A DNA stretch of 39,609 nucleotides, taken from NCBI GenBank assembly GCA_016199935.1, contig JACQFS010000142.1, positions 1 to 39,609 on the forward strand, read 5' to 3'. Made by a program: the position numbers and the translations under genes. Positions within the stretch are counted from its first letter, which is position 1. Each line of letters begins with the position of its first letter. The stretch comes from Verrucomicrobiota bacterium. GTDB lineage: Bacteria > Verrucomicrobiota > Verrucomicrobiia > Limisphaerales > JACQFS01. Shown piece by piece: positions 1-39,609 of this stretch. The notes below the pieces were generated by a model. It did not search any database. It was given only the letters and a program-made list of their open reading frames with translations, and was not told where the DNA came from.

Positions 1-2
1 AC

Positions 3-845
3 GACCGCCTGCGACGCGCGATGGCGAAGGAGACGGAACTTTTCTTCGCCGAAATCCTGCACGAGGACCGCAGCGTGCTCGATCTGGTGGACGCGGATTT
101 CACTTACCTCAACCAGACGCTCGCGGAGCATTACGGCATCGCCGACACGGCGGGCAACTGGCTTTACAAGAAAAAGGAGCACGCGGGCGGCACGCCGATC
201 CGCGGGCCGAAGTTCGTGCGCGTGGCGCTGCCGATGCGCGAGCGCGGCGGACTGCTGACGCAGGCAAGCGTGCTCACCGTCACGTCGAATCCCACGCGCA
301 CCTCGCCGGTGAAGCGCGGCAAATGGGTGCTCGAACAAATCCTCGGCACGCCGCCACCACCGCCGCCGCCGGGCGTGCCGGAGCTGGACAACCAGAAGGA
401 ACTCAAGGGCACGCTGCGCCAGCGCATGGAGCTTCACCGCGCGAACCCGACCTGCGCCGCGTGCCACCAGCAGATGGACGCGCTCGGTTTCGCCTTCGAG
501 AATTACGACGCCATCGGCCGCTTCCGCACCGGCACGGGCGAGGGGGCGATTGATCCGTCCGGTGAACTGCCGGATGGAAAAAAGTTTTCGGGCCCGGCGG
601 AGTTGAAGGCGCTGCTCAAGGAGCAGAGGCCGCTCGTCGTGCGCAACCTCGCCGAGAAGCTGCTGACCTACGCGCTCGGACGCGGGCTGGAGTATTACGA
701 CGAGCGCGCGATCAAGCGCATCGTGGCCGAGACCGCGAAGGCGGACTACAAATTCTCCGCGCTCGTGACGGGCATCGTGAAGAGCGAGCCGTTCCTGCTG
801 CGGCGGGGGACCGATTTGAACAACCGCGAGATTTCTGCGAAATGA
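3..845 (+). CDS. DUF1592/DUF1588/DUF1585 (planctomycete-type cytochrome) protein, 3' part
   Basis: The reading frame is open from the window edge, so the gene begins upstream; the ATG at 21 lies inside the domain and is not the start. In order it shows the end of DUF1592 (LRRAMAKETELFFAEIL, then LVDADFTYLNQTLAEHYGI), DUF1588 (RGGLLTQASVLTVTSNPTRT, VKRGKWVLEQILGTPPPPPP) and DUF1585 (LLTYALGRGLEYYDERAI). A CAACH haem-c type motif lies at 453-467 in the DUF1588/1585 region. Such proteins are exported in Planctomycetes and Verrucomicrobia, usually paired with a DUF1552 protein as here (55-bp gap). The molecular role of the family is not established; a periplasmic redox role is inferred from the CXXCH. 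The family assignment is firm. Confidence 0.93.
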   Translation, partial: DRLRRAMAKETELFFAEILHEDRSVLDLVDADFTYLNQTLAEHYGIADTAGNWLYKKKEHAGGTPIRGPKFVRVALPMRERGGLLTQASVLTVTSNPTRTSPVKRGKWVLEQILGTPPPPPPPGVPELDNQKELKGTLRQRMELHRANPTCAACHQQMDALGFAFENYDAIGRFRTGTGEGAIDPSGELPDGKKFSGPAELKALLKEQRPLVVRNLAEKLLTYALGRGLEYYDERAIKRIVAETAKADYKFSALVTGIVKSEPFLLRRGTDLNNREISAK

Positions 846-900
846 CATTTGCCGAGAATTTCCAAACCGCGCCCGGCGTCAGACCTGCTGAGTTGAATTT

Positions 901-2244
901 ATGAACGACCGCCTGCTCCTCTCGCGCCGCACGCTGCTCCGCGGCCTCGGTGCCACGCTCGCGTTGCCGTGGCTCGAGGCGATGGGCCCGCTCACGGGCT
1001 GGGCCGGTGGCAACACGCCCGCGAGCAAGGCCGCGCCGAACCGCATGGCGTTCCTCTACGTCCCGAACGGCAAGAACATGGCCGACTGGAAACCGGTCGA
1101 GGGAGAACTGAACGAGCTGCCGTCCATTCTCCAGCCGCTCGCCGAGCACAAGCGCGACTTCTCCATTCTCTCCGGCCTCACCGCCGACAAGGCGCGCGCG
1201 AACGGCGACGGCGGTGGCGATCACGCACGCGCGTTGTCCGCGTTTCTCACCGGCATGCAGCCGCGCAAAACCGACGGCACCGACATCCGCGCGGGCGTCT
1301 CCGTGGATCAGGTCGCGGCCACGCGCATCGGCGACCAGACGCGGCTCGCGTCGCTCGAGATCGGCACCGAGGCCGGCTCGATGGCCGGCAATTGCGACTC
1401 CGGCTACAGTTGCGTGTATTCCTCCACGATGGCGTGGCACTCGGCCACGCAGCCGCTGCCGAAGGAAGTGAATCCCAAGCTCGTCTTCGAGCGGATGTTC
1501 AGCGCCGGCTCGACGCAGGAACGCGCCCGCCGCAACGCGCAACGCCAAAGCGTGCTCGACCTCGTGAAGGACGACTTCGCGGAGCTCAACGGCAAACTCG
1601 GCCGCCACGACCAGCGCAAGCTCGACGAATATTTCGCCGCCGTGCGCGACCTCGAAGTGCGCATCGAGCGCGCGGCGAAATTTCCCGAGCCAAAGGCGCC
1701 GGAAAATTTCGCCCAACCCGCGGGCTTTCCGCCGGGCTTCGAGGATCACATCCGCCTCATGTGCGACCTGATGGTGCTCGCGTTCCAGACCGACACCACG
1801 CGCGTATGCACCTTCGTCATCGCCAACGAGGGCAGCAACAAGCCGTATCCCTTCATCGGCGTGAAGGAGGGCCACCACGACCTCTCGCACCACGGCGGCA
1901 GCGAGGAGAAGAAGGCGAAGATCGCGCAGATCAACAAATTCCACACCACGCAGCTCGCGTATCTGCTCGGCCGGCTGAAGTCCGTGAAGGAAGGCGACGG
2001 CAATTTGCTCGATCACTGCATGATCACCTACGGCAGCGGCAACGCCGACGGCAACGCCCATGCGCACAACGATCTTCCGATCCTCGTCGCCGGCCGCGGC
2101 TGCGGCACGCTCAAGCCCGGCCGTCACGTCGTGCATCCCAACGAGACGCCGTTGAACAACCTCTGGGTCAGCCTGCTGAACCGGATGGATATCCAGACGC
2201 AGCAACTCGGCGACAGCACGGGCGAGTTGAAGAACCTCGCGTGA
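901..2244 (+). CDS. Tat-exported DUF1552 protein
   Basis: 447 residues. The N-terminus carries a twin-arginine signal (SRRTLLRGLG at residues 8-17, then a hydrophobic stretch to about residue 35), so the folded protein is probably exported. The body matches DUF1552 in layout: a YVPNGKNMADW start of the domain, the DHARALSAFLTGMQPRKT segment, DQVAATRIG and a His-rich GHHDLSHHGG late motif. The His/Asp-rich motifs suggest a metalloenzyme of the alkaline-phosphatase/sulfatase-like kind (DUF1501/DUF1552 relatives), but the substrate is unknown. It follows a DUF1592-family gene on the same strand, the usual pairing in this phylum, so the two probably form one operon and act together in the periplasm. 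Confidence 0.93.
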   Translation: MNDRLLLSRRTLLRGLGATLALPWLEAMGPLTGWAGGNTPASKAAPNRMAFLYVPNGKNMADWKPVEGELNELPSILQPLAEHKRDFSILSGLTADKARANGDGGGDHARALSAFLTGMQPRKTDGTDIRAGVSVDQVAATRIGDQTRLASLEIGTEAGSMAGNCDSGYSCVYSSTMAWHSATQPLPKEVNPKLVFERMFSAGSTQERARRNAQRQSVLDLVKDDFAELNGKLGRHDQRKLDEYFAAVRDLEVRIERAAKFPEPKAPENFAQPAGFPPGFEDHIRLMCDLMVLAFQTDTTRVCTFVIANEGSNKPYPFIGVKEGHHDLSHHGGSEEKKAKIAQINKFHTTQLAYLLGRLKSVKEGDGNLLDHCMITYGSGNADGNAHAHNDLPILVAGRGCGTLKPGRHVVHPNETPLNNLWVSLLNRMDIQTQQLGDSTGELKNLA

Positions 2245-2248
2245 GTGG

Positions 2249-2268
2249 CCGCGCTCGTGAGAGCGTGG
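2249..2268 (+). terminator. Hairpin with GNRA-type loop after the DUF1552 gene
   Basis: An 8-bp stem (2249-2256 with 2261-2268, one G-T wobble) closes a GTGA loop starting 4 bases after the stop codon. No T-run follows, so it may be a mRNA 3'-end structure or a weak terminator between two convergent genes rather than a classical intrinsic terminator. Confidence 0.4.
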
Positions 2269-2332
2269 CTCGAATGGAATTGCCCCCGCTCACGGCCCCG
2301 GAAGTTTTACTTCGAGGGATCCCCGAACTGTT

Positions 2333-3154
2333 TCACCGTTTGTGTTGCAGAAACCACTCGTAGAGCTTCGGGTTCGCGTAGCTCGCGCTCCACGAATCGT
2401 GGCCGGCCTCGGGATAGATCGTGAGTTGAATGTCCTTCACGCCCACTTTCTTCAACGCGTTCACCATTTTCTCCGACTCCTCGGGCGGCACCGTCGTGTC
2501 CTTGCCGCCGTGGAACGCCCAGACGCCGAGCGATTGCAGCGCGGCCTTGCGCTGGCGCGAGCCAACGAGGATGTCAATGCGCTCGCCCCCGCCGCAGATC
2601 GGCGCGAGCGCCGCGAAGCGGTCCGGGTAACGGCAGCCCAAACTCCACGAACCGAAGCCGCCCATGCTCAGGCCGGTGAGATACACGCGGCCCGCGTCCA
2701 CCTTGTGCGACGCGGCGATGTGGTCGAGCAACGCGAGCAGTGTGTCGTTGTCCCAGCGCCCATCGGCCGGGCATTGCGGCGAGACCACGATAAAATTTTC
2801 CGAGAGCAGCTTCGACGCGGCCTCGCGTTGCGCGCGCGCCTCGTCCGTCTCGCCCTTCGCGGCCGGCACGACCGGCTTCACCATCTTGGGCGGGCCGTGG
2901 ACGCTCACGAGCCAGACATTCGTGCCGCGCTCGCCCGAGCCGTGGAGGAAAATGATCAGCGGCCATTTTTTCTCCGCACTCGCGTCGTAGCCCTTCGGCA
3001 GGAAGAGCAGGTAGTCATACCCGACCGTCTTGGTGATTGTGTGCTTGAAGGACAGGGCTTGCTGGTTGTCTTTGACCTCGCCGGCGTGCTGGCTGGTGGC
3101 GCAGCCGGCGAGCAACGCGGCGGCGAGAATTAGGGAGAACGCGGGATTGCGCAT
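2333..3154 (-). CDS. Lipoprotein alpha/beta-hydrolase (LpqC / COG4099-like esterase)
   Basis: 273 residues from the ATG at 3154. A longer frame exists, but this start gives a clean lipoprotein signal (MRNPAFSLILAAALLAGC, lipid Cys at 18). The fold is an alpha/beta hydrolase: oxyanion-hole motif HGSGE at 71-75, nucleophile elbow GLSMGG with Ser163, acid Asp219 in HGGKDTTVP, and His252 in EAGHDSW. This is the pattern of predicted peptidases/feruloyl-esterase-like and poly(3-hydroxybutyrate) depolymerase-like secreted esterases. It is convergent with the DUF1552 gene. The substrate cannot be read from the sequence; the hydrolase call is solid. Confidence 0.9.
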   Translation of the reverse strand: MRNPAFSLILAAALLAGCATSQHAGEVKDNQQALSFKHTITKTVGYDYLLFLPKGYDASAEKKWPLIIFLHGSGERGTNVWLVSVHGPPKMVKPVVPAAKGETDEARAQREAASKLLSENFIVVSPQCPADGRWDNDTLLALLDHIAASHKVDAGRVYLTGLSMGGFGSWSLGCRYPDRFAALAPICGGGERIDILVGSRQRKAALQSLGVWAFHGGKDTTVPPEESEKMVNALKKVGVKDIQLTIYPEAGHDSWSASYANPKLYEWFLQHKR

Positions 3155-3200
3155 GGCCCATGTGTAGCAGCCGGCGTGCGGAGGCTCAAACCAAACTTCT

Positions 3201-3400
3201 GCCCTCCGGCCGCTGCCCTCTGCGGGCGCACCCGGACACTGCCCCGGACCGCGAGCCGTCCCGGCTCGCAGCGGCCACCTTGGCGGAACGATCCACAAAC
3301 TTTTCAAGGCCGGTTACATTCGCAACCGCTGCGAGCCGGGACGGCTCGCGGTCCGCCGGGGCAGCCCGGATACGCCCGCCCTCCGGCCTCTGCCCTCTGC
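3201..3400. repeat. Paired-arm palindromic element flanked by 23-bp direct repeats
   Basis: Two perfect 29-bp inverted arms (3246-3274 and 3326-3354) enclose 51 bp. Each arm holds its own hairpin: an 8-bp stem GCGAGCCG/CGGCTCGC closed on a 3-base loop (TCC or GGA). Outside them lies a direct repeat of 23 bp with one mismatch (3201-3223 and 3378-3400, GCCCTCCGGCC-N-CTGCC...). It fills most of the 398-bp gap between the esterase and the sigma factor gene. There is no coding potential and no transposase. It looks like a MITE- or BIME-type element. Confidence 0.8.
3218..3245 (+). repeat. Dispersed repeat copy 1 (second copy at 28034-28064)
   Basis: The stretch CTCTGCG..GCGCA-Y-CCGG-R-CACTGCCCC here recurs at 28034-28064 with two substitutions and a 3-base difference in a G run. 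Both copies are intergenic and sit beside strong hairpins, so this is probably a recurrent edge of these elements. Confidence 0.6.
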
Positions 3401-3552
3401 CCCATTGCTTCCGCCACCGCGCCGGGGTAAAAAATTCCACCTTCCGTCTAAGAAACTGTGCCCGCCCGTGTCGTGCCGGTGTGACCTGATGTCCTCGGGA
3501 ATCGAGCAGGCCGCGGCGAACGACCCGGTGGGATCGTGGAAGTGTGCCGAGC

Positions 3553-4110
3553 ATGGCCTTGATGCAACCAGAACGAGCCAGCGTAAAGCCGACCGGATCG
3601 GAGACGATCGAGGCGTTGTTCGCCGCGCTCGAATCGCCGCTGCTCGCCTACGCCCTGCGCCTGGCCGGCGACCGCGCGACCGCCGAGGACCTCGTCCAGG
3701 ATGCGTTCATGAAATTACACGCCCAGTTTGCCGAAATCCGCGAGCCGCGCCGCTGGCTCTACCGCGCCGTCCACAACGCCGCGCTCAACCACCGTCGCGA
3801 CTCCGGCAAACTCGTCCCCTTCGACCCGCCCCCCGCCGCCGACGCACCCGACACCGCCGAGACCGCCGACACCGAACCGCTCCCCGATGAAATGATCGCG
3901 CGCTGGGAAAACATCGGGCTCGTCCGCCTTGGCCTCGAGACGCTCGACGCGCGCAGCCGCGAACTCATCCGCCTGAAATTTCACGACAATCTTTCCTACA
4001 AGGAAATCGCCGCGCGCACCGGCCTGACCGCCAGCCATGTCGGCTATCTGCTTCATCACGCGCTCAAGGGCATTGCCGGGGAGCTGGCGCGCAAAGGAGT
4101 CGAGCCATGA
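3553..4110 (+). CDS. ECF-type RNA polymerase sigma factor
   Basis: 185 residues from the ATG at 3553; GTG 3544 and ATG 3562 are alternatives. ATG 3553 is preferred because a GGAAG at 3538-3542 lies 10 bases upstream. Sigma region 2 is at roughly residues 22-80 (LAYALRLAGDRATAEDLVQD, FMKLHAQF, EPRRWLYRAVHNAALNHRR), then an acidic Pro/Ala linker, then region 4 with a helix-turn-helix at roughly 122-178 (LETLDARSRELIRLKF, LSYKEIAARTGLTASHVGYL). The stop overlaps the start of the next gene (ATGA), whose product has an anti-sigma-like N-terminus and a membrane segment. The pair is probably a sigma/anti-sigma unit responding to an envelope signal. The exact ECF group is unknown. Confidence 0.93.
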   Translation: MALMQPERASVKPTGSETIEALFAALESPLLAYALRLAGDRATAEDLVQDAFMKLHAQFAEIREPRRWLYRAVHNAALNHRRDSGKLVPFDPPPAADAPDTAETADTEPLPDEMIARWENIGLVRLGLETLDARSRELIRLKFHDNLSYKEIAARTGLTASHVGYLLHHALKGIAGELARKGVEP

Positions 4111-7100
4111 ACCCCGACGCTCCCCAATCCCCGCGCGACGAACTGGAGGCGAAGCTCACCGCCCTCCTGCTCGGCGAACTGCCCGACGCCGAGGCCGCCG
4201 AATTGCGCCGCCAACTCGCGGGCGACGCCGAACTGGCGCGCCTCCACGACCGGCTCGCGCAAACCGTGGGCCTCGTGCGCGAGGCCACCGCGTCGCCCGC
4301 CGATGAATCCGCCGCCCAGCCCGCCCCGCTGCGCCTCGCCGACGCGCGCCGCGAAAAGCTGCTCGCCCATTTCAAGACCCTGCCGATGCCGGTGGCCGCG
4401 AAGCCCGCCGCGCCGGCGCGCGCGCGCGACCTCAAATGGCTCGCGCCCCTCGGCCTCGCGGCGGCGGCCGTGCTTGTGATCGGACTCGGGTTGGGGCTGG
4501 TGATGCCGCGCTACTCCGGCCGTGTGGAAATGGCGCGGCTGCCGGCGATCACCCTCGCAAGCGGGGAAGCTGAGGCCCGGCTTGCAAGCACGATGGCGGT
4601 GTCCGGCCTGCCGCTCGCGACCGACTCACCATCCTCTGACGGCTTCGAGCGGCGACTCGGACGTGAGAAACTCGGCGAGGTGACGCTCTCGGTCACCGCC
4701 GGGCAGCCACGCGAACTCGCTCCGATCGCCCTCACCGGAGGGGCGACACTCTTGTCGCCCTCGTCCTCCAAGAAGGATCAGGACGGCGACAAAAATGTCG
4801 CCGCTCCGATGCCCGTCGCGCACGCCGAGCGCCCCGTCATCGTCCTGCCGCCGGTGGATCAGAGCGGGGCGGAGGTCGGCTTGGCAATCAACCGACCCGA
4901 CACCGGACAAAGTTTCGGGGTCAACGTCGCCAATCCGCGCGGCGAGGCGGTGGCTGCCGGTGGAGTCAGTGGCGGATTCGCCGTTGTCGACTTCTCGGAC
5001 TTTGCCGGCTACCGGGCGGAGCAAAGCGGGAAAATGTCGGACCGCAAAGCGAACGCGTTCGTTACGCGGCAAGGTTACTCTATTCAAACCGACGGACTCT
5101 CCGACCGGATGAAGACGGACGGTGGTGTCGTCTACAACTTCGACCTCGGTGCAGTTCCCGCTGCGCCGGCAATCATCGGCGGAGGTGGAGGAGGCGGCAG
5201 CAGCACCAACTTCGTGACCTACTCATCGTCCACGCGTTCGCGTCCGCTGAACGTGGCGTTGCAGGGCAACAACGCGGCCTTTCTGGCACTTGGCTCAACC
5301 GCGGACTCCGCGATCAACGCGAACCGGGGCGCGATCGGCAATGTAACGAACACTTTCGGCCATAGCACGATCACGGTGAACACGCCGATGCACGACGGCA
5401 TCCTGGCCTTCGGGGCGGCCGAGGGCGTGATCCATTTGAGTCAGGGCACGGCGATTTCGGGAACGCCAAACGGTGAAATTTTCGGCACCGGCGGATTGAC
5501 CGTGAGCAGCGGCAATGCTCGAAACTACAACAGCGCGGGCGAGACTTTCACAAACGGCAATGTGACGGTGAACGCGCTGCGTGTCGCGGGCGGCACGCTC
5601 GACCTCAACGGCCAGGCGCTCACGAACAACAGCGGGGCCGCGCTCTTTACCGGCGATGCCCCGGTCATCAACGGCGCCATCTCGGGAATCGCCGCGCTCA
5701 CCAAGTCGGGCGCGGGCACGCTCGTGTTGGGCGGCGCGAACACCTACACCGGCGGCACCGTCATCAATGCCGGGACGCTCATGGCAGGTAACAACACCGC
5801 GCTCGGTTCGGGCGCGGCGCTCACTTACGGCGGCGTTATCTCTGGTGCAGGCGGTTTGACCATGAGCGGATCGAACGCGCTCGTATTGAACAACGGCAAC
5901 ACTTTCTCCGGCGCGCTCGCCGTCAACAAAGAGACTGAGCGCCGGGCTGGCGGAGCTGCTGTTGAGTTGGGGACGGGCAATCTCGTCGTGAACAGCGGTG
6001 CCACGCTCGACTTGTTCACGGACACGACGTTGAATTTCGCCCGCGCAACCAACACGACGACGTCGCTGGCCGACGGGCGCAATTGGTCATTCGGGCGACC
6101 TGAAAACCTCGGCGCGCTGACGGTGGGCGGCGGCGTGAACACCGCCACCCTCACGCCCGATCCTTCGGCACCGTTTGACTCCGCACACCTCGAGACGCTG
6201 GCCCGCAAGGGGGGGAAGAGCGAGGAGTTGGGCCTCGTCGTCGCCGATCCGCAGGGCGCGCGGGCGAGCGCGGGAGACCAGACCTTTCTCTATTTCAAAG
6301 ACGGCGAAACCAAATCGGGTGCGGGTGCTCCCTCCGCGTTCCCGGCTCGCGCTGTTCGGCTCCCCGAAACCGCGAGTGCGAAAATGCCCGCGCCCGCGCC
6401 GGTGGGCCGGGAGCTTGCGGAGTTGCGCGGACTGGAAGTGAGCGAGTCGAAGCTGGCGGGCGACATGAAGGGCAGCAGCGGCGTCGCGCTCGGGGATGTG
6501 CCGTTCGTCGGCCGCTTCTTCCGTCTGGACGCGCGCACGGCCCACGCCGGCGCGACGATTCCCGGTGCCGCCCCCGCTGCGCCCGCGAAGGCGGCCAAGC
6601 CCGCGATCAACAAGCCGATGCCGGCGCAAACCGAGCTGGCGCTCGCCGATCTCGATGCTCCGCAGCGCAAACTCTCCAGACAAACCGAGTTGGTGAGGGA
6701 CGCGGAGAAGAAAGTGGATGATCTCCGGCGCGAATTAGGCGTCACTGATCCGAGCGGCGACATTGTCGGCGGCATGACGTTGGAACCCGAGGCGCTGCGA
6801 CGTATTCTGGCGATGCGCATCGAGGCACAGGCCGCCTCGGATGAGATCAGCACGCTGGCCGGCAATTTGAAGCAGAAGAGCCGGGAGGAGTTGAAAAAGT
6901 CTATCACCACCGCCGTCCCCGACGGGCAGTTGGTTGCCTTGATCGAGCAGAAAGATCAGGCGGAGCAGAAGCTCGCCACGTTGCGCAAGGATCTCGGCAA
7001 CGAGAACCCCGAAGTCGAGCGCACTGCGGCGTTGGCCCAGAAGATAAACACGCAGGTGGACGACCGACTGGACGGCATCATGGCCGGCTTGGACGTGCGC

Positions 7101-9260
7101 GCGGCCTCCGCCAAGGCGCGCGCCGACAAACTGGAGACCGAAGTCGAAAAGTTCAAGGGACTGGACATCGAAACCGCCAAGAAGAACCGCCGCTACTTCG
7201 AGGCAAAGTCGGAGTTGGCGAAGGCGGAGCAAATCCGCGACACGCTCAATCTCAAGGCCATTCAGGAAACGATTGATACCAGTTTGCCCAAGACCAGCCT
7301 CGTGGTGATCACGGATAAAGCGGAGCCTGCGGCGGAAAAACTTTCTACGTGGGGACGGTTCAAGAATCTGTTCAGCGGAGGCGTCGAGCGTTCCGCCCGC
7401 GTCGCCATCGAAAAGGATGTGCCCGACGTCGGCCCGCTGGCTAGCCAGCAGGCGGCGGCAGGCTACGATCCCTACTTCCTTCTTACCGAAGCCGAGAAGA
7501 TTCAGTCCAAGTCCGTTCTCTACGTCACGATTGATCGGCTGAAACTAAACGAGGAGTGGGCCGAGAAGTCCGGCTCCAGCAAACCGCTCACGACCCCGGA
7601 GACTTACGAGTTGCTCAAGAAGAAGGTGTCCGTCAATCAGGCGCGGAACACGGACCTGCTCGACATTAAGGTCAAGAGCGACAAGCCGGAGGAAGCCGCG
7701 AAGATCGCCAACACCATCGCGGAGGTTTATCGCGAGCTACGCTTGCAGCAACGTCAGCCGTCTCCGGGTAGCGGAATGCAGAAATTGAACGAGTCGCTCA
7801 AACAGCAGGAAGAAAAAGTCGCCGAGGCGAAACTGCAACTCGCCGGTTTGCAGAAGGAATTGGGCGTGCAGCCAGCGGAGCCGGTTGACGCGCCGCTGCC
7901 CAAGCCCGCCGCCAATGCCCCCATTCCCCAACCGGAAATCCTCGCGCGCGACAATGCCTTCTCCACTTTCTCGCTCAACGTCAGCGACGTGTCGTTCAAG
8001 CTCGCGGCGGCGAGCTTGGAGCAGGGCCAGATGCCCGATCCCGCCTCGGTGCGCAGCGAGGAGTTCATCAACGCCTTCGATTACCGCGACCCCGAGGCGG
8101 CGCCGGGCGTGCCGGTCGCGTTCGCGTGGGAGCGCGCGCGGTATCCGTTCGCGCACAATCGCGACCTGCTCCGCTTCTCGGTCAAGACCGCCGCCGCCGG
8201 CCGCCAGTCGGGCCGCCCGCTCAACCTCGTGCTCGCGATTGACAACTCCGGCTCGATGGAGCGCGCCGATCGCGTGCGCATTTTGCGCGAGGCGTTGCGC
8301 GTGCTCGGCACACAGCTTCACGCGGCAGACAAATTGAGCGTCATCACCTTCGCGCGCACGCCGCGCCTGTGGGTGGACGGCGCGGGCGGGGAAACGGCGG
8401 GCGAGATCTTTGAAAAAGTCGGCGCGCTCACGCCCGAGGGCGGCACCAACTTGGAGGAGGCGCTGAACCTCGCCTATCGCACGGCGCTCCGGCATTACCT
8501 CACCAACGGCCTCAACCGCGTGGTGCTGCTCACCGACGGCGCCGCGAATCTCGGCGACGTGGACCCCGCCGCGCTCAAGCAGAAGGTCGAGGCGCATCGC
8601 AAGCAGGGCGTGGCGCTCGACTGTTTCGGCATCGGCTGGGACGGCTTCAACGACGACCTGCTCGAAGTGCTCTCGCGCAACGGCGACGGCCGCTACGGTT
8701 TCCTCAACTCGCCCGAGGAGGCCGCGACGGATTTCGCCGGCCAGCTCGCGGGCGCGCTCCAGGTCGCCGCGTCGGACGTGAAGGTGCAGGTGGAGTTCAA
8801 TCCGAAGCGCGTCACGAGCTGGCGGCAGATCGGCTACGCGAAGCATCAGCTCACCAAGGAGCAGTTCCGCGACAACACGGTGGACGCCGCCGAACTCGCC
8901 GCGCAGGAAGCCGGCAACGCGCTCTACACGATCGAGGCGAATCCCGCCGGCATCGGCCCGGTCGCGACGGTGCGCGTGCGTTTCAAAATTCCCGGCACGT
9001 CGGATTACCGCGAGCACGCGTGGGACGTGCCGTTCACCGGCAACGCGGTGGCGCTGGAGCAGTCCAGCCCCGCGATGCGGCTGGCCGCGACGGCGAGCGC
9101 GTTTTCCGAATGGCTCGCGGCGAGTCCGTTCGCCGCGGAGGTCGCGCCGAACAAGCTGCTGAATTATCTGAGCGGCGTGCCGGAAATTTTCGGCGCCGAC
9201 GCGCGGCCGAAGAAGCTGGAGTGGATGATCCGCCAGGCCAAAAGCGTGGGCGGGAAGTGA
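4107..9260 (+). CDS. Mosaic membrane protein: anti-sigma-like N-terminus, PATR repeats, Wzz-like coiled coil, YfbK-like VWA domain
   Basis: 1717 residues, overlapping the sigma factor stop by 4 bp. Residues 1-100 are a helical cytosolic region (LTALLLGELPDAEAAELRRQ) like anti-sigma proteins of this phylum, without the HxxxCxxC zinc motif. One transmembrane helix follows at about 109-134. Residues 490-610 contain autotransporter-associated beta-strand repeats (KSGAGTLVLGGANTYTGGT, VINAGTL, a degenerate second copy). At about 795-806 a LGDVPFVGRFFR motif resembles the end of secretin proteins. Residues about 850-1255 are coiled coil with a Wzz/GNVR-like part (TEAEKIQSKSVLYVTIDRL, ARNTDLLDIKVKSDKPEEAA). 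The C-terminal 450 residues match YfbK: a von Willebrand lead-in, a VWA domain with complete MIDAS (D1379-x-S-x-S, T1447, D1477) and DUF3520. I know no described protein with this whole order; the function as a membrane sensor is inference. Confidence 0.88.
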   Translation: MNPDAPQSPRDELEAKLTALLLGELPDAEAAELRRQLAGDAELARLHDRLAQTVGLVREATASPADESAAQPAPLRLADARREKLLAHFKTLPMPVAAKPAAPARARDLKWLAPLGLAAAAVLVIGLGLGLVMPRYSGRVEMARLPAITLASGEAEARLASTMAVSGLPLATDSPSSDGFERRLGREKLGEVTLSVTAGQPRELAPIALTGGATLLSPSSSKKDQDGDKNVAAPMPVAHAERPVIVLPPVDQSGAEVGLAINRPDTGQSFGVNVANPRGEAVAAGGVSGGFAVVDFSDFAGYRAEQSGKMSDRKANAFVTRQGYSIQTDGLSDRMKTDGGVVYNFDLGAVPAAPAIIGGGGGGGSSTNFVTYSSSTRSRPLNVALQGNNAAFLALGSTADSAINANRGAIGNVTNTFGHSTITVNTPMHDGILAFGAAEGVIHLSQGTAISGTPNGEIFGTGGLTVSSGNARNYNSAGETFTNGNVTVNALRVAGGTLDLNGQALTNNSGAALFTGDAPVINGAISGIAALTKSGAGTLVLGGANTYTGGTVINAGTLMAGNNTALGSGAALTYGGVISGAGGLTMSGSNALVLNNGNTFSGALAVNKETERRAGGAAVELGTGNLVVNSGATLDLFTDTTLNFARATNTTTSLADGRNWSFGRPENLGALTVGGGVNTATLTPDPSAPFDSAHLETLARKGGKSEELGLVVADPQGARASAGDQTFLYFKDGETKSGAGAPSAFPARAVRLPETASAKMPAPAPVGRELAELRGLEVSESKLAGDMKGSSGVALGDVPFVGRFFRLDARTAHAGATIPGAAPAAPAKAAKPAINKPMPAQTELALADLDAPQRKLSRQTELVRDAEKKVDDLRRELGVTDPSGDIVGGMTLEPEALRRILAMRIEAQAASDEISTLAGNLKQKSREELKKSITTAVPDGQLVALIEQKDQAEQKLATLRKDLGNENPEVERTAALAQKINTQVDDRLDGIMAGLDVRAASAKARADKLETEVEKFKGLDIETAKKNRRYFEAKSELAKAEQIRDTLNLKAIQETIDTSLPKTSLVVITDKAEPAAEKLSTWGRFKNLFSGGVERSARVAIEKDVPDVGPLASQQAAAGYDPYFLLTEAEKIQSKSVLYVTIDRLKLNEEWAEKSGSSKPLTTPETYELLKKKVSVNQARNTDLLDIKVKSDKPEEAAKIANTIAEVYRELRLQQRQPSPGSGMQKLNESLKQQEEKVAEAKLQLAGLQKELGVQPAEPVDAPLPKPAANAPIPQPEILARDNAFSTFSLNVSDVSFKLAAASLEQGQMPDPASVRSEEFINAFDYRDPEAAPGVPVAFAWERARYPFAHNRDLLRFSVKTAAAGRQSGRPLNLVLAIDNSGSMERADRVRILREALRVLGTQLHAADKLSVITFARTPRLWVDGAGGETAGEIFEKVGALTPEGGTNLEEALNLAYRTALRHYLTNGLNRVVLLTDGAANLGDVDPAALKQKVEAHRKQGVALDCFGIGWDGFNDDLLEVLSRNGDGRYGFLNSPEEAATDFAGQLAGALQVAASDVKVQVEFNPKRVTSWRQIGYAKHQLTKEQFRDNTVDAAELAAQEAGNALYTIEANPAGIGPVATVRVRFKIPGTSDYREHAWDVPFTGNAVALEQSSPAMRLAATASAFSEWLAASPFAAEVAPNKLLNYLSGVPEIFGADARPKKLEWMIRQAKSVGGK

Positions 9261-9262
9261 GC

Positions 9263-9610
9263 ATGGCAAAAATGAACATGCGTTTCAGTTCAAAGTGCGC
9301 GGCGTTTGTGCTTCTGCTCGCGCTGTTCCTCTCGGGTTGCCGCACGCCGGACTACACCAAGGGCCAGTCCGATGTTTGCGAAGTTCACCACGTCGCCATG
9401 ACCAGGCGTGCGCTGCCGTTCGCGCACGGCATGATCCCCATGAGCCGCAAGGCGGCCGAGACCGGCGAATGGGGCCGACGCATGAAATTCCATCCGCATC
9501 CGGGCGATTGCATTCCGGCCACCGACATCGTCCTGCCCGGACAGACAGGACGCGCGCTGGAGTTCGTCTGCCGCGATTGTGAGCAGGCGATGCGGCGGAT
9601 GAAGCAGTGA
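9263..9610 (+). CDS. Small Cys/His-rich lipoprotein
   Basis: 115 residues. The start at 9263 is chosen for a GGAAG 5 bases upstream; ATG 9272 and 9278 are alternatives. A lipoprotein signal is clear (FVLLLALFLSGC, lipid Cys26). The mature part is rich in possible metal ligands: Cys39-x2-His42-His43, Met46, His55, His77, His79, Cys83, and a final Cys103-x2-Cys106 (CRDC). That pattern suggests a bound metal or disulfides. It lies 2 bp after the mosaic VWA gene and just before the giant envelope protein, so it is probably co-expressed. I do not recognise a named family with certainty. Confidence 0.75.
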   Translation: MAKMNMRFSSKCAAFVLLLALFLSGCRTPDYTKGQSDVCEVHHVAMTRRALPFAHGMIPMSRKAAETGEWGRRMKFHPHPGDCIPATDIVLPGQTGRALEFVCRDCEQAMRRMKQ

Positions 9611-9712
9611 GCAACTGGAATGTTGGTCACCCAAACAAATAACGAACACAACTTTTACATCTGCCGAACAACCGGCAACCGCGACGAAGGCAAAATCATT
9701 GGGAACAAAATC

Positions 9713-12700
9713 ATGAAAACAAAGAACACAACGGCCAGGACCACCACATGCAAAATGACGCGGTCCCCGATTGACCGACCGAACATCGCGAAGCGTTTGG
9801 ACTGCGGCGCTTCAGCGCCGCTTTCAAATGCGTGGGTGCGAGCGAGGCCGTTGTGCGTCACGGATGAAAAAGCGGTGATGAATCACCGCAGTCCAAACGC
9901 TTCGCGATGTTTGGACGCGCCCACGGATTCGTCGCCTGCAAGCCGGGCGGAGGCGCAATGTCAGGCAGGGGGCGCTTTCCTCAGCGCGCCGTGGCCGGTC
10001 AAGCCAACGTCCGACATTCCTCACGGCGCGCTGGGGACAGCGTGTCCTGCCATCCGCACTTTTGCCGGGCTGTTGCTCATTGCGCTCGCGCTTTGCGGCC
10101 CGCTTATTGCCGCGACTGCGCCACCAAAGGGAGACAAAGCACCGCCGCTCACGCCTCCTCCTCCTCCCGCACCCGCGCCCGTCATCACACTCTCCGATTT
10201 CAAACTCACCGGTGAGCTCGCGGGCGAACGCGCGGCGTTCACGCTCACGGCGAAGGCGAAGGTGGAGGACACCAAGGGCGGCTCGCTCGAACTGCTCTCG
10301 GGCACGGTCGCGCTCACAGGTTTCACGCCGAATCCCAAGTGGCGATTGCGCGTGGAGCAGAACCGTTTCATCGCCGTGTTCGACCGCGATGGCACGTTTC
10401 CGATCGAGATCAAATTTAACACCGCCGTGCGCCAGCGCGACGGGTGGAAGTCGGTGGATTTCCGTGTCGCTCCGAGCGTGCTGCAACCGCTCGTGCTGCG
10501 CGGGCTGGCGGAGGACACGCAGTTCCGCTTCGCCGGTGCGGCGCGCGCGGACCGCAAGGGCGACGACTTTGTGACGTGGCTCGCGTCAGACGGCGTGGTG
10601 AACCTCTCGTGGCAGGAGACGCGGCCGGAGGCGGAGGGAAAACTTTTTTACGCCGCCGAGATGCTCTCGCAAATCAGCGTGAGTCCGGGGCTGTTGCGTC
10701 AGACGGCGCTGCTGGATTTCAAAGTGATGCAGGGCGAGCTGAGTCGCGTCGCGATTTTGCTGCGCGGCAAGGACGAGGTGACGCGCGTGCAGGGCGACCA
10801 GGTGCTCGCGTGGAACGTCGAGCCGGTCGCCGGCTCCTCCACCGACCGCCGGCTCGTAGTGAAGCTCAACCAGCCGCAGAAGGACTCCTTCGCGCTCCAG
10901 GTGCAGACGCAGGCGCCGCTCGGCGCGTTCCCGCAGACGGCCGGGGCGACGCAGTTGCAGCCGGAGGGCGCGACGCGCTTCGCCGGCTTCTTCCGCGTGG
11001 TGAACGATGGCGCGGTGCGGCTCGAAGTCGTGCAGGCAGCCGGGCTGTCGCAAATTTCGCCGGAGCAATTTCCCGAGACGAGCGCGAGCAAGGCGGCGCT
11101 GCGCTCGACGGGCACGCAGCGTTTCGCGTATCGCTTTTCCGGCGGCGACATCGCTCTGAAAATCCAGGCCGAGCAGACGCTGCCGGAACTGACGGTGTCG
11201 CAGGTGCTCGCCTACCGGCTGGGCGAGGCGGAACTTTCGGCCGAGGCGGAGATCGAGGTGGAAATCCGCGAGGCGCCGTTGCGTGAGCTGACGCTGCACG
11301 TGCCCAAGGGCTACGCCGTCGCGCAGCTCAGCGCGAACGGGCTCGCCGATTATTTTTTGCGCGAGCCGGCGGACCAGACGAATGCCGAGCTGCGTTTGGT
11401 TTTCAGCCAGCCCGTTTCCGGCCGGCAGGTCATCGGCCTGCGGCTGGAGCGCAACTCCGCGCTCGTCTCGACCAACTGGACGCTCCCGCGCATCGAGGTG
11501 CCCAAGGCGAAATCCGTCCGCGGCAACGTGGGCGTGTCCGCCGACGCGGGCTTCCGTCTCACGCCCGCGCGCACGTCGGGCCTCACCGAAATGGCCACGG
11601 CATTTTTCCCGCGCAAAATTTCCGGTCTGCAGACGGCGTTCCGCATCAGCGAGCCGGCGTGGCAGGCGACGTTGCGCGTCGAGCGGCTGCCGCAAACGGT
11701 GCAGGCCGACGCGTTCCACCTATTCTCCATCGGCGAGGGCATCGCCTACGGCAGCAGCGTGATGAACTACGTCGTGTCGGGCGCGCCGGTGTCGGCGTTT
11801 CGCGTCGAGCTGTCGGACGAATATTTCAACGTCGAGTTCACCGGCGCGGACGTGCGCAACTGGCAGAAGACGACGAACGGCTACGTGGTGCAGTTGCACG
11901 CGCCGGTGTCGGGCGCCTACACGCTGCTCGCGAGCTACGAGCGGCCGTTCAAGGCGCAGGGCGAGACGCTGGCGTTCACCGGCGCGCGCCCGCTCGACGC
12001 GCAAAGCGAGCAGGGCCACACGGTCATCATCAGCGCGAACCAGTTCGAGGTGAAGCCGGCGGAAATTTCGCCCGGCCTGCTGCCGCTCGAAAGCGGCGAG
12101 GTGCCGCCGGAATACCGGCTGTTCTTCGACGCGCCGATTCTCGCGGCGTATCGCTACGCGGCGCGGCCGTTCAATCTGCGCCTCGCGCTCAGCCCGCTCG
12201 CGCAGGGCGATTCGCTCAACCAGGTCGTCGAGCGCGCGTCGCTGCTCACGCGCATCTCGAAGGAGGGCCAGGTCGTCACCGACGCGACTTACTTTCTGAA
12301 AAATCGCGGCAACCCGAATTTCCGCCTCACGCTGCCCGAGGGCACGCAGCTCTGGTCCGCGACCGTGAACGGCGCGCCGGTCGTGCCGGTGATTGACGCG
12401 AAGGACAACCTCATCCGCCTGCCGCAGAGCGCCGACCCCAACGCGGTGCTCAAGGTGGACCTCAAGCTCGCGTCGCGCTCGGCGGTCGCGGAGCGCGTGA
12501 CGCTCGCCGCGCCCAAGGTGAACGCGCCCGAGATGCTCGCCGAGTGGCGGCTCGAACCCGACGCGGGCCGGCGGCTCGTCTTCGAGCGCGGCTCGCTCAC
12601 GCCCGTCGGCGGCGAGACGGACGTGACGGGCTTCGCGCAACTCGCGCGCGTGTTCAACGGCGGCGGCGACGCGCTGCGCCCGGCGGTGCTGCTCTTCGCG

Positions 12701-15700
12701 GCGCTGTTGCTCGTGGGCATCGCCATCGCGGTGTGGCGGTGGACGTGTCAGGACGGCGTTTTCAAATTTACCGCGAGGCATCTGTGCGGTGTCGTGGTGG
12801 GGCTCGCGGCGTTCGGGCTTGCGGTGGTCGTGCTGCTCACGTTGGCCAATGCGGCGACGGGGCAGCAGGCCTTCTCGTCGCGCGAACTGAGTTTCCTCGC
12901 GCCGGTGAAACAGGCCGGCAGCGTGTTGAGCATCGAAGTGGCGAACCTCGAGGACAAGCCGACGACCGGCGGCGCGCTGCGTCCGGCGTGGCCCGCGCTG
13001 CTGGCGCTCTTGGCGTGGGGCTTCGCGTGGAGCCGCCGTGACGCGACGCTCAAGGCGCTCGCGCGCGCGGTCGGCTGGACGCTCGTCGCGTGGGCCGCGC
13101 TGCGTTCGCAAAACGGCGCGCCGGCATTTGTCATCGTCGTGGTCGCGTTCCTCGGAGTGCACGTTTTGATTCCGGCGATGCGGCAGTTGTTCCGTCTGCC
13201 GCGCCGGGCCGCGACTGATGCGGGTGAGAGCGGCATCGCGACGGCGGTCACGTCATTGCTCATCGGCGCGCTGCTGTGGCTGAACACCGGCTGCGCAATG
13301 GACGCCACGGGCCGCACCAAAACTTCCGGCCCCTCGCTCGCGCTGAAGGAGCCGCCGGTCGCGGAGTCCATCACGCAGAGCGTGCGCGTGGAGGAACAGT
13401 TCGCGCTCGGGACGTCGAAAATCCACTGGCCCGCGCTCAAGGGCCAGGTGCTGCCGCTGCTCGCCGAGCCGGCGGTGCTCACGCGCGTGAGCTACCCGTC
13501 GAACTCGCTCAAGCTCGTGACCGCGCAGGTCGGCGGCCGGCGCACGCAGCAACTGGTCGCGAAGTTCGACGGGACTTACGACGTGGAGGTGCAATACCAG
13601 ATGCAGGTGACGAAGAAGAACGGCGAGAGCGGCTTCGCGTTGCCGACGCAGTTCGGACTCGTCAACGAACTCCAGCTCACGCTCGCCGGCCTTGACGTGG
13701 ACGTGCAGTCGGCGCAGGCGGTGTCCATCGAGCGCGAGCTCGCGGACACGAACACGGTCGCGAAGCTGGTGCTCGCGCCGGTGGGAGAAACGTGGGTCGG
13801 CTGGAGGCCGCGCAGCCGCGATGTGAAAAAGGAGAAGGCGGTGTTCTACGCCGATGTGGCGCAGCTTTACGCGCCGTCGGCGGGCGTGATCGAGGGCGCG
13901 CATCACGTCGCGATTCGCCCGGCGCAGGGGGAGCTGGGCGAGTTGGTGTTCACGATTCCAGCGGGAGCGACCGTCACTGACGTGGGTAGCAGCCGAGGTA
14001 ACGAGGCTCTAACTTCTCAGTCCGGAAAAAGTCAGAGCCTCCTCACGTCGGCTGCTAACGGATCGGTGGTGTCGCTGTGGCGCTTCGATCCGGATGCGCG
14101 AAAGCTGCGCGTCACGTTGAACCCGCCGCAGTCGAAGCCGTTCGCGCTCGTCATCCGTTCGCAGGTCGCGACGGGACCGCTGCCGGTCGAGCAATCCGTC
14201 GGGCTCGTGTCGGTGGATGGCGCGGCGGGGCAGATTGGTCTGCTCGGCGTCGCCACTGGAAATGAAGTGCAGCTCGACAGCGTGGGCGCGGATTCTTTTT
14301 CTCCGATCAACCTCGAAGATTTTCCCGCGGCCACCGCGCAATCCCTCGCGTCGCAGATTTCCGGGCTGACCGTGCGTCGCGCATTCCGTTATTCGGATGC
14401 GAAGGCCACCGCGTCGCTCAAGGCCTCGCCCGTCGAGCCGGACGTGCGCGTCGAGGCGCAGACCACGTTGTCGCTCGGCGAGGACCGCACCGTGCTCGCC
14501 GCGAACCTCACGGTGGACATCACGCGCGCCGGAATTTTCCGCCTCAGCTTCGTGATGCCCGACGGCTTCGACGCCGAGGCGATCAGCGGCGCGGCGTTGA
14601 GCCATTGGACGGAACTCAAGAGCGACGCGGGGCGCGTCATCACGCTGCACCTGCGCGGCAAGACCGAGGGGCGGCAGGCGTTCGCGATCAACGTGACCGG
14701 CCCCGGCGTGAAGTCCGCGGCGGCGTGGCGCGTGCCGCAGTTGCTCCTGCGCGAAGCGGGCAAACAGCAGGGCACGCTCGTGATCGCGCCCGAGCAGGGG
14801 ATGCAGTTGCAGGCGGCGACGGTCGAGGGCGTGTCGCAGCTCGGCCCGCAGCAGTCGGGCATCAAGCAGAAGGGCGTGCTCGCGTTCCGGCTGTTGCAGA
14901 CGGCGTGGAACCTCGCGCTGAAAGTCGAGCAGGTGGAGCCGTGGATCCAGGTCACGAGCCTCCAGCACGCGACGGTCAACGAGGCGCTCGTGAAGGTCGC
15001 CGCGAACTTGCAATACCAGATCGAAAACACGGGGCTGAAAACCTTGCGCGTGCTCCTGCCGACGAACGCCGAGAGCGTGCGCTTCACGGGTGAACTGGTG
15101 ACGGACTTTCTGCAAGTGCAGAATGCGGTGACGAATCCCGACAAGTCGGGACAACTGTGGGAGGTGAAATTGTCGCGCCGCGTCATCGGCCAGTATCTGC
15201 TGCACGCGACATGGCAGACGGTGATGGCCGACCAGGCGAGCGACACCACGATGGCCGGCGTGCAGGCGGCGGAGGTGAATCTGCAACGCGGCTTCGTGGC
15301 CGTGCAGTCGGGCGGACGGTTGCAGTTGCGAGTGGACGCCGCGCCCGCGGCGTTGCAGCCGGCCGAGTGGCAGAGCATCCCGCGCGCGCTCCAGCAAAAC
15401 CTCCCGCAGACCGCGGCGAGCCACACGTTCCGGCTCGTCGAGCCGGCGTTCGTGCTGCCGCTGAAACTGGAGCGGCACGAGGCGGCGAAACTTTTGCCCG
15501 CGCGCATCAACCGCATCACCTTCACCTCCGCGATCTCCGACGACGGCGTGATGCTGACGCGCGCGCAGCTCGAGATGCAGCCGGGCGACAAGCGCCTGCT
15601 CGCGCTCACCCTGCCGGCGGGAGCGAAGTTCTGGTTCGCGTTCGTGAACAACGGCGGCGTGTGGCCGTGGCGCGACGGCGAGAAGATTCTGATCCCGCTC

Positions 15701-16603
15701 GAACAGCCGTCACGCGGCGCGGCGGTGCCGGTGGAGATTTTCTTCAGCGGCAAGGCCGGCGCGGCGGACGGGCGCGCGCTCGATCTCGAACTGCTCGCGC
15801 CGAAATTTGACCTGCCGCTGGAAAACCTCACGTGGCGCGTTTTCCTCGGCGAGCGGTGGCAGGTGAAAAAGTGGGCGGGCGCGTTGCAACTGGAGCAGGA
15901 GCAGTTCGTCGCGGGCGGCGCGGCGTTTGATTTGCAGGGCTACCTCAAGGGCGAGGCCGTGCAGCAGCGGCAGAAAAGCGATCAGGCCACGCAGATGCTC
16001 ACGCTCGGCAACAACGCGCTGCAACAGGGCGACCCGCAGCAGGCGCGGCGGGCGTTCCAGTCGGCGTGGGGATTGTCGAAGCACGACAGCGCCTTCAACG
16101 AGGACGCGCGCGTGCAGTTGCACAACCTCAAGCTGCAACAGGCGCTCGTGGGTTTGAACGTCCGGCAGTTAAACGTCAACGGCGGCGTCGCGACCAACGC
16201 CGTCGCGCTCACGCTCAACGGCAGGCTGCGCGAAACTCAAGGCGGCCAGGAACTCAACTACACGCAGCAGGACGCGAAGCAACTGATCGAGCAGCGCACC
16301 AGTGACGACAACGCCGCGCTGATGAAACTGGCCGAGCGGATCATCCAGCAGCAGGACGCCGCGGTGATTGTGCCCGCCGCGATCCGCGCGAACATTCCCG
16401 AGCAGGGCCGCCTGCTCACCTTCAAGCGCGCCGTGGTGGTGGACACGTGGGCTGACCTAAAGATCGCGGTGCAAACGACCGCGGCGCGGACGTCCTCACT
16501 GGGAACGCAAGCCGCGACGCTGGCGGGGATTTTCCTGATGCTCGCGCTGGTCGCGTGGGTGTCGGCGTCGTTTGGGGCGCGCCGGACGAGTGCGGCGGAG
16601 TGA
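9713..16603 (+). CDS. Very large multi-domain envelope protein with internally duplicated halves
   Basis: About 2296 residues from ATG 9713 (GGGA 8 bases upstream); the frame is open back to ATG 9620, giving 2327. Residue numbers here count from 9620. A hydrophobic signal or anchor (TFAGLLLIALALCGPLIAAT) starts only near residue 149, after a leader that includes two palindromic elements. It is followed by a Pro-rich linker and a long beta-rich region. A central cluster of membrane segments lies at about 1020-1226 and ends in LLWLNTGC, a lipobox-like sequence. A second beta-rich half follows, with a TPR-like stretch (LGNNALQQGDPQQARRAFQ) and a C-terminal membrane helix. The halves align from about 395 (VLAWNVEP...) and 1484 (VSLWRFDP...). 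A 74-bp palindromic element is read in frame at 13986-14059. Function unknown; probably envelope assembly or sensing with the preceding genes. Confidence 0.8.
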   Translation: MKTKNTTARTTTCKMTRSPIDRPNIAKRLDCGASAPLSNAWVRARPLCVTDEKAVMNHRSPNASRCLDAPTDSSPASRAEAQCQAGGAFLSAPWPVKPTSDIPHGALGTACPAIRTFAGLLLIALALCGPLIAATAPPKGDKAPPLTPPPPPAPAPVITLSDFKLTGELAGERAAFTLTAKAKVEDTKGGSLELLSGTVALTGFTPNPKWRLRVEQNRFIAVFDRDGTFPIEIKFNTAVRQRDGWKSVDFRVAPSVLQPLVLRGLAEDTQFRFAGAARADRKGDDFVTWLASDGVVNLSWQETRPEAEGKLFYAAEMLSQISVSPGLLRQTALLDFKVMQGELSRVAILLRGKDEVTRVQGDQVLAWNVEPVAGSSTDRRLVVKLNQPQKDSFALQVQTQAPLGAFPQTAGATQLQPEGATRFAGFFRVVNDGAVRLEVVQAAGLSQISPEQFPETSASKAALRSTGTQRFAYRFSGGDIALKIQAEQTLPELTVSQVLAYRLGEAELSAEAEIEVEIREAPLRELTLHVPKGYAVAQLSANGLADYFLREPADQTNAELRLVFSQPVSGRQVIGLRLERNSALVSTNWTLPRIEVPKAKSVRGNVGVSADAGFRLTPARTSGLTEMATAFFPRKISGLQTAFRISEPAWQATLRVERLPQTVQADAFHLFSIGEGIAYGSSVMNYVVSGAPVSAFRVELSDEYFNVEFTGADVRNWQKTTNGYVVQLHAPVSGAYTLLASYERPFKAQGETLAFTGARPLDAQSEQGHTVIISANQFEVKPAEISPGLLPLESGEVPPEYRLFFDAPILAAYRYAARPFNLRLALSPLAQGDSLNQVVERASLLTRISKEGQVVTDATYFLKNRGNPNFRLTLPEGTQLWSATVNGAPVVPVIDAKDNLIRLPQSADPNAVLKVDLKLASRSAVAERVTLAAPKVNAPEMLAEWRLEPDAGRRLVFERGSLTPVGGETDVTGFAQLARVFNGGGDALRPAVLLFAALLLVGIAIAVWRWTCQDGVFKFTARHLCGVVVGLAAFGLAVVVLLTLANAATGQQAFSSRELSFLAPVKQAGSVLSIEVANLEDKPTTGGALRPAWPALLALLAWGFAWSRRDATLKALARAVGWTLVAWAALRSQNGAPAFVIVVVAFLGVHVLIPAMRQLFRLPRRAATDAGESGIATAVTSLLIGALLWLNTGCAMDATGRTKTSGPSLALKEPPVAESITQSVRVEEQFALGTSKIHWPALKGQVLPLLAEPAVLTRVSYPSNSLKLVTAQVGGRRTQQLVAKFDGTYDVEVQYQMQVTKKNGESGFALPTQFGLVNELQLTLAGLDVDVQSAQAVSIERELADTNTVAKLVLAPVGETWVGWRPRSRDVKKEKAVFYADVAQLYAPSAGVIEGAHHVAIRPAQGELGELVFTIPAGATVTDVGSSRGNEALTSQSGKSQSLLTSAANGSVVSLWRFDPDARKLRVTLNPPQSKPFALVIRSQVATGPLPVEQSVGLVSVDGAAGQIGLLGVATGNEVQLDSVGADSFSPINLEDFPAATAQSLASQISGLTVRRAFRYSDAKATASLKASPVEPDVRVEAQTTLSLGEDRTVLAANLTVDITRAGIFRLSFVMPDGFDAEAISGAALSHWTELKSDAGRVITLHLRGKTEGRQAFAINVTGPGVKSAAAWRVPQLLLREAGKQQGTLVIAPEQGMQLQAATVEGVSQLGPQQSGIKQKGVLAFRLLQTAWNLALKVEQVEPWIQVTSLQHATVNEALVKVAANLQYQIENTGLKTLRVLLPTNAESVRFTGELVTDFLQVQNAVTNPDKSGQLWEVKLSRRVIGQYLLHATWQTVMADQASDTTMAGVQAAEVNLQRGFVAVQSGGRLQLRVDAAPAALQPAEWQSIPRALQQNLPQTAASHTFRLVEPAFVLPLKLERHEAAKLLPARINRITFTSAISDDGVMLTRAQLEMQPGDKRLLALTLPAGAKFWFAFVNNGGVWPWRDGEKILIPLEQPSRGAAVPVEIFFSGKAGAADGRALDLELLAPKFDLPLENLTWRVFLGERWQVKKWAGALQLEQEQFVAGGAAFDLQGYLKGEAVQQRQKSDQATQMLTLGNNALQQGDPQQARRAFQSAWGLSKHDSAFNEDARVQLHNLKLQQALVGLNVRQLNVNGGVATNAVALTLNGRLRETQGGQELNYTQQDAKQLIEQRTSDDNAALMKLAERIIQQQDAAVIVPAAIRANIPEQGRLLTFKRAVVVDTWADLKIAVQTTAARTSSLGTQAATLAGIFLMLALVAWVSASFGARRTSAAE
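9782..9911. repeat. 130-bp palindromic element inside the leader of the giant gene
   Basis: Perfect 26-bp inverted arms at 9782-9807 and 9886-9911 (AACATCGCGAAGCG..., TTTGGACTGCGG). Each arm runs into a hairpin of the form GCGG-nnn-TTCA-nnn-CCGC: 9804-9821 has CGC/GCG, and 9872-9889 read on the minus strand has TGA/TCA. The TTCA loop is kept while the three inner pairs all differ by compensatory changes. The element is read in frame by the giant gene. Confidence 0.9.
9964..10051. repeat. Second palindromic element in the leader of the giant gene
   Basis: Imperfect 30-bp inverted arms at 9964-9993 and 10022-10051 (25 of 30 match), with the conserved end CAGCGCGCCGTG and its complement. The arms resemble those at 22200-22286 (GGYAGGRCRCGSTGTCCYCA pattern), so both belong to one family. 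The element ends about 12 bases before the hydrophobic signal codons. Confidence 0.75.
13986..14059. repeat. Palindromic element read in frame inside the giant gene
   Basis: Inverted arms at 13986-14013 and 14031-14059 share TAGCAGCCGA..., GAGGCTCT with a few mismatches, around a 17-base centre. The frame stays open, adding a Ser/Gly/Asn-rich stretch (SSRGNEALTSQSGKSQSLL) between two beta-rich segments (TIPAGATVTDV and VVSLWRFDP) that would otherwise adjoin. Confidence 0.85.
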
Positions 16604-16616
16604 CGCCGGAGGCTGG

Positions 16617-17588
16617 CTACATCAGCTTGAGCTTCGGCAAATCCTGCGAGTCCACGAGGCCGACCGGCTCGCGTTTCGCGTTCACGACGATGAGGTCGTC
16701 AATGTTGCGCTCGTTGAAAATCTTCAGCGCCTCAGCGGCGAGCGCGGTGTCGCGGATGCAGATGGGATTGCGCGTCATCACGTCGGTGAGCTTGCGCGAG
16801 AGCAGGTCGGCATCGGAGGACATGCGGCGGCGGAAATCGCCATCGGTGAAGACGCCGGCGAGTTTGCCGCGCTTGTCCACGACGGCGAGGCTGCCGGACT
16901 TGGCGTGCGTCATCACGAGCAGCGCCTCCTTCACGGTGAGCGACTGCGCGGCGATGGCGTTGCGGTCGCCGGTGCGCATGATGTCGCCGGTGCGCACGAG
17001 CATCGCGCGGCCGATGGCGCCAGAGGGATGATACTTCGCGAAATCCTTTTGCGTGAAGCCGCGCGCTTCGAGCACGGCCATCGCGAGCGCGTCGCCCATC
17101 ACGAGCATCGCGGTGGTGCTGGCGGTCGGGGCGAGGTTGAACGGGCAGGCTTCCTTGGGCACGCGGACGTTGAGGACGACGTCGCTGTGCCGCGCGATGG
17201 CGGACTTGGGGTTGCCGGTGATGGCGATGATTTTCACCGCAAACCGCTTGAGCGCCGGCAGCAGGTTCACCATTTCCTCCGACTCGCCCGAGTAGCTGAG
17301 CGCGAGGATCACGTCGCCATCGCTCACGAGGCCGAGGTCGCCGTGGAGCGCATCCACGCTGCTGAGGACGACGCTGGTCGAGCCAGTGCTCGTGAGCGTG
17401 GCTGCGATCTTGGCGCCGACGTTGCCCGACTTGCCGATGCCGATGACGACGAGTTTGCCGCGCTGACGCAGCGCGGCGGCGACGGTTTCAACAGCAGCGG
17501 CGAAGGAATCATCGAGCTGCGCGCGCACGGCCTTGAGCGCGGCGAGTTCGATGTCGAAGACTTGGCGGGCTTTGCTGAGGTGGCTCAT
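16617..17588 (-). CDS. kdsD: D-arabinose 5-phosphate isomerase (KdsD/KpsF/GutQ family)
   Basis: 323 residues, full length for the family. An N-terminal SIS domain (about 35-165; VVIGIGKSGNVGAKIAATL, STGSTSVVLSSVDALHGDLG, ALSYSGESEE) is followed by two CBS domains (about 205-323; MRTGDRN, GVFTDGDFRR, MTRNPICI, DDLIVVN). The enzyme interconverts ribulose 5-phosphate and arabinose 5-phosphate for KDO, the inner-core sugar of lipopolysaccharide, in the cytoplasm. It is the last gene of a minus-strand run, 6 bp after pheA, and converges with the giant envelope gene (13-bp gap). The presence of KDO synthesis indicates a Gram-negative envelope. Confidence 0.95.
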   Translation of the reverse strand: MSHLSKARQVFDIELAALKAVRAQLDDSFAAAVETVAAALRQRGKLVVIGIGKSGNVGAKIAATLTSTGSTSVVLSSVDALHGDLGLVSDGDVILALSYSGESEEMVNLLPALKRFAVKIIAITGNPKSAIARHSDVVLNVRVPKEACPFNLAPTASTTAMLVMGDALAMAVLEARGFTQKDFAKYHPSGAIGRAMLVRTGDIMRTGDRNAIAAQSLTVKEALLVMTHAKSGSLAVVDKRGKLAGVFTDGDFRRRMSSDADLLSRKLTDVMTRNPICIRDTALAAEALKIFNERNIDDLIVVNAKREPVGLVDSQDLPKLKLM

Positions 17589-17594
17589 GGCCGC

Positions 17595-18656
17595 TCACTC
17601 CGCGTTCGGATACGACCCGAGCACCTTCACGAAATTGCAGTGCTCCTCGAGCAGCACGATGGCCTTGGCGACCTTGGCGTCGTTCATGTGGCCGTCGCAA
17701 TCCACGAAGAAGAAATACTCCCACGCCTTGCGCTTGCTCGGGCGCGACTCGATCTTCGTCATGTTGATGCGGTGCTTGCGGAACGGCGCGAGCGCGTGGT
17801 GCAGCGCGCCCACGGCGTCGCGGATGCTGAGCATGAGGCTCGTGCGGTCGCGGCCGGTGGGCGGCGGGCATTTGCGGCCGAGGACGAGGAAGCGCGTGGC
17901 GTTGGCGGAGTTGTCCTGAATGTCGTGCTCGAGCACGGGCACGCGGTATTTCTCGGCGGCGAGCAGGCCGGCGATGGCGGCGGAATGTCTGTCCTTCGCG
18001 GTGAGTTCGGCGCTGCGGGCGTTGGAGGAGGTCTCGATGAGTTCGACGTGCGGGAAATTCTTGTGAATCCACGAGCGGCACTGCGCGAGCGTCTGCGGGT
18101 GGACGTAGAGTTTTTTGATCTGCTCGCGGCGTCCGCGGCTGACGAGGCAATGCGAAATGGGCAGGACGATCTGCGCGACGATCTTGAGGTCACTGTCCAC
18201 GAACATGTCGAGCGTGTGCGTGACGACGCCCTCGGTGGAATTTTCCACGGGCACCACGCCGTAGTCGGCACGGCCCTTCGCCACTTCGTTGAAAACATCC
18301 GCGATGGTTTTCTGCGCGGCATAGCGGAGGCTGGAGCCGAAACGCTGGATTGCCGCCTGGTGCGTGAAGGTCGCCTCGGGGCCGAGGTAGGCGATGGTCA
18401 TGGACTTCTCCAGCGAGAGTGCGCTGGACATGATCTCGCGGTAGATGGCCTTGAGGGATTCCTTCGTGATGGGGCCTTTGTTCCGCCGGGCGATGCGCTG
18501 CAACACCTGACCCTCGCGGTGCGGCGCGTAAATTTCCTCGCCCTGCTTGAGCTTGAGCGCGCCGATTTCGAGGACGTGCTTCGTGCGCTCGTTGAGAAGC
18601 TTCACGAGCTGGGCATCCAGCTTGTCAATCGCCTGGCGATGCTCGGTGAGGTTCAC
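17595..18656 (-). CDS. pheA: Bifunctional chorismate mutase / prephenate dehydratase (P-protein)
   Basis: 353 residues. The N-terminal chorismate mutase AroQ domain is at about 1-85 (HRQAIDKLDAQLVKLLNERT, GEEIYAPHREGQVLQRI). Prephenate dehydratase is at about 87-270 (IAYLGPEATFTHQAAI, VPVENSTEGVV, and the catalytic Thr in NATRFLVLG). A C-terminal ACT domain includes the ESRP motif (KIESRPSKRKAWEYFFFVD), which binds phenylalanine for feedback inhibition. It carries out the last two committed steps to phenylpyruvate. It sits between scpB and kdsD on the same strand; the intergenic gap upstream contains a tandem heptamer repeat. Confidence 0.97.
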   Translation of the reverse strand: MNLTEHRQAIDKLDAQLVKLLNERTKHVLEIGALKLKQGEEIYAPHREGQVLQRIARRNKGPITKESLKAIYREIMSSALSLEKSMTIAYLGPEATFTHQAAIQRFGSSLRYAAQKTIADVFNEVAKGRADYGVVPVENSTEGVVTHTLDMFVDSDLKIVAQIVLPISHCLVSRGRREQIKKLYVHPQTLAQCRSWIHKNFPHVELIETSSNARSAELTAKDRHSAAIAGLLAAEKYRVPVLEHDIQDNSANATRFLVLGRKCPPPTGRDRTSLMLSIRDAVGALHHALAPFRKHRINMTKIESRPSKRKAWEYFFFVDCDGHMNDAKVAKAIVLLEEHCNFVKVLGSYPNAE

Positions 18657-18666
18657 GGGAGTTTCA

Positions 18667-18691
18667 AATGACGAATGACGAATGACGAATG
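18667..18691. repeat. Tandem heptamer repeat AATGACG
   Basis: Three and a half copies of AATGACG fill most of the 39-bp gap between scpB and pheA. The same heptamer forms one arm of the element at 24183-24258, so this is probably a single-arm relic of that family. Confidence 0.85.
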
Positions 18692-18695
18692 GGCG

Positions 18696-19412
18696 TCACG
18701 CGCTCGTTGAACTTTCCGATGGCGTGGTGCTGCGCGCGGGCGCACTTTCTTCCGCCTTCTTCCCCTCGACCTCGGCGAGGGTGAGCTGGTCGGGCGGCAC
18801 GGTGGCGAGGCCAGGCTCGGCCGTCGGCACGCCTTCGGGCTTTGTCACCGGGATGCGGCGCAACTCATCCGCGGCCGGCAAATCCTGCAGGCTGCGCAGG
18901 CCGAAGTATTCGAGGAACAACGGCGTGGTGCTGTAGAGCGACGGCCGGCCCACGACTTCCGCCTTGCCCGACGGCTCGACGAGGCCGCGCTCGAGCAGCG
19001 TCTGCATCGTGCCGTCCACGTTCACGCCGCGAATCTGCTCCACCTCGGCGCGCGTGATGGGCTGGCGGTAGGAAATGATGGCGAGCGTTTCGAGCGCGGG
19101 TTGCGACAGGCGCGACGGGCGGTTTTTTTCGCCGACGAGCGTCTTGAGCCACGGCGAGAATTCCGGCTGCGTGACGAACTGCCACGCCCCCGCGACGCAC
19201 ACGAGCCGGTAGCTGCGCGCGGCGGCCTCGTGCTCCTTCGCCAGCTCTTCGAGCGCGGTGACGAGGTCGGCGTCTTTCACCTTCTTGAATGGCTTGGCGG
19301 CGGAGTCCTCGCTCGTCTCGGCGGTCGCGGTGAAAAGGTCGCGCAGCTCTTTTGAGGAGAGCGGCTTTTGTGATGAGAAGAGGATGGCCTCGAGGATGTG
19401 CTTCAGTTCCAT
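18696..19412 (-). CDS. scpB: Segregation and condensation protein B
   Basis: 238 residues. The core is two winged-helix domains typical of ScpB: LKHILEAILFSSQKPLSSKEL at the start, RLVCVAGAWQFVTQPEFSPWL, then SQPALETLAIISYRQPITRA and EQIRGVNVDGTMQTLLERGLV, the family signature region. The last 50 or so residues are a Pro/Glu/Ser-rich tail not expected to fold. ScpB dimers bind ScpA in the SMC condensin complex on the chromosome. It lies 6 bp downstream of scpA, and the pair is clearly an operon. Confidence 0.96.
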   Translation of the reverse strand: MELKHILEAILFSSQKPLSSKELRDLFTATAETSEDSAAKPFKKVKDADLVTALEELAKEHEAAARSYRLVCVAGAWQFVTQPEFSPWLKTLVGEKNRPSRLSQPALETLAIISYRQPITRAEVEQIRGVNVDGTMQTLLERGLVEPSGKAEVVGRPSLYSTTPLFLEYFGLRSLQDLPAADELRRIPVTKPEGVPTAEPGLATVPPDQLTLAEVEGKKAEESAPARSTTPSESSTSA

Positions 19413-19418
19413 GTAAAC

Positions 19419-20255
19419 TCAGTTGGCTTGTGGTGCGGCTTCCTCACTCGCGGCGACTGGCGTGCTGGATGCGCTCTCAGCCGCCGAGGGCGCCCCGGCA
19501 TTTGCAGGCGCGACGACCGCAGGCGGCGGCTCCGACTTGGTGATTTCAATTTCGGCAAAGTGCTCCGGCTGCTCGATGGTGAGCCGCTTGAGGCGGATGA
19601 GTTCCAGCATCGCCAGAAACGTCACCACCACCTCCGTGCGGCTCGTGGCATCGGCGAAAAGCTCGGAAAACTTCAGCCGCGGGCGCGTGGCGAGCAGCGA
19701 ATTGATGTGTTCGATTTTTTCGCTGACGGTCCATTTGTCCTGGAAGATGTCGCGCGCATCATCGCGGTCGGCGAAGCGCTTGAGGATGGCGTTGACGGCG
19801 TTGACGAGGTCGAAGATGCCGACCTCGCTGCGCGGCATCACGGGCGCGGGCTGCTCGAACTCCAGCTTGCCCGGCCGGCGCTCGAAGATGTTTTCCTGCG
19901 CGTGCTCGCGCTCCTGCAACGTCGCCGCGGCGTCCTTGAATTTTTTGTATTCGACGAGCTGGCGGATGAGTTCCCAGCGCGGATCCTCCTCGTCCTCCTC
20001 GCCCTCGGGCGTGACCTGTTGCTCGACGGGCAGCAGCTCGCGGCTCTTGATATACATGAGCGTCGAGGCCATCACGAGGAACTCGCCGGCCAGTTCCAGG
20101 TCCAGCTCGCGCATCACGTCCACGCAGGCGATGAACTCGGTGGCGAGCTGGGTGAGGTTGACGTCGTAAATGTCCACCTCCTGCTTCTTCACGAGGTAAA
20201 GGAGCAGGTCCAGCGGGCCTTCGAAGACCGGGAACGTGACTTTGTATTCAGCCAT
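19419..20255 (-). CDS. scpA: Segregation and condensation protein A (kleisin)
   Basis: 278 residues. The start is fixed by MAEYKVTFPVFEGPLDLLLYLVKKQEVDIYDV, the N-terminal helical domain that contacts the SMC neck; it continues with LTQLATEFIACVDVM and LVMASTLMYIKSRELLP. The C-terminal winged helix (EVVVTFLAMLELIRLKRLTI) binds the SMC head. An Ala/Pro-rich tail follows. ScpA closes the SMC-ScpAB ring in chromosome segregation. The first 27 bp of this gene and 39 bp upstream are duplicated at 21073-21138, so the present upstream region is not the ancestral one. Confidence 0.96.
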   Translation of the reverse strand: MAEYKVTFPVFEGPLDLLLYLVKKQEVDIYDVNLTQLATEFIACVDVMRELDLELAGEFLVMASTLMYIKSRELLPVEQQVTPEGEEDEEDPRWELIRQLVEYKKFKDAAATLQEREHAQENIFERRPGKLEFEQPAPVMPRSEVGIFDLVNAVNAILKRFADRDDARDIFQDKWTVSEKIEHINSLLATRPRLKFSELFADATSRTEVVVTFLAMLELIRLKRLTIEQPEHFAEIEITKSEPPPAVVAPANAGAPSAAESASSTPVAASEEAAPQAN

Positions 20256-20294
20256 GCAAACCGCGGGTCAAACGGCCTCGCGGATGGCGGAGAG
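20229..20294. repeat. 66-bp direct repeat, copy 1 (scpA start)
   Basis: It matches 21073-21138 at 65 of 66 positions and includes the first 9 codons of scpA. The two copies bracket two small plus-strand genes; the repeat period is 844 bp. Confidence 0.95.
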
Positions 20295-20360
20295 TAAAGG
20301 CGCGCCAAGCGGTTTGGCAATGGCGGAGAAAGTTTCACGGCTCATCTCCTTTTTTGAAAA

Positions 20361-20388
20361 TTGACGCAATCCCTGCTGCCAGTATTGT
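20361..20388 (+). promoter_or_regulatory. Sigma70-like promoter, possibly giving a leaderless mRNA
   Basis: TTGACG (20361-20366), 16-base spacer, TATTGT (20383-20388). The predicted transcription start falls on or next to the ATG at 20395, so the transcript may have no leader. No ribosome-binding site is visible before that ATG. Confidence 0.5.
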
Positions 20389-20394
20389 TGCGCC

Positions 20395-20826
20395 ATGCCT
20401 GAGATTCAACAGACCTTTACCGATGCAAGCGTCACCCAGGCGGAATGGGAGTGGGTGAAAGACCTCATCGAAGATGTCAAAAAGGACAGCCAGCGCGATG
20501 CCTTTGCCCAGCGGCTTTTTCAGTGGGATCTCGCGGTCAAACAATTTCGCAAGGTGGAACTCAAGCGGGTGCTGCAAGACCGCCCCTCGGAAATGGATCT
20601 CGACCGTCACGCGGTGTGCCTCCACGCGCTGCTGGCGATCGGCTTCTCGTTGCGGGCGCAGTCGAAGACTTTTACTCCGGAAAATCTCACCGCTCTGGGT
20701 GTGGATCACCAGCAGATTGCCGCCTACGTTATCGAGCTGGAGCAGAGCTTGCGGGAATGGCACCACGGCTTTTCCGAGACGGAACTGAAACAGGCTCAGG
20801 AAAAAATCTTCGGTGCCGCGGCCTGA
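20395..20826 (+). CDS. Hypothetical protein in the 66-bp-repeat-flanked insertion
   Basis: 143 residues, mostly helical and charged, with no signal peptide or membrane segment (starts MPEIQQTFTDASVTQAEWEW; LDRHAVCLHALLAIGFSLRA in the middle). I do not recognise a family. It is on the opposite strand to its neighbours, and its codon use looks less GC-biased by eye. The next small gene overlaps its end by 14 bp, so the two are translationally coupled. A putative leaderless promoter lies directly upstream. The 66-bp repeats around the pair indicate that they arrived or were duplicated as a unit; a two-gene accessory cassette is a guess only. Confidence 0.7.
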   Translation: MPEIQQTFTDASVTQAEWEWVKDLIEDVKKDSQRDAFAQRLFQWDLAVKQFRKVELKRVLQDRPSEMDLDRHAVCLHALLAIGFSLRAQSKTFTPENLTALGVDHQQIAAYVIELEQSLREWHHGFSETELKQAQEKIFGAAA

Positions 20827-21043
20827 CTACATCGCAAACCTTCACGGGGCCAAATACGACCTGCGCTTCTGCTCGGGTGCGGACAAGGCAAAATTCCTTT
20901 CGGTTTATCGCACAGCGCTGGAGGAAGCGCAGAAAAAGTCCGGCCTCTCCTCGTCGTTGTTGGAAGCCGCCGTCGCCCGGGATTTCTTTGAGTGGATGAA
21001 ACAGGAAAGGTTGCCGAAGCCGCCGCAAAAAGAGGGCAAGTAA
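20813..21043 (+). CDS. Small hypothetical protein coupled to the preceding gene
   Basis: 76 residues starting with GTG inside the end of the previous gene (14-bp overlap, different frame). The product is soluble (PRPDYIANLHGAKYDLRFC, then VYRTALEEAQKKSGLSSSLL) and ends in a basic Pro/Lys tail. No family is recognised. The overlapping arrangement and shared strand suggest the two products work together. Confidence 0.6.
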   Translation: MPRPDYIANLHGAKYDLRFCSGADKAKFLSVYRTALEEAQKKSGLSSSLLEAAVARDFFEWMKQERLPKPPQKEGK

Positions 21044-21072
21044 GGGGGCAAGGCGGTCAGTCGTTCAAATAA

Positions 21073-21099
21073 CGGGAACGCGACTTTGTATTCAGCCAT
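21073..21099 (-). pseudogene. 5' fragment of scpA (nine codons)
   Basis: Reads MAEYKVAFP on the minus strand, the scpA start with one substitution (Thr to Ala), then diverges at the edge of the direct repeat. It is a remnant left by the duplication and marks where the scpA start lay relative to its original upstream sequence. Confidence 0.85.
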
Positions 21100-21138
21100 G
21101 CAAACCGCGGGTCAAACGGCCTCGCGGATGGCGGAGAG
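21073..21138. repeat. 66-bp direct repeat, copy 2
   Basis: One mismatch (C for T at 21082) relative to 20229-20294. It lies between the small insertion genes and the ferredoxin gene. Confidence 0.95.
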
Positions 21139-21168
21139 AGAGATAGCTTGGTGCGAGCCCGTCCGCCC

Positions 21169-21567
21169 TCATCCTTTGCCGGAGAGTAGACGACGAAGGC
21201 GAGCCCAGATGCTGGGGCGTGCCTTGCAGCACGAATGCGAAATCTGTTCGGCGTTGCGTTTGCGCAGCGCTTCTCCCTCCGGCGTGAGATAGAACGGCGT
21301 GTCCGCTGGAATCGCTCGCCAATCGAAAACATCGCCATCGGTGTGAATCGTATCGACACAACACCCCGCAACACACTCGCGCACCAGCGCCTCCTCCTCT
21401 GGCGTTTCGGGTTGCTTACGGACGTAGGAGTAGCCGCCGGCGTGATGTCTTGCGAAGTTGGCCGGCGCAGTCTCGCGACAGAGATCACAGTCCATGCACT
21501 GATTGGACACGTAATACTTGCCGGAAATATTTTCCGGCCACCGATTTTTGAAGTCGTCGATGGGCAC
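21169..21567 (-). CDS. Single-cluster [4Fe-4S] ferredoxin
   Basis: 132 residues. Cluster ligands are Cys24, Cys27 and Cys30 (QCMDCDLCRETAP) and a fourth near Cys69 in ECVAGCCVDTI; the usual Pro after the last ligand is replaced by Cys70. The N-terminal RWPENISGKYYVSNQC resembles small ferredoxins of this phylum. A basic C-terminal tail adds a second CC pair (HSCCKARPSIW) of unknown role. It is a soluble cytoplasmic electron carrier; its partner is not indicated. It lies between khpB and the insertion in front of scpA, on the same strand as both. Confidence 0.88.
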   Translation of the reverse strand: MPIDDFKNRWPENISGKYYVSNQCMDCDLCRETAPANFARHHAGGYSYVRKQPETPEEEALVRECVAGCCVDTIHTDGDVFDWRAIPADTPFYLTPEGEALRKRNAEQISHSCCKARPSIWARLRRLLSGKG

Positions 21568-21674
21568 AGGGTTTGTTCAGAACTGACCGTTGACGCCCGA
21601 CAGTTTCGACGCCCGCGCCAAGACTTTCCGGCTCCACGAATCGCAACGAGCCACAGAGCGCCTCTGACGACGGA

Positions 21675-22127
21675 TCAATGTTTCAGCCTCAACAAAATCG
21701 CCTTCTTGTCCGTGCCCTCGACCTCGATGCTATGGGTCTCGATGTCCGGATCGCCGCGCAGGGCGTGGTGAACGATGCGGCGGTCGTAGGCGTTGAGCGG
21801 CTCCAGTTCCACCGTGTCGCCCCAGCGGCGGACTTTCTCGGCGGCGGCCTGGGCCTTCTGGATCAGTTCGTCGCGCTGCCGGGCGCGGTAGCCGCCCACG
21901 TCCACGACGACTTTGGGCGCGTCCGCGTCCGCCTGGAGGAGCATCCGGTTGGTGAGGTATTGGAGGTCGCGCAACGTCTGCCCCGCGCGGCCGATGAGCC
22001 GGTCGGAGCCGGCGCAGGTGAGGTTGAGCGTGAGTTCGTCATCGAACGGTTGCTCCGCGACGGTGGCGTCGGCGAAGCCGAGTTTGTGGAGGAGGGTTTC
22101 GAGGGTGGCTTTGGGGTTGGCGGGCAT
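21675..22127 (-). CDS. khpB: KH-R3H RNA-binding protein (KhpB/Jag family)
   Basis: 150 residues. A KH domain (about 28-75) has the GxxG loop in LIGRAGQTLRDLQYLTNRML, and a C-terminal R3H domain (about 85-150) has LNAYDRRIVHHALRGDPDIE. The Jag-N domain of Firmicute proteins is absent, which is normal outside that group. It binds RNA and is linked to envelope and cell-size control in other bacteria. It follows yidC on the same strand, the classical rpmH-rnpA-yidD-yidC-jag order, but is separated by 162 bp holding a palindromic element. Confidence 0.93.
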   Translation of the reverse strand: MPANPKATLETLLHKLGFADATVAEQPFDDELTLNLTCAGSDRLIGRAGQTLRDLQYLTNRMLLQADADAPKVVVDVGGYRARQRDELIQKAQAAAEKVRRWGDTVELEPLNAYDRRIVHHALRGDPDIETHSIEVEGTDKKAILLRLKH

Positions 22128-22199
22128 AAATTAAAAGTGGAACGCGGAGTTCGGAATGCGGCGGGATGTTTTGCGGCGGCGCGGCCTTTGTCAATCGCC

Positions 22200-22286
22200 G
22201 GTAGGGCGCGGTGTCCTCACCGCGCCGCGAAAAACACCGCACCCGTTCGGCCTGTCCGCGGCGCGCCGAGGACAGCGCGCCTTACC
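22200..22286. repeat. Palindromic element between yidC and khpB
   Basis: 30-bp arms at 22200-22229 and 22257-22286 match at 26 of 30 positions. Arm 1 folds as GCGCGGTG-TCCT-CACCGCGC; arm 2 (minus strand) folds as GCGCGCTG-TCCT-CGGCGCGC. Two of the four mismatches are a compensatory G-C to C-G swap and a third makes a G-T wobble, so the hairpin is kept. It starts 3 bases after the yidC stop and may act as a mRNA end or attenuator. Confidence 0.9.
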
Positions 22287-22289
22287 CGC

Positions 22290-24167
22290 TCACTTCTTTT
22301 TCTTCGGCGGCAGCGGCGTGACGGTCTTGATGGGCGCGCCGTTGCCCGCGGCCTTCGCCTTTTGCTCGGCGGCCTTGGTGAGGTTCGTCTGCAAAATGGT
22401 CAGCAGGTTTTGCACGGTCCAGTAGAGCGCAAGGCCGGAGGAGAAGTTGTAGAGGATCACGAGGAACAGCAGCGGCATCCAGCGCATCATGCGCGCCTGC
22501 GCCGGGTCCATGCCGGGCGAGGTCGGGGTGAGGTGCGACTGCCACAGCGCGGTGCCGATGTAAATGAGCGGCATCAGATTGAACGGCAGCCCGACGCCGG
22601 GCACGCCGAGGAACGGCACCCAACTGAGGCCGGGGATGTTGAAGAGCGTGTCGGCCTGCGAGAGGTCGCACATCCAGAGGAAGCCGGCGCCGCGCAGTTC
22701 GATGGCGCTGCGGAGCATGGTGAAGAATCCGAAGAACACCGGGAGCTGGATGAGCATCGGCAGGCAGCCGGAGGCGGGGTTGACCTTGTTCTCCTTCCAC
22801 AGCTCCATGGTCTTCTGCTGCTGCTTGGCCGCGTCGTCCTTGTATTTTTCCTTGATCGCGTTGAGCTGCGGCGAGAGCGCCTGCATTTTCTTCATCGAGC
22901 GCGTGCTCACCGCGGTCAGCGGCCAGAACACGAGCTTGATGATGACGGTGATCGCGACGATGGCCCAGCCGTAGCCGAGGCCGACCTTGTGCAGCGCGTT
23001 CATCGAGAGCAGCAGCGCCTTGGCGAAGAAGCCGAAGAAGCCGGTGAACTCCATCACCACGTCCTGCCGCTCGGGCAAAAGCGACAGCGTGTAATATTCC
23101 TTGGGTCCCGCGAAGAGATCGAAGGCCAGCTCCACCTTGCCACCCGGCTGGAGCGTCGCGCCCGGATAGGTTAACGCGGTCTGGATGCCGACGGGATGCA
23201 GCGCGAAGGGCTTGAGGCCGGGCGTGTTCGCCGGCGCGAGCGGCGGCAACTCCACGCGCCGGCCGACGACGCCGGCGGGGAGCCAGTTGCTCGCGCGCGC
23301 GTGCGCGATCATGGTGAAGAACTGGTTGTTGACCGCGGCCCACACGGGCGTGCCCGGAGCGCTGCGCCACTCGATGCGCGGGGTGCTCGGACCCGTGACG
23401 CAACTGAAGAACGACGCGTTGTCGAACCACGGCTTCTGAATGTGCTCCGGCTTCTGCCCGTTGAACCAGAACAGGCCCGTGAGCGAACCGTCGTCCTTTT
23501 CGCTCATCGGCGTGGCGGTGCCGATGATCCATTCCTGCGCGGGCACGGCCACCGCCGCGGAGCCGTGATTTTCCACTCGCGCCGTCGCCTTGAGGACGTA
23601 ATTGCTGCCGGGCTGAAACTCCTTCACGAGCGTGAGGCCGCCGATGGTCTTCTCCGCACGCACGCCGGTGGCGGTCTTGGTCAAAGTGAAGACGCCGTCG
23701 CCCTCGAGTTCCGCGCCGCCGAAGACGGCAAGCGCCGGCAGGGGCGCACCGGAGTTGAGCGTGGCGAGCGCGTTGGTGGTGAGGCTGTGGTTGCCGCGGC
23801 AGCCGACCGCCGCGGGGTAACGCTTCAACTCGACCTGCTTCAGCCCGCCCCAGTGCGAGGAGAACGTGTAGCGCGCGTCGTCGTTCTCGATCACGAGCGT
23901 CTCCTCCGCCGCGGCAATCTTCGCTGGCGCGGCAACGGCGGGCAGCGCCTGCATGGACGCGGGCGCGTTCGTGACGCGGGCCACGGGTAGGTTCGTGATT
24001 GCGCGGCTGATGCTGCCGTCAACGTTGGTCGTGACGTTGGTCACGGCCACGACGGCGTTGGTGCTGATCGGCACCTTGATGGGCGGCCAGATTTTTTCGA
24101 CCAGCTTGCCCCACGTGAGCAGCAGCAGAAAACACGCGGCGAAGATGAGGATGGTTTTGCGGTCCAT
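22290..24167 (-). CDS. yidC: Membrane protein insertase YidC/Oxa1
   Basis: 625 residues from the ATG at 24167, chosen because MDRKTILIFAACFLLLLTWG is a typical YidC first membrane helix; the frame is open further upstream but only through repeat-derived and yidD sequence. A large periplasmic beta-sandwich domain (about 80-380) is followed by the conserved C-terminal insertase core (GFFAKALLLSMNALHKVGLG, GYGWAIVAITVIIKLVFWPL, CLPMLIQLPVFFGFFTML) with five helices. It inserts membrane proteins alone or with Sec. It lies 10 bp downstream of yidD and ends in a Lys-rich tail, as usual. Confidence 0.97.
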   Translation of the reverse strand: MDRKTILIFAACFLLLLTWGKLVEKIWPPIKVPISTNAVVAVTNVTTNVDGSISRAITNLPVARVTNAPASMQALPAVAAPAKIAAAEETLVIENDDARYTFSSHWGGLKQVELKRYPAAVGCRGNHSLTTNALATLNSGAPLPALAVFGGAELEGDGVFTLTKTATGVRAEKTIGGLTLVKEFQPGSNYVLKATARVENHGSAAVAVPAQEWIIGTATPMSEKDDGSLTGLFWFNGQKPEHIQKPWFDNASFFSCVTGPSTPRIEWRSAPGTPVWAAVNNQFFTMIAHARASNWLPAGVVGRRVELPPLAPANTPGLKPFALHPVGIQTALTYPGATLQPGGKVELAFDLFAGPKEYYTLSLLPERQDVVMEFTGFFGFFAKALLLSMNALHKVGLGYGWAIVAITVIIKLVFWPLTAVSTRSMKKMQALSPQLNAIKEKYKDDAAKQQQKTMELWKENKVNPASGCLPMLIQLPVFFGFFTMLRSAIELRGAGFLWMCDLSQADTLFNIPGLSWVPFLGVPGVGLPFNLMPLIYIGTALWQSHLTPTSPGMDPAQARMMRWMPLLFLVILYNFSSGLALYWTVQNLLTILQTNLTKAAEQKAKAAGNGAPIKTVTPLPPKKKK

Positions 24168-24177
24168 GCGGGAAAAA

Positions 24178-24498
24178 TCAGGAATGACGAATGACGAATG
24201 ACGAAACGTGAGTCGCCGCGGGGGCCGGTTCGCCATTCGGCATTCGGCATTCGGCATTTTTTCCGGGCACCGGGTCGTGCCCGCCGCCGCCCCACGGCTG
24301 GCAGCGGCAAAGGCGATGCGCCGAGAGCAAAGTTCCCTTCGCCGCGCCGTGCAGCCGCACGGCCTCGAGCGCATACGCGGAGCAACTCGGCGTGAAACGG
24401 CAATGCGCCGACGGCCCGAACACGAGCGGCAGCAGCGGCGAGAGCGTCCACCGATACAGCCGCACGAGCAGCACGAGAAAATGTTGGGCCGGATTCAC
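24178..24498 (-). CDS. yidD: Membrane protein insertion efficiency factor YidD, with a repeat-derived C-terminus
   Basis: 106 residues. The YidD core is complete ([50 protein letters not shown]) up to about residue 78. The remaining 28 residues do not look like YidD: residues 81-86 and 97-106 ([10 protein letters not shown]) are encoded by the two arms of the palindromic repeat at 24183-24258. Its start overlaps the rnpA stop by 4 bp. It is a small amphipathic protein that supports YidC-dependent insertion. Confidence 0.95.
24183..24258. repeat. Heptamer-array palindromic element forming the 3' end of yidD
   Basis: One arm (24183-24205) is a tandem AATGACG array; the other (24236-24258) is a tandem of its imperfect complement built on CGGCATT. 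The arms pair at 20 of 23 positions, and all three mismatches fall at the same place in each heptamer (A versus C). Confidence 0.9.
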
Positions 24499-24878
24499 GC
24501 GGGGTCGTTCAGGAGACCGCCCCGGCGCAGCGCGGTGCGGAAATCCCGCTCCACCGTGGCGAGCGGCTTGCCCACGATGGATGCGCGCGCGATGAGCACG
24601 AGATCCACGGGCTGGCGGAGTTCATGTTGGTGAAGGCGGAAGGTTTCGCGGAGCAAGCGGCGCGCGCGATTGCGGATCACGGCGCCGCCGATTTTTTTCC
24701 CGGTGACGACGCCCACGCGGGAGGTTCCGGCGGCGGGCCGGTTCGCCCAGTTGGCGATCAGGCAACCGCTCACCTGGCGCTGCCCCTCGGCCCGCACCCG
24801 CGCGAAATCACGCGACTGCTTCACGCGCCGTTTGCGGCCGAGGCCGAGGCGCGCCGGGCCGGGAGAGCTCGCCGGCAT
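24495..24878 (-). CDS. rnpA: Ribonuclease P protein component
   Basis: 127 residues. It has the RnpA signature: [20 protein letters not shown] at the N-terminus, [20 protein letters not shown] then RLLRETFR (the RNR motif that contacts P RNA), and [10 protein letters not shown] near the end. It binds the catalytic RNA for 5' maturation of tRNA. It lies 3 bp after the rpmH stop and overlaps yidD, so it is in the rpmH operon. Confidence 0.96.
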
Positions 24879-24881
24879 GGG

Positions 24882-25022
24882 TCAGAGAATGGGCGTGAGC
24901 CGGCGGCGGCCGGAGCGGCGGCGGCGGGCGAGGATCGCGCGGCCGGACTTGGATTTCTTCCGCGCGAGGAAGCCGTGCTGGCGGCGACGGCTGACTTTGG
25001 ACCCTTGATAGGTGCGTTTCAT
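24882..25022 (-). CDS. rpmH: 50S ribosomal protein L34
   Basis: 46 residues, short and highly basic: starts [20 protein letters not shown], continues [20 protein letters not shown] and ends RLTPIL. This is the complete L34 sequence at the family's normal length. It is the first gene of the rpmH-rnpA-yidD-yidC-khpB run and has a clear promoter upstream. In many bacteria this cluster lies near the replication origin, but no dnaA or DnaA-box cluster is seen in this window. Confidence 0.98.
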
Positions 25023-25095
25023 ATTCGGTGTTCAGGTCAAACTTTGTGCGGCGGGTGGCTGCCGACGGAGCGTCCCGCCCATTGCGGGAACGCGG

Positions 25096-25123
25096 AGAGT
25101 AACAATCGAAAAGGGAGTGTCAA
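25096..25123 (-). promoter_or_regulatory. Sigma70-type promoter for rpmH
   Basis: On the minus strand TTGACA (25118-25123, perfect -35), a 16-base spacer and TACTCT (25096-25101, -10). Transcription would start near 25089, giving a leader of about 67 bases that contains a small hairpin (TCCCGC/GCGGGA, 25073-25089). Confidence 0.7.
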
Positions 25124-25136
25124 GCGGCGCAGCCGG

Positions 25137-25171
25137 GCCAAAAGGAACAGGCCGGTCGTCGCCGACCGGCC
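25137..25171 (-). terminator. Intrinsic terminator after the PVC-type SGNH/propeller gene
   Basis: On the minus strand, a perfect 8-bp GGCCGGTC/GACCGGCC stem (25150-25157 with 25164-25171), 6-base loop, then a T-rich tail (TGTTCCTTTT). It separates this gene from the rpmH promoter. Confidence 0.75.
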
Positions 25172-25198
25172 CGCGCATTGACACTTTTCAGAATCGGC

Positions 25199-27961
25199 TT
25201 ACTGGAACTTGCCGAGCTGCTTCATCGTCTCGTCGAGGCAATACTTGATGTAATAGTCGGGCTTGTCGGGATTCGCTTCCTTCTCCAGCGCGCTCAGCGC
25301 CACTTCGGCGGCCTTGCTCGTCTGGAAGAAGCTGCACGCGCGGATGGCTTCGAGGCGGACGCGTGGATTTTCATCCGTGGCCTGCGGCTTGAGGAGGGCG
25401 AGCGGGTCTTTCACGCGGTCGCGCCAGTAACAGAGCACGCGCGTGGCGGCGGCGCGGGCACGGTAATCCGGCGAGCGGAGCACCTGCTTCAGGAGCGCTT
25501 CGTCCACGACGTTGTGCCACTGATGGACCCAGAGCGCCTCGGTGAGGTTGTGCGCGTAGTCCTTGTCGGACTTGTTGAGCGAGGCGGCCCATTTCTTCGT
25601 CGCCGCGATGACCTTGGCGGAGTCGTGCTTGCTGAGTTCGATTTTGGCGCGCGTGCGCACGTCGTCCTCGGGCGTCTTCAGGACTTCGAGCAATTTCTCA
25701 ATGGACTCACCGGCGATTTTCACCGGCTTGAGGAGCGGGCGACCCTCGAAGGTCATGCGGTAAATGCGGCCGTGGGATTTGTCGCGCTTGGGATCGCGGA
25801 TGTGGTGCTGCATGTGGCCGATGAGCGGCTTGGCCCAGTCGCAGAAGTAGAACGAGCCGTCGGGCGCGACCGCGCCGCAGATCGGGCGGAAGTTCGGGAT
25901 CGCGGCGTTGTCGCCCTTCAGGAGGTCCTCGATGGACTCGCCCTTGATGCCCGCGCCGTCCTCGGAAAATTTCGCGCGGTAGATTCCCTGGAAGCCGATG
26001 ACATTGAAGTTGAGGAAATTTCCCTGAAACTCCCCGGGGAAATGCCGGCTGGAAAGAATCGCCGTGGCCGGGCAGGGGCGCGACGGGTTCTTCCAGAAAA
26101 GCTGGAGCTTCGGATGCTTCGCCGGGAAATCAATCGCGCCGCTGAAGGCCGGGGCGAAGTAGTTCGCGTTGCCGGTGGCGTCGGTGATGAAGTCATTTCC
26201 CCAGTAGTCGAAGACGCGCCCGTGCGGGTTGGCGAAGCCGTAGGCGACGTAGCGCTCGAACCGGTGCGAGAGCGGTTCGTAGCGATACACGCCGCCGTCA
26301 ATGTTCCGCACCGCGCCGGCGGCGGTCTCGACCTGCGTGCGGTGGAACACGCCGTCGCTCAGGTAAACCGCGCCGCCCGGCTCGTAACAGATCGAGTTGG
26401 CCGTGTGGTGCGAGTCGGCGGAGTCCATGCCCATCACCACGCGCTCCCTCGCGCCGGCCTTGCCGTCGGCGCCGTGGACGAACCACAAATCCGGCGCCTG
26501 CATCACGAGCACGCCATCCTTGTGAAATTGAAAACCGGTCGGGCAATTCAGGCCGTCGAGCCAGGTCGTGCATTTCACCGGCTTGCCGTCCGCGCCGAGG
26601 TCGAAGATGAGCAGCTTGTCCTTCACCTTGTCGGTCGGGGCCACTTCGGGATAGCTCGGCCACGCGGCGATCCACAGCCGGCCCTGTGGGTCGAAGGACA
26701 TCTGCACCGGGCTGACGAGTTCGGGAAACTTCACCTCGTCGGCCACGAGGGTGATCTTGCAACCCTTGGCGGCGGTGATGTGCTTGATGGTCTCCTCGCC
26801 GCTGAGATACGGCATGTCGTTCGTCAGGTTGGAGGCGGGCAGCAGCCGGGCCTTGGGCAGATTGGAATCATCCAGCTTCAAGTCGCCGCCCTTGGCGACG
26901 GCCCACACGCGCTTGTCGCGATTGGCGGTCAACGCGTCGCGCTGATTCATCTCATCCTGCATCGTCTGGAAGTTCGAGAGCAGCGGCGGCTCCGGCTCGC
27001 GCAAGTTGCTCTTGAAGGGCTTCACGCCCGCCTGGAACGCCAGCCCCGAGCGGCCGCCGTAAACATTGTAGCCATCCACCGTGCGGTAACGGTGGTGCCA
27101 CTCGGCGTTCTTCTCGTTGATGGCGGCGCGGAGTTTCTCGTGATTGCCCGACGGCGCGGACTCGCCGGTGAGCGCGCGGAAAATTTCCGGCGCGAACGCC
27201 TGGTCGCCCGCCTCGGTGAGATGGACGGTGTCGAACGTGAGCGCCTGCTTCTTCTTCGCGGCGTCGGCGTAGGCTTGCTGCGAGAGCTTGAACAACTCCA
27301 CGAACGGCACGCCCGCGGCCTTCGCGACCTCGGCCATCGCGGCGGAATATTTTTGGAGGTTCGCGTTGCTCGCCGTGGGGTCGGGCAGGTTCGGGTCGCT
27401 GGATTTTTCCGCCGCGAGCGGGCCGAAGAGCACGACGCGCGGCGCGCCCTTGCCGCTGTAGTTTTTGCCGGCGGTCTCCTTGAGGAACGTGCCGAGGTCG
27501 CCCTTGAACTTCGCGAGGCCCGCGTCGCCGGCGAAGGATTCGTTGAAGCCGAAGAACGCGAAGATCACGTCGGCCTTCACCATTTTCAACCAGTCGTCGT
27601 TCGAGCCGAAATTCTCGGAACGGTTGCGAAGATTCTTGTCGAGCTTGCCGCCCTGGGCCGCCGCGGCTTCCGCCTCGGCCTTGGAGGTCTTGATCGAATT
27701 CTTGTCGTCCTTCGGGACGCTGTCGAGGAAGCCGCCGACCTCGTCGCCGGAATAGCCGAGATTGCGGAAAACAAGATCCTGCTTCGCGAAGCGCGCCGTC
27801 AGCAGCGCCTCGAGCCAACCGTGGTGCTGCATGCGGTCCGGCGTCCCGTTGCCGATGAGGGCGATGTGGTCGCCGGGCTTGAGATCGAGGTTCGCCGCGG
27901 AAGCGGAGATGGCGGCGAAAGCCAGACCGGCGGCGAGAAGGGAGAGACGGAGGAGGCGCAT
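25199..27961 (-). CDS. PVC-type secreted protein: SGNH-like domain, TIGR02604 beta-propeller, HEAT repeats
   Basis: 920 residues from the ATG at 27961, which begins a clear signal peptide (MRLLRLSLLAAGLAFAAISASA); a start at 28015 would add 18 residues. Residues about 25-285 are SGNH-hydrolase-like (KPGDHIALIGNGTPDRMQHH, IFAFFGFNESF, DTVHLTEAG with the Asp/His pair); the usual block-I serine is not evident. Residues about 390-700 match the Pirellula/Verrucomicrobium membrane-bound dehydrogenase propeller (ISFDP-like QMSFDPQGRLWIAAWPSYP, FANPHGRVFDYWGNDFITD). A HEAT-like region follows to the end. The terminal haem-c CXXCH seen in many relatives is absent. It is periplasmic or surface; the substrate is unknown, possibly polysaccharide-related. 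Confidence 0.9.
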   Translation of the reverse strand: MRLLRLSLLAAGLAFAAISASAANLDLKPGDHIALIGNGTPDRMQHHGWLEALLTARFAKQDLVFRNLGYSGDEVGGFLDSVPKDDKNSIKTSKAEAEAAAAQGGKLDKNLRNRSENFGSNDDWLKMVKADVIFAFFGFNESFAGDAGLAKFKGDLGTFLKETAGKNYSGKGAPRVVLFGPLAAEKSSDPNLPDPTASNANLQKYSAAMAEVAKAAGVPFVELFKLSQQAYADAAKKKQALTFDTVHLTEAGDQAFAPEIFRALTGESAPSGNHEKLRAAINEKNAEWHHRYRTVDGYNVYGGRSGLAFQAGVKPFKSNLREPEPPLLSNFQTMQDEMNQRDALTANRDKRVWAVAKGGDLKLDDSNLPKARLLPASNLTNDMPYLSGEETIKHITAAKGCKITLVADEVKFPELVSPVQMSFDPQGRLWIAAWPSYPEVAPTDKVKDKLLIFDLGADGKPVKCTTWLDGLNCPTGFQFHKDGVLVMQAPDLWFVHGADGKAGARERVVMGMDSADSHHTANSICYEPGGAVYLSDGVFHRTQVETAAGAVRNIDGGVYRYEPLSHRFERYVAYGFANPHGRVFDYWGNDFITDATGNANYFAPAFSGAIDFPAKHPKLQLFWKNPSRPCPATAILSSRHFPGEFQGNFLNFNVIGFQGIYRAKFSEDGAGIKGESIEDLLKGDNAAIPNFRPICGAVAPDGSFYFCDWAKPLIGHMQHHIRDPKRDKSHGRIYRMTFEGRPLLKPVKIAGESIEKLLEVLKTPEDDVRTRAKIELSKHDSAKVIAATKKWAASLNKSDKDYAHNLTEALWVHQWHNVVDEALLKQVLRSPDYRARAAATRVLCYWRDRVKDPLALLKPQATDENPRVRLEAIRACSFFQTSKAAEVALSALEKEANPDKPDYYIKYCLDETMKQLGKFQ

Positions 27962-28033
27962 AATGTTTTGAGTTTCGAGGCGGGTTAGATAGCCCATGCG
28001 CGGGACGTTATTCAACGCAAATGAAGTCGCTCT

Positions 28034-28064
28034 CTCTGCGGGGGGCGCATCCGGGCACTGCCCC
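28034..28064 (+). repeat. Dispersed repeat copy 2 (first copy at 3218-3245)
   Basis: Shares CTCTGCG, then GCGCA-Y-CCGG-R-CACTGCCCC with the copy upstream of the sigma factor gene. Lies next to the strong 28085 hairpin. Confidence 0.6.
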
Positions 28065-28084
28065 CCGAACTGGGCGCGGGCGGA

Positions 28085-28121
28085 CTCCCTCTCCCCCGCG
28101 CTTCGCGCGGGGGAGAGGGAG
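28085..28121. repeat. Strong 16-bp hairpin
   Basis: CTCCCTCTCCCCCGCG pairs perfectly with 28106-28121 around a CTTCG loop. No T-run on either side, so it is more likely a repeat element than a terminator. Confidence 0.85.
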
Positions 28122-28304
28122 AAGACAACGCCTCCGGTGCCGGATTCGCCTGCCCGCCATTCGTTTGCCCAAGTTCCCTCTGGTCCAGGGCACGAATCGC
28201 GAACACCCGTTCGTGGATTCTCGCCCCGTTGAGGGGAGAAGGAGGTCGGCCCGCGCGCGGAAAGGCGTGCAAAGTTCCGCCGCCCGCGTAATTTCCTCCG
28301 CGTC

Positions 28305-28381
28305 GCGCCCGTAGCTCAACTGGATAGAGCTCCTGACTTCGAATCAGGCGGTTACAGGTTCAAATCCTGTCGGGCGCACCA
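28305..28381 (+). tRNA. tRNA-Arg (anticodon UCG)
   Basis: Full cloverleaf: acceptor stem 28305-28311 with 28371-28377 (GCGCCCG/CGGGCGC), D arm with AGCTCAACTGGATAGAGC, anticodon stem CCTGA/TCAGG with loop CTTCGAA and anticodon TCG at 28339-28341, T arm ACAGG-TTCAAAT-CCTGT, discriminator A at 28378, and an encoded CCA (28379-28381). It reads CGA codons. It is a single tRNA, not part of a cluster in this window. Confidence 0.97.
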
Positions 28382-28436
28382 ATTACCGAACCATGCAGCC
28401 GCGACACTCGCCAAACTTCACACACTCCGTTCGCCT

Positions 28437-29909
28437 ATGAAAACGATCATCGGAACATTTGTTCTGGCGCTGATGCTTCTGGCCGGTTGCGGGCGTGCCA
28501 GCGGCGCGGCTGCCGGTCGGAGCGCGGCGATGGTGAAGCTGACGCAGTTTGATCACGCCGAGTTTTGCGATCTCGCCGTTGGCGCCGATGGCACCTTGCA
28601 CGCCGTCTTCACCGACCGGCCCGATCTCACCAAGCCCACGTATGCCTATTACCGCGCCAGCACCGACGGCGGCAAATCCTGGTCCCCGGCCAACAACCTG
28701 AGCGACGACGAGTCCGGCAACGACGCCGGCTTCGCGCGGTTGGTCATTGATGGCAAGGGCCGGCTTTACGCGTTGTGGAAATACGTCAGGAAGGACGAGT
28801 TGCTCGACGGCCCGGGCGGCGGGGCGCGCGGGATTCTGGTTTATCGCTGTCTCGAAGGCGGCGCGTGGTCCAAGCGCGTGCCCTTGGGCGACGCCAAGGT
28901 GGCCACCTTCTCGTGGTTCCCCGCGCTGGCTCCGGACGGCGTGCTCCACGTGATCTGGAGTCAGCACGCGCTCGACAACCCCTCCACGTATGTCACGTCC
29001 GCCTACGCGAACTGGGTCCGGCAGGCGGCGCTGAATGGCGCGAGCGCGGGCAGCGCGAAGGATCTCATCGTTCCGAAACCGTTGTTGACCGATGAAAAAA
29101 TCAAAGCGATGCGCGCCGCCGGTCAACGCGTGCCTTACGAGGAAACCGTCCCACGGCAAAACGGGTTGATCAATCTGCACGGCTACGCGGACGCCAAAGG
29201 CGTGGCGCATTTCGTCGCCGAACATCCGGGCATTCAAGACGGCCCCTCGGCCCAGCAGACCGGCCGGCAAATCGTCGTTTGGGACGGCGCGAAACTCACC
29301 CCGGTTTATGCGTTCCAGAAATACCAAACCTACAATAATTTCAACAACCCGCCCGCTCTCGTGCAGGACAAAGCCGGCAAGCCGCATCTGATCCGTGCGC
29401 CGGAAAAATCCGAGAAGCCCTGCGTGCGCGACTACCCGGTCGAGGGCGAGGCGCTGGGCGATTTCGTCAACGTCATCATGCCCAAGAGCGGCCCCGGCAA
29501 GCTGGCCAACTGGCAGGTTCATCCGTTGCCGGGCGGCCGGATCGCGGTCACGGCGGCGCTCTCGGAAAAAGGCGGCTACGATCCGGACGACCTCGAACTT
29601 TACGTCAGCTTCTCGAACGGCGACGGCAAATGGTCCGAGCCCGCCCGCGTCACCAGCAACCAGTCGCAGCAAAGCGGCTTCAGCAAGGAAACGGTCGCCG
29701 GCAACACCATCGGCGCACTCAAGAGCTACAAGCCGCGCTTCGCCGCAGTCGCCGTCGGCAAGGATGGCAAGCCGTGCCTGTTGATGGTGAAGAACGAGGA
29801 CACCATCGTGGGCGTGACCAGTCCGGGCGTGACGAGCAGCGGCCGGTCGGTCACGGCGACCGGCTCGCTCCGGGTGGACCATCCGGCCGTTTATTTTCTA
29901 AAGTTTTAG
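28437..29909 (+). CDS. Sialidase-like (BNR/Asp-box) beta-propeller lipoprotein
   Basis: 490 residues. Lipoprotein signal MKTIIGTFVLALMLLAGC with lipid Cys18. The body has propeller-like repeats with an Asp-box (RASTDGGKSWSPANNLSDDE) and recurring D-G-x-L/P-x-H/C strands (VGADGTLHAVF, LAPDGVLHVIW, DKAGKPHLI, GKDGKPCLLMV). Such exo-sialidase-fold proteins of this phylum sit outside the inner membrane and bind or cut glycans, but catalytic sialidase residues cannot be confirmed here. The next gene, a sulfite dehydrogenase-like enzyme, starts 23 bp later, which suggests cotranscription. Confidence 0.85.
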   Translation: MKTIIGTFVLALMLLAGCGRASGAAAGRSAAMVKLTQFDHAEFCDLAVGADGTLHAVFTDRPDLTKPTYAYYRASTDGGKSWSPANNLSDDESGNDAGFARLVIDGKGRLYALWKYVRKDELLDGPGGGARGILVYRCLEGGAWSKRVPLGDAKVATFSWFPALAPDGVLHVIWSQHALDNPSTYVTSAYANWVRQAALNGASAGSAKDLIVPKPLLTDEKIKAMRAAGQRVPYEETVPRQNGLINLHGYADAKGVAHFVAEHPGIQDGPSAQQTGRQIVVWDGAKLTPVYAFQKYQTYNNFNNPPALVQDKAGKPHLIRAPEKSEKPCVRDYPVEGEALGDFVNVIMPKSGPGKLANWQVHPLPGGRIAVTAALSEKGGYDPDDLELYVSFSNGDGKWSEPARVTSNQSQQSGFSKETVAGNTIGALKSYKPRFAAVAVGKDGKPCLLMVKNEDTIVGVTSPGVTSSGRSVTATGSLRVDHPAVYFLKF

Positions 29910-29932
29910 GCGCGACAACCCGACACGAATCG

Positions 29933-31171
29933 ATGAAGCAACCCTTGCCCGACTTCGCTCCGCTTTCGCGCCGCGCTTTTTTGCGGACGGCTGCGACACT
30001 CGCTGCCGCCGCGCCCGCCAGCGCCGCGCTCGCCGAGGAAATCGTGAAGCTGCCGTTCGAGAACGGCGAGCGGCCGCTCGTGAAGTATCCGCAGAAGCGC
30101 CCGCTCCTCCGCCTCACCACGCGCCCTCCGCAACTGGAGACGCCCTTCGCCGTTTTCAACGAGGGCGTCCTCACGCCGAACGACGCCTTCTTTGTCCGCT
30201 ATCACCTCGGCGGGTCGCCGCCCGCGCGCGAGTTGCTGGTGCCGGAAAAATTTCGCGTGTCGGTGAAGGGCAAGGTGAACGCGCCGCTCGCGCTCTCCGT
30301 CGCGGAGTTGAAGTCGCAATTCGAGCCGGTCGAGATCGTCGCGGTGAACCAATGCTCCGGCAACAGCCGCGGCTTTTTCAAACCGCGCGTGCCCGGCGGC
30401 CAGATGGGCCACGGCGCGATGGGCAACGCGAAGTGGAAGGGCGCGCGCCTCGCCGACGTTTTGAAAAAAGCCGGCCTCGCCGTCGCCGCGAAGCAGGTGC
30501 TCTTCAACGGCCTCGATTCGCCGCCGCTGCCGACGGTGCCGGACTTCATCAAGGCGCTCGATGTGGAGCAGGCGCTCGATCCGGATTTGCTCCTCGCCTA
30601 CGAGATGAATGGCGAGCCGCTGCCGTGGCTCAACGGCTTTCCCCTTCGCCTCGTCGTGCCCGGCCACTACGGCACCTACTGGGTGAAGCACGTCCACGAG
30701 ATCACCGTGGTGGATGAGCAGTTCAAGGGCTTCTGGATGGACCCGGCGTATCGCATCCCCGACGACCCGTGCGCGGCCGTCGCGCCGGGCACCACGCCGA
30801 AGCACACCGTGCCCATCTCGCGTTTCAACGTTCGTTCGTTCATCACCAGCCTCGCCGACGGCGCGCAGGTGAAACGCGGCGCGGCGCTCAGCGTGCGCGG
30901 CATCGCGTTCGACGGCGGCCACGGCATCCGCGAAGTTTTGTTTTCCGACGACGGCGGGAAATCCTGGCGCGCCGGGGAACTCGGCAAGGACCTGGGAAAA
31001 TTTTCCTTCCGCGAGTGGACCATCGCCTTCACGCCGAAGACCGCCGGCGCGCACGCGCTGATGGTGAAGGCGACCAACGTGCTCGGCCAGTCGCAGCCGC
31101 TGGAGCCGCTGTGGAATCCGGCGGGCTACATGAGAAATGTCGTCGAGACCGTCAACCTTTCCGCCGCATGA
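29933..31171 (+). CDS. sorA: Tat-exported molybdopterin sulfite dehydrogenase, SorA-like
   Basis: 412 residues from ATG 29933. Twin-arginine signal SRRAFLRTAATLAAAAP near the N-terminus. It is a sulfite-oxidase-family protein: FAVFNEGVLTPNDAFFVRYH, the molybdenum-ligand Cys141 in AVNQCSGNSRGFF, GARLADVL, DLLLAYEMNGEPLPWLNGFP, RLVVPGHYGTYWVKHVHEI, then the C-terminal Mo-co dimerisation domain (GIAFDGGHGIREVLFSDDGG, SFREWTIAFTPKTAG). It oxidises sulfite to sulfate in the periplasm, probably passing electrons to the cytochrome encoded next (ATGA overlap). The substrate is inferred from family and the haem partner; a related oxidoreductase role is possible. Confidence 0.9.
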   Translation: MKQPLPDFAPLSRRAFLRTAATLAAAAPASAALAEEIVKLPFENGERPLVKYPQKRPLLRLTTRPPQLETPFAVFNEGVLTPNDAFFVRYHLGGSPPARELLVPEKFRVSVKGKVNAPLALSVAELKSQFEPVEIVAVNQCSGNSRGFFKPRVPGGQMGHGAMGNAKWKGARLADVLKKAGLAVAAKQVLFNGLDSPPLPTVPDFIKALDVEQALDPDLLLAYEMNGEPLPWLNGFPLRLVVPGHYGTYWVKHVHEITVVDEQFKGFWMDPAYRIPDDPCAAVAPGTTPKHTVPISRFNVRSFITSLADGAQVKRGAALSVRGIAFDGGHGIREVLFSDDGGKSWRAGELGKDLGKFSFREWTIAFTPKTAGAHALMVKATNVLGQSQPLEPLWNPAGYMRNVVETVNLSAA

Positions 31172-31491
31172 ACCAAAAGCTTCACCAAACTTTTTTCTTT
31201 GTGCTGATTGCCGTTGCTGGCGGCGCATGGTTCGCATTCGCCGCGGATGAGGAATGGAAACTCCCGCCCGAGACCGCGCGCCTCAAGCCCGGCCCCGGCG
31301 CGGACCTCGTGACGGGCAACTGCTTCAACTGCCACTCGGTGGATTACCTCAGCACGCAGCCGCCGCTCACGCGCGATCAGTGGAAGGCGAGCATCATCAA
31401 AATGCAGCAGAAATACGGCGCGCCCGTGGCGACGAACAACGTGGACGCGCTGCTGGATTACTTGGTGAAGAATTACGGGCGGGCGAAGTGA
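31168..31491 (+). CDS. sorB: Monohaem cytochrome c, SorB-like subunit
   Basis: 107 residues. The start overlaps the sorA stop (ATGA). Signal peptide NQKLHQTFFFVLIAVAGGAWFAFA, then a small cytochrome with CFNCH at residues 52-56 and Met residues in IIKMQQKYGAP as a possible sixth ligand. Length and context fit the haem subunit of SorAB-type sulfite dehydrogenases; it would take electrons from the Mo centre in the periplasm. Confidence 0.88.
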   Translation: MNQKLHQTFFFVLIAVAGGAWFAFAADEEWKLPPETARLKPGPGADLVTGNCFNCHSVDYLSTQPPLTRDQWKASIIKMQQKYGAPVATNNVDALLDYLVKNYGRAK

Positions 31492-31561
31492 GGAGTAAGC
31501 AGTAACGAGTAATCCATAACTACGTAAGCCGATTCGCAACTCAATTGAGAAACCGATCCTC

Positions 31562-32158
31562 ATGAAGACTTTCAGTCTGATTGCAGGTATGACCCTGGCA
31601 TCACACGCATTTTCGGCTGTGACGCAAGAGCCGACAAACTCGCAGCCTCACCTACCTGGCGTTTCCGTCAGTTTCGTGGGCTTCACGGATACCGGCACAC
31701 CGAAGACCCATTCTGTTTTCGTGACGCCCACGACCAATCAAACGATCTTTGGTCCCAAGAAATCAAAATTGCCGGGCCCGACTAATCTTACGATCAGTGT
31801 TCCGGGCGGACCCGCCGCAGTCTTTCGGTTCACCAATGCTTCGCCCTATCCGACATTCCTTTCGGTCCAATCTTTGGAGTGGAAGTCGGCGAGTGGGTGG
31901 CAGGGAGTGCCGCCATCTAACCCCGGCGGCATAGTCAGGCCGAACTCGATTCAACTCCTGACACTCCACGTTCACGCCACCAACGTCACGTGGCGCATGA
32001 GAGTGGCGTGCATCGAACAGAGAACAGGCCTGTCCAGAACGATTGAGCGCGGCAAGGAAGCTGGCAACGAGTTGCTGACTGGTCAGAAGACTGAGCGTTT
32101 CGGTGGCCGGACGTATCTGCTGACCAATACAATTCCCAGTCCGAGTTCTCCGCCCTAG
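31562..32158 (+). CDS. Secreted hypothetical protein
   Basis: 198 residues with a signal peptide (MKTFSLIAGMTLASHAFSAV). The mature part has a beta-rich pattern: VSVSFVGFTDTGTP, VFRFTNASPYPTFLSVQSLEW, VPPSNPGGIVRPNSIQLLTL, then a basic end. From memory, a VS-FVG-T...FRFTN...-type family is common in this group of Verrucomicrobia, but it has no assigned function. The base composition is visibly less GC-rich than its neighbours. The 70-bp gap before it contains AGTAA-type short repeats. Confidence 0.7.
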   Translation: MKTFSLIAGMTLASHAFSAVTQEPTNSQPHLPGVSVSFVGFTDTGTPKTHSVFVTPTTNQTIFGPKKSKLPGPTNLTISVPGGPAAVFRFTNASPYPTFLSVQSLEWKSASGWQGVPPSNPGGIVRPNSIQLLTLHVHATNVTWRMRVACIEQRTGLSRTIERGKEAGNELLTGQKTERFGGRTYLLTNTIPSPSSPP

Positions 32159-32297
32159 GAACGCAAGCGCCTCGTGCTCGCCGTAATCGGCCGGTGCCCG
32201 CCTGCCCGCGGAAACTTGCGCCGCACGGGACAAGAAGCGGCAAGGTTTTCCCAATCCACGGCGAGCGCGGCCGGCGAAGCCGCGCGACGTTGTTCCC

Positions 32298-32690
32298 ATG
32301 AGAACCAACCACTTCGCCGCATTCGCCGCCGCACTTCTGCTCGCCTCGCCCGCCGCGCGCGCCGCCGACCTCAGCACGCAGCAGGTCATGCAGGAAAAAC
32401 TCGGCCACTCGCAGGAGATCCTCCGCGGCATTGCCACCGAGAACTACGACCTGATCCTCGCGAACGCGCAGAAGCTCAACCGCCTGAGCCACGCCACCGG
32501 CTGGTTCACGCGGCAGACGCCCGAATACGAGCTGTTCACCAACGAGCTTCGCCGCCACACCGACGCGCTCGGCAAGGCTGCCAAGGCAAAAAATCTCGAC
32601 GCCGCCACGCTCTCATACATGCAGATGACCATGAGCTGCGTGGCCTGCCACAAATACATGCGCAGCGCGAAAGTCGCCTCCTTGAAGTAA
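32298..32690 (+). CDS. Cytochrome c'-like haem protein
   Basis: 130 residues. Signal peptide NHFAAFAAALLLASPAARAA. The rest is helical, with the haem-c motif near the C-terminus (CVACH, residues 114-118) as in cytochromes c' (four-helix bundle; KLGHSQEILRGIATENYDLI, FTNELRRHTDALGKAAK, MQMTMSCVACHKYMR). These bind NO or serve as electron carriers in the periplasm. It is separate from sorAB by 800 bp; no functional link is shown. Confidence 0.85.
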   Translation: MRTNHFAAFAAALLLASPAARAADLSTQQVMQEKLGHSQEILRGIATENYDLILANAQKLNRLSHATGWFTRQTPEYELFTNELRRHTDALGKAAKAKNLDAATLSYMQMTMSCVACHKYMRSAKVASLK

Positions 32691-32745
32691 CCAACTGCCA
32701 ACCCGCGTTCGCGCTCGCCGCCGGTTTTTTTTATGACAGGGGCGC

Positions 32746-34005
32746 ATGGCCACCATCGCCGTCCTCGGCACGCTCGACACCAAGGGCGAGGAGCACGCTT
32801 TTGTCGCGGACCTCATCCGCCGGCGCGGGCACCAGACGCTCGTCATTGATGTCGGCGCGCTGGAAGCGCCCAAGCTCAAGCCCGACATTACGCGCGAGGA
32901 AGTGGCGCGCTCTGGCGGCGTGGATCTCGCCGGACTCGTCGCGCGCAAGGACCGCGGCGAAACCGTGGCCGCGATGGCAAAGGCAGCGACGGCGATGCTG
33001 TCGAAACTGGTCGCGGAGAAAAATGTGGACGGCGTGATTTCACTCGGCGGCGGCGGCGGCACGGCCATCGCCACGGCGGCGATGCGCGCATTACCGGTGG
33101 GTTTTCCCAAGCTGATGGTCTCCACGCTCGCCAGCGGCAACACCGCGCAATACGTCGGCGTGAAGGACATCGTGATGATGCCCAGCATCGTGGACGTGGC
33201 CGGATTGAACCGCATCTCGCGCCAGATACTCACGCAGGCGGCGGGGGCGGTCTGCGGGATGGTGGAGTTCGGTGTCCAAGCTTCAGCCTGCTCCGGCACC
33301 GACACGCTGAAGCGTGGACACCAAGCGGCGGACAAACCCGTCATCGTCGCCTCGATGTTTGGCAACACCACGGACTGCGTGCAGGCGGCGCGGAAAATTC
33401 TGGAAGCGGCGGGCTACGAGGTGCTCGTGTTTCACGCGACGGGCATCGGCGGGCGCACGATGGAATCACTCATCGAGTCCGGCCTAGTCTCCGGCGTGCT
33501 CGACATCACCACGACGGAGTGGGCGGATGAAGTCGCGGGCGGCTTTCTCACGGCCGGCCCGACGCGCCTCGAAGCGGCGGCGAAGACCGGCACGCCGGCC
33601 ATCGTGACGCCGGGCTGCATTGACATGGTGAACTTCCACGGGCCCGAGTCCGTGCCGGCGAAATTCAAGGGCCGGAAATTTTATCCGCACAACCCGCAGG
33701 TCACGCTCATGCGCACCACGCCGGAGGAGAACGCGGCGATGGGAAAAATCTTCGCGGAGAAACTCAACGCCTCGCGCGGGCCGGTCACGGTGCTGCTGCC
33801 GCTCAAGGGTTTCAGCGTCATCGCCGCACCCGGCGGGCCGTTCCACGACGCGCCGGCGGACGCGGCGTTCGTCACCGCATTGAAGAAGGACCTGCGCGCG
33901 GGCATCGAAGTCATCGAAATGGATTGCCTCGTCAACGACCCGGCGTTCGCGCAGGCGTGCGCGGCGGCGTTGTTGAAGAACATCGGGAAAGCCAAACAAA
34001 CATGA
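32746..34005 (+). CDS. Tm-1-like ATP-binding protein (UPF0261) with an in-frame repeat insertion
   Basis: 419 residues. It matches the Tm-1-like/UPF0261 family from the start (TIAVLGTLDTKGEEHAFVAD, GVISLGGGGGTAIATAAMRA, GFPKLMVSTLASGNTAQYVG) to the end (GFSVIAAPGGPFHDAPADAA). Function in bacteria is unknown; plant Tm-1 binds viral helicase. Near residue 176, between GAVCGMVEF and KPVIVASMFGNTTDC, there is an extra segment (GVQASACSGTDTLKRGHQ) encoded by a palindromic repeat at 33271-33322. The following gene overlaps its stop (ATGA). Confidence 0.9.
   Translation: MATIAVLGTLDTKGEEHAFVADLIRRRGHQTLVIDVGALEAPKLKPDITREEVARSGGVDLAGLVARKDRGETVAAMAKAATAMLSKLVAEKNVDGVISLGGGGGTAIATAAMRALPVGFPKLMVSTLASGNTAQYVGVKDIVMMPSIVDVAGLNRISRQILTQAAGAVCGMVEFGVQASACSGTDTLKRGHQAADKPVIVASMFGNTTDCVQAARKILEAAGYEVLVFHATGIGGRTMESLIESGLVSGVLDITTTEWADEVAGGFLTAGPTRLEAAAKTGTPAIVTPGCIDMVNFHGPESVPAKFKGRKFYPHNPQVTLMRTTPEENAAMGKIFAEKLNASRGPVTVLLPLKGFSVIAAPGGPFHDAPADAAFVTALKKDLRAGIEVIEMDCLVNDPAFAQACAAALLKNIGKAKQT
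33271..33322. repeat. Palindromic element read in frame inside the Tm-1-like gene
   Basis: 17-bp arms at 33271-33287 and 33306-33322 match at 16 of 17 positions (GGTGTCCA-N-GCTTCAGC and complement). Each arm runs into a TTCA-loop hairpin (CACGC-TTCA-GCGTG on the minus strand at the right arm), the same loop as in the 9782 element. Confidence 0.9.
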
Positions 34006-34997
34006 AAAACCGGGAACGTCGAACATCAAACATCGAACACCGAACACCGAACCGCGCTCCGACCGGACACTTCGATGTTCGATGTTCGATGTTGGTTGTT
34101 CGATGTTTCTTTGTCGTCGCGCTGGCGTTCTCCTCCTCAGCCGCCGAGACATTCACCCCCGGCAGGACCTACTTCGGCCGCAGCAACTACATCGAGTATC
34201 TCGCCGGCGACCTGCCCTTCGTCCTCTCCGCGCCGCACGGCGGGCGCGAGAAGCCGGCCGAGCTGCCCGACCGCGAGAAGGGCACGTTCGCGTTCGACAC
34301 CAACACGCAGGAGCTGGCCCGCGCCATCCGGGACGAGTTCATCGCGCGCAGCGGACATTATCCGCACATCATCATCAGCCGCGTGCAGCGCCGGAAGCTC
34401 GACTGCAACCGCGAGATCGTCGAGGCCGCCGCCGGCCACAAACTGGCCGAGCAATCGTGGAACGAATACCACGCGTTCATCGACGCGGCGCAGAAGTCCG
34501 TGGTCGCGAAATACGGGAAGGGCTTCTTCATCGATCTCCACGGCCACGGCCACAAGGACGCGCGGCTCGAACTCGGCCTCGGCCACAACGCGGACGTTTA
34601 CGCAAAGCCGGACGCGGAACTGAACAAGCCGGACATTTACGAGCAGAGCACGCTGCGCCTGATCGCGCGCACGGGTAAGATTTCCTACACGGCGCTGCTG
34701 CGCGGCCCGACGAGCTTTGGCGCGCTGATGGAGAAGCAGGGTTTCCCCGCGACGCCCAGCCCCGGCAAGCCCGTGCCCGGCACGCCCTATTTCAATGGCG
34801 GCTACACCGCGCGCCGCCACTCCGCGGTGGAAAATTTTGCCGGGCTCCAGATCGAATCCAACTCCAAGGGCGTGCGCGACACCGAGGCGAATCGGAAAAA
34901 GTTCGCCACCGCGCTGTTCAACACCCTCAAGACCTACCTCGACGCGCACCTCGGCCTGAAGCTTTCGGACAACGGCGCGGGCCGGTCGTCGCAGTAG
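34002..34997 (+). CDS. Secreted N-formylglutamate amidohydrolase-like protein with a repeat-derived N-terminus
   Basis: 331 residues from ATG 34002 (overlaps the previous stop; GGGAAAG about 10 bases upstream); ATG 34089 is an alternative. Residues about 5-36 are encoded by the palindromic element at 34014-34108. From ATG 34089 the sequence is a signal peptide (MLVVRCFFVVALAFSSSAAE) whose first residues come from that repeat. The mature domain resembles FGase-family zinc amidohydrolases (PFVLSAPHGGREKPAELPDR, FFIDLHGHGHKDARLELGLG, AVENFAGLQIESNSKGVRD). Substrate unknown; such secreted members may act on peptides or cell-wall fragments. Confidence 0.82.
   Translation: MKNRERRTSNIEHRTPNRAPTGHFDVRCSMLVVRCFFVVALAFSSSAAETFTPGRTYFGRSNYIEYLAGDLPFVLSAPHGGREKPAELPDREKGTFAFDTNTQELARAIRDEFIARSGHYPHIIISRVQRRKLDCNREIVEAAAGHKLAEQSWNEYHAFIDAAQKSVVAKYGKGFFIDLHGHGHKDARLELGLGHNADVYAKPDAELNKPDIYEQSTLRLIARTGKISYTALLRGPTSFGALMEKQGFPATPSPGKPVPGTPYFNGGYTARRHSAVENFAGLQIESNSKGVRDTEANRKKFATALFNTLKTYLDAHLGLKLSDNGAGRSSQ
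34014..34108. repeat. Palindromic element supplying the N-terminus of the amidohydrolase-like gene
   Basis: 38-bp arms at 34014-34051 and 34071-34108 match at about 32 of 38 positions; both are arrays of TCGAACA-type units and their complement (TTCGATG). A 19-bp centre separates them. The frame is open throughout. Confidence 0.9.
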
Positions 34998-35016
34998 GGC
35001 CGGGACTGAAAGCCCA

Positions 35017-35087
35017 TTGCCCGCGAAGCACGCGAACAACGCGAAAGCAGAATTCCCCTTCGCGTCATTCGCGCGCTTCGCGGGCAA
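35017..35087. repeat. Palindromic element downstream of the amidohydrolase-like gene
   Basis: 29-bp arms at 35017-35045 and 35059-35087 match at 26 of 29 positions (TTGCCCGCGAAGC..., CGCGAA). It begins 20 bases after the stop and is followed by CTCTTTT, so it could also end transcription. The rest of the 206-bp gap shows only a plausible leader of the next gene. Confidence 0.88.
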
Positions 35088-35203
35088 CTCTTTTCCCGGT
35101 CCGCCGCGCCGCGCGTTCGCAAAGCCAATTCAGCGTTGACCATCGCGGCACTTCCGATAGTTTCCCGCCGTTCACCTGAATCCAACTCGTCCAATTTAAG
35201 CCT

Positions 35204-36559
35204 ATGAAAAACACCTCCCCCCAAGCCGGCGATTCCCGCCGCAGTTTCCTGAAGAAGACCACCACCACCGCCGCCGCCGTCACCGGGGCGGGCCTGCTCA
35301 GGCAGTCCATCTACGGCCAGAGCCAGGCTCCCTCCTTCAACGTCAAGGGCGCCAATGACAAGATCGTCGTCGGCCTCGTCGGCATCGGCCACGGCATCGG
35401 CAAGGCGCATCGCGACTCGATCAAGAAAAACGCCGCCGCCAACAACGTCCAGATCGGCGCCGTGTGCGAGCTCTGGTCCAAGCGCCGCGAGGAATCCGCC
35501 AAGATTTGCGAACTCGGCGAGAAGGACTCCTACGTGGACCACCGCAAGATGCTCGAGCAAAAAGACATTGATTGCGTCGTCGTCGCCACGCATGACGTGT
35601 GGCACGCGCCCGTATCCATCGACGTGATGAATTCCGGCAAGCACGTCTATTGCGAGAAGCCGATGACGCGCTACCTCGACGAGGCGCTGGCGGTTTACGA
35701 CACCGCGAAAAAAACCAAGGCCGTCTTCCAGGTCGGCTCGCAAGGCTGCTCCGCGCAGACCTATCACAAGGCCGCCGAGCTGATCAAAGCCGGCAAGATC
35801 GGCACGCCCGTCTGGGGCCAGGGCAGCTATTGCCGCAACAATCCGGCGGGCGAATGGAACTACGACATCGAACTCCAGAACGCCGGCGAGATTGATTGGA
35901 AGCACTGGCTCGGCAAGAGCGGTGATCGCGCGTTCAGCCCCGACCACTACCATCGTTGGCGCAAATATCTCCCCTACTGCGCCGGCCTCCTCGGCGATTT
36001 GTTCCCGCACCGCCTCCACCCGCTGCTGCTCATGACCGGCAATCCGGAGTTCCCCCGCCGCGTCGTCTGCACGGGCACGAAGAAAATTTCCACCGACCGC
36101 GACGTGAACGACACCACGCAGATGATCTGCGAGTTTCCCAGCGGCTACACCATCTTCATCGTCAGCACCACGGTCAACTCGCTCGGCCTCGATGACGTCG
36201 TGCGCGGCAACAAGGCCATCGTCCGCACCACCGTCGGCGCCAACAAGGTCGAACTCGTCCCCGAGCGCCCCTACTCCGAGGAGATTGACCAGCAGCTCTT
36301 CGACGGCCTCTCGCCCGGCGAGGCGATCGGGCACCACGAGAAAAACTGGTTTGACTGCATCCGCTCCGGCAAGACGCCCAACGCGGGCATCGACCTCGCG
36401 ATCCGCGTGCAGACCATCATCAGCATGGCGGAAATCTCCGAGCGCCACGGCATCGCCGCCTATTGGGACGACAAGCGGCGCCGCGTGACCGACTCCAGCG
36501 GCAAGGAATTCCGCATCGGCTACGACACGCCCACGACCCCGTCGCTTGCGAAAGTCTGA
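35204..36559 (+). CDS. Tat-exported Gfo/Idh/MocA-family oxidoreductase
   Basis: 451 residues. Twin-arginine signal SRRSFLKKTTTTAAAVTGAG at residues 11-30. The dinucleotide-binding Rossmann fold has VVGLVGIGHGIGKAH at 55-69. The family's catalytic-lysine motif EKP is at 151-153 (YCEKPMTRYLDEALAVYDTA), and a C-terminal substrate domain ends with GKTPNAGIDLAIRVQTIISM. Export of an NAD(P)-type oxidoreductase is common in this phylum (glucose-fructose oxidoreductase-like, tightly bound cofactor). The sugar substrate is not known. A strong terminator follows. Confidence 0.93.
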   Translation: MKNTSPQAGDSRRSFLKKTTTTAAAVTGAGLLRQSIYGQSQAPSFNVKGANDKIVVGLVGIGHGIGKAHRDSIKKNAAANNVQIGAVCELWSKRREESAKICELGEKDSYVDHRKMLEQKDIDCVVVATHDVWHAPVSIDVMNSGKHVYCEKPMTRYLDEALAVYDTAKKTKAVFQVGSQGCSAQTYHKAAELIKAGKIGTPVWGQGSYCRNNPAGEWNYDIELQNAGEIDWKHWLGKSGDRAFSPDHYHRWRKYLPYCAGLLGDLFPHRLHPLLLMTGNPEFPRRVVCTGTKKISTDRDVNDTTQMICEFPSGYTIFIVSTTVNSLGLDDVVRGNKAIVRTTVGANKVELVPERPYSEEIDQQLFDGLSPGEAIGHHEKNWFDCIRSGKTPNAGIDLAIRVQTIISMAEISERHGIAAYWDDKRRRVTDSSGKEFRIGYDTPTTPSLAKV

Positions 36560-36584
36560 GCCGGAAAAAAATTCTCCCACACCG

Positions 36585-36618
36585 GGGTTTCGCGCGAGCG
36601 AAACCCTGTTTTGTTTTT
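36585..36618 (+). terminator. Intrinsic terminator of the Gfo/Idh/MocA gene
   Basis: Perfect 9-bp stem GGGTTTCGC/GCGAAACCC (36585-36593 with 36598-36606), GCGA loop, then TGTTTTGTTTTT. It lies 25 bases after the stop and before the convergent metF. Confidence 0.9.
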
Positions 36619-36679
36619 CGGAGACCGGGCCGAGCCACCCGAAGCAGCCGCCCGGGGTGGGGCGGAACGCGGCCGGCGT

Positions 36680-37570
36680 TCAGGCCAGTCCGAGCCGTTG
36701 CACGATCTGCGTCGTCGCGGCCGCCTTGTTCAACGTGTAGAAGTGGAGGCCGGGGGCGCCGTTCTTCAACAGATCCTGCGCCTGCTTCGTCGCGTAGTCC
36801 ACGCCGAACGCGGCGCACGCGACGTCATCGGCGGCGTATTTTTCCAAGTCAGCCAGCAGTGGCGCCGGCAGTTTCGCGCCGCAGAGCGCGGTGAATTTCT
36901 TGATCTGCGCCGCGCTGCCGATGGAGATGATGCCGGGCACGATGGGCACCTTCACGCCGGCCTTCACAAGAAAATCGCGGAACTCGTAGAAGTCCGCGTT
37001 GTCGAAGAAGAGCTGCGTGACCACGAAGTCCGCGCCGCAATCAATCTTGTGCTTGAGCCGCTGCCAGTCCACGAGCTTGCCCTCCCGGCACGCGATGTGG
37101 CCCTCGGGAAAACCCGCGACGCCGATGCTGAAGCCGCCGACCTCGCGGAGCAGTTGCACGAGCTGATACGAAAACTCGAAGCCGCCCTCCGTCTTCACAA
37201 ACTCGCCTGTGCCGCCCGGCGGATCGCCGCGCAGCGCGAGGATGTTTTTCACGCCGAGCGCGCGCGCCTGTGCGAGCACGTGCCGCGTTTCCGCCTCGGT
37301 CGCATTGACGCACGTAAGATGCGCCATCGTCGTGAGGCCGTGCTCGTTCTGGATGCGTGCGACCAGGCCGAGCGTCTTCTCGCGCGTGCTGCCGCCGGCG
37401 CCGTAGGTCACGGAGCAAAAATCCGGCCGGAGCTTCGCGAGTGCGGGAATGGTTTTCTCCATCAGGTTGCGCTCGCCCTCGTCGGTCTTCGTGGGGAAGA
37501 ACTCGAAGGAGATGACCGGCTTCCGGGCCGCCTGTTTCGCCGCAAAAATGTCGCGGATGGGTTGAATCAC
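36680..37570 (-). CDS. metF: Methylenetetrahydrofolate reductase
   Basis: 296 residues, usual length. Motifs: VISFEFFPTKTDEGERNLME with the catalytic Glu, DFCSVTYGAGGSTREKTLGL, TMAHLTCVNATEAE, NILALRGDPPGG, GVAGFPEGHIAC, GADFVVTQLFFDNADFYEF. It reduces 5,10-methylene-THF to 5-methyl-THF with FAD, feeding methionine synthesis, in the cytoplasm. It is alone on its strand apart from the upstream GIDE-LemA gene; no riboswitch was recognised before it. Confidence 0.97.
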   Translation of the reverse strand: MIQPIRDIFAAKQAARKPVISFEFFPTKTDEGERNLMEKTIPALAKLRPDFCSVTYGAGGSTREKTLGLVARIQNEHGLTTMAHLTCVNATEAETRHVLAQARALGVKNILALRGDPPGGTGEFVKTEGGFEFSYQLVQLLREVGGFSIGVAGFPEGHIACREGKLVDWQRLKHKIDCGADFVVTQLFFDNADFYEFRDFLVKAGVKVPIVPGIISIGSAAQIKKFTALCGAKLPAPLLADLEKYAADDVACAAFGVDYATKQAQDLLKNGAPGLHFYTLNKAAATTQIVQRLGLA

Positions 37571-37619
37571 GCTGCGGAGAATGCCGGGAAGAACGGAAAA
37601 CTCAAGCCGGGTTCTTTGG

Positions 37620-37690
37620 CCGCAAAGAACGCAAGCGGCGCAAAGACCGGGTCGCCTTCAACTCTTTGCGTCCTCTGCGTTTTTTTGCGG
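37620..37690. repeat. Palindromic element at the 3' end of the GIDE-LemA gene
   Basis: Arms at 37620-37646 and 37663-37690 pair with few mismatches (CCGCAAAGAACGCAAG and complement; one base longer on the right). The right arm codes for the last residues of the upstream gene, and the stop codon lies in the centre. Confidence 0.88.
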
Positions 37691-39025
37691 CGATTCCTCC
37701 CCGTCCGCGAACTCCACCTCCACCGGCGCGCGCTCGAACGCCTCCGCCATCATCAGCGCCTGCGGCTGCAGCCCGCCGAGCGCGGCGATGAATCGGTCCG
37801 GCACCACTTCGAGCCGCGTGTTGTAGTGCGTGGCGATCTCGTTGAAATAGCCGCGCGCGAGCGCGATGCGCGACTCGGTATTGATGAGTTCCTGCTGCAA
37901 CTGCGCGAAGGACTCCTGCGACTTCAGCTCCGGGTAACGCTCCGTGACGGCGAGCAGCGTCGGCGCGAGCTTGTGAAAGTCCGGTCCCGCGACGCCCGGC
38001 GGCGTGGCGGCCTGCTGCGCGCGCAGTTCGGCCACCTGCGTCTGCAAATTGCGCTCGTAGTCGCGCAGCCCGGTCACGACGCCGACGAGGTTGGGGATCA
38101 AGTCGTGGCGTCGCTTCAGTTGCACGTCCACCTGCGCCCAGCCCTGTCGCACGCGCTGGCGCAAATCGATGAGGCTGTTGAACACCATCCACACCCAGCC
38201 GAGGCACGCGGCGGCGAGGTAGCCGAAACCCGCGAGCACATACCACGGCCAGAGTTGATCGAGTGCGCGTCCGAAGAAATGGTCGCGCACGATGAAGCCC
38301 GCCACGGTCAGCGCCAGCGCGAGCACGTTGAGCCCCCAGAACCCGCCGCGCAATCCGCCCGCCACCTGCTCCTCGCTGCGCGTGGAGATGAGGAACATCG
38401 GCGCCTCTTTGTCCGCGGCGATTTCCGGCGCGACGATGTCTGCCCGCTCGCGCGACTGGCCCATCACGTAGAGCATCGCGTGCAACGGCACGGCGCTTTC
38501 GCTGAAGCGCCGCGTGAACGTCGAGTTCATCACCGCGCCCGCCGGGCCTTTGCCGTAGTAGAGTGAATTGAGCGGCGTGCAGGTCTGGCTGAAGACCGTT
38601 TTTGGTTCCACCTTCGCGCCCTCGGGCCGCACGAGGACGTAGCCACAGTCGTCCTGCAAATAAAACGGGATCATTTCGCCGCCGTCCGCGACCGTCGTCC
38701 AGCCGCTCTCCGTGCGGGTGCGCGTCTGCGTGCGGCCCTCGCTGTCCGTGTAAGTCTCCGTCACCGTGCGCGACCAGTGCTCCTCCACCGACCACGAGTA
38801 ATGCACGCACGCGCACTCGGCGAGGTAGCTCGTGAGCGGCTCGGCGGATTCCGCCGTGCCCTTGAGTTCGACCAGCCCGATGAACACGCCCGTCGTCTTC
38901 GAGGTCGGCAGATTTTTGACGAGCAGGAAACGCTTGCCCGAGCGCAGTGCGAAAAGCAGGCAGACCAGCGCGAGCACGCCGCCGAGCAGCGGCACGAAGG
39001 GCACCCAGTCTGGCGCGTTGGACAT
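37658..39025 (-). CDS. Membrane protein with GIDE-type and LemA domains
   Basis: 455 residues from ATG 39025 (MSNAPDWVPFVPLLGGVLAL, first membrane helix). Residues about 25-245 resemble the GIDE domain of E3-ligase-like membrane proteins (TTGVFIGLVELKGTAESAEP, FYLQDDCGYVLVRPEGAKVE, VMGQSRERADIV). Two membrane helices follow (LNVLALALTVAGFIV, YVLAGFGYLAAACLGWVWMV). Then comes a LemA domain (NSLIDLRQRVRQGWAQVDVQ, RRHDLIPNLVGVVTGLRDYE, ELINTESRIALARGYFNEIA). The final SPQKNAEDAKS is encoded by the repeat at 37663-37690. Function unknown; probably a membrane-stress or scaffold protein. Confidence 0.88.
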   Translation of the reverse strand: MSNAPDWVPFVPLLGGVLALVCLLFALRSGKRFLLVKNLPTSKTTGVFIGLVELKGTAESAEPLTSYLAECACVHYSWSVEEHWSRTVTETYTDSEGRTQTRTRTESGWTTVADGGEMIPFYLQDDCGYVLVRPEGAKVEPKTVFSQTCTPLNSLYYGKGPAGAVMNSTFTRRFSESAVPLHAMLYVMGQSRERADIVAPEIAADKEAPMFLISTRSEEQVAGGLRGGFWGLNVLALALTVAGFIVRDHFFGRALDQLWPWYVLAGFGYLAAACLGWVWMVFNSLIDLRQRVRQGWAQVDVQLKRRHDLIPNLVGVVTGLRDYERNLQTQVAELRAQQAATPPGVAGPDFHKLAPTLLAVTERYPELKSQESFAQLQQELINTESRIALARGYFNEIATHYNTRLEVVPDRFIAALGGLQPQALMMAEAFERAPVEVEFADGEESPQKNAEDAKS

Positions 39026-39246
39026 CGGCGGCAAAATTACGGGAACCGCGCGCGCGCGTCGAGCGCGCGGGCGTTCCGAAATCCGGCGAAGATTCCACTG
39101 GCATTGATTTTCCAAACCACCCTCCAAGGAATTTGAATTAACACCTGTTCCGCGCGTGCTGCTATCACGGCACCGTGCGCAACACCACCGCCACGCCCGC
39201 AGTTGAAATCGCCCCCGCGTTCCCGCACGCTGCCGCCGCGCCCGCG

Positions 39247-39609
39247 ATGAACAACGCCACCGTCACGCCCACCTCCCGCAATTATCCGCTCCTGCTCGCG
39301 AGCCAGTTCCTCGGCGCGTTTGGCGACAACGCGCTGCTCGTGATCATGCTCGGCGGCGTGAAGCGCGCGTTCGATGCCGGGCGGATCACCGCGCAGCAGC
39401 AGCAGCTCGAAAACATTTTTTACACGAGCGTGCTGTTCATCCCCTACGTGCCGCTCGCGCCGCTGGCGGGTTTCCTGAACGACCGCTTCGCCAAGAGCCG
39501 CTGGCTGCTTGGCGGCAACCTCATCAAGATCGCCGGCGCGCTGCTCACGCTCCTGAGCGTGTGGCACGGCGCGGCGTGGCTCGCCATCGGCTACGCGGTC
39601 GTCGGGGTC
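39247..39609 (+). CDS. LplT-like MFS transporter, N-terminal part
   Basis: The open frame runs off the window, so only the first 121 residues are seen. ATG 39247 is chosen because MNNATVTPTSRNYPLLLASQ leads directly into the first helix; GTG 39175 would add 24 Ala/Pro-rich residues. QFLGAFGDNALLVIMLGG, IPYVPLAPLAGFLNDRFAKS and GNLIKIAGALLTLLSVW match the start of lysophospholipid transporter LplT, which in many bacteria is fused to a phospholipid acyltransferase. Whether this one is fused lies outside the window. Confidence 0.85.
   Translation, partial: MNNATVTPTSRNYPLLLASQFLGAFGDNALLVIMLGGVKRAFDAGRITAQQQQLENIFYTSVLFIPYVPLAPLAGFLNDRFAKSRWLLGGNLIKIAGALLTLLSVWHGAAWLAIGYAVVGV

Follow-up and report, generated by a model that had tools for sequence, protein, structure and literature searches.

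A predicted three-gene ECF sigma operon of Verrucomicrobiota whose mosaic anti-sigma/VWA protein carries a circularly permuted Wzc-type domain

As read from its genes, the system described here is a three-gene ECF sigma operon, consisting of a sigma factor, a mosaic anti-sigma/VWA protein (P0001) and a giant membrane protein. It is located in a stretch of 39,609 nucleotides from a Verrucomicrobiota bacterium (GCA_016199935.1 JACQFS010000142.1:1-39609), called the window below; its genome is designated G000. Most of the recognisable modules of P0001 between the membrane helix and the VWA domain correspond to parts of export or surface machines, and one of them is a circularly permuted Wzc-type periplasmic domain that tracks the Wzc of its own genome. 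We tentatively propose, with a little less than even confidence, that the anti-sigma factor monitors envelope export machines via mimic subunits, with sigma release as the output. The original prediction, made from the window alone, had included neither the third operon gene and the promoter nor the permutation and the own-genome matching. Features are listed in Table 1.

Table 1. Features of the sigma operon in the window (residues refer to P0001 unless stated otherwise)
Feature	Position	Strand	Basis
Putative ECF promoter TCTAAGAAAC-N11-GTGTC, 5' of sigma gene	3447..3472	+	Dyad conservation and sequence reading
ECF sigma factor, 185 aa	3553..4110	+	Matches to PF04542/PF08281 and to TIGR02937, all above cut-off
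Mosaic anti-sigma/VWA protein P0001, 1717 aa	4107..9260	+	Single open frame; order kept in relatives
Anti-sigma domain (predicted), residues 1-90	4107..4376	+	AF2 helical bundle; anti-sigma domains lead the structural matches
Single membrane helix, residues 115-133	4449..4505	+	Hydropathy peak 2.49 at 115, the sole one in P0001
Autotransporter-type beta-strand repeats, residues about 440-657 (PATR core 531-558)	5424..6077	+	PF12951 above cut-off; TIGR02601; ShdA-type match
Secretin-end-like motif LGDVPFVGRFF, residues 795-805	6489..6521	+	Motif scan; seen again in several relatives
Wzc block A, residues 853-1074 (own Wzc 187-408, 71% identity)	6663..7328	+	BLASTP
21-residue linker joining the permuted halves, replacing both Wzc membrane helices	7329..7391	+	Blocks separated by an alignment gap; other copies have similar linkers
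Wzc block B, residues 1096-1254 (own Wzc 55-213, 57% identity)	7392..7868	+	BLASTP
vWF_A (PF12450), residues 1280-1356	7944..8174	+	Pfam above cut-off
VWA domain, MIDAS intact, residues 1373-1538	8223..8720	+	Pfam above cut-off; motif positions
YfbK_C (PF12034), residues 1550-1686	8754..9164	+	Pfam above cut-off
Giant membrane protein, third operon gene; conserved core from near residue 147	9620..16603	+	Directly downstream homologues in relatives

The sigma factor (TIGR02937, E 2e-22) is composed of sigma2 and sigma4 domains only, which places it among ECF sigma factors. Its gene shares the ATGA with the P0001 frame, whose 1717 codons are free of internal stops, so that both the predicted overlap and the single intact frame were confirmed. 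A frameshift or an assembly join in 4107-9260, named in the original prediction as what would refute it, was rejected as very unlikely, because the fused order recurs in single frames, with the sigma gene upstream, in dozens of other genomes. About 25 of 58 related genomes, representing different families of the same order, had both the anti-sigma start and a VWA end, in most cases within a single frame and with a homologous sigma gene directly 5'. Many further VWA ends in long frames were detected in an order-wide search of 320 genomes, and outside the order each of the 12 loci checked has a sigma gene and a gene for a VWA protein 5' of the giant gene. Both ends of the protein, anti-sigma and VWA, are constant among relatives, while the middle is swapped between genomes, and most members in the order have the operon with no recognisable Wzc block. 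In one anti-sigma/VWA protein (L246:1134-4019), a secretin N-domain-like stretch, recognised by eye, appears to split the YfbK C-terminal domain.

The cytosolic start of P0001 had been predicted to be anti-sigma-like and followed by a single membrane helix, and both parts of this prediction hold. When residues 1-138 were modelled by AF2 from two sequences, a three-helix bundle followed by a fourth helix was obtained, with pLDDT of about 86-91 over residues 11-60. The best Foldseek matches of this model were mostly anti-sigma domains, with weak E-values, and the six best rows of the VIA comparison were ChrR (Z 7.2), RslA, RskA, RsiW and two MucA, unrelated rows starting at Z 4.5. Since for helical bundles a Z below about 13 can reflect a common arrangement, the specificity of this list outweighs the Z value. 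At the sequence level, anti-sigma families remained below threshold in the window. The NCBIfam anti-sigma model gave weak matches, at residues 17-154 of P0001 and in 19 of 20 homologues; zf-HC2 was above cut-off in the distant member L245, and a profile of the domain returned no relevant match among PDB sequences. P0001 thus shares with class I anti-sigma factors a helical cytoplasmic fold (by the best Foldseek and VIA rows, with weak E-values), a co-encoded sigma factor in conserved pairing and a membrane anchor. The modelling supports an anti-sigma fold for the N-terminus, and we infer that this domain binds the sigma factor.

The domains expected in the remainder of P0001 were found by profile searches, that is vWF_A, VWA, YfbK_C and PATR/TIGR02601, the Wzc region being matched through an EpsF/Wzc-type NCBIfam model at residues 1111-1255. 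The three C-terminal domains follow one another in the order of the YfbK family, all above Pfam gathering cut-offs, and the MIDAS, predicted to be intact, has its motif residues in place (DNSGS at 1379, T of GGTNL at 1445, D of LTDG at 1475). The predicted autotransporter-associated repeats are present as well; Pfam matched no C-terminal beta-barrel domain that would make P0001 an autotransporter. Likewise, the end motif is all that P0001 has of a secretin, Pfam Secretin being unmatched there. HMM support for this motif, also part of the original prediction, is weak (Pfam Secretin E 0.004-0.08 in five relatives), and the motif occurs again in the middles of relatives.

The coiled coil preceding the VWA domain had been assigned to the Wzz/GNVR type. 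Its Wzc-type homology was upheld; an ordinary Wzz/GNVR insert was ruled out by BLASTP against the Wzc of the same genome, a full co-polymerase/BY-kinase of 731 aa whose gene at L038:3583-5778 is followed by an export-lipoprotein-like gene. Both blocks align to this Wzc without gaps, at 57-71% identity, and they are circularly permuted, because the segment equivalent to Wzc 187-408 precedes that equivalent to Wzc 55-213. On these alignments, the block is a whole Wzc-type periplasmic domain, from which both flanking membrane helices have been removed. The Wzc helix 187-213 is present at both ends of the block, as expected for a trimmed duplication. The same permuted block, always directly before the VWA module, was detected in 18 or more further anti-sigma/VWA proteins. 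The linkers of these copies resemble one another and have no counterpart at that position in Wzc; possibly, the linker is what remains of the N-terminal segment of Wzc itself. In E. coli Wzc, residues 54-109, 209-267 and 403-427 (motif 1) form the ring of the octamer, and the helical bundle was proposed to contact Wza (PMC8285477). By analogy of position, the parts retained in P0001 would correspond to this ring motif and bundle. A single-sequence AF2 model of the block was poor (pLDDT 54). Between the window copy and its own Wzc, dN/dS was 0.20 for block A and 0.35 for block B, at dS values a little over 1; being pairwise, these values pool two branches, and they suggest that both sequences are constrained. 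Short frames of 216-420 aa, mainly matching the Wzc base and several of them side by side, were also noted (G233:C131, G227:C103, G237:C112).

Of 18 copies in which block B could be tested, 16 had their nearest Wzc in the same genome, a count to be read as a strong trend rather than a probability, because genomes are not independent draws. The own-genome Wzc was nearest to block A in most cases too (for example in G227, 79% identity to own against 52% to foreign Wzc). In trees, copies were placed beside their own Wzc with support of 100/96 (G000), 100/98 (G050) and 100/97 (G217). A single clade of anti-sigma copies was rejected in an AU test on 223 columns (p-AU 0.034) and was not rejected on 165 columns under a mixture model (p-AU 0.268). 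One old capture followed by vertical descent is therefore disfavoured by the own-genome ranks and by one of the two AU tests. As for the process that keeps the copies matched, repeated capture is as possible as gene conversion, since it would be unusual for conversion to act on sequences that share about 70% of their nucleotides. A pure effect of composition is also disfavoured: the pseudopilin insert of G050 is common to anti-sigma copies and nearest to these, not to the pilins of its own genome, and therefore serves as a negative control.

Other export-machine modules were found in the middles of relatives, namely FliL (E 1e-9, G034), Wza-type Poly_export (7e-13, G049) and the GspG-like pseudopilin mentioned above (2e-5, G050). 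The FliL and Wza-type inserts have their nearest copies in their own genomes. Outside the order, DUF1559 pseudopilin-type and squalene-hopene-cyclase-type domains were above cut-off in L247 and traces of secretin N-domains below cut-off in L250; L244 has a PATR-like repeat and L245 a secretin-end motif, both recognised by eye. Furthermore, M56 proteins resembling BlaR1/MecR1 (recognised by eye) in G038, G018, G044 and G144 carry a C-terminal, unpermuted Wzc coil. Loci of this kind are L072/L198 (G038:C523), L074 (G018:C597), L197:2195-4024 and L194:1838-4486. The coil was nearest to the own-genome Wzc in all three cases tested; that of G144 was 67% identical to its own Wzc, against 53% within the family. 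The G144 protein (L194) also ends in a FliL-like stretch, which was matched by the FliL segment. Because Wzc and FliL pieces are present on M56-like sensors too, two unrelated signalling families borrow the same parts.

The third gene encodes a giant membrane protein with some 2,200 conserved residues, internally duplicated, which belongs to no known family, since it had no match in Pfam, NCBIfam or PDB. Its homologues directly downstream in relatives are 36-66% identical, and it was detected in 60 of 289 genomes across the phylum. Among the relatives checked, most have the giant gene directly after the anti-sigma/VWA gene; in the window, a small putative lipoprotein (LSGC) is encoded between the two (9263-9610). 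Neighbours upstream of the operon are a PSCyt3/PSD-type protein (21-845) and a DUF1552 (HXXSHH) protein (901-2244), of families with no assigned function, and a 938-aa frame with GDSL-lipase-like, DUF7133 and HEAT domains is located on the minus strand at 25199-28015. The conserved promoter-like motif 5' of the operon is a putative ECF promoter. Its dyad TCTAA-N17-TGTC occurred in 28 of 36 regions upstream of sigma genes, compared with a maximum of 3 in shuffled sequences. The exact pattern was present only once in G000, at this operon, while the looser form occurred elsewhere at control level; other genes had one-mismatch or control-level matches only, and no exopolysaccharide genes were found as targets of the strict pattern.

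The tentative monitoring model assumes that the system watches an envelope machine of its own cell, because the middle modules are mostly export or surface pieces and the Wzc piece tracks the own Wzc. According to the model, the N-terminal domain would hold the sigma factor at the membrane, while the permuted domain, kept similar to real Wzc, would dock either on the ring formed by Wzc or on Wza, the partner of Wzc in the outer membrane. At its other end, P0001 would use its VWA module to bind another component of the envelope, which might be the giant protein encoded by the third gene. If the export machine were absent, jammed or disassembled, the contacts of the mimic would change, and the anti-sigma factor would release the sigma factor, by cleavage or by conformational change. 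Freed sigma would then transcribe its own operon. The contact with Wzc or Wza, the direction of the signal and the release step are all inferred. The wider proposal is slightly more tentative still: that ECF anti-sigma factors and BlaR1/M56-like sensors of this phylum might carry decoys of the cell's own export subunits, kept matched by recapture or gene conversion, and thereby report the assembly and function of these machines.

The original prediction offered another interpretation. Its pairing of an ECF sigma with an anti-sigma factor and the VWA fusion are well supported; its adhesion-type VWA sensing found no specific support. If it applied, the MIDAS would bind a surface, matrix or envelope ligand and pull on the anti-sigma factor, the middle serving mainly as a spacer or stalk across the periplasm. 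This fits the intact MIDAS and the VWA end, which is the most conserved part and is present in nearly all members, those with short middles included. We nevertheless consider it rather unlikely, as it leaves without explanation the machine-subunit middle, the kept permuted frame and the own-genome Wzc match.

The middle is variable and in many members of low complexity, and it differs even between related genomes. It might thus be a linker, mostly without order and under weak constraint, that picks up pieces of common genes through illegitimate recombination, with no sensory meaning and with the same genome as the natural donor. The dN/dS of 0.20-0.35, the permuted frame conserved with similar linkers in about 19 proteins, the limitation of the theme mostly to export machines and the same modules on an unrelated sensor class make this improbable. 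Lower still we place a scaffold or assembly factor, that is mainly a structural partner of the giant protein and of the Wzc or pilus machinery, with the sigma factor merely balancing operon expression by autoregulation. The giant gene was indeed always adjacent at the loci checked and the strict promoter pattern is essentially confined to the own operon; however, this pattern may overlook weaker promoters.

If the monitoring model is true, bacteria use subunit look-alikes built into membrane regulators to follow how their large envelope machines are assembled, a sensing principle that we did not find described. It would also mean that a whole periplasmic domain was circularly permuted in nature and re-matched to its parent many times, and that a three-gene sigma system with a giant third protein of no known family extends through the phylum. 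The system offers a direct test of how cells sense exopolysaccharide and pilus machinery. The domain order had been predicted to be undescribed, and no description of the architecture was found in the literature searched, which was that outside subscription journals.

Several known systems share single traits with P0001. As for class I anti-sigma factors paired with ECF sigma factors (RseA, MucA, ChrR, RslA, RskA, RsiW), the gene pair, the N-terminal helical fold and the single membrane helix are alike; unlike in these proteins, the extracytoplasmic part of P0001 exceeds 1,500 residues, contains swapped machine modules and ends in a YfbK-type VWA. With the YfbK family it shares vWF_A, VWA and YfbK_C in order, whereas the anti-sigma/TM N-terminus, the mosaic middle and the adjoining ECF sigma gene are additions. 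The Wzc co-polymerase/BY-kinases (E. coli Wzc, PDB 7nhr) have the same complete periplasmic domain, homologous to that of the own-genome Wzc, but in P0001 it is permuted and has neither membrane helices nor kinase. In BlaR1/MecR1 antirepressors, the sensor domain is borrowed from the protein class being watched. P0001 would be similar in having a borrowed sensor domain, and Wzc coils are found on M56-like homologues in this order; BlaR1/MecR1, however, signal by a metalloprotease and not by sigma release. The outer domains of RsgI proteins resemble cellulosome parts. The SigI/RsgI systems of Clostridium thermocellum comprise single-pass anti-sigma factors that sense extracellular substrates and regulate cellulosome genes (PMC12203970). 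P0001 resembles them as a predicted single-pass anti-sigma factor that would likewise sense by its outer part. They belong to other sigma and anti-sigma families, and while RsgI outer domains bind external polysaccharides, the modules of P0001 are export-machine subunits, one of them circularly permuted and tracking its own-genome copy.

Follow-up and report, generated by a model that had tools for sequence, protein, structure and literature searches.

The inverted repeat read in frame within a UPF0261 (Tm-1-like) gene belongs to a dispersed palindromic family, here called family A, that is probably mobilised by a RAYT and that had been missed when this DNA was first read. The window, i.e. the whole stretch of 39,609 nucleotides that was analysed, is contig 231 of a 5.03-Mb genome (G000) of the Limisphaerales. 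We regard it as likely that a RAYT-mobilised REPIN-like element was inserted here and has been tolerated in the disordered linker of the protein. Such a miniature element would consist of a pair of REP-type hairpins in inverted orientation with a spacer between them, and its mover would most likely have been a REP-associated tyrosine (Y1, HUH) transposase acting in trans. A RAYT of the type of P0004, or a relative of it, could have moved the element as single-stranded DNA into the sequence coding for the linker that joins the N domain to the C domain. The survivors of such events would be only the in-frame, stop-free insertions at dispensable linkers, and the inserted peptide would be close to neutral.

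The repeat and its host protein

The assignment of the host protein (P0001) to UPF0261 comes from two domains that both exceed their cut-off of 27, PF06792 at residues 3-175 (E 1.7e-66, 224 bits) and PF23189 at residues 197-411 (E 3.2e-90, 301.6 bits), and the NCBIfam family NF002674 is also matched above its cut-off. The inverted repeat is placed exactly between the two domains. In an AlphaFold2 model based on an alignment of 38 sequences (mean pLDDT 86.6), values below 50 are found only at residues 178-193, between a helix (156-176) and a strand (199-204), so that the insertion maps to a predicted disordered linker. The closest folds detected by Foldseek are the Tm-1 structures 3WRX (first, E 1.1e-40), 3WRY and 3WRW; with these and with 9MPY the protein has family and fold in common, whereas the linker sequences of the solved proteins differ from its own.

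The sequence-only reading described a near-perfect inverted repeat turned into protein without loss of frame, and both points have held, since the arms pair at 16 of 17 positions, none of 200 dinucleotide shuffles folds as well (z -4.1 as DNA and -4.7 as RNA) and the palindrome is read inside an intact frame. As RNA, the window copy folds into a stable hairpin of -33 kcal/mol. A chance palindrome is ruled out by the shuffles together with the recurrence of the sequence at 35 places in the genome. The bounds of the element, of about 60 bp (Table 1), were set by alignment with 21 other copies from the same genome; a covariance model of the family (R1), which itself includes the window copy, matches it at 33265-33328 with E 1.1e-13. 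No Rfam match up to E 1 was found within 33000-33600. Other details of that reading had to be amended: the TTCA/TGAA motifs are present, but as the loops of two half-hairpins and not as the ends of a single one, and there are indeed extra residues at this place, but relative to the most frequent linker length the net gain is 14 (22 versus 8) and not about 18, as most of the earlier linker has given way to the element.

Table 1. Positions of the features discussed in the text (window coordinates unless a locus is named)
Feature	Position	Strand	Remarks
UPF0261 (Tm-1-like) protein, P0001	32746..34005	+	419 aa, intact frame
Interdomain linker of P0001, residues 175-196	33268..33333	+	22 residues, nearly all element-derived
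REPIN-like palindromic element, family A	33267..33326		Two half-hairpins and outer stem; in-frame residues 175-193
Left arm GGTGTCCAAGCTTCAGC	33271..33287		Pairs with right arm
Right arm GCTGAAGCGTGGACACC	33306..33322		Complementary to left arm at 16/17
Family A places in coding-like frames of G000			Window copy; two on contig 212 (PSCyt2/PSD1); two on contig 128
Two in-frame family A copies, one PSCyt2/PSD1 protein	L191:2001-2066 and 2321-2387 (G000 contig 212)		
Long open frame with two family A copies	L186:2-3832 (G000 contig 128)	-	Longer spacers; both copies in FGV frame
DinG/YoaA-like helicase frame, 949 aa	L357:397-3243 (G050 contig 476)	-	RAYT-like stretch between family B pairs
DinG/YoaA-like helicase frame, 916 aa	L356:532-3279 (G048 contig 124)	-	RAYT-like stretch between family B pairs
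Long UPF0261 linkers, in residues			G024 30; G129 23; G000 22; G135 and G137 21; G048 and G050 20; G117 19; G002 13

Several other palindromes were noted in the window. A GTAG-tagged one at 13986-14058 lies in frame within an ORF (9620-16603, 2327 aa) that has no Pfam match, and a PSD1 protein of G037 apparently carries the same family in frame; near the start of the same ORF are two long inverted repeats (9776-9917 and 9964-10051), which may lie upstream of the actual start codon. At 3245-3355, 51 bases separate the arms of a perfect 30-bp inverted repeat, and a palindromic array of CGAACATCGAACACCGAA-type units (34007-34119) directly follows the UPF0261 stop codon. The palindrome at 22197-22289 was rejected as a coding case, its frame being antisense to ORF 22290-24374.

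Family A and its candidate transposase

A search of the own genome with the arm pattern, allowing up to two mismatches, rendered 56 matches versus 4 for the reversed control, and R1, built from 22 full copies (51-55 bp between the outer ends of the arms), rendered 35 distinct places at E<=0.01. The consensus is composed of nCGTTTGGTGTCCACGCTTCAGCGTG, a spacer and CACCCTGAAGGGTGGACACCAAACGC. Each half is itself palindromic (CACGC-TTCA-GCGTG and CACCC-TGAA-GGGTG), and the outer parts of the two halves pair with each other. In the resulting clover, a common stem bears two small hairpins with TTCA/TGAA loops; over the 22 copies, 95.7% of its cells are paired, and 8 pairs have changed on both sides, a number reached by none of 500 shuffles. 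A single long hairpin was considered as the conserved form and fits more poorly (87.6% of cells paired), because columns 16/52 and 23/45 are mismatched in 19-20 of the 22 copies; covariation thus favours the clover over the single long hairpin. Family A therefore has the two inverted palindromic units and spacer of a REPIN, and it is a dispersed, chiefly extragenic family, with only 5 of its 35 places in frames of coding-like codon composition on both sides. Neither of the known tags is found in it: GTAG is absent from the consensus nCGTTTGGTGTCC...GGACACCAAACGC, as is the CGTC of the CGTC REPs and RPEs, the outer ends being CGTT(T/C) in most copies.

A candidate for the mover is found in G048, where the RAYT-like protein P0004 (REP_Tyr_transpos, E 1.2e-19) is encoded between family A copies. 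It scores under the cut-offs of NF047646 (70.6 versus 80) and Pfam Y1_Tnp (21.3 versus 23). Relatives at 51-74% identity are present in G036, G137, G117 and G024, and all four are flanked on both sides by R1 matches, although one flank in G036 is weak (E 0.024). The independent flanking cases number four, since the G048 locus was chosen via its nearby family A matches. All five genes retain the NHYH motif; the tyrosine of NY[VI]H is retained in four, the fifth gene, that of G117, having a broken frame. As controls, distant relatives of P0004 had an R1 match at 1 of 24 loci, about 970 bases off, and other Y1 loci a single weak match among 34. A close RAYT relative was found in 5 of 10 genomes with R1 matches versus 0 of 12 without them (Fisher 0.0096, or about 0.02 when the founding G048 is removed).

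Thus, a RAYT gene flanked by its own family, as in REPIN systems, is seen in five genomes, but the genome that harbours the window copy has no matching RAYT. In its assembly (97.7% complete, 260 contigs) no close relative of P0004 was found, the best match being of 27% identity, and its four Y1_Tnp genes (L111-L114) were discarded as the mover, none having a family A match within 2.5-3.3 kb. The mover of family A in this genome may have been lost, may be unassembled or may be a different one.

Family A was also read in protein frames at other places. Counting those of G117 and G024, there are seven in-frame copies, a small number and not all of them independent; six share one frame (...GV[QP]...), from which the first PSD1 copy differs. 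Homologues of that PSD1 protein hold other palindromes at both sites of the own-genome copies, with 55 residues at the first site in G002 and a GTAG-family palindrome in frame in G037.

The linker across the order

The search for UPF0261 in 320 genomes of the order rendered matches in 141 (one was counted per genome, second or partial matches being left aside), and 139 are orthologues that span the linker; G118 and G142 were omitted from the count because their matches do not span it. Measured between GMVE and KP, the linker has 8-12 residues in 130 orthologues, most commonly 8, and 13-30 in the remaining nine (Table 1). On a tree of the 139 proteins built without the linker columns, Fitch parsimony needs six gains to account for the long linkers, and the closest relatives of the own genome, the sister genomes G100-G102 (support 0.99), have short ones.

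In the sequence-only reading, a segment of similar length at the same place outside this clade was to count against an insertion. Taken literally such segments exist, in eight other genomes of the 139; since the extra DNA in five of these eight (G024, G117, G048, G050 and G002) consists of a recognised palindromic repeat, the comparison supports recurrent insertion, rather than an old feature of the family, as the probable source of the long linkers. The linkers of G117 and G024 hold family A (E 2.8e-10 and 5.4e-7, respectively, with R1 built only from own-genome copies). In G048 and G050 the linker holds a palindrome pair of another, unrelated family (B), for which the respective genomes have 96 and 108 matches versus 2 and 1 for the control; family B carries the GTAG tag in G048 and has 3 matches in G014, a congener with a short linker. 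The linker of G002 holds family C (GGCGGTCACAGACCGCC), which is moderately repeated (23 matches in the genome versus 7 for the control). Palindromic DNA has therefore been found inserted in at least four lineages, from three unrelated families. In the remaining long linkers, those of G129, G135 and G137, no recognised element is present. The G137 sequence is not repeated elsewhere in its own genome, and the G135/G137 linker was rejected as a further repeat family: a search of four genomes gave no matches other than to itself and to short, weakly matching pieces. At the UPF0261 linker neither a precise empty site nor a duplication of the target is definable, and in the clear cases it looks as though the element has supplanted most of the earlier linker, in a replacement and not a clean addition.

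Family B is also found around a RAYT-like stretch inside a DinG/YoaA-like helicase, where helicase parts, RAYT-like stretch and family B pairs share one open frame in both G048 and G050, the assignment having been made from domain and family searches of the G050 protein.

Tolerance, use or targeting

That the linker grew by ordinary slippage or drift, being palindromic by accident and without any mobile element, would agree with the varying length of interdomain linkers and with the three long ones that lack a recognised element, but for the window copy this is refuted by the excess of arm-pattern matches over the control and by the 35 places at which the 60-bp sequence is found; the detection of family A by the covariance model in other genomes argues against it as well, and as a general account we give it hardly any weight. 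It could also be the case that the palindrome has been selected for a role in the mRNA or the nascent chain, the hairpin slowing the ribosome while the N domain folds. The location at a domain boundary, the repeated origin from different palindrome families and the stability of the window copy as RNA are in favour of this, but 130 of the 139 orthologues manage without a palindrome, the linkers of G024 and G002 are no stabler than the rest of their genes (83 of 145 and 78 of 157 windows, respectively, are as low), and most family A copies (30 of 35) do not lie in coding-like frames, so that we hold such a role to be improbable.

Somewhat less improbable, though still unlikely, is that the linker DNA is a preferred RAYT target, by its sequence or as a single-strand hot spot, and that the recurrence is due to targeting more than to tolerance. 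The site has received palindromes on at least four occasions, from three families, which would fit with this, as would the pairing of the REPIN tail with a complementary target, put forward in Bertels and Rainey's account of REPINs (PMC3116915). However, one common target motif is not expected for hairpins that are family-specific, two family A copies occupy two different sites in the own-genome PSD1 protein, and the other palindromes of PSD1 homologues fit with tolerance at loops generally. Beyond the tolerated insertion that we favour, a broader reading, which we put forward with considerable reserve, would be that RAYT-type transposition has been a recurrent source of linkers in the Limisphaerales, with REPIN-encoded peptides taking over linkers and loops time and again (UPF0261, PSD1 and an entire RAYT gene read through within the DinG/YoaA helicase), and that some of the hairpins or peptides at domain boundaries have been kept as useful, e.g. 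for a pause in co-translational folding.

That three unrelated hairpin families have each come to fill the same linker independently amounts to a natural experiment, which makes it testable whether in-frame insertions are tolerated or used. In-frame intragenic REPs are already known, as the Rickettsia palindromic elements (RPEs) and the Opitutus REPs; as far as our searches show, what is new is a REPIN-like family that has no tag but has a candidate RAYT, together with the repeated capture of one linker by unrelated families. Insertions in UPF0261 did not appear in the literature surveyed on in-frame palindromes, REPs, RAYTs and UPF0261/Tm-1, a survey of openly accessible papers without their supplements.

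The closest known system is that of the REPINs, as presented by Bertels and Rainey in 2011 (PMC3116915). According to the parts of that work on their structure and distribution, REPINs share with family A the inverted pair of REP-type palindromes, the variable spacer, the compensatory changes and the dispersed copies, as well as a RAYT gene that adjoins copies of its own family. The clover proposed there as the form recognised by the transposase is also found in family A, and is backed by the covariation described above. In contrast to those REPINs, family A has a Limisphaerales host and lacks the GTAG tag, and some of its copies are within proteins, whereas REPINs are treated in those parts as extragenic. 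REPs of the GTAG and CGTC types that lie inside genes have been described by Di Nocera et al. in 2013 (PMC3733652), in whose account the intragenic GTAG cases are most numerous in the verrucomicrobium Opitutus terrae and flexible linkers are suggested as safe sites for them. Those REPs, like family A, are dimeric palindromes in reading frames, where they encode 20-30 residues, but family A bears neither tag. The passages on intragenic REPs in that paper, which leaves a list to its supplement, give one same-site case, recB of two Xanthomonas, whereas in the present order a single linker was reached by three families unrelated to one another; UPF0261 is not mentioned in those passages. The classic case is that of the RPEs, reviewed by Delihas in 2007 (PMC2229807), which are likewise palindromic mobile elements in frame in conserved proteins and apparently tolerated. 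They are longer (105-146 bp versus about 60 bp) and differ in sequence and phylum, and no transposase is named for them in the review's passages on these elements, whereas family A has a candidate RAYT. With it, in-frame palindromes found outside Rickettsia are connected with a definite candidate for their transposase.

Follow-up and report, generated by a model that had tools for sequence, protein, structure and literature searches.

A palindromic element of about 99 bp, built of degenerate 7-base units, was found to lie in frame within the leader-coding region of an N-formylglutamate-amidohydrolase-like gene in the window (the whole 39,609-nt stretch of a Verrucomicrobiota contig that was analyzed). 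We consider it likely that the element was inserted in frame into the gene of an already exported hydrolase, with translation most probably starting at ATG 34002 and the added residues being removed together with the signal peptide. According to this scenario, the element would have entered the signal-peptide region after the start codon (MKN) but ahead of the hydrophobic core; translation would be coupled to the end of the UPF0261 gene upstream and run from 34002 through the element; about 33 residues would be added to the n-region; and signal peptidase would cut off all of them, so that the mature enzyme stays as it was and the insertion is presumably neutral. The 7-base period and the stop-free commonest forms of the arms, combined with a tolerant leader, would make such a site a safe harbor for the element. 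The coordinates of the features are collected in Table 1.

Table 1. Features of the hydrolase leader region and its surroundings (positions are those of the window)
Feature	Position	Strand	Remarks
Upstream UPF0261 gene, 419 aa	32746..34005	+	PF06792, PF23189
Probable original start with its next two codons, ATG AAA AAC (MKN)	34002..34010	+	In frame through the whole element
Heptad-repeat palindromic element	34012..34110	.	In-frame translation ...RERRTSNIEHRTPNRAPTGHFDVRCSMLVVRCF
Left arm, degenerate (TCGAACA)n	34015..34051	+	Codes polar/basic SNIEHRT-type residues
Loop between arms	34052..34070	.	No stop codon in the hydrolase frame
Right arm, (TTCGATG)n	34071..34107	+	Codes MFDVRCS/MLVVRC-type residues
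Alternative start proposed in the first-pass annotation	34089..34091	+	Within the hairpin stem; starts MLVVRCFFVVALAFSSSAAE
Signal-peptide hydrophobic core and c-region, FFVVALAFSSSAA	34107..34145	+	Nearly all outside the element
Mature N-formylglutamate-amidohydrolase-like protein	34146..34997	+	PF05013 match, FGase relatives; function predicted

The TCGAACA-type repeat described in the first-pass annotation proved to be real, with a palindrome and hairpin far above chance. The arms of this inverted repeat, 37 nt each, are 86% complementary and enclose a loop of 19 nt; the right arm was detected by TRF as a period-7 tandem repeat (TTCGATG x5.3) and carries an ATG in each frame (34075, 34082, and 34089), and five of the ten TCGAACA heptamers of the whole window fall inside an 85-base stretch of the element. 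The RNA hairpin of the element was calculated at -50.0 kcal/mol compared with -26.6 +/- 3.4 kcal/mol for shuffled sequences (z about -6.9), a value equaled by 0 of 200 shuffles. Other short period-7 tandem repeats were seen in the window at 18667-18691 (AATGACG x3.6) and 24229-24258 (TTCGGCA x4.3), and a 29-nt inverted repeat of 90% complementarity (35017-35087), terminator-like or another repeat, directly follows the hydrolase gene.

The hydrolase frame is open from 33924 to 34997, and the amidohydrolase-like gene reads through both arms of the element, as had been noted earlier. The TGA stop of the upstream UPF0261 gene (34003-34005) overlaps the in-frame ATG 34002 as ATGA. The anatomy of the leader was found to be ATGAAAAAC followed by the element and then the hydrophobic core, all in frame and stop-free. 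The core, FFVVALAFSSSAA, starts at the final bases of the element, and the cleavage region is located beyond it; cleavage is likely before E (34146), as judged from the sequence and from the matching position between AAA and QPYVPG in an in-genome paralogue. The proposal that the element codes for the N-terminal part of the precursor is upheld: it supplies the n-region and, at the most, the opening residues of the hydrophobic stretch. When the N-termini were compared, element-free orthologues were found to have different N-terminal residues. The further suggestion that the element had created a new export signal did not hold. In FGase relatives (44-52% identity), a hydrophobic leader of their own precedes a conserved TYFGRSNYIEY motif, and the paralogue (G000:C172, MNRTRRAVVLIVLLALSLRAAAQPYVPG...) has one at the equivalent place, in both cases without the element; the nearest orthologues compared were about 50% identical and came from outside the genus and family. 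Since these orthologues and the paralogue are exported-type proteins with leaders of their own, export of the hydrolase is ancestral, and its creation by the element was rejected.

Copies of the element that adjoin a downstream gene fell into two groups: (i) a larger group, in which an ATG belonging to the gene comes directly after the element; and (ii) a second group, in which no ATG follows the element, the encoded protein opens with a signal-peptide or membrane segment, and an ATG (ATGAAA or ATGAAC in most cases) is positioned 4-13 nt to the left of the element. An in-frame, open element was present in 7 of 10 rows for genes without an ATG after it (6 loci, all signal or membrane leaders, the three exceptions not being clear leaders), compared with 2 of 29 for genes with their own ATG (Fisher p = 2.4e-4; this p-value is indicative because the sample was picked by an ATGA next to the left arm, gene calls were approximate, one locus was counted twice, and the groups were noticed before the test was enlarged). 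The window cannot enter this sample by its selection pattern. The same anatomy of ATGAAR, repeat, and hydrophobic core was identified in genes named by Pfam as T2SSK (GspK), OEP (TolC-like lipoprotein), FliP, LolA, and GH106, and beyond the frame-test sample as T2SSJ (GspJ) and ThuA; the TolC-like leaders comprised four element-bearing in-frame cases, the query included. A second TCGAACA-type copy in the genome of the window has the same placement in a ThuA-like gene (MRTNIEDPTSNIEHRTAPPRRTSMFSVLLLLFSALCLRAAD). Genomes not belonging to family f15 had ATGA 52 times near the ends of the element versus 11-19 times at distance, an enrichment that is no proof of a target site because it partly reflects operon junctions.

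The gspK gene of one genus provided both empty and filled sites. Most of the 30 orthologues have a short leader (e.g., MKLPLQPKRFAARREHASVLVIVLW), while in 8 a heptad element directly follows the ATGAAA or ATGAAC (e.g., MKIQHSTFNIQHRTPKPAQGGRALDVERSALNAECSQNQRGSVLIIVLW), and all 8 of these inserts are in frame. In four of them (G282, G254, G264, and G197), the element lacks any in-frame ATG, which leaves the upstream ATG as the only possible start apart from a rare GTG or TTG. A maximum-likelihood tree built from mature GspK required six gains or losses, forced by well-supported branches, which indicates that the presence of the element is recurrent or was repeatedly lost instead of tracing to one old event. 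In two genomes (L339 in G293 and L362 in G294), the gspK leader was found to carry a different GC-rich palindrome, about GGAGCGCCGGCATCTTGCCGGC; thus, this leader site takes more than one repeat family.

With regard to the start codon of the hydrolase, the 150 nt that follow the element contain no in-frame ATG, GTG, or TTG; translation must therefore begin inside the element or ahead of it, and a start downstream of 34108 is excluded in the signal region. Translation from ATG 34002 gives MKNR, the repeat, and FFVVALAFSSSAAE, stop-free into the mature protein. This start is favored because the anatomy in the window is the same as that of the analogues described above and because ATG 34089 is base-paired in the hairpin stem of the element. 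Counting against such a long precursor, the predicted signal peptide of 48 residues with an n-region of 34 residues is unusual; by eye, no Shine-Dalgarno-like sequence was seen before 34002. An alternative that we regard as unlikely is that the element replaced the ancestral N-terminus, with ATG 34089 as the start of a compact signal peptide (MLVVRCFFVVALAFSSSAA, followed by E). ATG 34089 does lie inside the right arm and begins MLVVRCFFVVALAFSSSAAE, as the first-pass annotation had pointed out; MLVVR + CFFVVALAF + SSSAA would be a well-proportioned signal peptide of 19 residues, and the right arm has an ATG to offer in each frame. Furthermore, an SBP_bac_5 lipoprotein of a Lentisphaerae MAG (L069, MLVVRCLLVFLILLLAAGC) has only an element-internal ATG and no in-frame ATG near the left of the element, and two other loci (L136 and L119) look similar, so a start of this kind is conceivable. 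However, if internal ATGs were generally enough, the frame should not matter, yet the upstream ATGs of the leader genes are in frame, including 8 of 8 in gspK, and the codon in the window is within a stem of -50 kcal/mol. ATG 34089 is therefore doubtful as the main start, stem-buried as it is and with the analogues favoring the upstream ATG, and it is probably not the one used for the hydrolase. The mature hydrolase is identical from either start.

We also considered whether the element acts between the cistrons as an RNA hairpin regulating the UPF0261-hydrolase operon (by mRNA end formation, attenuation, or coupling), its protein reading being incidental. Most copies of the family are between co-directional genes, often filling the gap from stop to start, and the hairpin of the window is far more stable than its shuffles (z about -6.9). 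Nonetheless, this explanation is improbable for the hydrolase, as the lack of any start for 150 nt after the element means that the gene is translated from within or before it, and as the frame is preserved in leader genes and also by the copies that lie within the RecG and BadF-type genes of the window's genome. That the hydrolase is a decayed pseudogene or a gene-calling artefact with its true start elsewhere is hardly credible: the FGase profile (PF05013, E 2.4e-8, 34.8 bits versus a gathering score of 28.9) is matched only in part (positions 2-68 of 219), but the 295 codons beyond the element are open, have a good coding score, and show about 50% identity to full-length orthologues.

Judged by sequence likeness, the element belongs to a PVC-group family of short palindromes, about 80-120 bp long, that are composed of degenerate 7-base units. 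Among 293 genomes sampled from the order, 45 contained the 21-base unit pattern, with the reversed control almost without hits, and two-armed copies were found in Limisphaerales, Opitutaceae, Chthoniobacterales, Lentisphaerae, and Planctomycetes MAGs. The collection of distinct copies of the heptad family reached 123 and later 170. Their arms are chains of TC[GC]AACA-like heptads with ends of about GGAAACATCGAAC and variable loops, the terminal consensus being about G(G/A)AAACATCGAAC. The openness of the heptads was ruled out as a special trait, as 53% of random 7-mers of the same composition are equally free of stops. By a rough codon-based gene call, 66 copies were placed between co-directional genes, 12 between divergent and 11 between convergent genes, and 17 inside a called gene. 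Two TCGAACA-type copies are present in the genome of the window, together with several loci that are more diverged; a third, one-mismatch hit of this type (C240) was rejected for want of repeat structure. Two of the diverged loci were observed in frame in the middle of genes of this genome, namely, those for a RecG helicase (L396, G000:C63) and a BadF-type ATPase (L397, G000:C76).

The mode of spread was also examined. Among 122 two-armed copies, the mean shared word at the flanks was 3.34 versus 3.03 for shuffled sequences (p 0.04), at best a weak signal of target-site duplication, and shared 6-mers were not in excess. No match to Y1_Tnp was found in the element-rich genome G017, and several element-free genomes have Y1_Tnp; the presence of the element does not seem to track Y1 transposases, and no mobilizing enzyme or parent transposon was found. 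Because no clear target-site duplication and no mobilizing enzyme were found, insertion, as opposed to growth of the repeat in place, is something that we infer.

Among the papers searched, none matching the repeat or its peptides was found, and the family was compared with known systems. Rickettsia palindromic elements are described as palindromes of about 100-150 bp that are found in frame in unrelated genes, translated, and apparently tolerated (Ogata 2000, 2002; PMC10969869). The element resembles them in being a 99-bp palindrome that occurs in frame in unrelated genes with the frame kept open, but it differs in host group, in its degenerate heptad unit, and in having many in-frame copies in cleavable leaders, recurrently at the same place; the likeness is one in the way of working, drawn from published descriptions, and we do not file the element as a Rickettsia palindromic element. 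The RU-2 repeat forms part of the predicted signal peptide of YPO1552 of Y. pestis, whose relatives have unrelated signal peptides (Delihas 2007, PMC2759123). In both systems part of a signal peptide comes from a small repeat; however, RU-2/YPO1552 is a single predicted enterobacterial case, and the account of it gives no frame statistics, empty sites, recurrence, or heptads in the part that describes this repeat. The GTAG/CGTC REPs, which are associated with RAYT transposases, occur in PVC bacteria including Opitutus terrae, some of them at protein N-termini (PMC3733652). Like these REPs, the heptad elements are short palindromes placed mostly between co-directional genes; unlike them, they have no GTAG/CGTC at the palindrome end, are longer, and show a heptad period. 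With MITEs and ERIC-type elements they share a small, non-autonomous-looking, dispersed form with terminal inverted repeats, but no clear target-site duplication and no parent transposon were found.

Overall, the repeat looks like selfish DNA that survives in leaders because the tips of signal peptides tolerate almost any residues. We tentatively suggest, as somewhat less than an even prospect, that heptad palindromes across the PVC group enter the n-regions of Sec and pilin leaders by preference or are retained there by preference. If so, removable leaders would give selfish DNA a safe harbor in the genome and would repeatedly give rise to parallel lengthening of leaders, and a hairpin at the translation start might affect expression. 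Protein-coding palindromes are known mainly from Rickettsia, where the cause of their tolerance is unclear; here it would be evident, as the leader is cut off. In-frame palindromes as such are already known; those of the present family are often in removable leaders. As gspK offers empty and filled sites within one genus and several independent changes, the idea that repeats survive where the protein is cleaved away is directly testable. In addition, annotated N-termini in these genomes (MFDVRCS..., SNIEHRTS...) can be repeat-derived.

Several variants of the family were also observed. Long pure heptad arrays occur at G049:C25:21040-21214 (>20 units) and in G264:C20 and G035:C323, which gives the impression of additional, satellite-like expansion of the unit. 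In family f15 (G069, G099, G120, and G139), the element carries one more inverted repeat on the outside, ATGAACCCGGAGG ... CCTCGGTTCAGGGG. A near-perfect copy on a contig of a Desulfocapsa MAG (L073, JAOZLM010000007.1) points to either horizontal transfer or a misbinned contig. With gene names assigned by eye, copies were seen in the gap before an apparent nuoL in several genomes (L100, L134, L189, and L281) and, in three families (L043, L089, and L174), ahead of a UbiA-like gene whose start may come from the element (MFSLINKWLSFVRFSH...).
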